Part shown: positions 1 to 43,609 of the stretch, piece by piece
How the letters are laid out: every line of letters starts with the position of its first letter
Numbering within the stretch: the first letter of the stretch is position 1
IMG/VR virus record: IMGVR_UViG_3300024265_000105
Coordinates: 1 to 43,609 of that record
Strand: one strand, 5' to 3'
DNA from: a virus
DNA: 43,609 nt
Program-made: the position numbers and the translations under genes
Notes under the pieces: model-generated
The model's input: the letters and a program-made list of their open reading frames with translations, nothing else
Told to the model about the DNA's origin: nothing
The model's database searches: none

Positions 1-127
1 TCCTTAACAACGCATCTGATTCGTTTTCCAATCGAGTCAATGACTTTTGTGCTTTGTATATTTTATCCATTAGTTTGACCAATCGGTCTGTTAAACTTTC
101 AAGTTTTTTCTCGTCTTTCTTGCTCAT
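1..127 (-). CDS. Partial small coiled-coil protein (3' end beyond window)
   Basis: Forty-two codons run from an ATG at 127 to the window edge without a stop, so the C-terminus is missing. The start has a GGATG ribosome binding site about 6 bases upstream. The visible part is highly charged and helical (MSKKDEKKLESL, then repeated leucines), consistent with a short coiled coil. It follows the head closure gene, so it may belong to the head-tail interface or begin the tail module, but nothing identifies a function. Confidence 0.6.
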   Translation of the reverse strand, partial: MSKKDEKKLESLTDRLVKLMDKIYKAQKSLTRLENESDALLR

Positions 128-262
128 GCTACATCCAACGCTTTCTTAGACGTTAGATAGACGCTAACACATCGTTTTTACGCCGTCTGGCTCGCTCCAC
201 AATCGATTTATACGCGATTCGCGTATAATTACTAATTATCGCGTATTTTAATGGGTTTCTGC
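128..262. promoter_or_regulatory. Intergenic region with repeated TCGCGTA operator-like motifs
   Basis: This is one of the longer gaps in the structural half. It holds TCGCGTA twice in direct orientation on the plus strand (219-225 and 239-245, 20 bp apart) and the inverted copy TACGCGA at 211-217. The first two of these three make the odd-centred palindrome TACGCGATTCGCGTA (211-225). On the minus strand the element includes GCGATAAT, which resembles the repeated promoter core seen elsewhere in this window but lacks the preceding TG. Reading it as an operator or promoter for the next gene is inference. Confidence 0.4.
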
Positions 263-583
263 TCATTGTATCAGCTTCAAATCTAACATTAAAAGTCTGT
301 CATCTTCATCAACATTACCAACATCGACTATATCATAAAGTGTACCATTGTACTGTACTTTGTCTTTTTCAGTCACATCAACTATATCACAATACAATCT
401 TGCATCTCTGAAGTAGGTATTCTTATCAGTGAATATTTTTTCATGTCCTTTCTTCCAATTGATTCTGCAAGGTAGATTGAGATGCAGAACAACTTCTGTT
501 TTTGTAAAGCCACCAAGTGCTCCAGCAGTCTTAGTGATTCTGATTATATTTACTTTTATATTGTACAAACTTTGAAGGCTCAT
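263..583 (-). CDS. Head closure / head-tail joining protein
   Basis: A 106-residue protein whose C-terminal half (RDARLYCDIVDVTEKDKVQY, then the beta strands of YDIVDVGNVDEDDRLLMLDL) looks like head closure proteins of the SPP1 gp16 / HK97 gp7 type, small beta barrels that dock under the connector and plug the portal channel. ATGA overlap with the upstream connector gene and a GGGA ribosome binding site support the start at 583. Position right after the connector fits the usual head-tail order. Assignment rests on pattern and context, not on a catalytic motif. Confidence 0.55.
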   Translation of the reverse strand: MSLQSLYNIKVNIIRITKTAGALGGFTKTEVVLHLNLPCRINWKKGHEKIFTDKNTYFRDARLYCDIVDVTEKDKVQYNGTLYDIVDVGNVDEDDRLLMLDLKLIQ

Positions 584-1485
584 GCTATTCCCATCATCGG
601 ACGCTTCCGAATATAATTTTTGAGAAGCTTATCAACAGCATCAATCCCGGTGAAACCTGAGGCACTTACATTGTCAAATAATGTATATGAATAATCTCCC
701 AACTTTTCGGATTTTATATCACCACTATGAACAGTATATAATGTCTCATCGTTTTCATAACGACAAAGCATTATAGCTGCTCGTTTGATTGCAACAGGAC
801 AAGATGCCCAACCATAAGTGCCAGTGATTTTGACATTGCCCATTCCTTTCGGGAACAGATTTGTTTCGTATCTCAATCTGAAGAGCAATTCAGGATATTC
901 ATCACCAGTCACCGCTTCTGGGTCAAGATACACAGAATCAATATTGAAAGTGTACCAACCAGTTCCCAATACAATACCAAAAAGCTTTATTTCAGACACA
1001 CTGAGAACATACGGAATGAATTTGAGGAATAATTTATCCTTTCCATTCCCATCACGATAAACTGCAAAAGCTTTAGCATAGAAATAATCGTGAGTAATAT
1101 TTTCGATGAGCTGTTCAGCTCTGTCAATAATTTCTTGCCTCTCGGCTTCACTTGCACCACTTCCTATATCGAGCGTGTGTGTGCCAGAACCTACATCAGT
1201 TAAAACAATTTCTGTACCAGCAGCAGCAAGAACCGGAGTTTCTGCAACTTGAAAAACTTTGGGACTAACATAAATGCCATAATATATAGTACCAGTCACA
1301 AGCGGAGCGGGAACAGCACCAGTCGAGCTAAATCTGATTTCAGTACAAGTTGGAACATCGTTAGTGACTAATGTAATCTGGTCATTGACAATATCTACTT
1401 TACTTGTTGCAAAATCTTCCTCAACTGAAACTATTGGCCAATTATCAACATCTGATTCAACTATGTAATTTCCAGAAGCTGCCAT
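580..1485 (-). CDS. Head-tail connector (adaptor) with inserted beta domain
   Basis: The protein starts like a gp6/gp15-type adaptor (YIVESDVDNWP) and continues with the helical part (ERQEIIDRAEQLIENIT) only after about 75 extra residues. That insert includes GTIYYGIYVSPKVFQV and GTEIVLTDVGSGTHTL, a pattern common in phage fibre and decoration modules. The rest is helical/beta and ends KRPMMGIA. Adaptors form a ring below the portal. I chose ATG 1485 because AAAGGGA lies 8 bases upstream and the preceding gene stops at 1488; an upstream TTG at 1491 is in frame. Length of 301 residues is large for the family, explained by the insert. Confidence 0.6.
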   Translation of the reverse strand: MAASGNYIVESDVDNWPIVSVEEDFATSKVDIVNDQITLVTNDVPTCTEIRFSSTGAVPAPLVTGTIYYGIYVSPKVFQVAETPVLAAAGTEIVLTDVGSGTHTLDIGSGASEAERQEIIDRAEQLIENITHDYFYAKAFAVYRDGNGKDKLFLKFIPYVLSVSEIKLFGIVLGTGWYTFNIDSVYLDPEAVTGDEYPELLFRLRYETNLFPKGMGNVKITGTYGWASCPVAIKRAAIMLCRYENDETLYTVHSGDIKSEKLGDYSYTLFDNVSASGFTGIDAVDKLLKNYIRKRPMMGIA

Positions 1486-1487
1486 AA

Positions 1488-1619
1488 TCAATTTCCCTTT
1501 TTCTTTTTCTTTTTCTTGTCTTTTGACAATTCCTCTTTAATGTCGCTCAACTTATCTAACATATCATCATGTTTGTCCAATAAATCCACTAAATGTTCAT
1601 TAATTGTAATTAAGCTTTG
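1488..1619 (-). CDS. Small coiled-coil protein with poly-lysine tail (start uncertain)
   Basis: The reading frame ends in KDKKKKKKKGN and carries a heptad-like stretch (LITINEHLVDLLDKHDDML). The first ATG after the preceding gene is at 1619, giving 43 residues, but it has no clear ribosome binding site. In-frame TTG codons at 1706 and 1730 lie inside the upstream gene. The frame is open, clean of stops, and fills a gap between two structural genes, which is why I keep it. Function unknown; a small structural or assembly factor is a guess. Confidence 0.45.
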   Translation of the reverse strand, partial: QSLITINEHLVDLLDKHDDMLDKLSDIKEELSKDKKKKKKKGN

Positions 1620-1669
1620 CATTATTGATTTATTATTTTCGGGAATTTGTCCATCTACAATTTCAGATA

Positions 1670-2005
1670 TTATAGTGACGCTGTATAGGCAATCTCCAGT
1701 CCCCAAGTTCTCGCATTTGTATTTGTCCAAGTAAATGTGAGACTGTCTCCTTCATCAAAATCATGTTTCTTCTCTGGTTGATATACAAGGTCTTGCACAG
1801 TATCCATATCTTGAGAATACAGCTTGATATTGTACACAGCACCTTTACCAGATACGAGTGTGACAACAAAATTTTCAGCAGTTGCAGAAGCAGCACTAAG
1901 ATGCAGACGTACTTCTTCAAATGTAAAATCTTTGCCGGGAGTAAAAGTCACACTCATTGCTCCCGCACCAGTTTCATAGGATTTCTGTGTGTCTATTCCT
2001 AACAT
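1670..2005 (-). CDS. Beta-rich putative virion structural protein
   Basis: 111 residues, rich in alternating hydrophobic strands (VRLHLSAASATAENFVVTLV, then YNIKLYSQDMD). No signal peptide or transmembrane segment. AGGAG ribosome binding site 8-9 bases before the ATG at 2005. It sits among capsid and connector genes, so a minor capsid, decoration or head-neck role is likely by context only. I do not recognise a named family. Confidence 0.6.
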   Translation of the reverse strand: MLGIDTQKSYETGAGAMSVTFTPGKDFTFEEVRLHLSAASATAENFVVTLVSGKGAVYNIKLYSQDMDTVQDLVYQPEKKHDFDEGDSLTFTWTNTNARTWGLEIAYTASL

Positions 2006-2024
2006 TTTTCAATCTCCTATCAGT

Positions 2025-2363
2025 TTACTTTTTTGGAATTGGAAGCTCCATAAACATCTCATAAAAATCAAGATGAGCTTCCGTGATTTGCTTTGAAGCG
2101 TTCAGTTTCTCCAGAGTCTCTTTGATAATAGAGATAATTGTTTCGGGAATTTCAAATTCTTTGATGCATTTCTTATCCGCTTTATCATCCCACTCGACCG
2201 AACCATTTGGATGATGGACGAGTTTCAATGATTCGTGTTCCTTTTGAGTGAAACTTAACGATTCTCTTAGTACCCGAACCATCTTGACTGTCAAGAAATC
2301 TCCCTGTGCTGGCAGAATACTCTGCAAATTAATTCTTTGTTTTACTGTTAGTTTTACTTTCAT
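2025..2363 (-). CDS. Conserved-type phage protein of unknown function
   Basis: 112 residues, mostly helical, starting MKVKLTVKQRINLQSILPAQ and ending ELPIPKK. It looks like a group of small phage proteins often found near capsid or tail genes, with a KLTVKQR-type N-terminus and an acidic middle, but I know no demonstrated function. A strong AAGGAG ribosome binding site precedes the ATG. A terminator-like hairpin (2401-2428) lies just upstream, so this gene may be read mainly by readthrough or from its own weak promoter. Confidence 0.6.
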   Translation of the reverse strand: MKVKLTVKQRINLQSILPAQGDFLTVKMVRVLRESLSFTQKEHESLKLVHHPNGSVEWDDKADKKCIKEFEIPETIISIIKETLEKLNASKQITEAHLDFYEMFMELPIPKK

Positions 2364-2400
2364 TTTTTGTTCTCCTTGCTCTCTTCTAAAAAATTAATAT

Positions 2401-2428
2401 TTGGGAGTGTTTCAAGGCACACTCCCAA
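2401..2428 (-). terminator. Rho-independent terminator-like hairpin
   Basis: Perfect 10-bp inverted repeat TTGGGAGTGT / ACACTCCCAA around an 8-base loop. On the minus strand the stem is followed by ATATTAATTTTTT. It lies 28 bases after the stop at 2456 and before the next ribosome binding site, so it probably ends or attenuates transcription coming from the capsid genes. Confidence 0.7.
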
Positions 2429-2455
2429 AGCCTTTTAATACTGTTATGCGAGTCA

Positions 2456-3085
2456 TTATTTACTATCACTCGCATAAATGTAATAAGTGGTATTACCGAT
2501 TTTGATTGGGATGGATATGTCACTTCCATTCCAAGTTTTCGTTCCACTAACTGCATTAGCTTGGATAGCAAGAGCAGCTTTGCTTTGTGCTAACAATAAG
2601 CCATCCCATTGATGAGGCGTTCCATTGGGCACACCAAGAACATAGGCATTTGCCGGGGCACCAGTAGTTTCATCAAAGTAATAACACGCTTGGTATGCAC
2701 ATACATTTGCATTAAGAGCAGAACCCGGTGTCACTGATGTCTCAGTTTCAATAGTTGCATAAAACGCGGAATTGTATTCACCACTACCATATCTCAACAC
2801 ACCAGCATCCTTGACATGCAAATTGCCACAAACGACTTGCACTAAACTTACCGCTATACCCTCAACATACGTTCTAAATTTGAACATACCATTGAGAGCA
2901 GCACCAGTAGCAGAAAGCCTGCCAATCATATACAAAGCACGATTGTAAACTCCAGAGCCTGTGAAGTCCTTTGTAATCGCTATTGTGCCTGTCGAGATGA
3001 ACCCATCGGCGAATGCCTCCTGAAGGATTCGACCGAGCGGCTGGAAAACCGTACGGTCTAACGTAGATAAATTTCTAACTGTCAT
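2456..3085 (-). CDS. Putative virion structural / decoration protein
   Basis: 209 residues, Gly/Ala/Ser/Thr-rich and probably mostly beta, e.g. TGSGVYNRALYMIGRLSATG and NTTYYIYASDSK at the C-terminus. There is no signal peptide. AAAGGAG ribosome binding site before the ATG. It follows the capsid and SAP-like genes and is followed by a terminator. It could be a capsid decoration or accessory structural protein; I recognise no family. Confidence 0.55.
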   Translation of the reverse strand: MTVRNLSTLDRTVFQPLGRILQEAFADGFISTGTIAITKDFTGSGVYNRALYMIGRLSATGAALNGMFKFRTYVEGIAVSLVQVVCGNLHVKDAGVLRYGSGEYNSAFYATIETETSVTPGSALNANVCAYQACYYFDETTGAPANAYVLGVPNGTPHQWDGLLLAQSKAALAIQANAVSGTKTWNGSDISIPIKIGNTTYYIYASDSK

Positions 3086-3145
3086 TTTTTATCTCCTTTT
3101 ATTCTAAGTCAATAATTTTATTTAACAAATTTTCAGATAGACTTG

Positions 3146-3592
3146 TTATCCTTCCGTGTCGTAAGCTTCGAGAGTTTTAATCAACTCTGCCTTTTTCAGA
3201 CCGGAAGTTTTTATCTGCCTATCTTTTGCAAGCACTTGAAGCTCTTTGACTGTCATATCTGAATAAGCGATTTCATCTTTGTCTGCTTTTGCATCTGGAG
3301 TCGTGGGTTGTTCCCCACCCGTTTCTTGCTGAACCTCATCTTCTGGATGATTCTCAGCATGAACAGCTTCAACATCATCAGCAGTAACTTTTCGCTTTTC
3401 ATCTTTTGGAGTTTCAGGTATTGCAACTACAGCACCACAGTCTGTCACATAAACTTGTCCTGCTGCTTTCAAAACAGCAGCTTCTTCAGCATCATCAGTC
3501 TCGATACATGCGTCATTGCTCAAGCAAATTTGCTGGCCTTTGTAAGGTACTTGCCGTGATGGGCCATAGTTGCGAATCGCAAATCTTTTCAT
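3146..3592 (-). CDS. Small protein with C-terminal SAP/HeH-like motif
   Basis: The start at 3592 (MKRFAIRNYGPS) is chosen because AAAGGGA lies 8 bases upstream; the open frame begins earlier at a TTG (3640) with no such site. The N-terminal third is a compact beta region, the middle is an acidic Pro/Glu-rich linker, and the last 30 residues (MTVKELQVLAKDRQIK, then TSGLKKAELIKTLEAY) match the Rho-N/SAP/HeH helix-extension-helix pattern used for nucleic acid binding. Such proteins often follow the major capsid gene in phages. Role unknown; a link between the head and DNA is possible. Confidence 0.6.
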   Translation of the reverse strand: MKRFAIRNYGPSRQVPYKGQQICLSNDACIETDDAEEAAVLKAAGQVYVTDCGAVVAIPETPKDEKRKVTADDVEAVHAENHPEDEVQQETGGEQPTTPDAKADKDEIAYSDMTVKELQVLAKDRQIKTSGLKKAELIKTLEAYDTEG

Positions 3593-3648
3593 TTGTAATC
3601 CCTTTCTATAATAAACTTCTCTCTTTCGATTCCAATGCAATACTTCGA

Positions 3649-4923
3649 TTAAGCTGTGACGAGCTTTTCAAGCAATACACATGCGTTGACGTTCTCGATA
3701 GCATTGTCAGCTCTCATGCTGTAGAACCAGTAAGTTGCTTCGTCAGCAGCAACTCTTTGTGATTCGATTTTGATGTTCCGCTGAATACCAATAATCAGAT
3801 TACCCTTAGGAGTCAGCAGCGTATCACCATATTGTCCGGCACCGAGCCTGTCGGCTGCGGACATAGTCATTGCCATATTCGGACACGGCACAATCGGTAC
3901 TTGACCGTAAGATAATGGGCCTTGTCCAAGAATAGCTTTGTCACCGAGAATCGTTGAACGTGCAGCAAGAGCATCAATATAATCTTGCACAAGCTGGTCA
4001 GACTGGAATAATCTCAAATTAGCAAGTCCCGCCTTTTTATATTTAGACGGAAGTTTCTTCAGCATCTTGCCATATTTGAATTCCCAGTTGTACGGTGTTG
4101 ATGTATTCTGCTCAGCGATTTTCCCTGCAATTACATAACTGTGAGCGTGGCATCTCCAAGTGACTGTACCGTCAGTAACTACTCCTCCAAGAACGGTCGG
4201 CCATGTGGGTTCGACACCACCAGCTTGATTTCCAGATGTGTTGGTCATAATATAAACAAAACCAGTTGCATTCGCAGCAGTAGGACGCACAATATTACCT
4301 TGGACTTTCGCACCTGTACCAACAACGTAAAGCGTTTCTGCAATCGCTGTCATTAGTGTGCTTCCGCCAGAGACGACATTGTAATGACCACTGAGATAAC
4401 CACTTGCAGCTTGACTGTATTTGACTCTGTATCGCCAGCCAGCAAACAGACTTCGTGCATCGGTAGATGCAAAATTGCCAAGACCAATTTTGTCACCAAT
4501 CCAGAATATCTCGTCAAGCTCGTTTGCAATTTTACCTGCAACCATTCGCATTATATGGTCAGCGAAAGCATCAGCTTCGATGTTATCTTCTAAATCATCA
4601 TCATAGATGACAACGCAGCCACGCAGTTTCGCACTGGTCAATGCAATCTTATGGTCAGTGTGCTGCTTCGTATAGTCTGCGGATGTGAATGTCGAACCCG
4701 GATACAGGAATCGAGAGTCACCCAAACCAAGTGCTCTGATGTTCTTTGTCTCTTTCTGCATTTTGATTATACGAGCAGAGTTTTTCATAACCGATTCATC
4801 GACTATGTAATCAATGAAACGGTCAGCTTCCTCAGCTTCAAGAGTAATCAAAGGAAGACTTATCATCTTCTGAAGCTCTTGAATCTGTTCGCTCTTTGAA
4901 AGCATTTGTTTATTTGTCTTCAT
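3649..4923 (-). CDS. Major capsid protein (HK97-like) with inserted domain
   Basis: 424 residues. The N-terminal region (VDESVMKNSARIIKMQKETK), the LYPGST strand, the DDLEDNIEADAFADHIMRMV spine-helix region and the C-terminal IGIQRNIKIESQRVAADEAT stretch are typical of HK97-fold capsid proteins of long-genome tailed phages. Residues of about 205-262 form an extra Gly/Trp-rich beta module (GGVEPTWPTVLGGVVTDGTV) of a type found in fibre proteins, likely displayed on the capsid surface. AAAAGGAG ribosome binding site. The genes just before it encode scaffold, protease and minor head protein, the standard order. Confidence 0.85.
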   Translation of the reverse strand: MKTNKQMLSKSEQIQELQKMISLPLITLEAEEADRFIDYIVDESVMKNSARIIKMQKETKNIRALGLGDSRFLYPGSTFTSADYTKQHTDHKIALTSAKLRGCVVIYDDDLEDNIEADAFADHIMRMVAGKIANELDEIFWIGDKIGLGNFASTDARSLFAGWRYRVKYSQAASGYLSGHYNVVSGGSTLMTAIAETLYVVGTGAKVQGNIVRPTAANATGFVYIMTNTSGNQAGGVEPTWPTVLGGVVTDGTVTWRCHAHSYVIAGKIAEQNTSTPYNWEFKYGKMLKKLPSKYKKAGLANLRLFQSDQLVQDYIDALAARSTILGDKAILGQGPLSYGQVPIVPCPNMAMTMSAADRLGAGQYGDTLLTPKGNLIIGIQRNIKIESQRVAADEATYWFYSMRADNAIENVNACVLLEKLVTA

Positions 4924-4948
4924 TGTATGTACTCCTTTTAATCGTTTA

Positions 4949-4978
4949 ACAATACTTACACGTATTCTCTAGTTTCAA
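4949..4978 (-). promoter_or_regulatory. Possible sigma-70 promoter for the capsid gene
   Basis: In the gap before the capsid gene the minus strand reads TTGAAA, 18 bases, TATTGT. Each box matches the consensus at most positions, but the -10 box is not strong and chance matches are common in AT-rich DNA. Confidence 0.25.
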
Positions 4979-4984
4979 TCTTTG

Positions 4985-5923
4985 TTAGTCTTTCTTTTGC
5001 TGTAAACTTTTCCAGAGGACTTTGCCATCTTCCCCTGCTCCCTTAGGACCATCATCATTGTCAGTGTCATCACCAGTGATGCTCTTTTTCATAGCACCGT
5101 CTTTTTCCATAGCCTTGACACTTTCCGAAACTTCTGCAAGCTGTTTTTTAAGCTCAGTGATATCCGACTTCTTTTCATCTTTCTTATCCGGGTCGAGTTT
5201 CGCAACAGCTTCTGTCAACTCTGTTATTTGTTTCGTAAGTTCTGATTTGTCATCATCATCAGTCGATTTCTTTGTCTCTGTGGGTTCATTAGGAATGAGT
5301 CCCTTCAGAGCTTCGATAATCGCATTTATTTTCTTGATGACATCTTTTGAGAACTTTGCACCAGCTTTTTCAACATCCTTGTCGTCTTTCACTGCAAAAC
5401 TGTTTGCAGCACGCTTTGCGATGACACCAACTGCATTTACTAAGTCTTCGGGGAAGCTCTCTTTGTAGTGCTTACTAATGAGAGTAATCGCTTTTTCGAT
5501 TTCTTCCTCGCCGACTTTTTTCTTAATGTCGATGTCATCTTTGCCCAGATATTCTTGAAGGGCTTTTAATGTCTCTTTCTGCATAATATCTCCTTTGCTT
5601 AAAAAGTAAGTTTCGGTACGGCTGAAACCGTCTTTGTCGCCAGTCTCTTTGGAATAAGAAGCATGGATTGTTGACTTCGGGTCATTTCCATAAAAACTGA
5701 AATCAAAATTCCTTAAGTCAGTCAACTTTTCTCCGTTGACTGCTATGCTGGTTCCACCTACCGTTCCGTTGCTCTCTATTTCGATTTTGATTTTCTTTTT
5801 CGCTTTTACGAATTGACTTTCCTTTGCACCGTCCCGTTTGAAAAACAGAAACGATAATTTGTTCGCAGGCAAATCAACAAGCGAAACTTCTTTTATCTTT
5901 ATGTCTTTCAGATTTTTTGCCAT
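4985..5923 (-). CDS. Scaffold-like head assembly protein
   Basis: Starts MAKNLKDIKIKEVSLVDLPA with AAGGAG 8 bases upstream; a longer in-frame start at 5944 overlaps the protease gene and is less likely. The N-terminal VSLVDLPANKLSF phrase is typical of the region following XkdF-like proteases in other phages. The rest is highly charged with long coiled-coil stretches (residues of about 200-290, rich in Glu, Asp, Lys), as in scaffolds degraded during capsid maturation. It lies between protease and capsid genes. 312 residues. Confidence 0.65.
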   Translation of the reverse strand: MAKNLKDIKIKEVSLVDLPANKLSFLFFKRDGAKESQFVKAKKKIKIEIESNGTVGGTSIAVNGEKLTDLRNFDFSFYGNDPKSTIHASYSKETGDKDGFSRTETYFLSKGDIMQKETLKALQEYLGKDDIDIKKKVGEEEIEKAITLISKHYKESFPEDLVNAVGVIAKRAANSFAVKDDKDVEKAGAKFSKDVIKKINAIIEALKGLIPNEPTETKKSTDDDDKSELTKQITELTEAVAKLDPDKKDEKKSDITELKKQLAEVSESVKAMEKDGAMKKSITGDDTDNDDGPKGAGEDGKVLWKSLQQKKD

Positions 5924-5936
5924 ACGCTTTTCTCCT

Positions 5937-6857
5937 TTAATCAACCTTTGCGTATCCAGCCATTGAGTATCCTGTAAGCTTTCCAGCTTTTATCTCTTTC
6001 CACAATTTTTTGTCAAGGATTCTCGTGACTAACACCCATGAACCTTTCTTGACAGTTCGTTTCTCAATTGTGAAATCAACTGGAGCTATATAGTTTTCAA
6101 GTATCTTTACTTTGACATTCTTACCTTTGTGCATTACTTTGAAATTCTGCACGTTCTCCATAAAATCGTAAGCAGCTTTTTTGATTTCTTCTGCATTTGC
6201 TTTATCACCTTGAGCATCTTCTGTATCTGGTTCATATACGATGCCATAGACGATATGCTCATCACCACCCTTTTCAACTGGGAGAAGTTTAAGAATACTA
6301 TCAAATTCCTTACCATCATTTTTAATTTCTGTTTTTTCTATTTTAGTCACTGGCAACAAAACTTGATGGAATAATGGTATACAATCTCCTTCAAAATCCC
6401 TTTCATAAACAATAATACAAGGTTTATCAAATTGCTTACCAAACATCTTAATTATATCATCCTCTAAAAGCTGGTCAGGTTCATTATCTTGTATTATTAC
6501 TTTTATTTCAGTCGCTTTAGCAAAATCAACATCTAAAAGAATATAATTATCTTGCAGAGTATGCTTATTAAAATGACATATGTCAATTCCATCCTTTTTC
6601 ACTTGCATAGTTTGTTTGAAAGCCTGCCTGTCTATATCGCAAGTGCTGTGTGATAGACTTCGTTTCTCAGAATCCATTTCTTTCAAGACCATTCGATACT
6701 TAGCAATGAAATTAACACGGCTGAAGCTGCCAACAAAATCATTGTTGTTTGATTTGAAGTGTCTGTCCCAAAACTTTGCAAATTTATACTTGAGCTGTTT
6801 CAACTCTAAATCATTTGCATCTAAGAGACTTCGTTTCGTTATTTCTTCGATTCGCAT
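5937..6857 (-). CDS. XkdF-type prohead maturation protease
   Basis: 306 residues. The C-terminal 110 residues hold the protease-like core: HIVYGIVYEPDTEDAQGD, FKVMHKG with H243, and KLTGYSMAGYAKV with S298 as candidate catalytic residues, as in XkdF / S78-like peptidases. The first 190 residues form a helical N-terminal part starting ANDLELKQLKYKFAKFWDRH, as in long members of the family. It probably cleaves scaffold and capsid N-termini inside the prohead. ATG overlaps the previous stop by one base, with AAAGGAG upstream. Confidence 0.75.
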   Translation of the reverse strand: MRIEEITKRSLLDANDLELKQLKYKFAKFWDRHFKSNNNDFVGSFSRVNFIAKYRMVLKEMDSEKRSLSHSTCDIDRQAFKQTMQVKKDGIDICHFNKHTLQDNYILLDVDFAKATEIKVIIQDNEPDQLLEDDIIKMFGKQFDKPCIIVYERDFEGDCIPLFHQVLLPVTKIEKTEIKNDGKEFDSILKLLPVEKGGDEHIVYGIVYEPDTEDAQGDKANAEEIKKAAYDFMENVQNFKVMHKGKNVKVKILENYIAPVDFTIEKRTVKKGSWVLVTRILDKKLWKEIKAGKLTGYSMAGYAKVD

Positions 6858-7711
6858 TATGATACTCCTTTTGCTTTGGATAATCTTTTAGGAGGTTTTT
6901 TCAATTGTTCAGAAATCACTTTATCATTTATAACAGGCAGCATTGCACAATGACATCTCGGATGCACAGGAATTATTCCAGCAGCTTCACTAACTGGAAA
7001 TTTTGTTCCATCCAACGCTTCACACTCTTCACAAAAATCAGCAGCAGAAACGCTAAACTCTGATTCTTTAATGCCAACTTGCTCAAGACCTTGCACGTAG
7101 CCAATATTCTGTGCTCTTGCTGTTTCAGTTGTTGCAATGTTCTCCATACGCAAACGGTGCGTCTTATTAGTATATTTCGTCACTGCTCTATTAACTTGTG
7201 CTACAGAGAGTTCTGGCCTTGTTACTTGAAGCTTTGTGCGATAGTTGATAATCGCTTGTGTTTGTTTAGCAGTCAATCCAACAAGGGGCCGTAATTCTCT
7301 TGCAATTTTAGACATTGACCAGCCTTCTTTGATTCCATGCTTGATATAAGTCTTGATTCCCTTCTTAGTTTCTGCTGTGACATCAGTAACGAGTTTTGCA
7401 ACAAATTTATTGACTGCTTTAACTGCTCGAACATTTATGACATCGAAACTACCTTCAATAGCTAAATATTGATAAGCAGCATTACCACTTGTTTGCATTA
7501 TCTCTAATACTACTGGCTTGATTATCGTTTCACCTTGACTTTCGATAAGCTCCCAGTCTGTCAATTCAGAAATCACAGACTTCTGATACTTCTCTGTTAA
7601 ATCACACCTGATTTGTTTCTGAGTGAAGTCAAACCATAAAGTGAGAGCTGGTCTGAGGATTCTCTCATTCCTTTTCAAAAGATTATCAAGCATTGTTTGA
7701 ATTTTAGGCAT
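6857..7711 (-). CDS. MuF-type minor head (head morphogenesis) protein
   Basis: 284 residues. The C-terminal module shows the family signature: an Ala/Thr-rich helix (NIATTETARAQNIGYVQGLE), then CEECEALDGTKFPVSEA and PVHPRCHCAMLPV with paired cysteines and histidine. SPP1 gp7 / Mu gpF proteins attach to the portal and help load DNA or proteins into the head. It lies after the portal and before the protease. The N-terminal part is helical and without toxin-like extensions. Confidence 0.8.
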   Translation of the reverse strand: MPKIQTMLDNLLKRNERILRPALTLWFDFTQKQIRCDLTEKYQKSVISELTDWELIESQGETIIKPVVLEIMQTSGNAAYQYLAIEGSFDVINVRAVKAVNKFVAKLVTDVTAETKKGIKTYIKHGIKEGWSMSKIARELRPLVGLTAKQTQAIINYRTKLQVTRPELSVAQVNRAVTKYTNKTHRLRMENIATTETARAQNIGYVQGLEQVGIKESEFSVSAADFCEECEALDGTKFPVSEAAGIIPVHPRCHCAMLPVINDKVISEQLKKPPKRLSKAKGVS

Positions 7712-7928
7712 TAACTACCTCAGTAAGCATAAGCTCTGTTATATTAAGGCTGATTAAACTCGTAGTTGATTTAACAGCGTCAATTTCTTTTTGTATTTTC
7801 TTAATTGATTCCATTATAAAGCAGCCACTACAAATTATTTGAGGATAACCATCAAAATCTTTACAGAGAACACCTTCACCATTTGGAAAATCTTTTCTAC
7901 ATTGAAAACAACAGTATCCTTTAGCCAT
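7704..7928 (-). CDS. Small zinc-ribbon-like protein
   Basis: 74 residues starting MAKGYCCFQCRKDF. Cysteine pairs CFQC and CSGC plus a lone Cys suggest one structural zinc site; the rest is an amphipathic helix. ATG 7928 overlaps the end of the preceding gene by 8 bases and has AGGGATG upstream. The frame extends upstream to 7961 without better signals. Function unknown; an unusual gene to find between head genes. Confidence 0.6.
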   Translation of the reverse strand: MAKGYCCFQCRKDFPNGEGVLCKDFDGYPQIICSGCFIMESIKKIQKEIDAVKSTTSLISLNITELMLTEVVNA

Positions 7929-8205
7929 TGACGAGCATCCCTGATTTAACGAGTTTGTCAAAATTATGTTTCTCTATACTATTAACTACAGTGTCATGCA
8001 CAGAGAGAGCAATTCTACGCTTGTGGAGTTGCCGAGTACGCTCCCTTTTTTTATTGCATTTAGATTTAGGTCGACTACGACAATTGTGACTTTTGAGCTT
8101 CTCTTGTAACTCCGATTCACAAGCAGCAATGAATTGCTCTCTACATGCAGGACAACTATGAGTTTCAAAAGTTATTATAGGATAATCAAATTCTTTATTA
8201 GTCAT
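7921..8205 (-). CDS. Small basic CxxC protein
   Basis: 94 residues from ATG 8205, which has GGGAG 7 bases upstream; the open frame begins earlier (8289) inside the preceding gene. One CPAC motif (THSCPACREQF), a further single cysteine pair in the middle, and a strongly basic central region (RKKRERTR-like). Could bind nucleic acid, but no family is recognised. Its end overlaps the next zinc protein, suggesting coupled translation. Confidence 0.55.
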   Translation of the reverse strand: MTNKEFDYPIITFETHSCPACREQFIAACESELQEKLKSHNCRSRPKSKCNKKRERTRQLHKRRIALSVHDTVVNSIEKHNFDKLVKSGMLVNG

Positions 8206-8218
8206 TTTGTCTCCCGTA

Positions 8219-8917
8219 TTATGCAGTTCTATAGAAACAAGCATTTTGAAAACCAAAAGTATGGTCTGAACTCGAACCATTTTTTCCATCTATAATAAGT
8301 TTTATATCCTTGACACCCGATGAAGCAACCACAATCTCAGTTTGAGTACCAACAAGATTATTATTTGAAGTACCATACATATCGAATGAAGCAACTTCTA
8401 CTGCATCAATATAAACATCTACAATACCGCGATTATCGTCCCGTAAATATTGAAGTTTGAATGTATAAGTTCCTGCTCCTAAATATACTGAAAAATGTAA
8501 ATCATCTCCGTCATTATGAGAAGCATCATTAATAGTATAACTATTGAATATACATGCATCTAAAACATTAGTTGCCCATGTGCCTTGGTCTGAAGAATCG
8601 TAGAAATAATTAAATAGGTGGGTAACCCCACCACCTGCACCAGCAGCAGCAGGTAAATTTCCGACTTGTGCTTTCTTCTTCTTATTGCTATCCGCTGAAT
8701 CTTCTATGACTACTAAATCAGCATTGACTGGGGTTCCTTTTTCAGCTATTGCATTAATTTCTGCTGCTACATTATCATGTATTGCATCAGCAGCTAAAGA
8801 ATGGTCACTACCAGTCGAACCTCTGTGAGTTGTATTCAATGAAGTTGCTGCTTCATCTGTAGTAATATGTCTTTCGACATCAGCAGCAGAGGGCACACCA
8901 TTTATAATCTCAGGCAT
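8219..8917 (-). CDS. Fibre-like protein encoded between portal and head genes
   Basis: 232 residues. The first 100 hold a fibre-type phrase, NADLVVIEDSADSNKKKKAQ then VGNLP, common in tail fibre and short fibre N-termini, and repeated HDN/DEA helical units. The last 130 residues (GAGTYTFKLQYLRDDNRGIV and KDIKLIIDGKNGSSSDHTF) resemble a beta-sandwich head domain. AAAGGAG ribosome binding site. Its position after the portal rather than with tail genes suggests a head fibre or capsid-attached adhesin, but this is inference. Confidence 0.6.
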   Translation of the reverse strand: MPEIINGVPSAADVERHITTDEAATSLNTTHRGSTGSDHSLAADAIHDNVAAEINAIAEKGTPVNADLVVIEDSADSNKKKKAQVGNLPAAAGAGGGVTHLFNYFYDSSDQGTWATNVLDACIFNSYTINDASHNDGDDLHFSVYLGAGTYTFKLQYLRDDNRGIVDVYIDAVEVASFDMYGTSNNNLVGTQTEIVVASSGVKDIKLIIDGKNGSSSDHTFGFQNACFYRTA

Positions 8918-8928
8918 TTTAATCTCCT

Positions 8929-10329
8929 TTATTCTGTTTCTTCGTGAAGCTCTTCAGCAGCTTCCTTTTCAATTTCTTGCTCTTCTTCTTTTGAGAGTCC
9001 TTCTGTTTCAGGCTCACCCGCTTCTACAAGATTCGATGCTACGTAAAACTTGTCACCACCATCGTAAGGTTTCTCTCCAAGCTCGTTCCTTGCTTCATTA
9101 GGAGTCTTTATAGCACTTCCTACTTCTTTAGTGAGTTTTTCGCTCAAAGCAATCAAATCACGTGTATCTATGTCTTTGAACTTGAATTCATATATCTCAG
9201 ATTGCAAAAGCTCATCAATGATTTCTTCTAAGTCAAGCTGTAGTGGTTCAACAACTCCTTGCACATAAATCTTTGTTTGCTCAGCAGCAACATTGCCACC
9301 AAGCTTGCCAACTGTTGGAGTAACTCCAATTCTTTGGGCTGGCATCGAATATGCAATCAGAATATCCTCTCGTCTCGTTTTTTCGTACAGTTTGAAGCTT
9401 GCTTCTTTGACTTCAACACTGAGTTTCTGATAAGTAAGCTTGCATTTGTCAGGTTGTGCTACAACTAAAGTTTTCCAAGCATTTGAAGTGCCTTTGACTT
9501 CTTTGTTTATAAAATCGCTTATTGTATTGGGTGCATCATCATCCCAGTCTCCCTCTAAGACAATAAGAGCAGCGGGAACACCATAATTCTCGAAGAAAGC
9601 TAAATTGTAATCTCGCAGACCAATCAGGCCCATTATGTCACCAACTGCTGATATGATATTTGAAACACCATAATAATCTGACCTTGGATAATAATTCTTA
9701 TAAAATATCATTTCGTTTGCTCTGTCTTTGCGATTGCCACGACCGGTGAATTCTTTTCCAGTTTTAGCTGAGATATTTCCTTCTTCACCAAACTTCTTGA
9801 ACCACACCTTTTTGTTGTTCCTGATTTGACAGTATTTCTTTTTAGATTTATGCACTCTCAAAGTGTGAGCAGGAACATGAAAAAGCCCTCCTATGTCACC
9901 TTTGTTGTTGCGAGCAATTTCAAGACCCCAGTAACCGAGCGAACCCCAATCAATTAAAAGCTTTTTGAAAATATTTCTCAGCTTATCACCATCAGAGTTT
10001 TTTTGCTGTAAAAGCTCCTTAAGTCTTTTCAATTCAACTTTATTATCTTTTGCATCTTCTTTGAGCTTGAAACTTAAACCAAGGCCAGCAACATCTATTG
10101 CAAGCTGATTGACGCATCTAAAGAATATCGAGTTTGATTCATATAACGTCAACAACGACTTCGGTGGGTAGGGCGGAGGCACAAGGTCATTCATTGTCAT
10201 CCACTTCGTAGTTGCTGCAAGCTGTTTAGAGTTTGTTTTCTCAGCTTTCCGAAGCAAATCGTAAGAATAGATGCCCTTATCAGTTTGGACATAAACAGCA
10301 CGACCTTTTTTTACTTTCTCTTTAGCCAT
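8929..10329 (-). CDS. Portal protein
   Basis: 466 residues, the usual size for HK97/PBSX-like portals. Recognisable parts include PPPYPPKSLLTLYESNSIFF then CVNQLAIDVAGLG at the N-terminus, the NEMIFYKNYYPRSDYYGVSN wing region, DYNLAFFENYGVPAALIV of the stem, and the acidic C-terminal tail after EARNELGEKPYDGGD. It forms the dodecameric DNA entry ring and docks the terminase. GGAGAG ribosome binding site inside the end of the small gene upstream. Confidence 0.85.
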   Translation of the reverse strand: MAKEKVKKGRAVYVQTDKGIYSYDLLRKAEKTNSKQLAATTKWMTMNDLVPPPYPPKSLLTLYESNSIFFRCVNQLAIDVAGLGLSFKLKEDAKDNKVELKRLKELLQQKNSDGDKLRNIFKKLLIDWGSLGYWGLEIARNNKGDIGGLFHVPAHTLRVHKSKKKYCQIRNNKKVWFKKFGEEGNISAKTGKEFTGRGNRKDRANEMIFYKNYYPRSDYYGVSNIISAVGDIMGLIGLRDYNLAFFENYGVPAALIVLEGDWDDDAPNTISDFINKEVKGTSNAWKTLVVAQPDKCKLTYQKLSVEVKEASFKLYEKTRREDILIAYSMPAQRIGVTPTVGKLGGNVAAEQTKIYVQGVVEPLQLDLEEIIDELLQSEIYEFKFKDIDTRDLIALSEKLTKEVGSAIKTPNEARNELGEKPYDGGDKFYVASNLVEAGEPETEGLSKEEEQEIEKEAAEELHEETE

Positions 10330-10451
10330 TTATCTCTCCAAATACATTCAAGCATTGCCTCGTCCCGAACTGATGGCAAAGTTTTATTTAATTCTTTGGC
10401 CATAGCCTTAAAATGCTCTGTCGTTGGGTCTGATAGTTTCTTTGTAGCCAT
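10311..10451 (-). CDS. Small helical protein before the portal
   Basis: 46 codons from ATG 10451 (MATKKLSDPTTEHFKAMAKE) ending 19 bases inside the portal gene, whose ribosome binding site GGAGAG it contains. Its own ribosome binding site would lie in a triple GGTGTA repeat directly before the ATG. Clean reading frame and overlap geometry like the rest of the operon support it. Function unknown. Confidence 0.5.
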   Translation of the reverse strand: MATKKLSDPTTEHFKAMAKELNKTLPSVRDEAMLECIWRDKWLKRK

Positions 10452-10463
10452 CTACACCTACAC

Positions 10464-10712
10464 CTACACCTTACCTTGATTGACTCGTAATGCTTGCAGC
10501 GGGTCCCAGTCAACATCTGCATAAGCAGAACTAATGACTATTGCTGCTGCGATAAAAGTTGCTCCATTTGCATCAGTGAGAAATGAGGCATCAAAATTCA
10601 ATGTCACTAAATCATGTCTGATAAATGTTCCACCAGCATTTGAAACTGCTGTTTGCATAGCAGCAGAATGTGCTGATGTTACACCTTTTACGACTGCATA
10701 TCTTGTTCCCAT
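10464..10712 (-). CDS. Small alpha/beta phage protein, unknown
   Basis: 82 residues, MGTRYAVVKGVTSAHSAAMQ to a C-terminal VDWDPLQALRVNQGKV. Strong AGGAG ribosome binding site. No cysteine motif or membrane segment. Lies between terminase and portal with its neighbours; unknown function. Confidence 0.6.
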   Translation of the reverse strand: MGTRYAVVKGVTSAHSAAMQTAVSNAGGTFIRHDLVTLNFDASFLTDANGATFIAAAIVISSAYADVDWDPLQALRVNQGKV

Positions 10713-10715
10713 TTT

Positions 10716-11024
10716 TTATTCTCCTGTAATTGTTGGCCAAATTGGTTCAGTTTTCTTCTTTTCTTCTGATGCTTCTTCAAACGCAATATATTTCCACTTG
10801 TGTTCTTTGAGCCATACTTTTGCTTCTTTGACACTGTATTTGTCTTTCGGGAATCTGATAGATTGTGTTTTTGCAGCTCCACGTGGTTCAGTCTTTAGAG
10901 GGCCGCCATAAAGCATAACTCCCGTTTTAGTCGTTTCAAGCACTTGTATTTTCGCAAAGAGACCCGGAGCTTTCACTCTTGCACTGTGAAAATTCGGATA
11001 TGGTTTTGATATTTCTTTAGCCAT
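10716..11024 (-). CDS. Small conserved-type phage head-module protein
   Basis: 102 residues. The pattern PNFHSARVKAPGLF at the N-terminus and KYSVKEAKVWLKEHKWKY near the C-terminus is one I associate with small proteins or protease-derived modules next to portal genes. Here there is no protease catalytic set. It ends with WPTITGE just before the next gene. Function unknown; annotation by context only. Confidence 0.6.
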   Translation of the reverse strand: MAKEISKPYPNFHSARVKAPGLFAKIQVLETTKTGVMLYGGPLKTEPRGAAKTQSIRFPKDKYSVKEAKVWLKEHKWKYIAFEEASEEKKKTEPIWPTITGE

Positions 11025-11035
11025 TATAGTTTCTC

Positions 11036-12334
11036 TTATGAAATAAGGACGGCACGCCCTTTCTTGAACTTGCCATCTGTTGAATACAAAGCATATCGCA
11101 CAGCATCAATCGTATGGTCGTTCTTTGACACAGGCACATCTTTTGGATTGTTTACATTAGTTCCCCTTGGGTAATGATAACCCGGCATTTCTCTGCAAGT
11201 GTTTCTGCACGTTCTGAATATAAATAAACTTGGTTTCCCATTATCTTTCACTTTAAGTTTAGATTGCACAAGCTCGATACCTCTTGCAATGTCTTTTCTT
11301 GCTGCTCTTGTTTTAATGCCCGCTTTTCTCATTTCAGCTCTATCTTCTGCGTTCTCAGGGTCTGCCCAGTTTTCAACATACGCTTCACCCTTACTAAAGA
11401 GCTTGACATTACGGATATGTTCTTGTATTCCCGTCTGTGCTTGATAATACTCTCGATAGACGTACCAGTTTTCATCGTTATCTTTTGCAAGCCATAAAGA
11501 GACGAATGGATTTGTAAAACCAAAGTCAAACGCTCGCCATCTTCGCCATTCTCTTGGTATTCTAAATGGTTTAATAACATGCACCGCTCTGCTGTAAGTC
11601 TTAAAAACGGCACCGAAGAAAGATGCAAATTCTCCAGCAATTCTTGTGGCTTGTGTTTCTTTTGGCCATTGAGCAATCATCTTATCAATACGACTATCAG
11701 GGATGTAACCACCTCTGCTTATACGATTATCATTGAGATTACTTTTGAAAACTTCTTCTGTGTTCGGTAAATCTTCTATTCGCTCTTCTAATTCTGGTTG
11801 TGATTTGATGGGAGTCATTCCCCAACTTAAATAACCTTGCTTTTTAAGTAATCGTGCTTGCATCTCTTCTAATATACCCATAAAATCGTGATGGCACTGC
11901 TCGTCACAATGAATCGAATCAACTGCTCTTGCTTGAAACAGTTCACGACCTTGATTAAATGCTTTGAATTCAAGCCTATGTCCATTCTTGAAAAACACTC
12001 TTTTGGGTATTCTTTGCTGACCATAATCAATATTTGCAATTGCATGTGAAGGTATAAACTTTTTCAGATAATCTTCCCACAATACATCTCGTACTTGTTC
12101 CCAACTTTCAATAGCAGCCCAGTGTACTCCCGCGGGACGATAATGCACTGGATGATAATCTTGCAGCAACAAAGCTAAATCCATCATGTTAGTGTAAGTC
12201 TTGGATGACTGGTTGCCACCAAATATCCATTTAATATCTGCAAGAGACACATGAAAAGCTTTTTGTTCTACACCTAACGGCTTATACAGTGCTATCTCTT
12301 TACCAGTCTTTTGTATTTGTGTTGCTGTAAGCAT
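11036..12334 (-). CDS. terL: Terminase large subunit
   Basis: 432 residues with the full ATPase-nuclease set. Walker A GGNQSSKT at 39-46, Walker B SIHCDE with D144/E145, coupling motif WGMTP at about 171-175, then the RNase H-like nuclease with D270 (RAFDFGFTNP), D325 (ENWADPEN) and D406/D410 (KNDHTIDAVRYAL). It pumps DNA into the prohead through the portal and cuts the concatemer. Its ATG overlaps the lipoprotein stop. Packaging mode (headful or cos) cannot be told here. Confidence 0.9.
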   Translation of the reverse strand: MLTATQIQKTGKEIALYKPLGVEQKAFHVSLADIKWIFGGNQSSKTYTNMMDLALLLQDYHPVHYRPAGVHWAAIESWEQVRDVLWEDYLKKFIPSHAIANIDYGQQRIPKRVFFKNGHRLEFKAFNQGRELFQARAVDSIHCDEQCHHDFMGILEEMQARLLKKQGYLSWGMTPIKSQPELEERIEDLPNTEEVFKSNLNDNRISRGGYIPDSRIDKMIAQWPKETQATRIAGEFASFFGAVFKTYSRAVHVIKPFRIPREWRRWRAFDFGFTNPFVSLWLAKDNDENWYVYREYYQAQTGIQEHIRNVKLFSKGEAYVENWADPENAEDRAEMRKAGIKTRAARKDIARGIELVQSKLKVKDNGKPSLFIFRTCRNTCREMPGYHYPRGTNVNNPKDVPVSKNDHTIDAVRYALYSTDGKFKKGRAVLIS

Positions 12335-12615
12335 TATCTTTGAATGTGTCTTCCTCTCTGCTCTCGTTCCTCTTCTTCTCTTTGCTGAATCATTATTTCA
12401 ATCAATTCTGATTCACTGATATAAATTCCATTTTCAGAAGTAGTTGTATTACCAATCTTGCATCCTTCAGGAATGAACATTAAAGATGCTCCCGCAGTAG
12501 GATGAAGTTCTGGCTGCGGTGCTAACTGCTCCAAACAACCCGGTATAGCAGCTAATACTATCAACACTAACAAACAAATAAATATGGCTAAAGCTTTTAT
12601 TGAATTAAGTTTCAT
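12334..12615 (-). CDS. Small lipoprotein
   Basis: 93 residues with a signal peptide: basic start MKLNSIK, hydrophobic core ALAIFICLLVLIVLAA, then IPGC as a lipobox-like site with Cys at 27. The mature part is short and ends in a Glu/Arg-rich helix. AAGGAG ribosome binding site. It lies between the small gene and the large terminase gene. Possible roles are spanin-like lysis, superinfection exclusion or envelope modification; no holin or endolysin is adjacent, so no choice can be made. Confidence 0.6.
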   Translation of the reverse strand: MKLNSIKALAIFICLLVLIVLAAIPGCLEQLAPQPELHPTAGASLMFIPEGCKIGNTTTSENGIYISESELIEIMIQQREEEEREQRGRHIQR

Positions 12616-12851
12616 ATCTTACTCCTTCTGTCTAATAGTCCCAATTCGTTTTGCACTCTTATTCCTAATGCTTGCATTTCGCCCTTCACTCTTATTTTAT
12701 GGGCAGCGATACGAGCTTGACGTTCTACATCTTTATTTCGATTCGGGTCATGTGTCATTGTTCTATGAGAATCTATTCTACAATCTTTTATCCTTATAGA
12801 ACGGATGCCACTTTCAAACTCGAATTCAAAATCTTCTTCAAAGTCTATCAT
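12612..12851 (-). CDS. Small charged protein, unknown
   Basis: 79 residues, acidic first (MIDFEEDFEFEFE) then basic helical (RQARIAAHKIRVKGEMQALG). ATGA overlaps at both ends: with the stop of the putative small terminase and with the lipoprotein start. This tight coupling supports translation. Function unknown. Confidence 0.6.
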   Translation of the reverse strand: MIDFEEDFEFEFESGIRSIRIKDCRIDSHRTMTHDPNRNKDVERQARIAAHKIRVKGEMQALGIRVQNELGLLDRRSKI

Positions 12852-13357
12852 TTTGTTTCAAAGCGTTTTCTCATTTGTTTACGGATGTCTGCTGCTTCTT
12901 TCTCTGTCATTAAATCAGTAGGCAATGTGACTTGCTCAATTGATTTCAAATCAGGATACAACTTTTTCATTGCAGCAACTAAAATAGTTTTGTCTGCAAA
13001 TGCTTCTTCGATAAAATGTTCAAGCAAGTTAGTGCCAAGCTTTGCTTCAACATTACGAACAGATATAAGCAGATTATCAAGTTTTGAATTTTGACCTTTG
13101 ACACGTCCCTTAGGATTCCCAGAAACACCTTTTGGCCAGCCCCCTTTACCTGATGGGTTACGCGGTTTGTTCTTTTTATATCTGCTCGGCAATGTATTCT
13201 TACTTTGAGGCTGCTCATCAGGTTTAACACTATTAATAACACGCTTTTTTGATTTAACTTTATTACTTGCTTTCTTAGTGCTTTTAGGTTTGATTTTGGT
13301 ACTTTTGGCTTGCTTTTTCCTTGATACAACACGCTTTTTTGCTTTTGCTTTTATCAT
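12848..13357 (-). CDS. Putative terminase small subunit (DUF5681-like motif)
   Basis: 169 residues. The first 55 are very Lys-rich. Then follows GGWPKGVSGNPKGRVKGQNS, the KGxSGNPKGR pattern seen in DUF5681-type phage DNA-binding proteins, and a helical C-terminal part (NLLEHFIEEAFADKTILVAA). Placement one lipoprotein and one small gene before the large terminase suggests the small subunit, which recognises the packaging site. Helix-turn-helix content is not obvious. Transcription probably starts at the sigma-70 promoter just upstream, leaving only about 8 bases of leader and no real ribosome binding site. Confidence 0.55.
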   Translation of the reverse strand: MIKAKAKKRVVSRKKQAKSTKIKPKSTKKASNKVKSKKRVINSVKPDEQPQSKNTLPSRYKKNKPRNPSGKGGWPKGVSGNPKGRVKGQNSKLDNLLISVRNVEAKLGTNLLEHFIEEAFADKTILVAAMKKLYPDLKSIEQVTLPTDLMTEKEAADIRKQMRKRFETK

Positions 13358-13371
13358 AATACTCTACATAG

Positions 13372-13400
13372 AGCATAAAAGAAATTATAAGCAATGTCAA
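13372..13400 (-). promoter_or_regulatory. Consensus sigma-70 promoter for the packaging and head genes
   Basis: Minus strand: TTGACA (13400-13395), 17-base spacer, TATGCT (13377-13372). The -35 box is perfect and the spacing ideal. The predicted start site is about 13365, some 8 bases before the ATG of the putative small terminase. The gap 13358-13501 holds nothing else I can support. This is the best host-type promoter in the window. Confidence 0.7.
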
Positions 13401-13501
13401 GCGATTTCTATATAGTTATTGAGATATGTATAGGAAGTGTTAGTTTTTAATCTGATAACGCGGTTTTTGAGCTTAAAGTTTTTTTTATTTTCTTTGCGTA
13501 T

Positions 13502-13669
13502 CTATACTCCATTATGAGTTTTTGAGTTGTTTGTCATTTCGTCTAAATACTGCTCGATAATATCAAGAGAGTCACAAACATAATTCCGAAGGTAACAAAA
13601 TACTGAATATAATGGGTATGCCCAGCCCAGCATTAAAAATATAATCCATGCTTTTGTTCTGTTTCTCAT
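13502..13669 (-). CDS. Small membrane protein
   Basis: 55 codons from ATG 13669 with AGGAAAAG upstream. Residues of about 7-27 (AWIIFLMLGWAYPLYSVFCY) form one membrane span after a basic start, followed by an acidic helical tail. Last gene before the packaging promoter. A holin-like, inhibitor or envelope role is possible, but a single span is not enough to decide. Confidence 0.5.
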   Translation of the reverse strand: MRNRTKAWIIFLMLGWAYPLYSVFCYLRNYVCDSLDIIEQYLDEMTNNSKTHNGV

Positions 13670-13671
13670 TT

Positions 13672-13935
13672 TTATCTTTTCCTATCTAAAATTTCTTCGG
13701 AACCATCGGGAGCAATATCTGCCATTTCTTGCATAGTTTTTTCTAACCATTTATCGTATTCAATTTCAGCCTTAGATTTGTGTTCTGCTGGTGCTGGTGA
13801 TTGTCGTCTTTTCCTCTCTTTCATTGCATCGTAATTTTCTTTGCAGTATATTGAATGACATCTTTGACAGTGCCTAACTTTCTCATATACACTTACTCGA
13901 ACAAAACAGATATTGCATATTTTACCCTTTTCCAT
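13672..13935 (-). CDS. Zinc-finger-like small protein
   Basis: 87 residues. Two cysteine pairs, CNIC at the start and CQRC about 15 residues later followed by His and Cys (HSIYC), can bind one or two zincs. The remainder is a charged helix. It overlaps the previous small gene by 14 bases. Unknown function, possibly nucleic acid or protein binding. Confidence 0.6.
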   Translation of the reverse strand: MEKGKICNICFVRVSVYEKVRHCQRCHSIYCKENYDAMKERKRRQSPAPAEHKSKAEIEYDKWLEKTMQEMADIAPDGSEEILDRKR

Positions 13936-14062
13936 TTCTTAAACCTTCCAAAAGTCTTGTTATGTGATTCTCATAGGAATTGATTACTTTTTTAAGTATT
14001 CCTATAAGCTCATCTTTAGTATAATCGGATAGTGGTTTACCTTTCCAATTAGGTTCTAACAT
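13922..14062 (-). CDS. Small helical protein, unknown
   Basis: 46 codons from ATG 14062 (MLEPNWKGKPLSDYTKDELI) with AAAAGGA about 10 bases upstream. A YTKDELIGILKKVI helix pattern. Its stop lies inside the start of the next gene, the same coupling as elsewhere. Unknown function. Confidence 0.5.
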   Translation of the reverse strand: MLEPNWKGKPLSDYTKDELIGILKKVINSYENHITRLLEGLRNGKG

Positions 14063-14081
14063 CTTAAAATTCCTTTTTCAA

Positions 14082-14480
14082 TTAGTCAGTTAGTGTATGT
14101 CCATATTCTCTGCCATAATCACCGGCATCATCTGGCTGCTGACGCACATAAATTGATTGTAGATTTGCAAGCTCATTTGGCACTGTCTTCCCTGTTTCGA
14201 CATATAGGCCAGCAATTGCTCCCATCAAGATAATTATTGCTTCACGCTCAAGTGGCACCAGCGGAGGTGGTGTAGGACTCTTTGGCCATTTGATTTTCGC
14301 TATCTTCCCACACTTCTGTATTGACGTAATGGGCACTATAAATCCCAATGCACTTTCAGCCTGTAAACAAATTTCAGGCTGAGTATCGTTAGACCCATGA
14401 ATTTGATGTTTATGCTCTTTGAGCCAACCGATGATTTTATAATACTGCTCAAGAGTCATTCTTTGTTTTGGTCTTACCAC
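14082..14480 (-). CDS. Putative HTH-containing phage protein
   Basis: 132 residues. The first half (RMTLEQYYKIIGWLKEHKHQ, later ALGFIVPITSIQKCGKIAKI) looks like a helix-turn-helix of the kind used by small phage regulators; the second half is Pro-rich and then helical (REAIIILMGAIAGLYVE). No metal motif. It could regulate the late genes immediately downstream, by position only. Confidence 0.5.
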   Translation of the reverse strand: MVRPKQRMTLEQYYKIIGWLKEHKHQIHGSNDTQPEICLQAESALGFIVPITSIQKCGKIAKIKWPKSPTPPPLVPLEREAIIILMGAIAGLYVETGKTVPNELANLQSIYVRQQPDDAGDYGREYGHTLTD

Positions 14481-14495
14481 TTTGTGCCTCCTTTT

Positions 14496-15038
14496 TTAGC
14501 AAAAATGAATTTTAATCAACTTCAAATCATTTTCCATTTGACTAAGATTTTCACCATTAGCATTTCGTAGTTTTGCTATTTTAACCAAAAGTTCTTTAAT
14601 TTGATTCTTTGTTGCATCATTTCTTGTGTTGTGCATAAGAAAGATTCCCCGGAATCTCTCATTTTCTTTGAATAGGGAATCTCTGTTGACTTGCAATCTT
14701 TCTACTTTATTCTTAAGCTTGTTGATATGATGAGTAATAGATTTAAGGATTGCTTCACCAATTGTTCCGCTCTCTGTGTGCTCGATTCCCATACATCCAA
14801 ATTCGAGTTCGTCTGAACACCAACCAACTAATCCCGTAAGTTGCAATTCAGCATTATGCAGCTTTTTACGAAGTTCTGATATTTCTTTTTGGTCTTGCTT
14901 AACACATTCTTTAGCTTCAACAATAATACGCTCAAGCTCTGTAATTTTTTCAGCTTGCTGCTTATTATTTCTGGCCAATAAATCGGCAACTTCATTTCTT
15001 CGAGCTTTTCTTCTATATTTATTTGTACTGTTATTCAT
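14496..15038 (-). CDS. Coiled-coil protein, unknown
   Basis: 180 residues from ATG 15038 (MNNSTNKYRRKARR); the frame is open to a TTG at 15068 with a poorer signal, while AAAGGAT precedes the ATG. Long coiled-coil runs over residues of about 25-75 and 105-170, with a short central Cys/Gly segment (GWCSDELEFGCMGIEH). Strongly basic N-terminus. Similar proteins occur widely in phages; function not known. Confidence 0.55.
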   Translation of the reverse strand: MNNSTNKYRRKARRNEVADLLARNNKQQAEKITELERIIVEAKECVKQDQKEISELRKKLHNAELQLTGLVGWCSDELEFGCMGIEHTESGTIGEAILKSITHHINKLKNKVERLQVNRDSLFKENERFRGIFLMHNTRNDATKNQIKELLVKIAKLRNANGENLSQMENDLKLIKIHFC

Positions 15039-15076
15039 TTTTTTCTTATCCTTTCTCTTTTTTCTCAAATATAAGA

Positions 15077-15105
15077 CTGGGAGGGCCGTGCCCGGCGTCT
15101 CCCAG
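15077..15105 (-). other. GC-rich hairpin in leader of the coiled-coil gene
   Basis: Inverted repeat CTGGGAG / CTCCCAG with a 15-base internal part that can fold further (GCC/GGC). On the minus strand it is followed by TCTTATATTTG, only weakly T-rich. A second short stem (CCTC/GAGG, loop CGAAA) lies just before it. It may be a terminator or a leader structure controlling the next gene; much more GC-rich than its surroundings. Confidence 0.45.
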
Positions 15106-15139
15106 CCTCTTTCGGAGGAGTGAGGGCTAAATTATAATA

Positions 15140-15334
15140 TCAGTGCCTCCATTTACAATTGGCACACTTGTCAGCAGGTTTCAAAAGCTTAGTATTACCA
15201 ACTCTCAGTCGGGCAATTACAATCTGATAGTCAATGAAATTTTCTTCACTGACTTCTCCATCGACTACCCTATCAATTTCCATGCAGCTTTTTACAACTG
15301 CTTTTCTGTTTTTTAACTCTACTAATGTTGCCAT
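15140..15334 (-). CDS. Small protein, unknown
   Basis: 64 residues, MATLVELKNRKAVVKSCMEI to a C-terminal DKCANCKWRH with one CxxC pair. GAGAAGAG ribosome binding site. No recognised family. Confidence 0.55.
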   Translation of the reverse strand: MATLVELKNRKAVVKSCMEIDRVVDGEVSEENFIDYQIVIARLRVGNTKLLKPADKCANCKWRH

Positions 15335-15358
15335 CTCTTCTCCCCTTCCATAAAAAAT

Positions 15359-15580
15359 TTATAATACCGGCTGGCGGCTATATCCCGCCAGCCCATTGTT
15401 GTTTCTTACTCTTACTTTTGTGCCTTTTTTCGCATTCAATAAACCACGTTTTGTAAAAAAAGAAACAGACACCAATTTATTTTCCTTGAGTAATAGACCT
15501 CTTTGTAACTTATGGCCACATGACACACCTCCTTTCGCATCCGGTTTGAAACCATCAAATATTAGCTTTTCAAATAGCAA
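15359..15580 (-). CDS. Small beta-rich ORF with unresolved start
   Basis: The open frame begins at a TTG at 15580 almost on the predicted transcription start, so that start is doubtful. A better one is the TTG at 15475, with AAGGA 7 bases upstream, giving 38 residues (VSVSFFTKRGLLNAKKGTKV, ending SRQPVL) with SH3-like composition. Between the two lies a perfect AAAGGAGGT site before an ATG that encodes only three codons and a stop (15521-15510). Either the gene is broken, has a leader peptide, or starts internally. Confidence 0.35.
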   Translation of the reverse strand: MLFEKLIFDGFKPDAKGGVSCGHKLQRGLLLKENKLVSVSFFTKRGLLNAKKGTKVRVRNNNGLAGYSRQPVL

Positions 15581-15590
15581 TTCTCACATA

Positions 15591-15620
15591 CATATTATCG
15601 CAGAAAATCGTTATAAACTC
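15591..15620 (-). promoter_or_regulatory. Phage promoter motif, copy 1 (GCGATAATATG)
   Basis: Minus strand GAGTTTATAACGATTTTCT followed by GCGATAATATG and then TATGTGA. It shares the core and the flank with copies at 26098-26126, 34617-34645 and 36618-36646. TGCGATAAT fits an extended -10 box. This copy has one extra base between GAG and the core. It lies after the stop of the zinc-ribbon gene and reads towards 15.5 kb. Confidence 0.65.
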
Positions 15621-15634
15621 AAAAAAAAATAAGT

Positions 15635-15817
15635 TTATTCACGAATATATGCACGTTTGTTGATTTTTGGTGCCTTACGAACAAGCACTTTTCGCATCTT
15701 CCCACAGTTGGGACACTTTTTTCTTTTATGAGTGTACTGAGTAATACGTATTCGCTTTCCTATACGCATCGAATTAGAACAACGACATCGAATAAGACCT
15801 GCTCTGTAATCTTTCAT
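15635..15817 (-). CDS. Small basic zinc-ribbon protein
   Basis: 60 residues. CRC near the start and CPNCGK in the middle give four cysteines in CxC...CxxC arrangement; the protein is very Arg/Lys-rich (KINKRAYIRE end). GAGGAT ribosome binding site. Probably binds RNA or DNA; no family recognised. Next to an AP2-HNH gene. Confidence 0.6.
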   Translation of the reverse strand: MKDYRAGLIRCRCSNSMRIGKRIRITQYTHKRKKCPNCGKMRKVLVRKAPKINKRAYIRE

Positions 15818-15829
15818 AATATCATATCC

Positions 15830-16279
15830 TCAGATTTTGTGATATTTTTTCTTTGCTTTCAAATAGGCATTATGGGCTTCTTCTGGGGTAGCAAACATTC
15901 CAAGATGTTTCTTTTTTCGGTCTATTGTTATATATGCTTGATACCTATTAGCTTGATTATCAAATTGAAACCCTTTGACATTCCTTCTGTTACATTTATT
16001 TTGTTGGGGTGTTACTATTCGCAAATTCGATTCACGATTGTCAAGTGTATTATGGTCAATGTGGTCAGCCTGTCTTTTATCACCATATTTTAATCCGAGA
16101 ATTTCTCGATGCATTTTTATTGATGCTTGCTTTCCTTTTACCTTTTTACCATTTCGCACAGCATAGAAACTTTTGATACATGGACTCCAATGGGCATACC
16201 ACTTATATTTAGATAACCATTCGTAATTTTTGTCATCAACAATTGCAAATTGGCCTTGTGTAAGGATTATTTTTTTCAT
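15830..16279 (-). CDS. AP2-HNH homing endonuclease, copy A
   Basis: 149 residues. N-terminal KKIILTQGQFAIVDDKNYEW; HNH core HREILGLKYGDKRQADHIDH then NTLDNRESNLRIVTPQQNKC; C-terminal AP2-type DNA-binding part (YQAYITIDRKKKHLGMFATP, then EEAHNAYLKAKKKYH). Such free-standing enzymes cut DNA near their own locus and spread by repair copying. Its ATG overlaps the stop of the Rad50 C-terminal gene by one base. Bases 15928-16107 are identical to 30555-30734 in copy C. Confidence 0.85.
   Translation of the reverse strand: MKKIILTQGQFAIVDDKNYEWLSKYKWYAHWSPCIKSFYAVRNGKKVKGKQASIKMHREILGLKYGDKRQADHIDHNTLDNRESNLRIVTPQQNKCNRRNVKGFQFDNQANRYQAYITIDRKKKHLGMFATPEEAHNAYLKAKKKYHKI
15928..16107. repeat. 180-bp block identical to 30555-30734
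   Basis: Direct comparison of the two stretches shows no mismatch over 180 bases in the same orientation. It covers the HNH core and the beginning of the AP2 part of copies A and C, while the flanking parts of both genes differ clearly. This suggests recent copying or gene conversion. Confidence 0.9.
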
Positions 16280-16851
16280 TATAACTCGATTACCTTTCCT
16301 GTTTGAAGTTTTGGATTATGAGTAACCATTATAATCTGTATTCCAAAATCCTTTGATAAGCCTTCAAGCAACAATCGAGTGTTTTCCCAATACTCAGCAG
16401 ACATACTCTTGAAGGGCTCATCCATTACTATCAATCGCCTCAAGCTGGGCTTCGCTAAGACTAAGCATGAGAGCCTTAGAGCAAAGCCAGCCATCTCACA
16501 AACTGCACCAGAGTCACCATTTAACGGGTCTTCCACTTCATGCTCGTCTTTAGTAAGTATTAAAACGGCTTCTGTACGACCACGCTTTTTGTCGAATCGA
16601 ATATAGAAACCATAATCTTCATCAAAAAATACAGTCTCTAAACATCTACTGACAACTCCCGCAATCTGTTTGTGTGCCCTTTGCTGCACTTGCTCTGCAA
16701 TTTGTTGAGCAACTTGTTGTGCCTCTTCTGCAAATGTTAAATAGTCCTCAGCATCAATAAGCTTTTGACGCTCATCACTACAACACCTTTCAACAGCTTT
16801 AAGCTCATCTAATAAATCATCAACTTTTTCTCTTGCGTCAATCAGATTCAT
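16279..16851 (-). CDS. Rad50/SbcC-like ATPase, C-terminal half
   Basis: 190 residues from ATG 16851. About 65 coiled-coil residues lead into the C-lobe of an SMC/Rad50 head: signature-like DSGAVCEMAGFALRLSCL (residues of about 113-130, in place of LSGGE), Walker B LIVMDEPF with D144/E145, D-loop region and switch histidine in VTHNP (H178). There is no Walker A; this is supplied by the separate gene at 18350-19393. Coil is much shorter than in the N-half. Likely partner of the Mre11-like nuclease at DNA ends. Confidence 0.8.
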   Translation of the reverse strand: MNLIDAREKVDDLLDELKAVERCCSDERQKLIDAEDYLTFAEEAQQVAQQIAEQVQQRAHKQIAGVVSRCLETVFFDEDYGFYIRFDKKRGRTEAVLILTKDEHEVEDPLNGDSGAVCEMAGFALRLSCLVLAKPSLRRLIVMDEPFKSMSAEYWENTRLLLEGLSKDFGIQIIMVTHNPKLQTGKVIEL

Positions 16852-17020
16852 CTTGTAATTCTTTCTCAATCAAAGATGCTCCCGCTTTCCCAATCAAACA
16901 ATGCTTTTGCACAAATTCCAAAGCTCTTCGCCAGCCAGCTTTATAGGATTGTTTGTCAAAGCTAAAATTAGTAGGATTCTTAACATCTTTATTATATTGT
17001 CTCTCACAAAAATTATTCAT
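16838..17020 (-). CDS. Small protein inside the Mre11-Rad50 cluster
   Basis: 60 residues, MNNFCERQYNKDVKNPTNFS to LIEKELQDESD. ATG 17020 is preceded by GAGGA and overlaps the previous stop. Aromatic-rich middle (SYKAGWRRALEFVQKHC). No family recognised. Its place between the coiled-coil protein and the Rad50 C-half suggests a role in, or passive linkage with, that complex. Confidence 0.55.
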   Translation of the reverse strand: MNNFCERQYNKDVKNPTNFSFDKQSYKAGWRRALEFVQKHCLIGKAGASLIEKELQDESD

Positions 17021-17252
17021 CAGACCAGTCCTCTTCAAATCGCTCAAACGCAGCATCGAATTTTTCTTTAGAATCTGCTTCTTGTTTTCTCTTTTGTTTT
17101 AACATACGCTTAGCGTCATTGAGAGTGCTGCATCCAAACTCTCCTTTTATCTGCTTCATTACTTCTTTTTCAGCACCCTCTGCTTGGTCAGCTTCCTGCT
17201 GAGCTGATTCAACTTTCTCTTTGAGCCTAAGATATTCGTCAAGTTTTGCCAT
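17013..17252 (-). CDS. Small coiled-coil protein next to Rad50 C-half
   Basis: 79 residues almost entirely helical: LDEYLRLKEKVESAQQEADQ, a kink at GEFGCSTLNDA, then a second helix of Lys/Glu heptads. This LKLKExVE...EFGC pattern is one I associate with small phage proteins near Rad50-like genes. It could form a helical hairpin complementing the short coil of the Rad50 C-half, which is inference. Ribosome binding site AAGGATG. Confidence 0.6.
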   Translation of the reverse strand: MAKLDEYLRLKEKVESAQQEADQAEGAEKEVMKQIKGEFGCSTLNDAKRMLKQKRKQEADSKEKFDAAFERFEEDWSDE

Positions 17253-17266
17253 AATGTCATCCTTTT

Positions 17267-17389
17267 TTATCTTTTTTTCAACTCCTGTTCAACAATCTTT
17301 TCAATTATTTTTTGTTGTTCTTTCCACTCGGACTGTTCATTTTCGTTATGCCATTCACTAAATTCAGCCCATATTTTTTCCCAGTTCAT
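17267..17389 (-). CDS. Very small acidic helical protein
   Basis: 40 codons from ATG 17389 (MNWEKIWAEFSEWHNENEQS), with GGAG 8 bases upstream inside the end of the nuclease gene. Trp-rich acidic helix then a basic end (VEQELKKR). Directly follows the Mre11-like gene. Unknown; could be a small partner of the complex. Confidence 0.45.
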   Translation of the reverse strand: MNWEKIWAEFSEWHNENEQSEWKEQQKIIEKIVEQELKKR

Positions 17390-17390
17390 T

Positions 17391-18446
17391 TCATTTCTCC
17401 ATTGCTCTCAAAATAATTTGCTTCGCTTCGTTTGATGTTTTGCCACTGTGTAGAAATTCTTTCATATCAGTTACAAAATCCAACGCAGATTTCCCAAGTT
17501 TTCCAAGCTCGTCCATAAATAAAGTCATATCCATATCAGACATCTCCTCTGCCAGTGCTGTGTCCACTGCGTCTAAATGTTTATCTTCTGATGTATCAAG
17601 ATAATATGGGATAACTTCACCAGATTCTAACAATAAACCAACTTGTGGCTTATAATTAATTTCATCTGACTTTCTTCTCATCAATGTTCCACAATTGAAA
17701 ATAGCAGTGTCTCCTATTTCAGTAAGAAATCCTTTATGATTATCTCCATACACTACAACATCATACCCTTTCCACTTCCCATCATCGTTATATTCATCTG
17801 GTTGTGTTTTTAGTTTACTTTCTAAAGTAGCTTTAGGATATGAATGTCCGGGAATCCAAATATAATCGTGAATAACTGCTATCCAGATGTCACCTTCATC
17901 TCTGTCATCTTTACAGCCATTCATCGATTTAATCTCATATCCGGGAGGGAAACCACATAAAATCAAACGATTTTTTCCATCTGTGTTAATAGTCACAACT
18001 CCTTCTGGCTTAATACTCTTAATCTTACCAGCTTCTGCTAAAGTCCAATAAGCACTTCTGCGAATATCATCGTATTGATGATTTGGCAAATCATGCTGTC
18101 CCGGAATTGCATATCCATTAGGTAAATACTCAATTGCAAAATTTATCAATTCGGGAGAAGCATTCCACCCATCAGCGATTTTCTTATTGCGGTCAAATAT
18201 ATCACCAGCATAAACAACAAGACACTTATATTTTTCCTGCAATTCTCTCACTTCTTTTAATGGTCTTGCTTGTGCCTCCAACCAATCTGGCTCTGCCGAA
18301 CGCCAAAGAGGTGCTTTCAGTGACAAATGAATATCAGCTAAAAATATTGCTATGACTTTAGCTTTGCTCCGCACAGGGGGCATATTCCCTTCGCAATCTT
18401 CTTTATCTCGTCTTGGAGTTCTTTTACGTTTCTTTGGTTTTGACAT
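17391..18446 (-). CDS. Mre11/SbcD-like nuclease (metallophosphoesterase)
   Basis: 351 residues. Metal-binding motifs in order: LADIH (D38, H40), YAGDIFDR (D82), PGQHD (H118, D119; usual GNHD, so Asn is Gln here), VIHDY (H193) and YGDNHKG (D234, H236). With Rad50 such enzymes trim DNA ends and hairpins. ATG 18446 has AGGAG 9 bases upstream but overlaps the Rad50 N-half by 97 bases; ATG 18383 with GAAGGG is the alternative, removing a basic tail. C-terminal helical part may bind the coiled coil. Confidence 0.8.
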   Translation of the reverse strand: MSKPKKRKRTPRRDKEDCEGNMPPVRSKAKVIAIFLADIHLSLKAPLWRSAEPDWLEAQARPLKEVRELQEKYKCLVVYAGDIFDRNKKIADGWNASPELINFAIEYLPNGYAIPGQHDLPNHQYDDIRRSAYWTLAEAGKIKSIKPEGVVTINTDGKNRLILCGFPPGYEIKSMNGCKDDRDEGDIWIAVIHDYIWIPGHSYPKATLESKLKTQPDEYNDDGKWKGYDVVVYGDNHKGFLTEIGDTAIFNCGTLMRRKSDEINYKPQVGLLLESGEVIPYYLDTSEDKHLDAVDTALAEEMSDMDMTLFMDELGKLGKSALDFVTDMKEFLHSGKTSNEAKQIILRAMEK

Positions 18447-19393
18447 TTTTCTTGTCTCCTATCTTGAATTGATTCAATCAAATACTCAAGCCTCCCACAT
18501 TGTGCTGTTAGCTGCTGTGATTTTTCTCTCAGCTTTCCTAAATGTTTAATTGATGGAGGCCTATTCTCCAAAACACTTTGCAAGCTCTCAGCAGATTCAA
18601 CTAACTTTGAAAGCTTTTCAACTGAAATCGCTATTTCTTCGTATTTCTTCCCTGTAGACATCGCTTTTGAGCCGTCTGAGACTAAACCTAAGCGATTTTC
18701 TCGTATAGATGCGTATTTTGCTACTAAATTCAGCTTTTGCTCGATTGTGGAGCGTTTCTCAACATTTGCTTGATATTGCTCTTGTAATTTTTCTACTTGT
18801 TTAAGCTCAGCATCTAAAGCTTTAACATAAAATAACTCCTTCTTATCTTGTGTAGCTTTCTTCAAAGCTTTCTCTGTCACTTTAATAATAGTACCCGTGT
18901 CTCGTATCTCAGTTGCAATCTTAGCTAATGTACTATCAATTATTTCAAGATTGACTATCGAATTTAACTGGCGGGATACTTCACCAGCAGTTTCACAAAA
19001 CCAAAAGGGTAGGGTATGCTGCTCTTGAAAATTGATTTCAGATACATTCATTATTTCTGCTATATCTCTTGGCACATCATTTCCAAATGCAACAAATGGT
19101 TTTGATTTACCACTGAGTCTATACGAATTGACGCTTTTGTTACGAATACGAATGACTTTCTTATTATCAATAGACAGTCGGACTTTTGCTTCATCAGAGT
19201 CCCAATTTATATATTTATCACCCGCGGGTTTGTTCAACATAACCCATCGCAAAGCACGCAGCAACCAGCTTTTGCCTCTGTAACTCTTGCCAATGATAGA
19301 TGTAACAGTTGGACTGAATTCTACATCGAGCTTTTCGTTTGAACCAAAACCTCTTATTTGAATTTTTTCAATTATATTTATATTATTTCCCAT
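18350..19393 (-). CDS. Rad50/SbcC-like ATPase, N-terminal half ending in zinc hook
   Basis: 347 residues. N-lobe with Walker A IIGKSYRGKSW (35-42), Q-loop region INFQEQHTLPFW at about 120-131, then one long coiled coil (about 165-335) and, at the very end, CPLCG (C338, C341) followed by only six residues. A normal Rad50 would continue down a second coil to the C-lobe; here that part is a separate gene 1.5 kb downstream. Hook cysteines could still pair with a second molecule through zinc. Confidence 0.85.
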   Translation of the reverse strand: MGNNINIIEKIQIRGFGSNEKLDVEFSPTVTSIIGKSYRGKSWLLRALRWVMLNKPAGDKYINWDSDEAKVRLSIDNKKVIRIRNKSVNSYRLSGKSKPFVAFGNDVPRDIAEIMNVSEINFQEQHTLPFWFCETAGEVSRQLNSIVNLEIIDSTLAKIATEIRDTGTIIKVTEKALKKATQDKKELFYVKALDAELKQVEKLQEQYQANVEKRSTIEQKLNLVAKYASIRENRLGLVSDGSKAMSTGKKYEEIAISVEKLSKLVESAESLQSVLENRPPSIKHLGKLREKSQQLTAQCGRLEYLIESIQDRRQEKCQNQRNVKELQDEIKKIAKGICPLCGAKLKS

Positions 19394-19593
19394 CTTGCAC
19401 CTAACACAAGAAAATCAGATGTGCCAAAAACAAGCTTTCTGATTTCGTCTTGTTTCCTGATTTGGACTTTAGCATAATCAATATATCCTTCATTATCAAA
19501 CTTGCCAAGACGAGCGATTATTTCTGCTCTCGTCCATTGCTCAATGAGTTTCAACAATTCTCTTCTTTGTTGTAATGCTTCCGTTCTTGTCAT
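19378..19593 (-). CDS. Small helical protein, unknown
   Basis: 71 residues from ATG 19593 (MTRTEALQQRRELLKLIEQW). The frame opens at an upstream TTG (19611) inside the previous gene; the ATG has TGGAA upstream and follows that stop directly. It ends 16 bases inside the Rad50 N-half. Unknown function. Confidence 0.55.
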   Translation of the reverse strand: MTRTEALQQRRELLKLIEQWTRAEIIARLGKFDNEGYIDYAKVQIRKQDEIRKLVFGTSDFLVLGARWEII

Positions 19594-19594
19594 T

Positions 19595-19939
19595 TTAATT
19601 CCATCGGCCAAAAGTCTGATGAAAGATTTCCCAAATATGTTTCCGCATGATTTTACGGCGATGAGTCTCCATAGGATAATAAATCATGCGTTCTAAAAAT
19701 CCAATTTGGGCAATAGCTTTGGCAAGTGCAATTTTCTTGCCCACAATTTTATTGTATTCATCTAAAGGATTCTGCCTTGCAATTGCACAAGCTATTTCTC
19801 GGCCCTTATTGAAAATTATACAAGCAGTATCAATAAGCTCTTTCTTATTGTATCGCCTTCTCTCATTACGATTCGTTCTCCGAAATACAATATCCAAAAT
19901 AATGAGTAGATTTCCTTCAGCTCTTACTTCAACTTTCAT
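19595..19939 (-). CDS. Basic phage protein, unknown
   Basis: 114 residues, strongly basic (RRTNRNERRRYNKKELIDTA and RRKIMRKHIW). No cysteine pairs or ATPase motif. AGGAG ribosome binding site. Lies between the DUF4031 gene and the Rad50 cluster. Nucleic acid binding is plausible from charge only. Confidence 0.55.
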   Translation of the reverse strand: MKVEVRAEGNLLIILDIVFRRTNRNERRRYNKKELIDTACIIFNKGREIACAIARQNPLDEYNKIVGKKIALAKAIAQIGFLERMIYYPMETHRRKIMRKHIWEIFHQTFGRWN

Positions 19940-19951
19940 TTTATTAATCTC

Positions 19952-20215
19952 CTATAACCTTTGTTTTCTGAGTAGGTTCACAAATTCTCTTGCATCAATT
20001 TCTATCGCACCAAGTTTTACAGCTTCTCGGCGTTTGTTAATAGTCAAGTCATAATGAGGCATTGTTTTATGTTGATACCAAATTCTTTTCAAACCAAGAC
20101 ATGCAGCAAAAACATGAAGCTCTACAACAGTATCAGCAACAAGGTGGCAACCACGAGGATACTTCCAATTCTTGTTCATAAGAGTTGTCATAATTGGGTC
20201 AACATAAACACTCAT
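19952..20215 (-). CDS. DUF4031 family protein
   Basis: 87 residues matching the family pattern: MSVYVD start, WKYPRGCHLVADTVVELHVF, ACLGLKRIWYQHKTMPHYDL, then INKRREAVKLGAIEID. DUF4031 is a short domain common in phages and bacteria with no established biochemical role. Complete by length. It is placed between a nuclease and the Rad50 cluster, which hints at DNA metabolism but does not prove it. Confidence 0.8.
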   Translation of the reverse strand: MSVYVDPIMTTLMNKNWKYPRGCHLVADTVVELHVFAACLGLKRIWYQHKTMPHYDLTINKRREAVKLGAIEIDAREFVNLLRKQRL

Positions 20216-20221
20216 TTTATT

Positions 20222-20818
20222 TTATTCCAAAAGATATTTTATATGTTCTGGAGACACAACACGGAAAAATTCATTCAAAGTAGTCACAAAGATTTTCTCT
20301 ATGCGACCATCGAGCTTAAAAGTAAATCGCATCGAAGGAATGCAATTATGCAATGGAGACAAACCACCCAAATATCTTTTCAAACCAACAGGCATTGCAA
20401 TCAAAGTCTCTTTATAATCTCTTTTGGTAATAAGTAACCACCACGCTGTTCCCGCTTCCTCATGCTGTTCTATTGCTTGTTGAATAAATTTCAAATAAGG
20501 TTGCTTTGTTTCGTTTGGAAGCTTATCAATCAAATCGAAATAGGAATTTCTGCCGTAACCTTTCTTGATTTCGATAGTGCATAAATCAATCAAAGGCTGT
20601 CCAACAGGGTCAGTAGCTTGCACGTCACCATATTGATTCTTTGTTCCCCGTCCTCTCTTGCTGCGGGTAGTTGCTCTTGCTCCACTCCCAGCAGTTCTCC
20701 AGAATATATCATCTCTTTTGCCATGAGTCCACCAGAGGCTGAGTTGTTTGCAAATAACACGTTCGAATTCACCACCCTTCTTTGGACTTCTACGCTTTTT
20801 CTTTTTCATTTTGCTCAT
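20222..20818 (-). CDS. PD-(D/E)XK nuclease, Holliday junction resolvase-like
   Basis: 198 residues. Basic start, then GGEFERVICKQLS with a conserved-type Glu, YGDVQATDPVGQ with the Asp, and CTIEIKKGYGR as the ExK motif, the order used by Hjc-type and related phage nucleases. It probably resolves branched DNA during replication or before packaging. Other PD-(D/E)XK activities cannot be excluded. The start ATG lies inside the end of the preceding ... downstream frame only at its 3' side; an internal ATG at 20809 is possible. Confidence 0.65.
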   Translation of the reverse strand: MSKMKKKKRRSPKKGGEFERVICKQLSLWWTHGKRDDIFWRTAGSGARATTRSKRGRGTKNQYGDVQATDPVGQPLIDLCTIEIKKGYGRNSYFDLIDKLPNETKQPYLKFIQQAIEQHEEAGTAWWLLITKRDYKETLIAMPVGLKRYLGGLSPLHNCIPSMRFTFKLDGRIEKIFVTTLNEFFRVVSPEHIKYLLE

Positions 20819-20993
20819 TATATCTTCCCGTCATTTCCAAAACCAAAATGCTTTTGCATTTACTACATATCATTTTTGGAAGCAATACAAGACTTGGTAT
20901 GTCACCAAATAATTCTTTGAAAGTTCCTTCTTTGAATAGCTTGCATTTATCACAACCAAATTTGATGATTTCATTCTCATCATTCATTCCCAT
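20790..20993 (-). CDS. Small zinc-ribbon protein
   Basis: 67 residues from ATG 20993 (MGMNDENEIIKFGC), with AAGGAG about 8 bases upstream. CDKC and CSKC about 30 residues apart fit one zinc ribbon. It follows the 5' nuclease gene by one base and overlaps the start of the resolvase-like gene by 29 bases. Unknown function. Confidence 0.6.
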   Translation of the reverse strand: MGMNDENEIIKFGCDKCKLFKEGTFKELFGDIPSLVLLPKMICSKCKSILVLEMTGRYNEQNEKEKA

Positions 20994-20994
20994 T

Positions 20995-21849
20995 TTATCT
21001 TCTCCTTCCAAAAGGCATTCTGTCTTGTATTGATTCCATTCCCAACAATTTTGTTACTTGCTTCCATCCTTGCTCAGACAATTTATTTCGTCTGATTTTG
21101 AATCGCTGCGTCCCTTTCATAGGTAATATTACAAGTTCTTGATTATTGTCACTTATATCATTACCTGCTGGTGACTTAATAGCTTTATAAGCTTTAGAAT
21201 CTGGATTCAATTTGTCATTCAAAAATTTGATTGCAGTTATTTCTCCAACTCCTTGTATTCCCTTAACATTGTCTGTCGTACATCCCGCAAAGGATTTCAC
21301 TAAACCCCAAAGCATAGGCTCAATTCCATATTGTTTTTTGAATCCTTGCAAAGTCAAATGCTTATTTGTTTGAGGATTATAACACGAAATATTACTATCA
21401 ATGCACTGATACAAATCCTTATCAGCAGTAATTATTATGGCTTCATCTGTTGTTTCAATTGTATAAGAAACAATTGACGCCATAACATCATCACTTTCGT
21501 AACCCCTCTGGACAAATACATTTCTGAATCCTATTGTTGGCAAGTAAGTCGTGCGGAGTAACTTCATCTGTTTTTTGAATGCTCTGTAAAATTCAACCTC
21601 TGCCTCAGTGTATTCATTTTTTTGTCTATTAGCTTTATACTCTGGGTATATCTCTAAGCGTTTGTTTGTCCTGCTGTCCCAACAAAATATGAAATTGGAA
21701 GTGTTAAATAAATCTTGGAATGACGATAGTGACTTTAAGAACCCATATATTACACCAGTTGCACTTCCATGATAACTCAGACCTCCCGTACTGTGCAATG
21801 CTCGGTGACAAAGATAATCGCAATCAAGCAATAAATATTTTCTACTCAT
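20995..21849 (-). CDS. 5'-3' exonuclease / flap endonuclease (FEN-like)
   Basis: 284 residues with the T5/T7-type nuclease set: D9 and D11 in LLLDCDYLCHRA, D58 in FCWDS, E118/D120/D121 in YESDDV, D143/D145 in TADKDLYQ, and the helix-three-turn-helix KGIQGVGEITAIKFL. It removes primers and flaps or degrades from 5' ends in recombination. Complements the family-A polymerase here, which has no 5' nuclease domain. ATG overlaps the previous gene by 8 bases. Confidence 0.9.
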   Translation of the reverse strand: MSRKYLLLDCDYLCHRALHSTGGLSYHGSATGVIYGFLKSLSSFQDLFNTSNFIFCWDSRTNKRLEIYPEYKANRQKNEYTEAEVEFYRAFKKQMKLLRTTYLPTIGFRNVFVQRGYESDDVMASIVSYTIETTDEAIIITADKDLYQCIDSNISCYNPQTNKHLTLQGFKKQYGIEPMLWGLVKSFAGCTTDNVKGIQGVGEITAIKFLNDKLNPDSKAYKAIKSPAGNDISDNNQELVILPMKGTQRFKIRRNKLSEQGWKQVTKLLGMESIQDRMPFGRRR

Positions 21850-22132
21850 TTTTCCCCTTCGAGCATTTTCCCTTCAAGCAGTCGGGGCAGGGCATATCTG
21901 TATCCACAATTCCACCACTTAAATCATCTACTACAGAGGCCTTTGAGTCCCCGGTTCCTTTGCAGGTCTCACAAAGTTTCAATTCACGTATTGCGTCTTT
22001 CCGGCCATGTTTGACACCATGAATGAAAGCCATCATAAAAGCAGGCTTCCAAACGTGCTCAACTAAAAAATTACAATGCTTATTCCCAATATCCAAATAA
22101 TATTCTTTTTGTTCTGATGTTAATTCACTCAT
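21842..22132 (-). CDS. Small protein with DnaJ-like CxxCxG zinc motifs
   Basis: 96 residues. Helical first 50 residues, then CETCKGTG and CPDCLKG, resembling half of a DnaJ zinc centre. It precedes the 5' nuclease gene with an 8-base overlap. Likely a structural zinc binder; function unknown. Confidence 0.6.
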   Translation of the reverse strand: MSELTSEQKEYYLDIGNKHCNFLVEHVWKPAFMMAFIHGVKHGRKDAIRELKLCETCKGTGDSKASVVDDLSGGIVDTDMPCPDCLKGKCSKGKNE

Positions 22133-22143
22133 TATGAAATCTC

Positions 22144-22593
22144 CTAATTTTCAATTCTATGATATAATTTCTTTGCTTTCAAATAAGCTTTACGAGCTTC
22201 TTTGGCTGTGTTAAAATAACCAAGATAGATTCTCTTGCCATAAATACTTATTGCAGCTTGATATTTCTTATCCCTATTATTCCACCAATAGCCTTTCCGA
22301 TTCTTTTGATTCCATTGATTCTGATTCCCATCCACAATTCTCAGATTGCATTCACGATTATCTAAAGTCTTATGATTTATATGGTCAACTTGTCTTTTAT
22401 CACCACGTTTTAATCCAAGGATTTCTCGGTGCATACGAATTGGAATCCGTTTGCCATTCTTATTTACACCATTTCTTATTGCATAAAAATTATGACCGTC
22501 CCAATGTGCGTACCATTTGTACTGGTTTAGCCATTTACAATTCTTGCCATCTACAATTGTAAACTGGCTTTGTGTAAGAGGAATCTTTTTCAT
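22144..22593 (-). CDS. AP2-HNH homing endonuclease, copy B
   Basis: 149 residues, same architecture as copies A and C: KKIPLTQSQFTIVDGKNCKW, HREILGLKRGDKRQVDHINH, LDNRECNLRIVDGNQNQWNQ, then the AP2 part AISIYGKRIYLGYFNTAKEA. It is more diverged than A and C are from each other. ATGA overlap with the end of the recombinase gene. Ribosome binding site weak (AAGGCG). Confidence 0.85.
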   Translation of the reverse strand: MKKIPLTQSQFTIVDGKNCKWLNQYKWYAHWDGHNFYAIRNGVNKNGKRIPIRMHREILGLKRGDKRQVDHINHKTLDNRECNLRIVDGNQNQWNQKNRKGYWWNNRDKKYQAAISIYGKRIYLGYFNTAKEARKAYLKAKKLYHRIEN

Positions 22594-23687
22594 TCGTAAC
22601 GCCTTTTTCTTTTGATAACACAGGCTTCCTCAATTTCATTCCATACGTCACCAACAAGTTCATGCAAATCTTTTTCAAGACCTTGCTGCTCAATAAGCCT
22701 GATTATTTTCTTTTTTGAACCTTTAATGCCAAGACCTTTTGCTTTTATTTCGTCACCCTTCACCCAGCATTTCTCATCAAGCAAATAATCGACACAGCTT
22801 CCAACATCGTCTATTCCAAATGAATGATAAATGGGTATTACCACTGTACGGTCTCGCCCAGTTATTCGATTTTTCTTAACTCGTATTTTACAATCAACTC
22901 CCAGTTGACGTTGCTTACCTTTAACTGATTTCTTGATTTGTCCCGCAACACTCGATAATATCTGAAGGCAAGCGTAAAATTTTAGAGCGTATCCTCCAGA
23001 ATTAGTTTTAGGTGACTCGAACGGCATGGCATTCATTTTTGCTCTTGTCTGACTTATAACAATCAGAATTGAACCACTTTGCTTCAATTTTTTTCCAATG
23101 ACCCTACGCAACATTGATGAATTGACTTTCGCTTTGCCATCACCATAAGAACCTTTTGACTCCTTACCTGCCCGTCTTGCTTTTTTATTTGAATCAAACT
23201 TGTCACCCTCTGCCTCAGATGATAAACTATCCATCGAATCTTCAATATAAATAAATGGCCTTCCATCTTTAATTGCATCATCAACATTATAATAAAAATC
23301 CTCGATAGTCTCAGAATATACAGGCTCACCTTTGCACATTCTTGGGGCTTCCATTTTAGCAGCAACACACTTGCCAAAGAAATGCTCTATGCTCATCAAT
23401 GCACCATCTTCTGAATTATCATAAATGAATCTATAATCTTTGAAATTGGGATTGATTGAAGCTTCTGCTAAACAAGTCAATGAAAGCCAAGTTTTACCGC
23501 TTGTTGAATCACCAACTAAGAAATAATATCGACCTTTAATGAAACCACGCTCTGGGTGCCCTGTGCAAGCAAGGTTCAAAAGTGTGCTGCCAGTCGATAG
23601 AAAATCTTTAGCTGTCAGTGTTTCTTTTTTGCGTTTCTGTGTTAGCATTTTTTTGACATCATCAGTTTTCATTTTCTTTTTCTTCAT
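22590..23687 (-). CDS. RecA/UvsX-like recombinase
   Basis: 365 residues. Walker A GDSTSGKT (59-66), Walker B RPFIYIEDSMDSL (D150), ISQTRAKMNAMPFESPKTNS region corresponding to loop L2 with Ser-Gln, and a C-terminal lid region. RecA core ATPases of this phage type drive strand invasion. Starts with a Lys-rich tail; GAGG lies 9 bases before ATG 23687, which is inside the preceding gene. Together with the ssDNA-binding protein and Mre11-Rad50 it gives a recombination set. Confidence 0.85.
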   Translation of the reverse strand: MKKKKMKTDDVKKMLTQKRKKETLTAKDFLSTGSTLLNLACTGHPERGFIKGRYYFLVGDSTSGKTWLSLTCLAEASINPNFKDYRFIYDNSEDGALMSIEHFFGKCVAAKMEAPRMCKGEPVYSETIEDFYYNVDDAIKDGRPFIYIEDSMDSLSSEAEGDKFDSNKKARRAGKESKGSYGDGKAKVNSSMLRRVIGKKLKQSGSILIVISQTRAKMNAMPFESPKTNSGGYALKFYACLQILSSVAGQIKKSVKGKQRQLGVDCKIRVKKNRITGRDRTVVIPIYHSFGIDDVGSCVDYLLDEKCWVKGDEIKAKGLGIKGSKKKIIRLIEQQGLEKDLHELVGDVWNEIEEACVIKRKRRYE

Positions 23688-24015
23688 TTTCCACTTCCTC
23701 TGGTTCCGGTTTTTCCCGGCATTCAGTTTCGTGATTTTCTACATCTGATAATTGCTCATCAAAAGTTTCACCTTGTCCCACATATTCACAATAATTGCAC
23801 ATTACAATTGGCATGGCTTCCCCTTCATCTAAAAAACTTATAGCTTTTTTAATGAGCCAAGTGAAAATATTATCATGTTCAAATTCTGGATTTTCTGCTT
23901 TCTCTTTCTTGAATTGTTTTGCCTCTGGTGACAGGAACATACCAACCCAGCCATAACTATGCAATCTTTGCCAACTCTTGAGACACTGTTTTGCTGATTT
24001 CAATTCAATTCTCAT
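23662..24015 (-). CDS. Acidic protein upstream of the recombinase
   Basis: 117 residues, first half mixed (SWQRLHSYGWVGMFLSPEAK), a single CNYC pair in the middle with a later His/Cys (HETEC) that could complete a zinc site, and a very acidic end. Overlaps the recombinase by 26 bases. Family not recognised. Confidence 0.55.
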   Translation of the reverse strand: MRIELKSAKQCLKSWQRLHSYGWVGMFLSPEAKQFKKEKAENPEFEHDNIFTWLIKKAISFLDEGEAMPIVMCNYCEYVGQGETFDEQLSDVENHETECREKPEPEEVENEEKENEN

Positions 24016-24060
24016 AATTCAATTCTCTATATAAATAATAATATTATAATTCCAAAATTA

Positions 24061-24134
24061 AATGGCTGATAGTTCCAATTTTAAGGAAGGGCTATTTCAC
24101 ACCATAATTATAATTTATCCACCTATCAGCCATT
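24061..24134. repeat. Long-range 12-bp inverted repeat in intergenic region
   Basis: AATGGCTGATAG (24061-24072) and CTATCAGCCATT (24123-24134) are perfect inverted copies separated by 50 AT-rich bases. They lie in the 156-base gap between the ssDNA-binding protein stop and the next gene. No T-tract follows, so a classic terminator is unlikely; regulatory RNA structure or a protein site are possible. The rest of the gap is AT-rich without a clear gene. Confidence 0.5.
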
Positions 24135-24171
24135 ATTCGCTTATTTATCTACACAAATTGACTTTGCCCAA

Positions 24172-25371
24172 CTAATCGGCATCGTCACATTTGTCCCAGC
24201 GGGGACAATCTGCACACTCTTTCAGTTGGTCAGTGTCTTTGCCAAAAGTTCCACCACCGGGACACTTCTTACCACCGCCACTTTTGCCTGACTTTTTGTC
24301 TTTCTTATTAGACTTTTTGTCTTTCTTGTCCTTCTTTTCAGGCTCAGGCTTAAGGTCAGCAAAAGCGACATCGTCCATAGTATCGCCATCGTCAAATTCG
24401 ACATCTGCTGTCTCATCGTCATCATCAACACTGGTTAGCTTCCCGTGGAAATCTTCGTCATCAACTTCGACTATGACCCTGCTGCCTTTTTCCCAATCGT
24501 CATTGTCGCCATCTCCATCACCTGAGTTATCATCATCTTCTCCCTGAACCTTTTCACGTTCCTTGTTGGACTTTTTACCTTTGTCTTTCTTGTTCTTTTT
24601 GTCTTTCTTGTCCTTCTTGTCATCATCATCATCGTCTTTAGTTTGAAGGAAGATTTCCTTCAAATCATCGTAGTCTTTGATAATGAGAATGTCATCGAGG
24701 CAAGTTGTCTGCTCAAGAATGTCCTCATCGTAGTCATCGTCACGTGGTTTGAAATTGATGCTTGAAACTTCGTAAAAGCTTTTGCCGCCGAAGCTCTTTT
24801 CATCAACACCACACTTCAAAGTAAAACCGTTTTCAAGCTCAGCAAATTTCTCGTAACCATCATCTTCGTCTGAATTCTGAATCTCTTTGTCGAGCCGTTT
24901 GCCAAAGAGATGGAATGAAATCTCCCATATCTGAACACCCTTATTTTTCTCTTTGGTGTTAATAACATTGAAAAGCTGCCTTTCTTTTGGTGCCAAATCT
25001 TTGATAAGGTCCTCATCTGCATTTGAATCTTTTGCCAACTTTGCTCGATGCTCACAAATCGGACAAGGGTCGCCGCATGTCTTAGCAAGGCAGATATACG
25101 AAGTTGAATCAACACCAATACCACGGTGAACCCAGTATGTACGCTCGTAATGAAGCTGACCTTTGTCAGCCCACGGGTTGTCCTCACCGACTTCATAGGG
25201 AATGATGTCAAGACGCACAGCTTTGTCACTCTTTAATGCGAATTGCTTCACATCATCCGGCATCTCAAAAGCTGTATTATCAAAACCAGTCTTGTGCGTC
25301 TCAGCCCTCTTCTTTGCAGCAGCGGATGTACTGCGTTTGTTCCTTTTTTCTTTTTTCTTCTTGTTACTCAT
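24172..25371 (-). CDS. gp32-like single-stranded DNA-binding protein with C-terminal extensions
   Basis: 399 residues. N-terminal core: basic tail, VRLDIIPYEVGEDNP, HYERTYWVHRGIG, then a zinc site ICLAKTCGDPCPICEHRAK, as in T4 gp32-like proteins, plus IWEISFHLFGKRL. After about residue 245 comes an Asp/Lys low-complexity linker, an SH3/Tudor-like segment starting WEKGSRVIVEVDDEDFHGKL, a second Lys-rich linker, and a cysteine-rich end (ECADCPRWDKC). Coats ssDNA at forks. The extra modules are unusual. Confidence 0.8.
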   Translation of the reverse strand: MSNKKKKEKRNKRSTSAAAKKRAETHKTGFDNTAFEMPDDVKQFALKSDKAVRLDIIPYEVGEDNPWADKGQLHYERTYWVHRGIGVDSTSYICLAKTCGDPCPICEHRAKLAKDSNADEDLIKDLAPKERQLFNVINTKEKNKGVQIWEISFHLFGKRLDKEIQNSDEDDGYEKFAELENGFTLKCGVDEKSFGGKSFYEVSSINFKPRDDDYDEDILEQTTCLDDILIIKDYDDLKEIFLQTKDDDDDDKKDKKDKKNKKDKGKKSNKEREKVQGEDDDNSGDGDGDNDDWEKGSRVIVEVDDEDFHGKLTSVDDDDETADVEFDDGDTMDDVAFADLKPEPEKKDKKDKKSNKKDKKSGKSGGGKKCPGGGTFGKDTDQLKECADCPRWDKCDDAD

Positions 25372-25385
25372 TGTTTTGGCTCCTT

Positions 25386-25562
25386 CTAATTTTCAATTTC
25401 ATTTTCGTTATCTCGAACACTATTGATGATTTCGTTTTGTCTTTTGAAAGCCTCCTTTCCTTTATAAAATCCAAACGTGCCTAACTTCACACAAAGAAAG
25501 GCAAGAAGTGGAAGCACAATAATTGCACCTAATGCTATTAAAATATAATTGAGCATAGTCAT
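25386..25562 (-). CDS. Small membrane protein
   Basis: 58 codons from ATG 25562, overlapping the previous stop by one base (TAATG). Residues of about 5-25 (NYILIALGAIIVLPLLAFLC) are one membrane span; the rest is a charged helix (YKGKEAFKRQNEIINSVRDN). Function unknown. Confidence 0.55.
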   Translation of the reverse strand: MTMLNYILIALGAIIVLPLLAFLCVKLGTFGFYKGKEAFKRQNEIINSVRDNENEIEN

Positions 25563-26062
25563 TATCTCTTTTTCTTCTTTGGTGATATTTTAGTTTTGCT
25601 ACGTGCTGCTTTCTTTTGCAACTGCTCTATAACTTCCTTTATGTCACTCGAAGCAACATGAGGAATTGCAAAATAAGCTTGGCCATGCAATTTAACAGCT
25701 TCACTCAATGCCCTTTTCCGATGCTCAAAAGCATTGACATAAATCTGTAAAGCAGATACTAAGTCCTGAGCTTCATTGTATTCTTTCTGAGCTGCTTGAT
25801 ATTTTGACCTTGTCAAAAGTTTATGAGAAATCTGTGTGGCCGTGGGTTTAGCTGGCAAATCATATCTATCAGGCTTTCTACCAATCCGCAAACTCTCTTC
25901 TGCTGCTGCTAACTCAAGTTTCGCTTTCTCTTGACTTAAAACACGCTTGGCATCCTTCAATTCTTTGCAATAATGAACATATAAAAACGAATGCTCTGCA
26001 ACTTGTTCTTCCAACCGATTCAAGTCAATATAAAAAATGTCAAATTCTTCCTCAGTTTTCAT
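25562..26062 (-). CDS. Conserved-type coiled-coil phage protein beside SSB
   Basis: 166 residues. N-terminal IDLNRLEEQVAEHSFLYVHY, a helical middle, and FEHRKRALSEAVKLHGQAYF near the end, a pattern that recurs in phage proteins encoded next to SSB or RecA-like genes. A recombination mediator role like UvsY is possible by neighbourhood but unproven. Basic C-terminus. First gene after promoter motif copy 2, ribosome binding site AAAGG. Confidence 0.65.
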   Translation of the reverse strand: MKTEEEFDIFYIDLNRLEEQVAEHSFLYVHYCKELKDAKRVLSQEKAKLELAAAEESLRIGRKPDRYDLPAKPTATQISHKLLTRSKYQAAQKEYNEAQDLVSALQIYVNAFEHRKRALSEAVKLHGQAYFAIPHVASSDIKEVIEQLQKKAARSKTKISPKKKKR

Positions 26063-26097
26063 TGTAATTTAACCTTTCAAAAATATACTTTCACATA

Positions 26098-26126
26098 CAT
26101 ATTATCGCAAAAAATCTCTGTAACTC
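26098..26126 (-). promoter_or_regulatory. Phage promoter motif, copy 2
   Basis: Minus strand GAGTTACAGAGATTTTTT followed by GCGATAATATG and then TATGTGA. TTGCGATAAT fits an extended -10 box. It lies in the only gap between the clamp loader and the coiled-coil/SSB/RecA run, and would give a short leader to ATG 26062. Confidence 0.7.
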
Positions 26127-26139
26127 GTAAAATATTTTT

Positions 26140-27069
26140 TCAGTCCTTTGCACCCTCAATGACTTCATAACACGCCGCAACCAATCCAGCCATCTTAGAA
26201 TCGTAAAAGTTATCACGGAATACATCAATAATTATATATGCACGTGCAGCAAAGTTACCTGCTTTCAACAATTCAGTCTTGCAGCAAGCTAACACTAACC
26301 AGCGTATCTGCTCAGCATCTTCACCCTCAGTCGCTTTGAGAATCTTTGACATCATCTGCCAAGTTGTTTTTGATTTCTGATACAACAAAGCTCTGACAAT
26401 CTCAAACGCTTGAAGCTCTGTCGTTGCTGGTATAATTGCATTGAGCATATCTTTCTTATTTTTCAAAAGGATAATACTGTTCAAGAAAACTAATGCTTTG
26501 CGAGCAGAGCCATCACTATTTGCAATAATCTTCTCAGTGACTTCATTAGGCATCTCTTTATCTTCTTTCTTGCAAATACAATCAAGCACTTTAAGAACTG
26601 CATCATCACTCAAAGGTTTAACTGCAAACTCGGTAGCTCTGTTCCTAATTTCTGCTTTCAACTTCCGTGGATGTGTGGTCGTAAAAAGAAAATAAACATG
26701 ACTTGGACATCCATCTTCAAGAATTTTCAAAAATTCGTCTTGAGCATCTGAAGTCAGCTTGTGACATTCATCAACCAAATACACTCGACATTTGCTTCGC
26801 ATTGGCGCTTGGTGTATCCTATCTCTGATTGCCCGCACTTCTTCAATTTTACGTGGAGCAGCTTCAATAAAATCTTGCCTACCACATTTCAATTTCCTTC
26901 GTACAATTCTTGCAAGTGTCGTTTTGCCACAACCAGAAGGACCCATAAATAAAATAAAATGTGGAATCTCATCATTGTCAACTGCTGCTTTTAATATTTT
27001 TAGAGTTGCCTCTTGACCTATTATTTCATCAAAGTCACTTGGTCGGTATTTTTTGTATAGTTCTTCCAT
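26140..27069 (-). CDS. Clamp loader ATPase (RFC small subunit / DnaX-like)
   Basis: 309 residues. KYRPSDFDEIIGQE start, Walker A GPSGCGKT (43-50), Walker B VYLVDECHKL (D100, E101), sensor region FTTTHPRKLKAEI with IRNRA in place of the SRC box, and lid helices. Loads the sliding clamp. Length and start match RFC small subunits. One subunit type is seen; others may be elsewhere. Confidence 0.9.
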   Translation of the reverse strand: MEELYKKYRPSDFDEIIGQEATLKILKAAVDNDEIPHFILFMGPSGCGKTTLARIVRRKLKCGRQDFIEAAPRKIEEVRAIRDRIHQAPMRSKCRVYLVDECHKLTSDAQDEFLKILEDGCPSHVYFLFTTTHPRKLKAEIRNRATEFAVKPLSDDAVLKVLDCICKKEDKEMPNEVTEKIIANSDGSARKALVFLNSIILLKNKKDMLNAIIPATTELQAFEIVRALLYQKSKTTWQMMSKILKATEGEDAEQIRWLVLACCKTELLKAGNFAARAYIIIDVFRDNFYDSKMAGLVAACYEVIEGAKD

Positions 27070-27084
27070 TATCTATTCCTTTAA

Positions 27085-27522
27085 TTAATGATTATTAGGA
27101 TTTGCTATTCCAATTTCTTGGCATTGGTCACATTTATCTTTTGCAGGTGAATCACAACAAGGCACTTCTTTTTTCTTTTCAACTTCCTCAGCTTGAACAC
27201 ATTTTAACATACCAACAACTGAAGTACCCAAACTTTCAAGAGTAACTCTCGTTAAAGCACAAATGCCCTGCCTATTGGATGGACATTTGAATTCTCTGCA
27301 ATTAACAGACATTGCTTTCTTGTGGCAACCAGTTGTTTCAATCGTTTCTGTTTTCTGAATATCTGCTAACAAACTGATTGCAGCTTGTAAATGAGAGCTG
27401 TAACCACCTTCGCTTCCTTCTTCAAAATTGCATTTCTCTGCATCGCTCTTGTATTTCATATCGGTTATCATCCAAGTGAGATTATCAACAAGACGCTTTT
27501 TTTCTGTGTCATTAAAAATCAT
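27085..27522 (-). CDS. Cysteine-rich protein, unknown
   Basis: 145 residues. Helical first 55 residues, then many cysteines (CHKK, CREFKC, CALT, CCDS, CDQC), enough for two metal sites. AAAGGATG ribosome binding site. Between the polymerase and clamp loader genes. An Fe-S or zinc protein is likely, but no family is recognised. Confidence 0.6.
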   Translation of the reverse strand: MIFNDTEKKRLVDNLTWMITDMKYKSDAEKCNFEEGSEGGYSSHLQAAISLLADIQKTETIETTGCHKKAMSVNCREFKCPSNRQGICALTRVTLESLGTSVVGMLKCVQAEEVEKKKEVPCCDSPAKDKCDQCQEIGIANPNNH

Positions 27523-27526
27523 CTAA

Positions 27527-27700
27527 TCATCCTTTCTGAGCTTGCTCAATATCGTAAAGCTGACCGATTAATGTTCTCCTGCTGCCGTCTTTTATATATC
27601 CGATTGCAATATCTAACGCCTTCTTCTGTCTTTTGTTCTCGGCGACCTGCACTACAAGTTGGGCTTGAAGTTTTTTGATTTGCTTTTTATCACTACTCAT
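27527..27700 (-). CDS. Small basic helical protein
   Basis: 57 codons from ATG 27700 with ATGA overlap to the polymerase stop: MSSDKKQIKKLQAQLVVQVA then KQRQKKALDIAIGYI-like helix and a C-terminal QLYDIEQAQKG. Basic coiled coil. Unknown function; overlap at its start supports translation. Confidence 0.55.
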   Translation of the reverse strand: MSSDKKQIKKLQAQLVVQVAENKRQKKALDIAIGYIKDGSRRTLIGQLYDIEQAQKG

Positions 27701-29085
27701 ATTTCTATCTCCTCTTTTTCATACCAATTTCCGCCAACGGGACAGACTCCAGCCTCTACACGCAGAGGAACAATTATCCAATCCCAATGTTTTTTAATAT
27801 CCTCATAAATAACTTGTTTAACAATATCTAAATAGTCTTTCTTCTCATGCTTGTGAATGTCACCAACAATGCTATCGTGAATTTGGCCTACAATCCGTGA
27901 CCTCATTTTATATTTTTGCATTTGCTTTTGAATTTGTATCAAACACCAGAGCAGCCAGTGAAAAGCTGAACCTTGTATTGGATAATTGATTGCTTGCTTC
28001 CTATCAAGATTTCCCTCAATTATAAATCCAGTAAGTGTTCTGAAAAAACCATTCTCTTGATAAGCTTCCCACCAATCTTTCTTCCATTGATTATATACTT
28101 TGAATCTTTTATTCCAAAAGTCATGCTCAATTTCTTGTATATGTTTTTCAAACGTCCCAGCTTTTGCATCTTCGTCTGGGTTGCAAGCACCCAATTCATA
28201 AATACCCATTGTCTCTAAATGACTATATAAGTCACAACCTGTTGCTTCAACTACCAATTTGAATTCTTCAATTGCTTTCCATAAATCAGGTGCACGATTT
28301 TTATACCAGTCACCATAAAACTCTGCAAAAACAAATCTGTTTTTTCCAGCATCACGCATCCAATAAGTGACTTGATTCTTTTTAAGCATATAAATTTCAG
28401 CGGCCATGTCTCTGTGCATATCTAATTTTGGATTCTCGATATACTTAATCATCTGTGGGTCGTGATGATAACAAGTTGCATTACAAATTTCGGCTCCCTT
28501 AAAGTCAATTTCCATAATTTGATGATGTTTACGAGCAACAAAAGCTCGTCTAATGAGTTTCGCAATCTCAGGGTCTTTCACTGGAATGTTTGTAAAATTC
28601 GGATGGTCACTACTGCCCCGATATGACCGTGTTTTATTTAGTGGAAAAAATGGATGCAGAAAACCATCTGTTGTCTCTCGTAATATATTCCGCAGGTAAG
28701 TGCTCCTTGCCTTTTTCAACTTTTCAAATCTCAAATAATTATCAACAAATTTCAAACCAGTTGACTTCAAATTTATTTCATCTGCTGATGGTCTCTGTTC
28801 TATCTTAGTGCGGGAAAGGCAGGGATACTTCATTACATCAAAAAGAATTTTGGCCAGTTGTTCTCTGCTGCCAAGATTCGTTTTAGCACCATACGTTTTC
28901 TTCCACAAGTTGTAAACTTTGTATTGCTTGAGGCTATCTGATAACTCATTAATTTGCATACTCGTATCGTGAATTGCTTGCTCAAGGTAATCGGTATCTA
29001 TTCGTATACCATTCGCTTCAACTTGAGACAGAGCAATACAGCCATCATGCAATAATTTATACGCTTCGTTGGTTATTGGTCTCAT
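27697..29085 (-). CDS. Family-A DNA polymerase, polymerase domain only
   Basis: 462 residues from ATG 29085. Template-grip region HPNFTNIP; motif A EIDFKGAEIC (D194); motif B R244/K248/Y257 in RDAGKNRFVFAEFYG; motif C QIHDSIVGD (H403, D404). No 3'-5' or 5'-3' nuclease domain: proofreading is encoded upstream (29255-30460) and the 5' nuclease at 21 kb. ATG 29085 has GGA upstream and ATGA overlap with a small gene; ATG 29118 lacks a ribosome binding site. Replicative role fits the clamp and loader nearby. Confidence 0.9.
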   Translation of the reverse strand: MRPITNEAYKLLHDGCIALSQVEANGIRIDTDYLEQAIHDTSMQINELSDSLKQYKVYNLWKKTYGAKTNLGSREQLAKILFDVMKYPCLSRTKIEQRPSADEINLKSTGLKFVDNYLRFEKLKKARSTYLRNILRETTDGFLHPFFPLNKTRSYRGSSDHPNFTNIPVKDPEIAKLIRRAFVARKHHQIMEIDFKGAEICNATCYHHDPQMIKYIENPKLDMHRDMAAEIYMLKKNQVTYWMRDAGKNRFVFAEFYGDWYKNRAPDLWKAIEEFKLVVEATGCDLYSHLETMGIYELGACNPDEDAKAGTFEKHIQEIEHDFWNKRFKVYNQWKKDWWEAYQENGFFRTLTGFIIEGNLDRKQAINYPIQGSAFHWLLWCLIQIQKQMQKYKMRSRIVGQIHDSIVGDIHKHEKKDYLDIVKQVIYEDIKKHWDWIIVPLRVEAGVCPVGGNWYEKEEIEI

Positions 29086-29258
29086 TTCTTTTCCATCAAT
29101 ACAAGTAACATTGCACATAAGATTATTGTCTCATTGCAATATCCTATCAATGATTTTCTGGAAATGCTTATCCTATCATCCTTTTTTTTCTCTAAATTGG
29201 ATAAAGTTTTTGTTGCATTTTCCATTCGCTTTTCAACATCAATTCTTTTTAATGTCAT
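29082..29258 (-). CDS. Small protein bridging exonuclease and polymerase genes
   Basis: 58 codons, MTLKRIDVEKRMENATKTLS to MLLVLMEKK. It begins in ATGA overlap with the exonuclease stop and ends in ATGA overlap with the polymerase ATG. That double coupling is the main evidence. Basic helix followed by a hydrophobic C-terminal stretch (TIILCAMLLVLM). Function unknown. Confidence 0.55.
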   Translation of the reverse strand: MTLKRIDVEKRMENATKTLSNLEKKKDDRISISRKSLIGYCNETIILCAMLLVLMEKK

Positions 29259-30460
29259 TTTCTTTTCTCCACAAGTTTAATCTGTTTCATTGCAACCCAA
29301 TACTCTAAATAACTATCGAGACCACCATATAATAACAAGTCATTCAAATCCAATTCATGTATCCGATTAAATTTACTTCCTTTTTTTTGCTTCAAAAATG
29401 GCTTTATGTGAGCATCATAATTCTCTTGACCTAATCTAACAAAAGCTTGAAAAGAAAGACCTGTGGTCTCTGAAGTATTATCGAGCACGTGAGCTGCAAT
29501 CATTGTATCCCAATACCAATTTTCGACCTGATGTCCTAACTTACTCATTGTCCACCGGTTTTCAAACTGCAAATTAGATGCTATCTTTGGCATCGGTGAC
29601 TTTAATAGCTCACTTGTTGCATCAATAGCTTCACTCTGCCAAGGGTATGAGATTGTTCTCCTCCCCCTCCAGCAGACGGCACAGCTTACTATCTCAGTTC
29701 CTTCACCATCTGGCTTGAGACAATTCGTTTCATAATCTGGTGCGACTGCTCCACCCTTCTTTATCATCTCCCTGAGTATCTTCGCAGCTTGTGAAGGCCT
29801 TGTGATTATCTCGATTTGTTTCTTATAGTCTGGGACTTCATCCCAAGGTTTGCTCTTTGCTTTACTAACTGCTAAGCTCAAATGCTTTTTGAACATTCTG
29901 CCGAGAAAATCATCACCTGTTTGCAATATATATGATGGATTAAATGTAGGCACAATCCAAGCATTTGGTTCTCTACAAGGGATACAATAACCACACCATC
30001 GAGAAATCTTTCCTACATCATCTTTGTATATCTCTGATAGAAGTGACTTGCAAGCAATCTCACCCATCAGCAAGATTACATTGGGTTCACACTCTTTAAT
30101 CGTCCTCATCAAATTAGGTCTGCAAGCTTCTATCATATTATTATCTGGTCTTTTGTTATACAATGGATGACAAATAATTGCATTTGTTTTAGTACAATCA
30201 ATATCTAAATCAACACCAAAAGATTTCAAAATTCGTCTTATGTATTTTCCTAATTTACCTTTTTTATGCAATTGTGTATTGTCTCTATCTTCATTGTCAT
30301 CGGGAACTTCAGCAACCACAAGTATTTTCTTTCTACCCTTACCAGTTGGAACCATCTTTGGTGACTTACAATGCCTGAATAAACCACATGAGCCACAGTG
30401 AGGCAAATATCCTGTCTTTCGTCTGCTCTGTATTTTAGATGTAGAAAAGAAACCCTTCAT
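29255..30460 (-). CDS. UDG-like domain fused to DnaQ-type 3'-5' exonuclease
   Basis: 401 residues. N-terminal part like family-4 uracil-DNA glycosylases: CGSCGLFRHC (22-31), VVAEVPDDNEDRD, KGKLGKYIRRIL, CHPLYNKRP, and PTFNPSYIL where the usual His is Asn (174). Residues of about 210-401 are the Pol I-type exonuclease: Exo I PDYET (D242, E244), Exo II NLQFE (296-300), Exo III YGGLD (378-382). Probably proofreads for the separate polymerase and may sense uracil. Glycosylase activity is uncertain given the motif changes. Confidence 0.8.
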   Translation of the reverse strand: MKGFFSTSKIQSRRKTGYLPHCGSCGLFRHCKSPKMVPTGKGRKKILVVAEVPDDNEDRDNTQLHKKGKLGKYIRRILKSFGVDLDIDCTKTNAIICHPLYNKRPDNNMIEACRPNLMRTIKECEPNVILLMGEIACKSLLSEIYKDDVGKISRWCGYCIPCREPNAWIVPTFNPSYILQTGDDFLGRMFKKHLSLAVSKAKSKPWDEVPDYKKQIEIITRPSQAAKILREMIKKGGAVAPDYETNCLKPDGEGTEIVSCAVCWRGRRTISYPWQSEAIDATSELLKSPMPKIASNLQFENRWTMSKLGHQVENWYWDTMIAAHVLDNTSETTGLSFQAFVRLGQENYDAHIKPFLKQKKGSKFNRIHELDLNDLLLYGGLDSYLEYWVAMKQIKLVEKRK

Positions 30461-30900
30461 ATTTTGTGATACAATCCTTTCGCTTTCAAATAAGCAATAC
30501 GAGCACCCTTAGGTGTGTTAAAACAACCTAAGTGCATTACTTTGCCATTCACTTTTATATATGCTTGATACCTATTAGCTTGATTATCAAATTGAAACCC
30601 TTTGACATTCCTTCTGTTACATTTATTTTGTTGGGGTGTTACTATTCGCAAATTCGATTCACGATTGTCAAGTGTATTATGGTCAATGTGGTCAGCCTGT
30701 CTTTTATCACCATATTTTAATCCGAGAATTTCTCTTGACATAGAAATCAGATGTCGTTTGCCTTTTTCTCTTTTGCTACTTCTCACAGCATAAAAACTTT
30801 TATTACCCCAAGTTGCACACCATTTCCATTGGTTCAACCATTCGTAATTCTTGTCATCAACAATTGCAAATTGGCCTTGTGTAAGCAAAATTCGTTTCAT
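30457..30900 (-). CDS. AP2-HNH homing endonuclease, copy C
   Basis: 147 residues from ATG 30900 (MKRILLTQGQFAIVDDKNYE); a GTG at 30912 is in frame but overlaps the previous gene. Same HNH and AP2 parts as copy A and identical to it over 180 bases (30555-30734). ATGA overlap with the UDG-exonuclease start. Ribosome binding site weak, as in the other two copies. Confidence 0.85.
   Translation of the reverse strand: MKRILLTQGQFAIVDDKNYEWLNQWKWCATWGNKSFYAVRSSKREKGKRHLISMSREILGLKYGDKRQADHIDHNTLDNRESNLRIVTPQQNKCNRRNVKGFQFDNQANRYQAYIKVNGKVMHLGCFNTPKGARIAYLKAKGLYHKI
30555..30734. repeat. 180-bp block identical to 15928-16107
   Basis: Same orientation, no mismatch seen over 180 bases. A second stretch near the gene start is also almost identical (one mismatch over about 47 bases), while the part between them, coding for residues of about 20-55, differs. 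Confidence 0.9.
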
Positions 30901-30901
30901 T

Positions 30902-31120
30902 TTATTTATCACTACCCCACTTAAACCATCCTTCGATACACAGAATAAAGAAAATGAAATCTTTTAACAGCAAACTCAATACATCTGTACTCATATGAAC
31001 AATGGCACATAGAATATTTGACACCAACCAAATAAGAAAACACACTCTAAGCTTCCGATTGTTAAGGATAACTCCCAACACAGCAAGTATCAAAGCAATC
31101 GTGCCAATTATTTCAATCAT
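30902..31120 (-). CDS. Small three-span membrane protein
   Basis: 72 residues, almost all hydrophobic: IIGTIALILAVLGVIL, VCFLIWLVSNILCAIV, LLLKDFIFFILCIEGWF, so three likely spans. The layout resembles half of a PnuC/SemiSWEET-type transporter, and similar small proteins occur in phages. Overlaps the clamp gene by 8 bases. Transport of nicotinamide compounds is only a guess. Confidence 0.6.
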   Translation of the reverse strand: MIEIIGTIALILAVLGVILNNRKLRVCFLIWLVSNILCAIVHMSTDVLSLLLKDFIFFILCIEGWFKWGSDK

Positions 31121-32135
31121 CCTTATTCACCTCTAATTTACCTAAAACTGTGACATAGGTAAACTTGCCGCCCTTGACTTTCAAACGATTCGCAGATACT
31201 TCACACTCATTGTAATGCTGAACAAGCTCTACCAATAACTTCGGTGGTATAGTGAATCGCAAAGAGGCACCATCATATTTTGATTTCTTAACTTCAGTGA
31301 ACCAGCCATAAGAACCTTTGCCTGTAATTTTGAATTTTCCTTTCTTGATGTTTACAATCACATTGTTGCTCTCGGTATTTTCAGATGAGAATATCTCAGC
31401 TTTTTCAACTGCATCTTTCAATCCCTTTGGCAGCGACAATGGGTCACCCTTCATCTTCAACACTTCTGATATGTCATCAGTAGGATAATCTTCAATGAAA
31501 TGTTGACAGCTAAGAATCAAACCATCAGAGTTCTTGAAGTGAACCCAGCGTTTCGTTTCACTAAATTTTATCATATCTAATGACACGATATGCTTCAGTG
31601 ATTCCTTCCTTATCAATATAGGATTCTCAACATCAGTCTTTATCTTGTATCGTGTCACTTGATGATTGTCACAAGCTTCAATAAATTTTGAAGCAATATG
31701 CACACAAGTCATTGCAAACTCAGATTGATTAGTTCCCGCACAAGGCTGCACAATTGCAATTGCGTCTGCAAAATCATCAGGAAGTTTCTTCCACTTCTTT
31801 GGTTTGTCAACAGCATCAATAGGCAGTGTAATGTCTTGCTCCATGTTTATTCCTGCCTTTCGTTGCTTGCCTTTTATAAGCAATATATTATCGACAAGAG
31901 AAATCTCTAATTCATCCTCTTGCAACTTCCTGATTATAGAAATGAATGGCATCGCGGGAACAGCTCCCTCAATATCTAACAGTGACTTTTGTGAACAGGC
32001 AATCTCACCATTGTATGTATTGATTGCTTTGTCTTTGAAAATAAAACAAGATGATTGCTCGATAATTTCTTTTGCCGATAAACCTGGCAAAACTGATTCC
32101 AATTGTTTCAAAAACTCTTCGCGGTTAATTCTCAT
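31113..32135 (-). CDS. Sliding clamp (DnaN-like beta clamp)
   Basis: 340 residues. N-terminal FLKQLESVLPGLSAKEIIEQ with the following SSCFIFKDKAINTYNGEIAC strand pair, LPIDAV, and C-terminal LLVELVQHYNECEVSANRLK fit the repeated clamp fold of beta-clamp-like phage proteins. Slightly shorter than bacterial DnaN. Tethers the polymerase; matches the clamp loader at 26 kb. Ribosome binding site AAGGA. Confidence 0.75.
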   Translation of the reverse strand: MRINREEFLKQLESVLPGLSAKEIIEQSSCFIFKDKAINTYNGEIACSQKSLLDIEGAVPAMPFISIIRKLQEDELEISLVDNILLIKGKQRKAGINMEQDITLPIDAVDKPKKWKKLPDDFADAIAIVQPCAGTNQSEFAMTCVHIASKFIEACDNHQVTRYKIKTDVENPILIRKESLKHIVSLDMIKFSETKRWVHFKNSDGLILSCQHFIEDYPTDDISEVLKMKGDPLSLPKGLKDAVEKAEIFSSENTESNNVIVNIKKGKFKITGKGSYGWFTEVKKSKYDGASLRFTIPPKLLVELVQHYNECEVSANRLKVKGGKFTYVTVLGKLEVNKDD

Positions 32136-32145
32136 TTTTAATTCC

Positions 32146-33057
32146 TTAAAATAAATTTGGTCGATTATCTTTTGTAAATTGCTGTTTATTTTCCGTATAT
32201 TCTAAATAAGGAACAGTAGCATAGGCCCAAACATGACAAGACCAAACACAGATTCTTGCTAATTCTGGATTATTCCTTACTTTCACATCTTTCATTACAA
32301 AAACTAATTGTTTTACATCACGTAAAATATTTATTCTTTCCAAAACATTTTCTACATCGTCTTCCACCCCTACATAAATGTACCATCTCGTTTGCCAATC
32401 TTTCAACCCATTCCTTCGCATTATTTTCAATGCTCTTTTTACTGATTTTCTATATGAAATATGGTCAAAAGCAAATCTGATTTTTCCGGCACCACAATAG
32501 GACAAAGAAAATAACTCTCGACAAATCTTATCAGTCAAAAGACGATGGTCAAGTCCTTGGTTAAAATCGACTCTTAATTTTTCCTTTTTAAGTTGCCCGG
32601 CAATCTTGAAGAAATGCTCTGGAGCTGCAAGAATATTATTATCGAGAAGTAAAATATCTCTCGTCTGACCATCCCATAAATCATAGATGTCACTAACTAC
32701 ATGAATTTTACCTTCCTTCTTTGGTACAATGCAAAAGTAACAATTTCTTATACAACCTCTCGTTGCAAACCCAAGATTGATTTTTGGTTTGATTTTTTCT
32801 ATATTTACTGGCAAGTGTTTTTTCAAAATATAACCACTACCCCCAATCTCTGCAATGCCCTTCCACTTTCTACAACGATGCTTATTATAATCAAACACAC
32901 AAGAGACATAGATTTTATCATAAGCATCTATAAAAGGCAAAAGTGATTCGTCTTGTATCTGATAAACCTTGTCACCTTGTTGCTCATAGTAAACGCGAAG
33001 TTTTTCCAATGCAAGATTTGGAATTGTACTATCAACATTTACCAATAATATTTTCAT
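32146..33057 (-). CDS. Radical SAM protein with B12-binding-like N-terminus
   Basis: 303 residues from ATG 33057 (GGGGA 8 bases upstream). N-terminal Rossmann-like MKILLVNVDSTIPNLALEKL, then IGGSGYILKKHLPV, then CIRNCYFC (C102, C106, C109), the 4Fe-4S motif binding S-adenosylmethionine, and TIM-barrel-like strands (VDFNQGLDHRLL). Arranged like cobalamin-type or MiaB-type enzymes. Substrate unknown; modification of DNA, RNA or a host factor is possible. First gene after the terminator at 33077. Confidence 0.75.
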   Translation of the reverse strand: MKILLVNVDSTIPNLALEKLRVYYEQQGDKVYQIQDESLLPFIDAYDKIYVSCVFDYNKHRCRKWKGIAEIGGSGYILKKHLPVNIEKIKPKINLGFATRGCIRNCYFCIVPKKEGKIHVVSDIYDLWDGQTRDILLLDNNILAAPEHFFKIAGQLKKEKLRVDFNQGLDHRLLTDKICRELFSLSYCGAGKIRFAFDHISYRKSVKRALKIMRRNGLKDWQTRWYIYVGVEDDVENVLERINILRDVKQLVFVMKDVKVRNNPELARICVWSCHVWAYATVPYLEYTENKQQFTKDNRPNLF

Positions 33058-33076
33058 TGTATAATCCCCAAACAAA

Positions 33077-33110
33077 ACGAAAGACCAAATATTAAATTCT
33101 GGTCTTTCGT
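33077..33110 (-). terminator. Rho-independent terminator
   Basis: 11-bp perfect inverted repeat ACGAAAGACCA / TGGTCTTTCGT with a 12-base loop; the minus strand continues TTTTGTTTG. It follows the stop of the lysine-rich gene (33138) and precedes the radical SAM gene. Confidence 0.75.
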
Positions 33111-33137
33111 AAAGTAATAATGAAAGGAAGAAAACGG

Positions 33138-33770
33138 TTACTTTTTGGCGTAATATAGACCTTTGTCATTCTTTCTGATAACGTCAATACCTTTGACACT
33201 TTTCAAATAACCGGGAACCTTGGGAATACTTCTCCCCATACTTCCGGAATCTTTATCAGGGAATCTTTTCTTCAACAAAGATAAAATTTTCTTCTCCGAA
33301 ACTGGCCCATGTTCTTTGATAAATTCCAACACCGACATTATAATACCCGGCTTTTTCTTCTTATCCGATGCAGCGACTGCTTTTTTATCCTGCTTTTTTG
33401 CCTTTGATTTATCAGCATTCTTCTTAGCTGCTACCTTTTCATTCTTCGCTGTTTTCGATTTCTTTTCCTTATTTCTTGCAGCAACTCTTTTCTGTGCACT
33501 CGTGACATCTTTTGCCCTTCGCTTGTCAGCGGCAATGTCATCAACATCAATCACAATGACTTTGTGGCCTTTATTCTGTGCTCTCAGAATCTCATTGACT
33601 TTCTTGAGGTTCTTTTTGTCAAGCTCAGCTCCTTCAATGACTGTGTCCAGCTTTTCGAGTTTCTTTGTCAACTTTGCAGCATTCCAATTGTGAGCAGTTT
33701 TGAAGCCTAAGGCTTCATAAATCATCCTTGCTCTGGTTAGTGAAACTTTTCCTGAGAATTTCTTTGCCAT
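33138..33770 (-). CDS. Lysine-rich protein with C-terminal winged-helix-like part
   Basis: 210 residues. N-terminal 80 residues are a folded helical domain (LTRARMIYEALGFKTAHNWN); residues of about 85-140 are a Lys/Ala linker like histone H1 tails; the last 70 (IMSVLEFIKEHGPVSEKKIL, then VIRKNDKGLYYAKK) look like a winged helix. Probably a DNA-binding protein, maybe chromatin-like or regulatory. GAGGA ribosome binding site. Followed by a strong terminator, so it may be highly expressed. Confidence 0.6.
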   Translation of the reverse strand: MAKKFSGKVSLTRARMIYEALGFKTAHNWNAAKLTKKLEKLDTVIEGAELDKKNLKKVNEILRAQNKGHKVIVIDVDDIAADKRRAKDVTSAQKRVAARNKEKKSKTAKNEKVAAKKNADKSKAKKQDKKAVAASDKKKKPGIIMSVLEFIKEHGPVSEKKILSLLKKRFPDKDSGSMGRSIPKVPGYLKSVKGIDVIRKNDKGLYYAKK

Positions 33771-33811
33771 CTTTTTGTTCCTCTCTAAAATTAAAATTTT
33801 TGTTTACTTTT

Positions 33812-34153
33812 TCACTTAATTATTTTTACTTCCTCACCGAATTGATTGCAAACCTCGGTCATTGTAACTTCACGAATTTGGCATTTTTGTAGAAAACACC
33901 CATGAATAAATACCACCTTACCTCTGCTAAGAGTTTGATTACCTTCACCAGCAAGAGCTTGAATTACAGTATCGTTACGGTAATTACGGGTTTGATAGTT
34001 ATCCACCAAAGGAAACACACATTCGGTTTCAACTACTATATATTGTTTTCCCCATTCAATACCATAATTAAGACTTTCGTGAGCTAATTTCCCATGTATG
34101 ACACTTACTGCATAACTCCCATCTTTGATTGTTACAATATCACCCTTTTTCAT
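33812..34153 (-). CDS. Beta-rich small protein, unknown
   Basis: 113 residues, MKKGDIVTIKDGSYAVSVIH, KQYIVVETECVFPLV, ending FGEEVKIIK. Suggests a beta barrel of SH3 type. Strong GAGGA ribosome binding site within the end of the small gene upstream. No family recognised. Confidence 0.55.
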   Translation of the reverse strand: MKKGDIVTIKDGSYAVSVIHGKLAHESLNYGIEWGKQYIVVETECVFPLVDNYQTRNYRNDTVIQALAGEGNQTLSRGKVVFIHGCFLQKCQIREVTMTEVCNQFGEEVKIIK

Positions 34154-34154
34154 T

Positions 34155-34304
34155 TTATTTTCCTCTCAATCTACGATATTCTTTTTTGATTTCTTCTTTA
34201 TCATTTACCCATCGGCTGCTTGTAGCAACTGTGAGAATCTCATTCAAACTTTTACCATCTGAAACCAAATCCTCAACAAAATCTTGCACTGTTCTATTTT
34301 TCAT
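34155..34304 (-). CDS. Small helical protein
   Basis: 49 codons from ATG 34304, 11 bases inside the previous gene: MKNRTVQDFVEDLVSDGKSL, then TVATSSRWVNDKEEIKKEYR. Helical with a basic end. Its last codons carry the ribosome binding site of the next gene. Unknown function. Confidence 0.5.
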   Translation of the reverse strand: MKNRTVQDFVEDLVSDGKSLNEILTVATSSRWVNDKEEIKKEYRRLRGK

Positions 34305-34581
34305 GCTCCCCCAATTTTGCTTTCGCTGCTAAATGATACTGACCTTGGAAATGATTAGCTCCTTTGATATGCTTCCCACAGATGTGACATTTGTTTTCAA
34401 TTCTTATCATTTTATTTCCACAACACCATTTCACGTAAGGCTTTGAACCCGGCTCACGATGACGAATTACCACTTGCTCACATACAGTACAAAAATAAAT
34501 CTTCTTTACTGGCAACCGCTTCTCAGCTAATCCCATTAATTGTGTCTCATAACTGTCGAATGTTTTTATTTTTGAATTCAT
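34294..34581 (-). CDS. Small multi-cysteine zinc protein
   Basis: 95 residues with CTVC, WCCG and CHICGKHIKGANHFQGQYH, so two likely zinc sites, the second shaped like a C2H2 finger (C-x2-C ... H-x5-H). GGGAG ribosome binding site. First gene after promoter motif copy 3. Possibly a DNA-binding regulator. Confidence 0.6.
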   Translation of the reverse strand: MNSKIKTFDSYETQLMGLAEKRLPVKKIYFCTVCEQVVIRHREPGSKPYVKWCCGNKMIRIENKCHICGKHIKGANHFQGQYHLAAKAKLGEHEK

Positions 34582-34616
34582 ATCACTCCCAATAAATAAG
34601 CTGTTTTAACTTACAC

Positions 34617-34645
34617 CATATTATCGCAAGGAATCGGGCAAGGTC
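34617..34645 (-). promoter_or_regulatory. Phage promoter motif, copy 3
   Basis: Minus strand GACCTTGCCCGATTCCTT followed by GCGATAATATG and then GTGTAAG. TTGCGATAAT fits an extended -10 box; spacing from GAC/GAG to the core is the same 18 bases as copies 2 and 4. The upstream part is the most diverged of the four. Lies in the gap after the DnaB-like helicase. Confidence 0.65.
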
Positions 34646-34677
34646 GGGCATAATTCTTCCCATTTTGTAAAAAAATT

Positions 34678-36072
34678 TCAGAAACAACTACGGATAGCAG
34701 GATTGCTGAGAGCCAAACAGCCAGCCACATGGACACATTGACTTGGATGAAACTCATCATCATTAAGTGACACCCAATTCAAACGCGTAATTCCCTTTTT
34801 CTTTTCACTCTCCGTTTGATTAATTCCAATCATTCCTCTCACACTATCAATCTTTCGCCTATCATCTGAGAAATTGCCCATCTTCATTGTGCCCCTATCA
34901 TAAGACGCAGCGTCAGATTGAGTAGCTGTTATCAACAGACAGTGACGGCGTTGACTCAATGCCCGCAGACGTTTCCACGTTTCATTTATACAGTCTCGAC
35001 CTTCGAACTTCAGGTATTGCATTTTCAAAATATCAGCGTAATCAATCACGACTATGTCTGGTATCCAATCACTTCTTTCCCAATCTTGTAGAATACTCTC
35101 GATTCCATCGACACTGAGAGTTGAATTGAAATGACATGACAACTTGAGGTATGTTTCATTGCTCTTGACTTTTTTCAGCATTACCTTGTCACAAGCTTTC
35201 TTTGCTTTTCTCCAACTCAATTTTTTAGTAAAGTCTCTTTCATCTTGTTCCAATTTTATTCTGTCTTTTTTATCTCTCCAGATTTTTATTGGATAATCTA
35301 TCTCTTTCGGATAACGTGGTTGTTTAGATGCTCTTATCATCAAACGCCTCATTGTCTGATTTTGACCCATATCACCAACTTCAAACATTGCAACTCGTTT
35401 TCGTTGTGACATTCCTTGATAAGCCATTTCTTGCAACCAGAATGATTTTCCCACGCCTTTCTTGCCCATAAATCCAATAAATGACCCACGTTCAAGAGAA
35501 TCCCCAAAAAATTCACCGAGAGCACCCGGAAATTCAATCATTGTTTCGTTCTTCTCGACATCAAGGGCTGAGCGAATTGCATCTTCATCTTGCAACACGT
35601 CAATGCCTTCACCAACTCCCATCTCGATTTTACTATAACTGACTAACCTATCGTGAGCTTTGTCCGGATGAGCAGCAGTTAAATCAGATTCAACCTCCTC
35701 AATTAGATTCTCCATCTTGACTTGATTAAAATGGCGGGCAGCAATATCAATTATGTAATCACTGTTACTCTCAGATTTCAAATCTTCATATTCGTCACTC
35801 AATGATGCGAGAAATTTGTCCACAAGATTTACATTCGTTTTGTCTTTTGTTTTTTCAGACCAAGTTTCAAATAGACTTTCGATATGCTTCATCGGAGCTT
35901 TGTCATACCGCTTGTAATAATTTAAGCACCACTGAGCGACTATATTAGCCCATTTGGAACGAAAAGCTCTGGGCTGCCATTTTGTATTGATTCGACCCAA
36001 TACAACAGCGTCAACAATCATCCCGATGAGGACTCGTCTTTCTGCATCACTATTCTTTTTATCAATTCTCAC
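34678..36072 (-). CDS. DnaB-like replicative helicase
   Basis: 464 residues. N-terminal helical domain of about 150 residues, then a RecA core: Walker A GKKGVGKS (203-210), Walker B IPDIVVIDYADIL (D344), and CLLITATQSDAASYDRGTMK as in DnaB motif H3/H4 with Gln. The core carries about 60 extra residues around 255-310. Unwinds DNA at the fork with the primase encoded upstream. Starts with GTG at 36072, AAGG 8 bases before. Confidence 0.8.
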   Translation of the reverse strand: MRIDKKNSDAERRVLIGMIVDAVVLGRINTKWQPRAFRSKWANIVAQWCLNYYKRYDKAPMKHIESLFETWSEKTKDKTNVNLVDKFLASLSDEYEDLKSESNSDYIIDIAARHFNQVKMENLIEEVESDLTAAHPDKAHDRLVSYSKIEMGVGEGIDVLQDEDAIRSALDVEKNETMIEFPGALGEFFGDSLERGSFIGFMGKKGVGKSFWLQEMAYQGMSQRKRVAMFEVGDMGQNQTMRRLMIRASKQPRYPKEIDYPIKIWRDKKDRIKLEQDERDFTKKLSWRKAKKACDKVMLKKVKSNETYLKLSCHFNSTLSVDGIESILQDWERSDWIPDIVVIDYADILKMQYLKFEGRDCINETWKRLRALSQRRHCLLITATQSDAASYDRGTMKMGNFSDDRRKIDSVRGMIGINQTESEKKKGITRLNWVSLNDDEFHPSQCVHVAGCLALSNPAIRSCF

Positions 36073-36098
36073 AATATAAACCTTTATTTTATTGAGCC

Positions 36099-36575
36099 TT
36101 AGTTTTCCTCTCCATAATCAATTGAGACTGATTTATGCTTTTTTCCATTTTTGTCAATCCATGATTCTTCTTCCATCTCAAAATCATCTTTTTCATTTAA
36201 TTGAGGATTTGTTTTGTTATTTATATTATTATCTATTGCAACAGCAGTATCTAAGACTGCTGTTGCTTTACTAATATGTAGATAATTTAATATATAGGCT
36301 GATATACTTTTTGATATATAGATATTTCGCTTATTAGCTCCCAGAAGTTTACACTTTATAAAACCACTTTTCTCAAGTGAATTCACCCATTTTGAAATTG
36401 TCATCCTATCCACTTGGAAAATCTCAGCCAAGTAAATGTTGCTTGCCCAGCAGTGGCCTTTACTATTGCATAAGTTGATTATCACACCCATTAGCAATTT
36501 TGCATTTGCCCTCAAGTTTTTGCAGTGTAAAACTTTGTTGGGTATAATAATGAAATCCAGTTTTTTATTTTCCAA
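36099..36575 (-). CDS. Winged-helix DNA-binding protein (replication-initiator-like)
   Basis: 158 residues starting with TTG at 36575, chosen because AAAAGGAG lies exactly 7 bases upstream; the open frame extends to 36593. N-terminal FIIIPNKVLHCKNLRANAKL then GVIINLCNSKGHCWASNIYL, AEIFQVDRMTISKWVNSLEK, SGFIKCKL is a classic winged helix of the kind used in phage and plasmid replication proteins. The C-terminal part is acidic and Asn-rich. It lies just before the DnaB-like helicase gene, so initiation or helicase loading is plausible. Confidence 0.65.
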   Translation of the reverse strand: MENKKLDFIIIPNKVLHCKNLRANAKLLMGVIINLCNSKGHCWASNIYLAEIFQVDRMTISKWVNSLEKSGFIKCKLLGANKRNIYISKSISAYILNYLHISKATAVLDTAVAIDNNINNKTNPQLNEKDDFEMEEESWIDKNGKKHKSVSIDYGEEN

Positions 36576-36617
36576 TCTAAAGCTCCTTTTCAAATATCAA
36601 GAGAATTTCTGCACAAG

Positions 36618-36646
36618 CATATTATCGCTCAAAATAAGTGTAGCTC
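36618..36646 (-). promoter_or_regulatory. Phage promoter motif, copy 4
   Basis: Minus strand GAGCTACACTTATTTTGA followed by GCGATAATATG and then CTTGTG. Core identical to the other three; the TG before the core is GA here. It lies about 40 bases before the TTG start of the winged-helix gene. Confidence 0.7.
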
Positions 36647-36733
36647 ATAAAAAATTCCATCAAATACTTAAACCAACTCTATAACAACGATTTTAAGACG
36701 CACAGCAAGCCCGTCAGTCGATTTTCGTATAAA

Positions 36734-36751
36734 TTAGTATAATTATACTAA
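36734..36751. promoter_or_regulatory. 18-bp perfect palindrome in the longest replication-region gap
   Basis: TTAGTATAATTATACTAA is a perfect even palindrome. It lies in the 213-base gap between primase and the winged-helix gene, which also holds promoter motif copy 4. An operator, for example for the small Cro/CI-like protein, or part of an origin are both possible. The rest of the gap has no gene I can support. Confidence 0.45.
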
Positions 36752-36788
36752 ATCTCAAGTATCACCCGTTGGGCACGCTCCTGAGCCC

Positions 36789-37661
36789 TTATTCCAACAC
36801 CTCTCGTCTCAAGCGTTCTATGTTCTCTCTACTTTCATCTGCTGCATCTTTCTTATCGAGCACTACGTTATAAGTATCACCGGGAAAGACTGACAGGTCG
36901 TTAACCAATCGTCTTGCTCGTTTCTGTGCCTCTGGTTCATTATCAAAACAAATTGCTCTGACCGGATATTTCGCCATGCGTAAAAGCTGTTCTTGTGAGT
37001 AACCGGAGCCAAATGTAGAGACTGCTCCCGGGCCAATTCTCCAAGCATTTATTGGTCCCTCATTTACAATGATTGCATGCCGGGCAAAATCTTCACCATA
37101 AAGCAATTCTTTGTGAGGAATTGCTTCTTCATCGAGACCTGCACTTACATATCTTGCAACTTTTGGATTACTTGAAATCGAGCGGGTTGTCCAGCTAACA
37201 ATTTCTCCATGATAATAAATCGGAATCCATATACGCCAAGATAATTTGCTTGTGATTGTGATTCCCCATATTTTCCAGATGCGTTCTATTTCTCTCCATT
37301 TGAATTCTCTATTATGCAAGTATTTTTTATGAGCTGAATGAAGCCTTTGTGTTCCTATTGGAATGATAAGCTTGCCAAGTGGTTTCTTCTTTTCAAAATG
37401 TTGACTCTCTAAATTATCGAGCAGCTTTTCGACTTCTCTATAAGAAAGTTTTGTAAGCTCAATCACAGTATTGATGAGACGGTGACTGCCACAACGCCAG
37501 CAATTCACAAAATTTCCCTCGATTGAATATCCCATATACCAACCTTCACTATCACGTGAGCAAAAGGGGCAATCAAAATTTATCCAACCTTCACGGACAT
37601 GATAGTGTCCCGTGGGTCCCATTGGAATATTATATTCAGATAATATCTCTTTGAAATTCAT
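36789..37661 (-). CDS. DNA primase (zinc finger plus TOPRIM)
   Basis: 290 residues. Zinc ribbon C31, C34, C54, C57 (FDCPFC and NCWRCG), then a linker, RIWIPIYYHGEIVSWTTRSI strand region and TOPRIM motifs IIVNEGPINAW (E201) and AICFDNEPEAQKRA (D240). Short DnaG-like primases of this kind occur in phages. It makes primers for the polymerase. Coupled to the previous small gene by one-base overlap; own ribosome binding site weak. Confidence 0.8.
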   Translation of the reverse strand: MNFKEILSEYNIPMGPTGHYHVREGWINFDCPFCSRDSEGWYMGYSIEGNFVNCWRCGSHRLINTVIELTKLSYREVEKLLDNLESQHFEKKKPLGKLIIPIGTQRLHSAHKKYLHNREFKWREIERIWKIWGITITSKLSWRIWIPIYYHGEIVSWTTRSISSNPKVARYVSAGLDEEAIPHKELLYGEDFARHAIIVNEGPINAWRIGPGAVSTFGSGYSQEQLLRMAKYPVRAICFDNEPEAQKRARRLVNDLSVFPGDTYNVVLDKKDAADESRENIERLRREVLE

Positions 37662-37849
37662 TATAATGCTTTGAATAATTTAACGGCCACTTGGATTCTT
37701 GAAACTTTGTCCCCCATTTGAGTCACGTGCACATCTTCAAATCGAACCTCAATATCATTTTTGGCAGCTAAGATAAGTTGTTTATTCAATTCAAAGGTAA
37801 TATTTTTTACGGTTCCGACTATTGCCTTTTCTTTTTCACTTTGCATCAT
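37661..37849 (-). CDS. Small protein between helicase and primase
   Basis: 62 residues, MMQSEKEKAIVGTVKNITFE to SRIQVAVKLFKAL, one beta hairpin and helices. AAAGGA ribosome binding site. Starts inside the end of the helicase gene and ends on the primase start codon. Function unknown, perhaps a small replisome partner by context. Confidence 0.55.
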   Translation of the reverse strand: MMQSEKEKAIVGTVKNITFELNKQLILAAKNDIEVRFEDVHVTQMGDKVSRIQVAVKLFKAL

Positions 37850-39218
37850 TTTTTCCTTTCATTAAAAGTTTTCTTTGTAGTTGGTCAAATATACTCAGTC
37901 GATTTTTTGTTTTGCTCCCGTCAAGTGTCTCTGAGAGCACATCTTGTTTGTCTTGCAATACCTCACACAAGTAATGCTCAATCGTATCTCTTGCAACAAG
38001 ATGGTAAATACACATAGGCTCATCTGAATCTGGGTCAAATATTCTATCTTCCCATTGTGCCACATCACCGGGAGTCCAATCAAGCTCAATTCCAACTGCC
38101 GCTCTTGCTTTTGATAATTCTATAACTGTTCCCGCTGCTCTTGTCTGTCCAATAAATATTCTATACTTTTCATCTGTTTGAAAAGTCCTTACAGCTAAAT
38201 GACGTTTCTTACCTCTGACAGTACCATCAACTACAACAGATATTCCTTTGTATCTTTCTTTAAGTTGCTTGATAATGTCTTTGTGTATAGCAAAAATTGC
38301 AAGCTTACCTTCTTTTTTATCTAACCATCTATCAATCCACCTTAAAGTGTTTTGCATTTTTAGCGTCACTGCAAGCCGTTTCAAATATCCCATCTGCACA
38401 AGACGTTCTGCTTTCTTTGCTTTGTTTGCTCTTGTGATTGAGCGTTTGGTGAGCCACGTTATAAAATTGTTTTCAGCTTCATCATATTCATCTCTGTTTG
38501 ATATGTCAATAGGCACAACACGCCTATCTTTAGGAAGCCCACCGCGAAGCTTCCTGACCATACACCACGCTTCCATATTAGCATGAAGTTCGTCTAAGTG
38601 ACTTTCTCCTTTGTACTCCCATCCCCAAGGTTTTCGTTTGGGTTCACAATACCTCCAACGATATATCATAATGGAGGGATACTTATCTGGTCTAAGCAAA
38701 TTCAAAACATTGAAAAGTTCCTCTGGTCTGCTCTTGAGTGGAGTCCCTCCTAATGCGAGAATATAAGGCAAACCCTTTGCTAATTTTTTAGTTGCTCTAT
38801 AAAAATGCCGAGGCTTTTTTCGAGTTCCTCTTTCTTTGATATAATGACATTCATCAAGAATGAGAGTTTTCATACCAGTTGCTTGAAGAAATTCAACCCA
38901 GTATTGGAGAATATCCCAGTTGAGGATATATATTTTGCTCTTGTCTGTGTGAATAAATTGTCTTTTAGGTGGTGACTCTCCATTCAAAACAACACTTCTT
39001 ATTCCAAAGTATCGTCTTGCTTTTTCTTCCCAGTGCAGCTTTCCTATTTCGGGACAGACTACAACAGCAGGGAAAGCTTTTAGGTTCCGCTTGAGCCATT
39101 TTAGAGCTATAAAAGTCTTGCCCATCCGCATTTCGTATGCAAGCAAAGCTCTGCCGTTAAAATGCTCTATTTTTCTAACAGCTTTATCTTGATAGTCTCT
39201 TTGTTCTGGTTCAATCAT
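37836..39218 (-). CDS. SNF2/DEXH-type helicase
   Basis: 460 residues. QRDYQ motif at 6-10, Walker A-like EMRMGKT (29-35, where SNF2 proteins have DEMGLGKT), motif Ia VVVCP, DECHYIK (122-128), ALGGTPLKS (motif III), and a C-terminal lobe with IGQTRAAGTVIELSKA and QWEDRIF (388-394), corresponding to motif VI QAEDRxxR. Related to SMARCAL1-type annealing/remodelling enzymes found in phages. Likely remodels forks or recombination intermediates. No extra domain. ATGA overlap with an HNH gene. Confidence 0.85.
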   Translation of the reverse strand: MIEPEQRDYQDKAVRKIEHFNGRALLAYEMRMGKTFIALKWLKRNLKAFPAVVVCPEIGKLHWEEKARRYFGIRSVVLNGESPPKRQFIHTDKSKIYILNWDILQYWVEFLQATGMKTLILDECHYIKERGTRKKPRHFYRATKKLAKGLPYILALGGTPLKSRPEELFNVLNLLRPDKYPSIMIYRWRYCEPKRKPWGWEYKGESHLDELHANMEAWCMVRKLRGGLPKDRRVVPIDISNRDEYDEAENNFITWLTKRSITRANKAKKAERLVQMGYLKRLAVTLKMQNTLRWIDRWLDKKEGKLAIFAIHKDIIKQLKERYKGISVVVDGTVRGKKRHLAVRTFQTDEKYRIFIGQTRAAGTVIELSKARAAVGIELDWTPGDVAQWEDRIFDPDSDEPMCIYHLVARDTIEHYLCEVLQDKQDVLSETLDGSKTKNRLSIFDQLQRKLLMKGKNDAK

Positions 39219-39772
39219 TTTTGAATCTCAATCATATTTTGAAAAACTCTTGTCCAAATTTCTCTATCATAATTTACTTCTATATTACAAATATGGCATA
39301 AAGAAATCAGATTTTTTGGATTACAATTCTTTTTATCATAATTGATATGATGAGCACAAAGTTTTTTACCATTCTGCTTTTCAGTTTTGCCACAAAGCTG
39401 GCAGGTATGATTATCACGTTCACGGATATTTTCCCTTACTTTCTTAAATTCACGCGGATAAATCTCAAAAGAAATTCCACCTTTCCAATTTGGATGATTC
39501 TCAGGATTTTCAAATAATTTCTTTATAGTCTTACTAAGATTTTTACGATGTTCTGTTGAAAATATTTTTATTTTCCCTGCCTCACTCATTTTCTTTCGAG
39601 TCTCTTCCGGTAGTTTTCTTCCTATCAAAGTTTTGCTTATTTTCTTTCTTGTTTTTGAATTTCTCACATTATGACTATTAAGAAATTCATTCCATTTACG
39701 AAATGGCCTCCAACTTCGTTTCACATGTTTACCACAACCACATTTGCACAATGGAGCTTTATTATTTTTCAT
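39215..39772 (-). CDS. NUMOD3-HNH homing endonuclease, copy 1
   Basis: About 185 residues from ATG 39772 (a TTG at 39790 is in frame; neither start has a strong site). N-terminal CKCGCGKHVKRSWR zinc-like segment, two or three NUMOD3 repeats (ISKTLIGRKLPEETRKKMSE), NHPNWKGGISFEIYPREF, then HNH with CQLCGK and LCAHHINYDKKNCNPKNLIS, LCHIC. Inserted between the sigma-like gene and the helicase with ATGA overlap. Confidence 0.8.
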   Translation of the reverse strand: MKNNKAPLCKCGCGKHVKRSWRPFRKWNEFLNSHNVRNSKTRKKISKTLIGRKLPEETRKKMSEAGKIKIFSTEHRKNLSKTIKKLFENPENHPNWKGGISFEIYPREFKKVRENIRERDNHTCQLCGKTEKQNGKKLCAHHINYDKKNCNPKNLISLCHICNIEVNYDREIWTRVFQNMIEIQK

Positions 39773-39791
39773 CAGACTAATCTTATCCAAA

Positions 39792-40343
39792 CTAATAACT
39801 GGTAATACCTTTAATCTCCTCGAAAGCTTTTCGAATTCTCTTCATAGTCCAACCAAGCTGTCGGAGGCGGCTCCTCAAACGATTTCTCATTTTTCCCCCT
39901 GTGTGGTCGAGCCGAAAATTCTTGTTATTGAATATAGTTTCAACGACTTCCTTTGGAGTGTTAAGGAATAAACACAACACAATACAAGCATCTTGTTCCA
40001 TCTCATCGAGTAGTTCCATTACAGAGAAATTCTTATTTGATTTTAATTCAAATTGAAAGTCATCATCATGCCCATCACCAATCGAGCTATGAGTTGGCAC
40101 ATATCCTCTCCTCATATAGTCAAGCAGTCTTTTATTGATTCTGAATACAAGCCAAGTCGTTAGCTGAGACCTGCTCGAATCGTAATCATCAACTGCATGT
40201 ATAAAAATTAAATTGGCTTGTGCTTTCAAATCATCTAAGTCACCACCATAGGTTTTCCAGAATCTGTAAGCTGTCTCAGATACAAGTCCTCTCATATCTT
40301 CATATGTTTCTGTGAGTATTTCTTTGTGAAGTTTTGAATTCAT
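39792..40343 (-). CDS. Sigma-factor-like protein (region 2 type)
   Basis: 183 residues. Residues of about 30-80 read like sigma-70 region 2: GGDLDDLKAQANLIFIHAVD, DYDSSRSQLTTWLVFRINKR, LLDYMRR, with the aromatic/basic helix that melts the -10 box. The C-terminal part (DHTGGKMRNRLRSRLRQLGW) could be a degenerate region 4 HTH. Probably a phage transcription factor; may direct RNA polymerase to the GCGATAATATG motif, which is inference. GGGGGAG ribosome binding site. Confidence 0.65.
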   Translation of the reverse strand: MNSKLHKEILTETYEDMRGLVSETAYRFWKTYGGDLDDLKAQANLIFIHAVDDYDSSRSQLTTWLVFRINKRLLDYMRRGYVPTHSSIGDGHDDDFQFELKSNKNFSVMELLDEMEQDACIVLCLFLNTPKEVVETIFNNKNFRLDHTGGKMRNRLRSRLRQLGWTMKRIRKAFEEIKGITSY

Positions 40344-40492
40344 TCTGCTCCCCCTTTTTCTTTTTCACAAATTTTCAAAAATTCATCAAAAGTCTGGACT
40401 TTACCACACGCCCAACATTTTCTTAATCCCACTAACCAATCACTCCACCAATGACCTAAAAAGAAACAAATAACTCTAAATATCAAGTTCAT
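40340..40492 (-). CDS. Small Trp/Cys protein
   Basis: 50 codons from ATG 40492 (MNLIFRVICFFLGHWWSDWL) with GAGAGG about 8 bases before. Hydrophobic N-terminus of 12 residues, a CWAC pair, then a charged helix. ATGA overlap with the sigma-like gene supports it. Unknown function; could be membrane associated or an accessory to the next gene. Confidence 0.5.
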   Translation of the reverse strand: MNLIFRVICFFLGHWWSDWLVGLRKCWACGKVQTFDEFLKICEKEKGGAE

Positions 40493-40504
40493 TTCCCCAT
40501 CCTC

Positions 40505-40678
40505 TCAAATTTTGTTTAATATATCGAACAACTTTTGTAAATTAGACGACTTCATCTGGCTTTTGCCTTTCAAGAAATAATAAACTGTGCCATAATTTAG
40601 GTCGGCGTCACGTGCTAATTTAGCAATGCTAACTTTCTTTTGCTTCATCAACTTTTTAAGTTTTGCTCTAAAATCCAT
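40505..40678 (-). CDS. Small Cro/CI-type helix-turn-helix protein
   Basis: 57 residues from ATG 40678, which sits 7-8 bases after AGGA; ATG 40684 is too close to that site. FRAKLKKLMKQKKVSIAKLA, RDADLNYGTVYYFLKGK is a typical XRE helix-turn-helix, with SSNLQKLFDIL as the last helix. Shortest possible member of the family. Likely a repressor or activator; the palindrome at 36734 is one candidate target. Confidence 0.7.
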   Translation of the reverse strand: MDFRAKLKKLMKQKKVSIAKLARDADLNYGTVYYFLKGKSQMKSSNLQKLFDILNKI

Positions 40679-40693
40679 ATCCATTTCCTTTCT

Positions 40694-41395
40694 TTATCTC
40701 GATAGTCTTTCCGCGATTGCCCGTGGATTACCACCAACGATTTCAATTATTTTTTTGATTTCGGTCTCTGTGTATTCTCCACCGATGCCACTTATTTCGT
40801 AAAGTCCATTTTCTGATGATTCAAAATTAAGATGGTACTCACTATCTTTCCGGTAGCTCAATTCAGTCTCATCTGAAGTTATTTTTACATCAAGTTTTTT
40901 GCAAAGTTCTTTTTTAGTCTCTCTTGTTTGTTGCTCTTGTTTTTTTTGTTTTTCTTTCTCTGCAATCTCATTATCAATGACTTCTTGTGCATCATGTATT
41001 GCATCTTCAATTCTATCAATTGCAGTCGAATAATATCTTGTATGCTTATAGATGATTGCGTTTTCTACACGCCATCTTTGAATTCGGAAATTAAGATGAT
41101 ATGGTTTTCTGGTTCCAATTGCAAATCTATCTGGACGTCTTTCAACAGAATATGTTGAATCTCTTTCTTCCCAAATGCAATCTATTGTTATCTGCCGTTT
41201 TCTGTACTCTATATCGAGAGCAGCTCTTCTTGGTATCCAAGAATGGTTGGCACTTTCATAAGCATCTTTACTAATATTTAGAATGTAAGAACCAGAAAAC
41301 CATATCATCTGCTTTAACATCTCACCGAGCTTGACAAGTGGAATATACTTCCATGCTTCTTTAGTTCTTTCCATTGTCGCTGGTATTCGTTTCAT
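40694..41395 (-). CDS. Hypothetical protein
   Basis: 233 residues. First part mixed and aromatic (IWFSGSYILNISKDAYESAN), middle beta (QITIDCIWEERDSTYSVERR), then a coiled coil around 140-170 (IDNEIAEKEKQKKQEQQTRE) and an alpha/beta end (YTETEIKKIIEIVGGNPRAI). No signal peptide. AAGGATGG ribosome binding site. No family recognised. Confidence 0.6.
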   Translation of the reverse strand: MKRIPATMERTKEAWKYIPLVKLGEMLKQMIWFSGSYILNISKDAYESANHSWIPRRAALDIEYRKRQITIDCIWEERDSTYSVERRPDRFAIGTRKPYHLNFRIQRWRVENAIIYKHTRYYSTAIDRIEDAIHDAQEVIDNEIAEKEKQKKQEQQTRETKKELCKKLDVKITSDETELSYRKDSEYHLNFESSENGLYEISGIGGEYTETEIKKIIEIVGGNPRAIAERLSR

Positions 41396-41422
41396 TTTTC
41401 CATCCTTCTTTCGATTTTTAAT

Positions 41423-41719
41423 TTATCCGAATCCCGGATGTTGACGTTGGTCTTTGTCCACATCTTTTGGATTGCCTTCGGGGATAGTCGCATCGTCACC
41501 GTGAACCAACCGAGATGATTCTTCAACAATCTGATATGTAGTTATTTTCTTATAAACAAATCCTGAATCACCAGCAATCATTCTTGCTTCTGCAAGAGAT
41601 ATGGCATTGCGTCTCCGTTTTTCGTGATGATTCACGTCACTGGCAGGAAATTCAACTTCAATCCTTTTGCCATATCTACTGAAATTGATTTGATAATATA
41701 TTGTTTTCCTTATCAACAT
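41423..41719 (-). CDS. Small protein, unknown
   Basis: 98 residues from ATG 41719 (GAGGAG 8 bases upstream); the frame opens at 41746 without such a site. LIRKTIYYQINFSRYGKRIE start, beta-rich, and a charged disordered end (KDVDKDQRQHPGFG). First gene after the T-arm-like hairpin. Unknown function. Confidence 0.55.
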   Translation of the reverse strand: MLIRKTIYYQINFSRYGKRIEVEFPASDVNHHEKRRRNAISLAEARMIAGDSGFVYKKITTYQIVEESSRLVHGDDATIPEGNPKDVDKDQRQHPGFG

Positions 41720-41772
41720 TGTGACATCTCCTCTATTAAAATTCAAAAATTTATTTTAATTCATTTTTCAAT

Positions 41773-41810
41773 GCCCTGTGCCGAAGTTGAACCGGCGAAC
41801 CGTGCAGGGC
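41773..41810 (-). other. tRNA-like acceptor/T-arm minihelix hairpin
   Basis: On the minus strand GCCCTG pairs with CAGGGC (6 bp, ends 41810 and 41773), and inside, GCCGG-TTCAACT-TCGGC forms a 5-bp stem (one G-T) with a TTCAA loop as in tRNA T-arms. There is no D-arm or anticodon arm, so it is not a tRNA. It lies in a 103-base gap and is GC-rich in an AT-rich region. Could be a tRNA remnant, a tRNA-like regulatory RNA or a processing site. Confidence 0.5.
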
Positions 41811-41822
41811 TGGCGAATTTTC

Positions 41823-42035
41823 TCATCCTAATACTATATCAAAATATTTCATACAAGTTCGAATGAGGTTGTCATAGTCACTCCCAGTAGCTTCATATAG
41901 AAAACATTGAATGTCTTGTTCACTCCAGTTTGCTTTTCTTGCAGCTTTCCTTGCAGCACAAAGAATTATAAGAGAATCACCTTTTACTAAATTGAGTTTT
42001 GGTTTTTGTTCTGTGCTCACTTCCATCTTTCTCAC
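41823..42035 (-). CDS. Small conserved-type phage protein
   Basis: 70 residues. LVKGDSLIILCAARKAARKA, NWSEQDIQCFLYEATGSDYD, NLIRTCMKYFDI is a pattern I have seen in many short phage proteins (helical, EAT-GDYD motif), with no known role. ATGA overlap with the HNH gene. Confidence 0.65.
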   Translation of the reverse strand: MRKMEVSTEQKPKLNLVKGDSLIILCAARKAARKANWSEQDIQCFLYEATGSDYDNLIRTCMKYFDIVLG

Positions 42036-42478
42036 CCTTTCAATTTGAATTTTATTTTGTTGTGTGAGCCCCTCGGGCTATGACAGAAACGACAGAGCGT
42101 AATCAAATTATCAGGATGATTATTTTTCCTATTGCCGTCAATGTGATGAGTATCCAGTTTTCTCTTTTTCCCTTTATTTATTTTACCACATATTTGACAA
42201 GTGAGGTTGTCACGTCTGCAAATAGTTTGTTTTAACTTAAGTGTCAATTCTCGTGGATTATTCTCAAGAGAAATGCCACCTTTCCAATGTGGACTATTTG
42301 AACCTGTTCGTTTTTTCGCGGCTTCACTTTTTTTCTTTCTGGTTTCTTTTGAAAATTTTCTGCCTTTTAGAGCTTCACTAATTTTTTTCTTAGAATCTTC
42401 AGTATGTTTCCTTCCTTTATGAAAATCACTATTTTTCCTTTTGTGTTCTTCACTCTGTTTATATCCTTTTTTGGGCAT
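42032..42478 (-). CDS. NUMOD3-HNH homing endonuclease, copy 2
   Basis: 148 residues from ATG 42478, AGGAG 8 bases upstream and outside the previous gene. Three NUMOD3-like repeats (YKQSEEHKRKNSDFHKGRKH, ISEALKGRKFSKETRKKKSE), NSPHWKGGISLENNPREL, then HNH with C94/C97, HH at 111-112 (LDTHHIDGNRKNNHPDNLIT) and C129/C132. Free-standing enzyme inserted between the VWA gene and a small gene. Confidence 0.85.
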   Translation of the reverse strand: MPKKGYKQSEEHKRKNSDFHKGRKHTEDSKKKISEALKGRKFSKETRKKKSEAAKKRTGSNSPHWKGGISLENNPRELTLKLKQTICRRDNLTCQICGKINKGKKRKLDTHHIDGNRKNNHPDNLITLCRFCHSPRGSHNKIKFKLKG

Positions 42479-42488
42479 TCGTAATCTC

Positions 42489-43609
42489 CTAAAATTGTAC
42501 TTTGTCACCAAACGGTGCTGTCCGTTCTCGGCCATCTCTTGCTTTTGGTACGAGCCACATCACTGGATAATCTGGTGCTTCACTTGGGAAGCTCCCTGCT
42601 AAGTCTGTAAAGTATATCAAGCAGCTCGGTGTATATTGCTTCTCTGTGACGTAATTAAAGACTGGTTCAAACTTTGTGCCACCACCGCCAATCAATGCTA
42701 ATTCTAAAGGCAAGTCTGCTCTTGTGAAAACTTCTTCATCTTGTACTTTTGCATCGCAATAGATAACTCGAATCGTAGTATCATAAGCTCCCAATACAGC
42801 AGAAGCTTCTGATGCAAAAATCGATAATTGCTCTTTCGTAATTGAGCAGCTTGTGTCAATTGCGATAACAACTTCAGGAAGCTCTTCACTGATTAAACTG
42901 GGCATAATTATATTATACGTGAAATATCTTCGGTTAGGTCTGTTCCAATTATAATCATTACGAGCTGACATCTCAACCATGTCTCTGAGCAGCACGTACC
43001 AAGGAACAACTGTTTCTAACATCTCTTGAATCTGTCGTTTTAATTCCTGAGATATTGTTCCTTTTGCAACTTGTAATGCTTGTTTAAGTACAACTTTCAT
43101 TTCGGCTTTGGCTTTCGCTGTTTCTTTCTCGCCCTTTGTGGGAGTCACGGCTCCACACTTCCCGGGGTCGATGTCTTTCTTGTCTTTTTCCTTACCTTTA
43201 CTATCTTTCTTTCCCTTTCCCTTACCCTTGCCATCTTCTTTTTGTTTCTGCTGCTGCTTAGGTTCAGGAAGTATTTGATAAATCTCTTCAGCAGATTTAT
43301 CAAAGTAGATATGATTTATCAAATGACCTGCGGGCAATGTGAAACCTGCTTGATGCAAATTATAATTGATTGTGTAATCTGTTGCAGTGTTCCATTTTCT
43401 GCCTTCCCTGTCACCTTGACGCCACGTATGTCCTAATGCAATATGCAGCACTTCGTGAGCTAACAATCCAGTCACCTCTTGATTGCTCAAGCTCTCAATA
43501 TACTTTGTATTGTAGGACAGAATTTTGGAATCTGTTGTAGCTGTCTTTATCATCTCATCATCTTCAATCAGCTTCAATCTCAAAGCAAGGCATCCAAAAA
43601 ACGGATGGT
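42489..43609 (-). CDS. Metallopeptidase-like protein with VWA-like C-terminus (5' end beyond window)
   Basis: The frame is open to the window edge and the residues before the first start-like TTG (43583), HPFFGCLALRLKLIEDD, match the DUF2201-type family N-terminus, so the true start lies outside. HEVLHIALGH is a zinc-metallopeptidase-like HExxH. A Lys/Gly linker follows, then a VWA-like part with VVIAIDTSCSI (MIDAS DxSxS) and a Thr in GGGGTKFEP. Such genes often pair with a MoxR-type ATPase, not visible here. May be a chaperone-like assembly factor. Confidence 0.8.
   Translation of the reverse strand, partial: HPFFGCLALRLKLIEDDEMIKTATTDSKILSYNTKYIESLSNQEVTGLLAHEVLHIALGHTWRQGDREGRKWNTATDYTINYNLHQAGFTLPAGHLINHIYFDKSAEEIYQILPEPKQQQKQKEDGKGKGKGKKDSKGKEKDKKDIDPGKCGAVTPTKGEKETAKAKAEMKVVLKQALQVAKGTISQELKRQIQEMLETVVPWYVLLRDMVEMSARNDYNWNRPNRRYFTYNIIMPSLISEELPEVVIAIDTSCSITKEQLSIFASEASAVLGAYDTTIRVIYCDAKVQDEEVFTRADLPLELALIGGGGTKFEPVFNYVTEKQYTPSCLIYFTDLAGSFPSEAPDYPVMWLVPKARDGRERTAPFGDKVQF

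Follow-up and report, generated by a model that had tools for sequence, protein, structure and literature searches.

A Rad50 divided after its putative zinc hook and kept as two genes across diverse phages

The window analyzed here, a stretch of 43,609 bases from an IMG/VR virus record, carries on its minus strand, in this order, genes for a Rad50 N-half, an Mre11-like nuclease, three small open reading frames (ORFs) of 40, 79, and 60 amino acids (aa), and a Rad50 C-half (Table 1), the arrangement that had been described in the original prediction. The start of the Mre11-like gene shares 97 bases with the N-half gene. Neighboring genes encode a gp32-like SSB, RecA, a 5'-3' exonuclease, and a PDDEXK nuclease, and an HNH/AP2 endonuclease adjoins the C-half gene. 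When compared with close relatives, the N-half, Mre11, 79-aa, and C-half genes were all found to be under purifying selection (pN/pS 0.13-0.44).

Table 1. Coordinates of the split-Rad50 genes and associated features in the window.
Feature	Coordinates	Strand	Description
Rad50 N-half	18350..19393	minus	347 aa; lobe I, Walker A, Q-loop, outgoing arm, C-terminal CPLC
Putative zinc-hook motif CPLC and flanking residues	18359..18382	minus	within Rad50 N-half
Mre11/SbcD-like nuclease	17391..18446	minus	351 aa; Pfam Metallophos, E 5e-6
40-aa ORF	17267..17389	minus	outside the Rad50 system
Helix-turn-helix (coiled-coil) protein	17013..17252	minus	79 aa; conserved third component
60-aa ORF	16838..17020	minus	not conserved
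Rad50 C-half	16279..16851	minus	190 aa from ATG; return coil, signature-like motif, Walker B, H-loop

The N-half contains a Walker A motif (GKSYRGKS) followed by a coil, as originally read, and ends in KGICPLCGAKLKS and a stop. Its C-terminus, CPLCGAKLKS, places the stop six residues past the second Cys and five, not the six first counted, past CPLCG. Pfam models for AAA_23 (E 1.5e-8) and AAA_15 (E 9e-11) match the protein, and PHROGs and Pfam together group it with SbcC/AAA_23-type ATPases. The best PDB match of its profile was Pyrococcus furiosus Rad50 (3qku, E 8e-13), and the top Foldseek hit of its AF2 model (pLDDT 87.5) was also a Rad50 (9a9j_A, E 1.5e-6). Among 66 N-half homologues, G35, K41, P108, C338, and C341 are invariant; with G40 and S42 conserved in at least 90% of these sequences, the Walker A motif of Rad50/SbcC is present throughout. 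A profile of the arm (A7) matched only Rad50 zinc-hook chains in the PDB (6zff_A, E 1.3e-4; 1l8d_A, E 3.6e-4), aligning the phage CPxCG with CPVCG of Rad50 and a phage Pro joint near the Rad50 joint that lies about 50 residues upstream of the hook. Because this profile recovered only zinc-hook fragments of Rad50, the terminal CPLC is, by homology, a predicted zinc hook. A CxxC motif occurs within 21 residues of the end in 85 of 88 distinct N-halves (median of 6 residues), and among 489 other ORFs with lengths of 250 aa or more, only 23 carry one this close to the end. A coil-flanked CxxC hook like that of Rad50/SbcC is thus predicted by both the hook-structure profile and these 85 N-halves. 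The N-half of Microbacterium phage Magritte has no CxxC, indicating that the hook has been dispensable at least once.

The best PDB matches of the C-half profile were the C-terminal chains of Rad50 (3qkr_B, E 1.8e-9; 1ii8_B, E 5e-9; 1f2t_B, E 3.5e-7), and Rad50 is the closest fold or sequence relative of both the N- and C-lobes according to PDB profiles and Foldseek. In PHROGs and Pfam searches, the C-half matched phrog_15167, with a weak match to SbcC. Its sequence includes the Walker B motif that had been predicted (LIVMDEP) and an H-loop (VTHN); where a signature motif had also been proposed, the sequence is signature-like (NGDSGAVCEMA). Residues D144, E145, and Q172 are invariant while G115, G116, T177, and H178 are nearly so. 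Across 51 C-halves, the Walker B motif, catalytic Glu, and H-loop are retained (D144 and E145 invariant, T177 and H178 in at least 90%), and the position of the ABC signature, LSGGE in Rad50, is occupied by an SGGGVVD-like sequence in which G115 and G116 are conserved in at least 90%. The C-half coil spans about 65 residues, roughly a third (as previously estimated) of the ~189 residues that separate residue 149 of the window N-half from its hook. For the intervening nuclease, the profile match was to Mre11 of P. furiosus (1ii7, E 8e-8), and the five phosphoesterase motifs of Mre11/SbcD are recognizable, with D38, H40, D82, H118, H193, and H237 invariant (alignment A9). In 75 of 94 loci, however, the Asn of motif III is replaced by Gln and the first His of motif V by Asp; the window nuclease carries this metal site as GQHD/GDNH.

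To survey related loci, IMG/VR was scanned with C-half and Mre11 alignments, named phages were added, and HMMs were run over all ORFs, yielding a total of 121 loci of which 100 were distinct (2 of the latter from Magritte). It should be noted that the survey was seeded from one clade, such that a single-chain relative may exist outside its reach. The N-half, Mre11, small (79-aa-like), and C-half genes were all present in 72 of the 100 distinct loci and occurred in the order N-half, Mre11, small, C-half in 69. This recurrence, together with the pN/pS values of 0.13-0.44 in the four genes, argues that the layout of the window is not due to chance. No ORF joining an N-half to a C-half was found in any of the 100 distinct loci; thus, a single chain carrying both coil arms, as in Rad50/SbcC, was not observed. 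A total of 63 distinct loci were retrieved with Mre11 alone, a search that is blind to the form of Rad50; of these, 61 encoded an N-half, 55 a C-half, and 59 the small protein, and none encoded an N-C fusion. The only fusions detected place Mre11 ahead of the N-half, in three loci (L021, L024, and L026), and the chain still ends at CPxC. The last of these, which we take to be Bacillus phage 0305phi8-36, carries a 769-aa Mre11/Rad50 fusion that ends 17 residues after CPTC, followed by a small gene (L026:4809-5108) and a separate C-half gene (L026:5833-6543). The split Rad50 is also encoded by other isolates, namely Bacillus phage vB_BboS-125, Microcystis phage Mvi-JY20, and Magritte, and the same gene set was identified in an uncultured 485-kb phage. 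A scan of genomes with Mre11 returned only a 36-kb contig binned with a Thermoplasmata MAG, and this contig holds the same phage-like four-gene set. In Magritte and in two further records (L037 and L038), tens of kilobases separate the N-half from the C-half, indicating that neither a read-through product nor a single transcript is required. Taken together, these sequence comparisons strongly support a Rad50 that is constitutively split into two chains in a widespread group of phages.

The original prediction had listed three small ORFs between the halves, one of them as a coiled coil. Searches of all fetched loci returned no convincing relatives of the 40- and 60-aa ORFs, which excludes them as components and leaves the 79-aa ORF as the only one that belongs to the system; in two loci (L003 and L010), a small ORF of different sequence occupies the position of the 60-aa ORF. 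Homologues of the 79-aa protein were found in 91 of the 100 distinct loci. They comprise ~75-100 residues with a core of ~70, and their two amphipathic segments, which flank a shared F-G-C-x-S/T-x-x-x-A turn, both show the heptad-like periodicity (3.5-3.6) anticipated for a coiled coil. The gene is under purifying selection (pN/pS 0.24-0.39). Among the nine loci without it, four (L082, L084, L117, and L119) are contigs that stop inside or soon after Mre11, and searches of whole records recovered it elsewhere in Magritte (gp245) and in the L019 and L042 records; the only case in which these searches failed was the 36.7-kb record of L015. At the level of sequence, the conserved unit is therefore a three-part Rad50 with Mre11. 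Pfam matches of the small family are to generic coiled-coil models. In the PDB, the second-best match of its profile was 6zff_A, a hook chain of Rad50 (E 0.0011); this match is weak and falls on the arm joint, ~50 residues away from the hook. Partial correlations of distance matrices were all weak for the small protein, the strongest being with Mre11 (0.25), and did not single out the arm as its partner.

The lengths of the arms place constraints on what the small protein could do. Across the family, the N-arm ranges from ~140 to 345 residues and clusters around 147, 185, and 227 residues, with longer classes as well and with a period of ~40 residues that was equaled in 0 of 2000 smoothed resamples. 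In most N-halves, the last Pro joint precedes the hook by ~54-62 residues. The small-protein core (~70 residues) and the C-half coil (~65 residues) remain constant while the N-arm varies, and N-arm length was correlated with neither (Spearman 0.04 and 0.02, respectively), excluding a matching of these lengths to that of the N-arm. By length alone, then, one copy of the small protein is too short to make up the return arm in most members, although in the shortest class (~147 residues) it comes close. In two AF2 models, residues 149-186, 188-276, and 283-334 are helical and residues 277-282 form a loop, and Foldseek returned no meaningful structural match to the arm model alone; based on these models, the N-arm may form either a hairpin or a rod.

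Several explanations of these observations can be weighed. A frameshift or assembly artifact as the cause of the split is ruled out by the 100-locus survey, in which the intact single Rad50 that could have overturned the original prediction was sought and was absent, and in which the predicted N-half ending at the hook recurred with its gene order. The presence of an HNH/AP2 endonuclease next to the window C-half, and of an AP2 protein between the N-half and the small gene in vB_BboS-125, could point to a Rad50 gene that was recently broken, by a frameshift or the insertion of a homing endonuclease, and whose halves are decaying. Yet all of the genes are under strong purifying selection, ~100 diverse loci share the same break, and catalytic residues are kept in both halves, making decay very improbable. 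As a present-day state a broken gene is refuted by the survey; as the origin of the split, it may apply. That the pieces are rejoined into one chain after transcription or translation, via trans-splicing, a split intein, or programmed frameshifting, is more improbable still: no observation was found that favors it, N-halves stop 2-21 residues past the CxxC and so leave no space for an intein, and the genes are sometimes tens of kilobases apart or differently ordered.

The role of the small protein is less constrained. It was originally proposed that small coiled-coil proteins complete the second arm, and one copy could supply the missing hook-side return helix between the hook and the C-half coil. 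This proposal is compatible with the split itself and is tentatively suggested by the near-universal small gene, which is frequently directly upstream of the C-half, by the match to 6zff_A at the arm joint, and by the shortest arms, the ~147 residues of which approximate the sum of 65 coil and ~75 small-protein residues. Most arms, however, are ~185 residues long and some reach 345 while small-protein and C-coil lengths are fixed, the turn in the middle of the protein suggests a hairpin of half the length, and coiled-coil profile matches at E ~0.001 are weak. It is also possible, if likewise tentative, that the small protein serves the Mre11-Rad50 head as a subunit for regulation or loading and contributes no piece of the arm. 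Its highest partial correlation is with Mre11, and Magritte gp245 directly follows the nuclease gene (gp244) at a distance from the N-half; conversely, the value of 0.25 may be noise, given that phylogenetic signal is cleanest in Mre11, and a coiled-coil character would suit arm binding. Binding to the arm and binding to the head or Mre11 are thus considered about equally likely. A further idea, which we regard as rather unlikely, is a modular arm of ~40-residue units, each equivalent to about one small hairpin, with copies of the small protein docked along the N-arm.

The interpretation that we favor, and consider very probable, is that these genes encode a phage Mre11-Rad50 complex for DNA-end processing (akin to SbcCD and gp46-gp47), with Rad50 permanently in two chains and the small protein as a near-obligatory third piece. 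The two lobes would unite into one ABC ATPase head, which is feasible given that PDB structures of the P. furiosus Rad50 head (1ii8 and 1f2t) are already built from separate N- and C-chains. The ~65-residue coil of the C-half would pair with the base of the N-arm, where Mre11 would bind, and two N-arms would be joined hook to hook via zinc; such a pairing would not require the chain to continue beyond the hook. The small protein would bind the complex, perhaps on the hook-side section of the arm, and the whole would, by homology, act as an ATP-driven end processor and tether. The sequence comparisons establish the split, its conservation, the homology of each part, and the co-occurrence of the genes; from these we infer complex formation, zinc bridging, the binding place of the small protein, and a role in recombination-dependent replication. 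Replication of this kind in T4 involves the same kinds of neighbors (a gp32-like SSB, a RecA-type recombinase, and an exonuclease), and the gene neighborhood would, by analogy, fit such a role. Features that count against a split complex are the C-half signature (SGGGVVD-like), which differs from LSGGE, and the Magritte N-half without a CxxC; in addition, N-arm length varies independently of the small protein and the C-half coil, and the partial correlations do not point to the arm as the partner of the small protein.

The phage proteins share with cellular Rad50/SbcC and Mre11/SbcD (P. furiosus 1ii8, 3qku, 1l8d, 6zff, and 1ii7) both ATPase lobes, a neighboring Mre11-type nuclease, and a CPxCG hook that is spaced comparably (~54-62 residues) from an arm joint containing Pro. 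They differ in that Rad50 is encoded by two genes broken after the hook, the return arm spans only ~65 residues, an additional ~80-aa protein is conserved, and the Mre11 metal site is changed in most members. T4 gp46-gp47 is likewise a phage-encoded Mre11-Rad50 complex, and similar recombination genes (gp32-like SSB, RecA-type recombinase, 5'-3' exonuclease) lie beside the window set; gp46, however, is a single chain. The window N-half matches phrog_16465 / phrog_1499 and the C-half phrog_15167, families that are listed apart (as exonuclease / unknown / ATPase) and not as one split Rad50. No description of a split phage Rad50/SbcC was found in the open-access literature, the only related remark being that on Bacillus phage 0305phi8-36, where a Mre11/Rad50 fusion (A7KV18) was reported in which one P-loop segment was not observed, i.e., half of the ATPase was missing (Yoshida et al., 2011; PMC3175470). 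The missing C-half of this published, incomplete protein is located here as its own gene downstream. Relative to this literature, the placement of the Rad50 split after the hook, and its retention over a wide diversity of phages, is new.

These results allow separate PHROG families and a phage fusion published as incomplete to be re-annotated as components of a single enzyme. In the usual view, an SMC-type or Rad50 ATPase is a single chain, the arms of which fold back at a hinge or hook. A large phage lineage in which the chain stops at the hook, and in which a small partner is nearly always encoded, makes it possible to ask, in a natural setting, whether the head needs a covalent link to the zinc hook and to a complete return arm. 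The split Rad50 is small and comes in separate parts, such that its arm segments can be omitted one at a time. Should the arm prove to be modular, the span between two heads joined by zinc hooks would be set jointly by arm length and the number of small-protein copies.

A Gln in place of the motif III Asn, together with an Asp in place of the first His of motif V (GQHD with GDNH), was found in the Mre11-like nuclease of 75 of the 94 distinct loci compared, while an Asn/Asp pair occupied these positions in 4 loci and the canonical Asn/His in 13. In P. furiosus Mre11 the aligned residues are N84 and H206, which both bind the same metal; the two substitutions covary and alter a single metal site.

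Across the N-halves of all loci, arms are built from tandem units (LxxLI ... PDxxxL), so that their length varies in steps of ~40 residues, yet the distance from the hook to the last Pro-containing joint stays at ~54-62 residues despite this quantization. Magritte gp155 is the sole surveyed N-half without any CxxC; Magritte retains the C-half and small protein but has lost the hook.

The split-Rad50 operon also adjoins a RecA-like gene on a 36-kb contig (L127) from a Thermoplasmata archaeon bin, probably a virus contig. In the uncultured phage LR745208.1, the N-half ends C-terminally in CPVCGSLPGTKCSKPSS.

Coordinates of features in the window and surveyed loci
Feature	Locus	Coordinates	Remark
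HNH/AP2 homing-type endonuclease	window	15830-16279	
HNH/AP2 homing-type endonuclease	window	22144-22593	
HNH/AP2 homing-type endonuclease	L003	4396-4566	
HNH/AP2 homing-type endonuclease	L005	5907-6479	
Mre11-like nuclease, active-site variant	window	17391-18446 (-)	compared over 94 distinct loci
Split-Rad50 locus, all four pieces	L139 (LR745208.1)	448500-460500	485-kb uncultured phage, unannotated
N-half without CxxC	L006	3839-4891	Magritte gp155

In the window and two surveyed loci (L003, L005), the operon is adjoined or interrupted by mutually related endonucleases, one starting at the C-half stop codon. Rearrangement of the operon genes may have been aided by these HNH/AP2 endonucleases.
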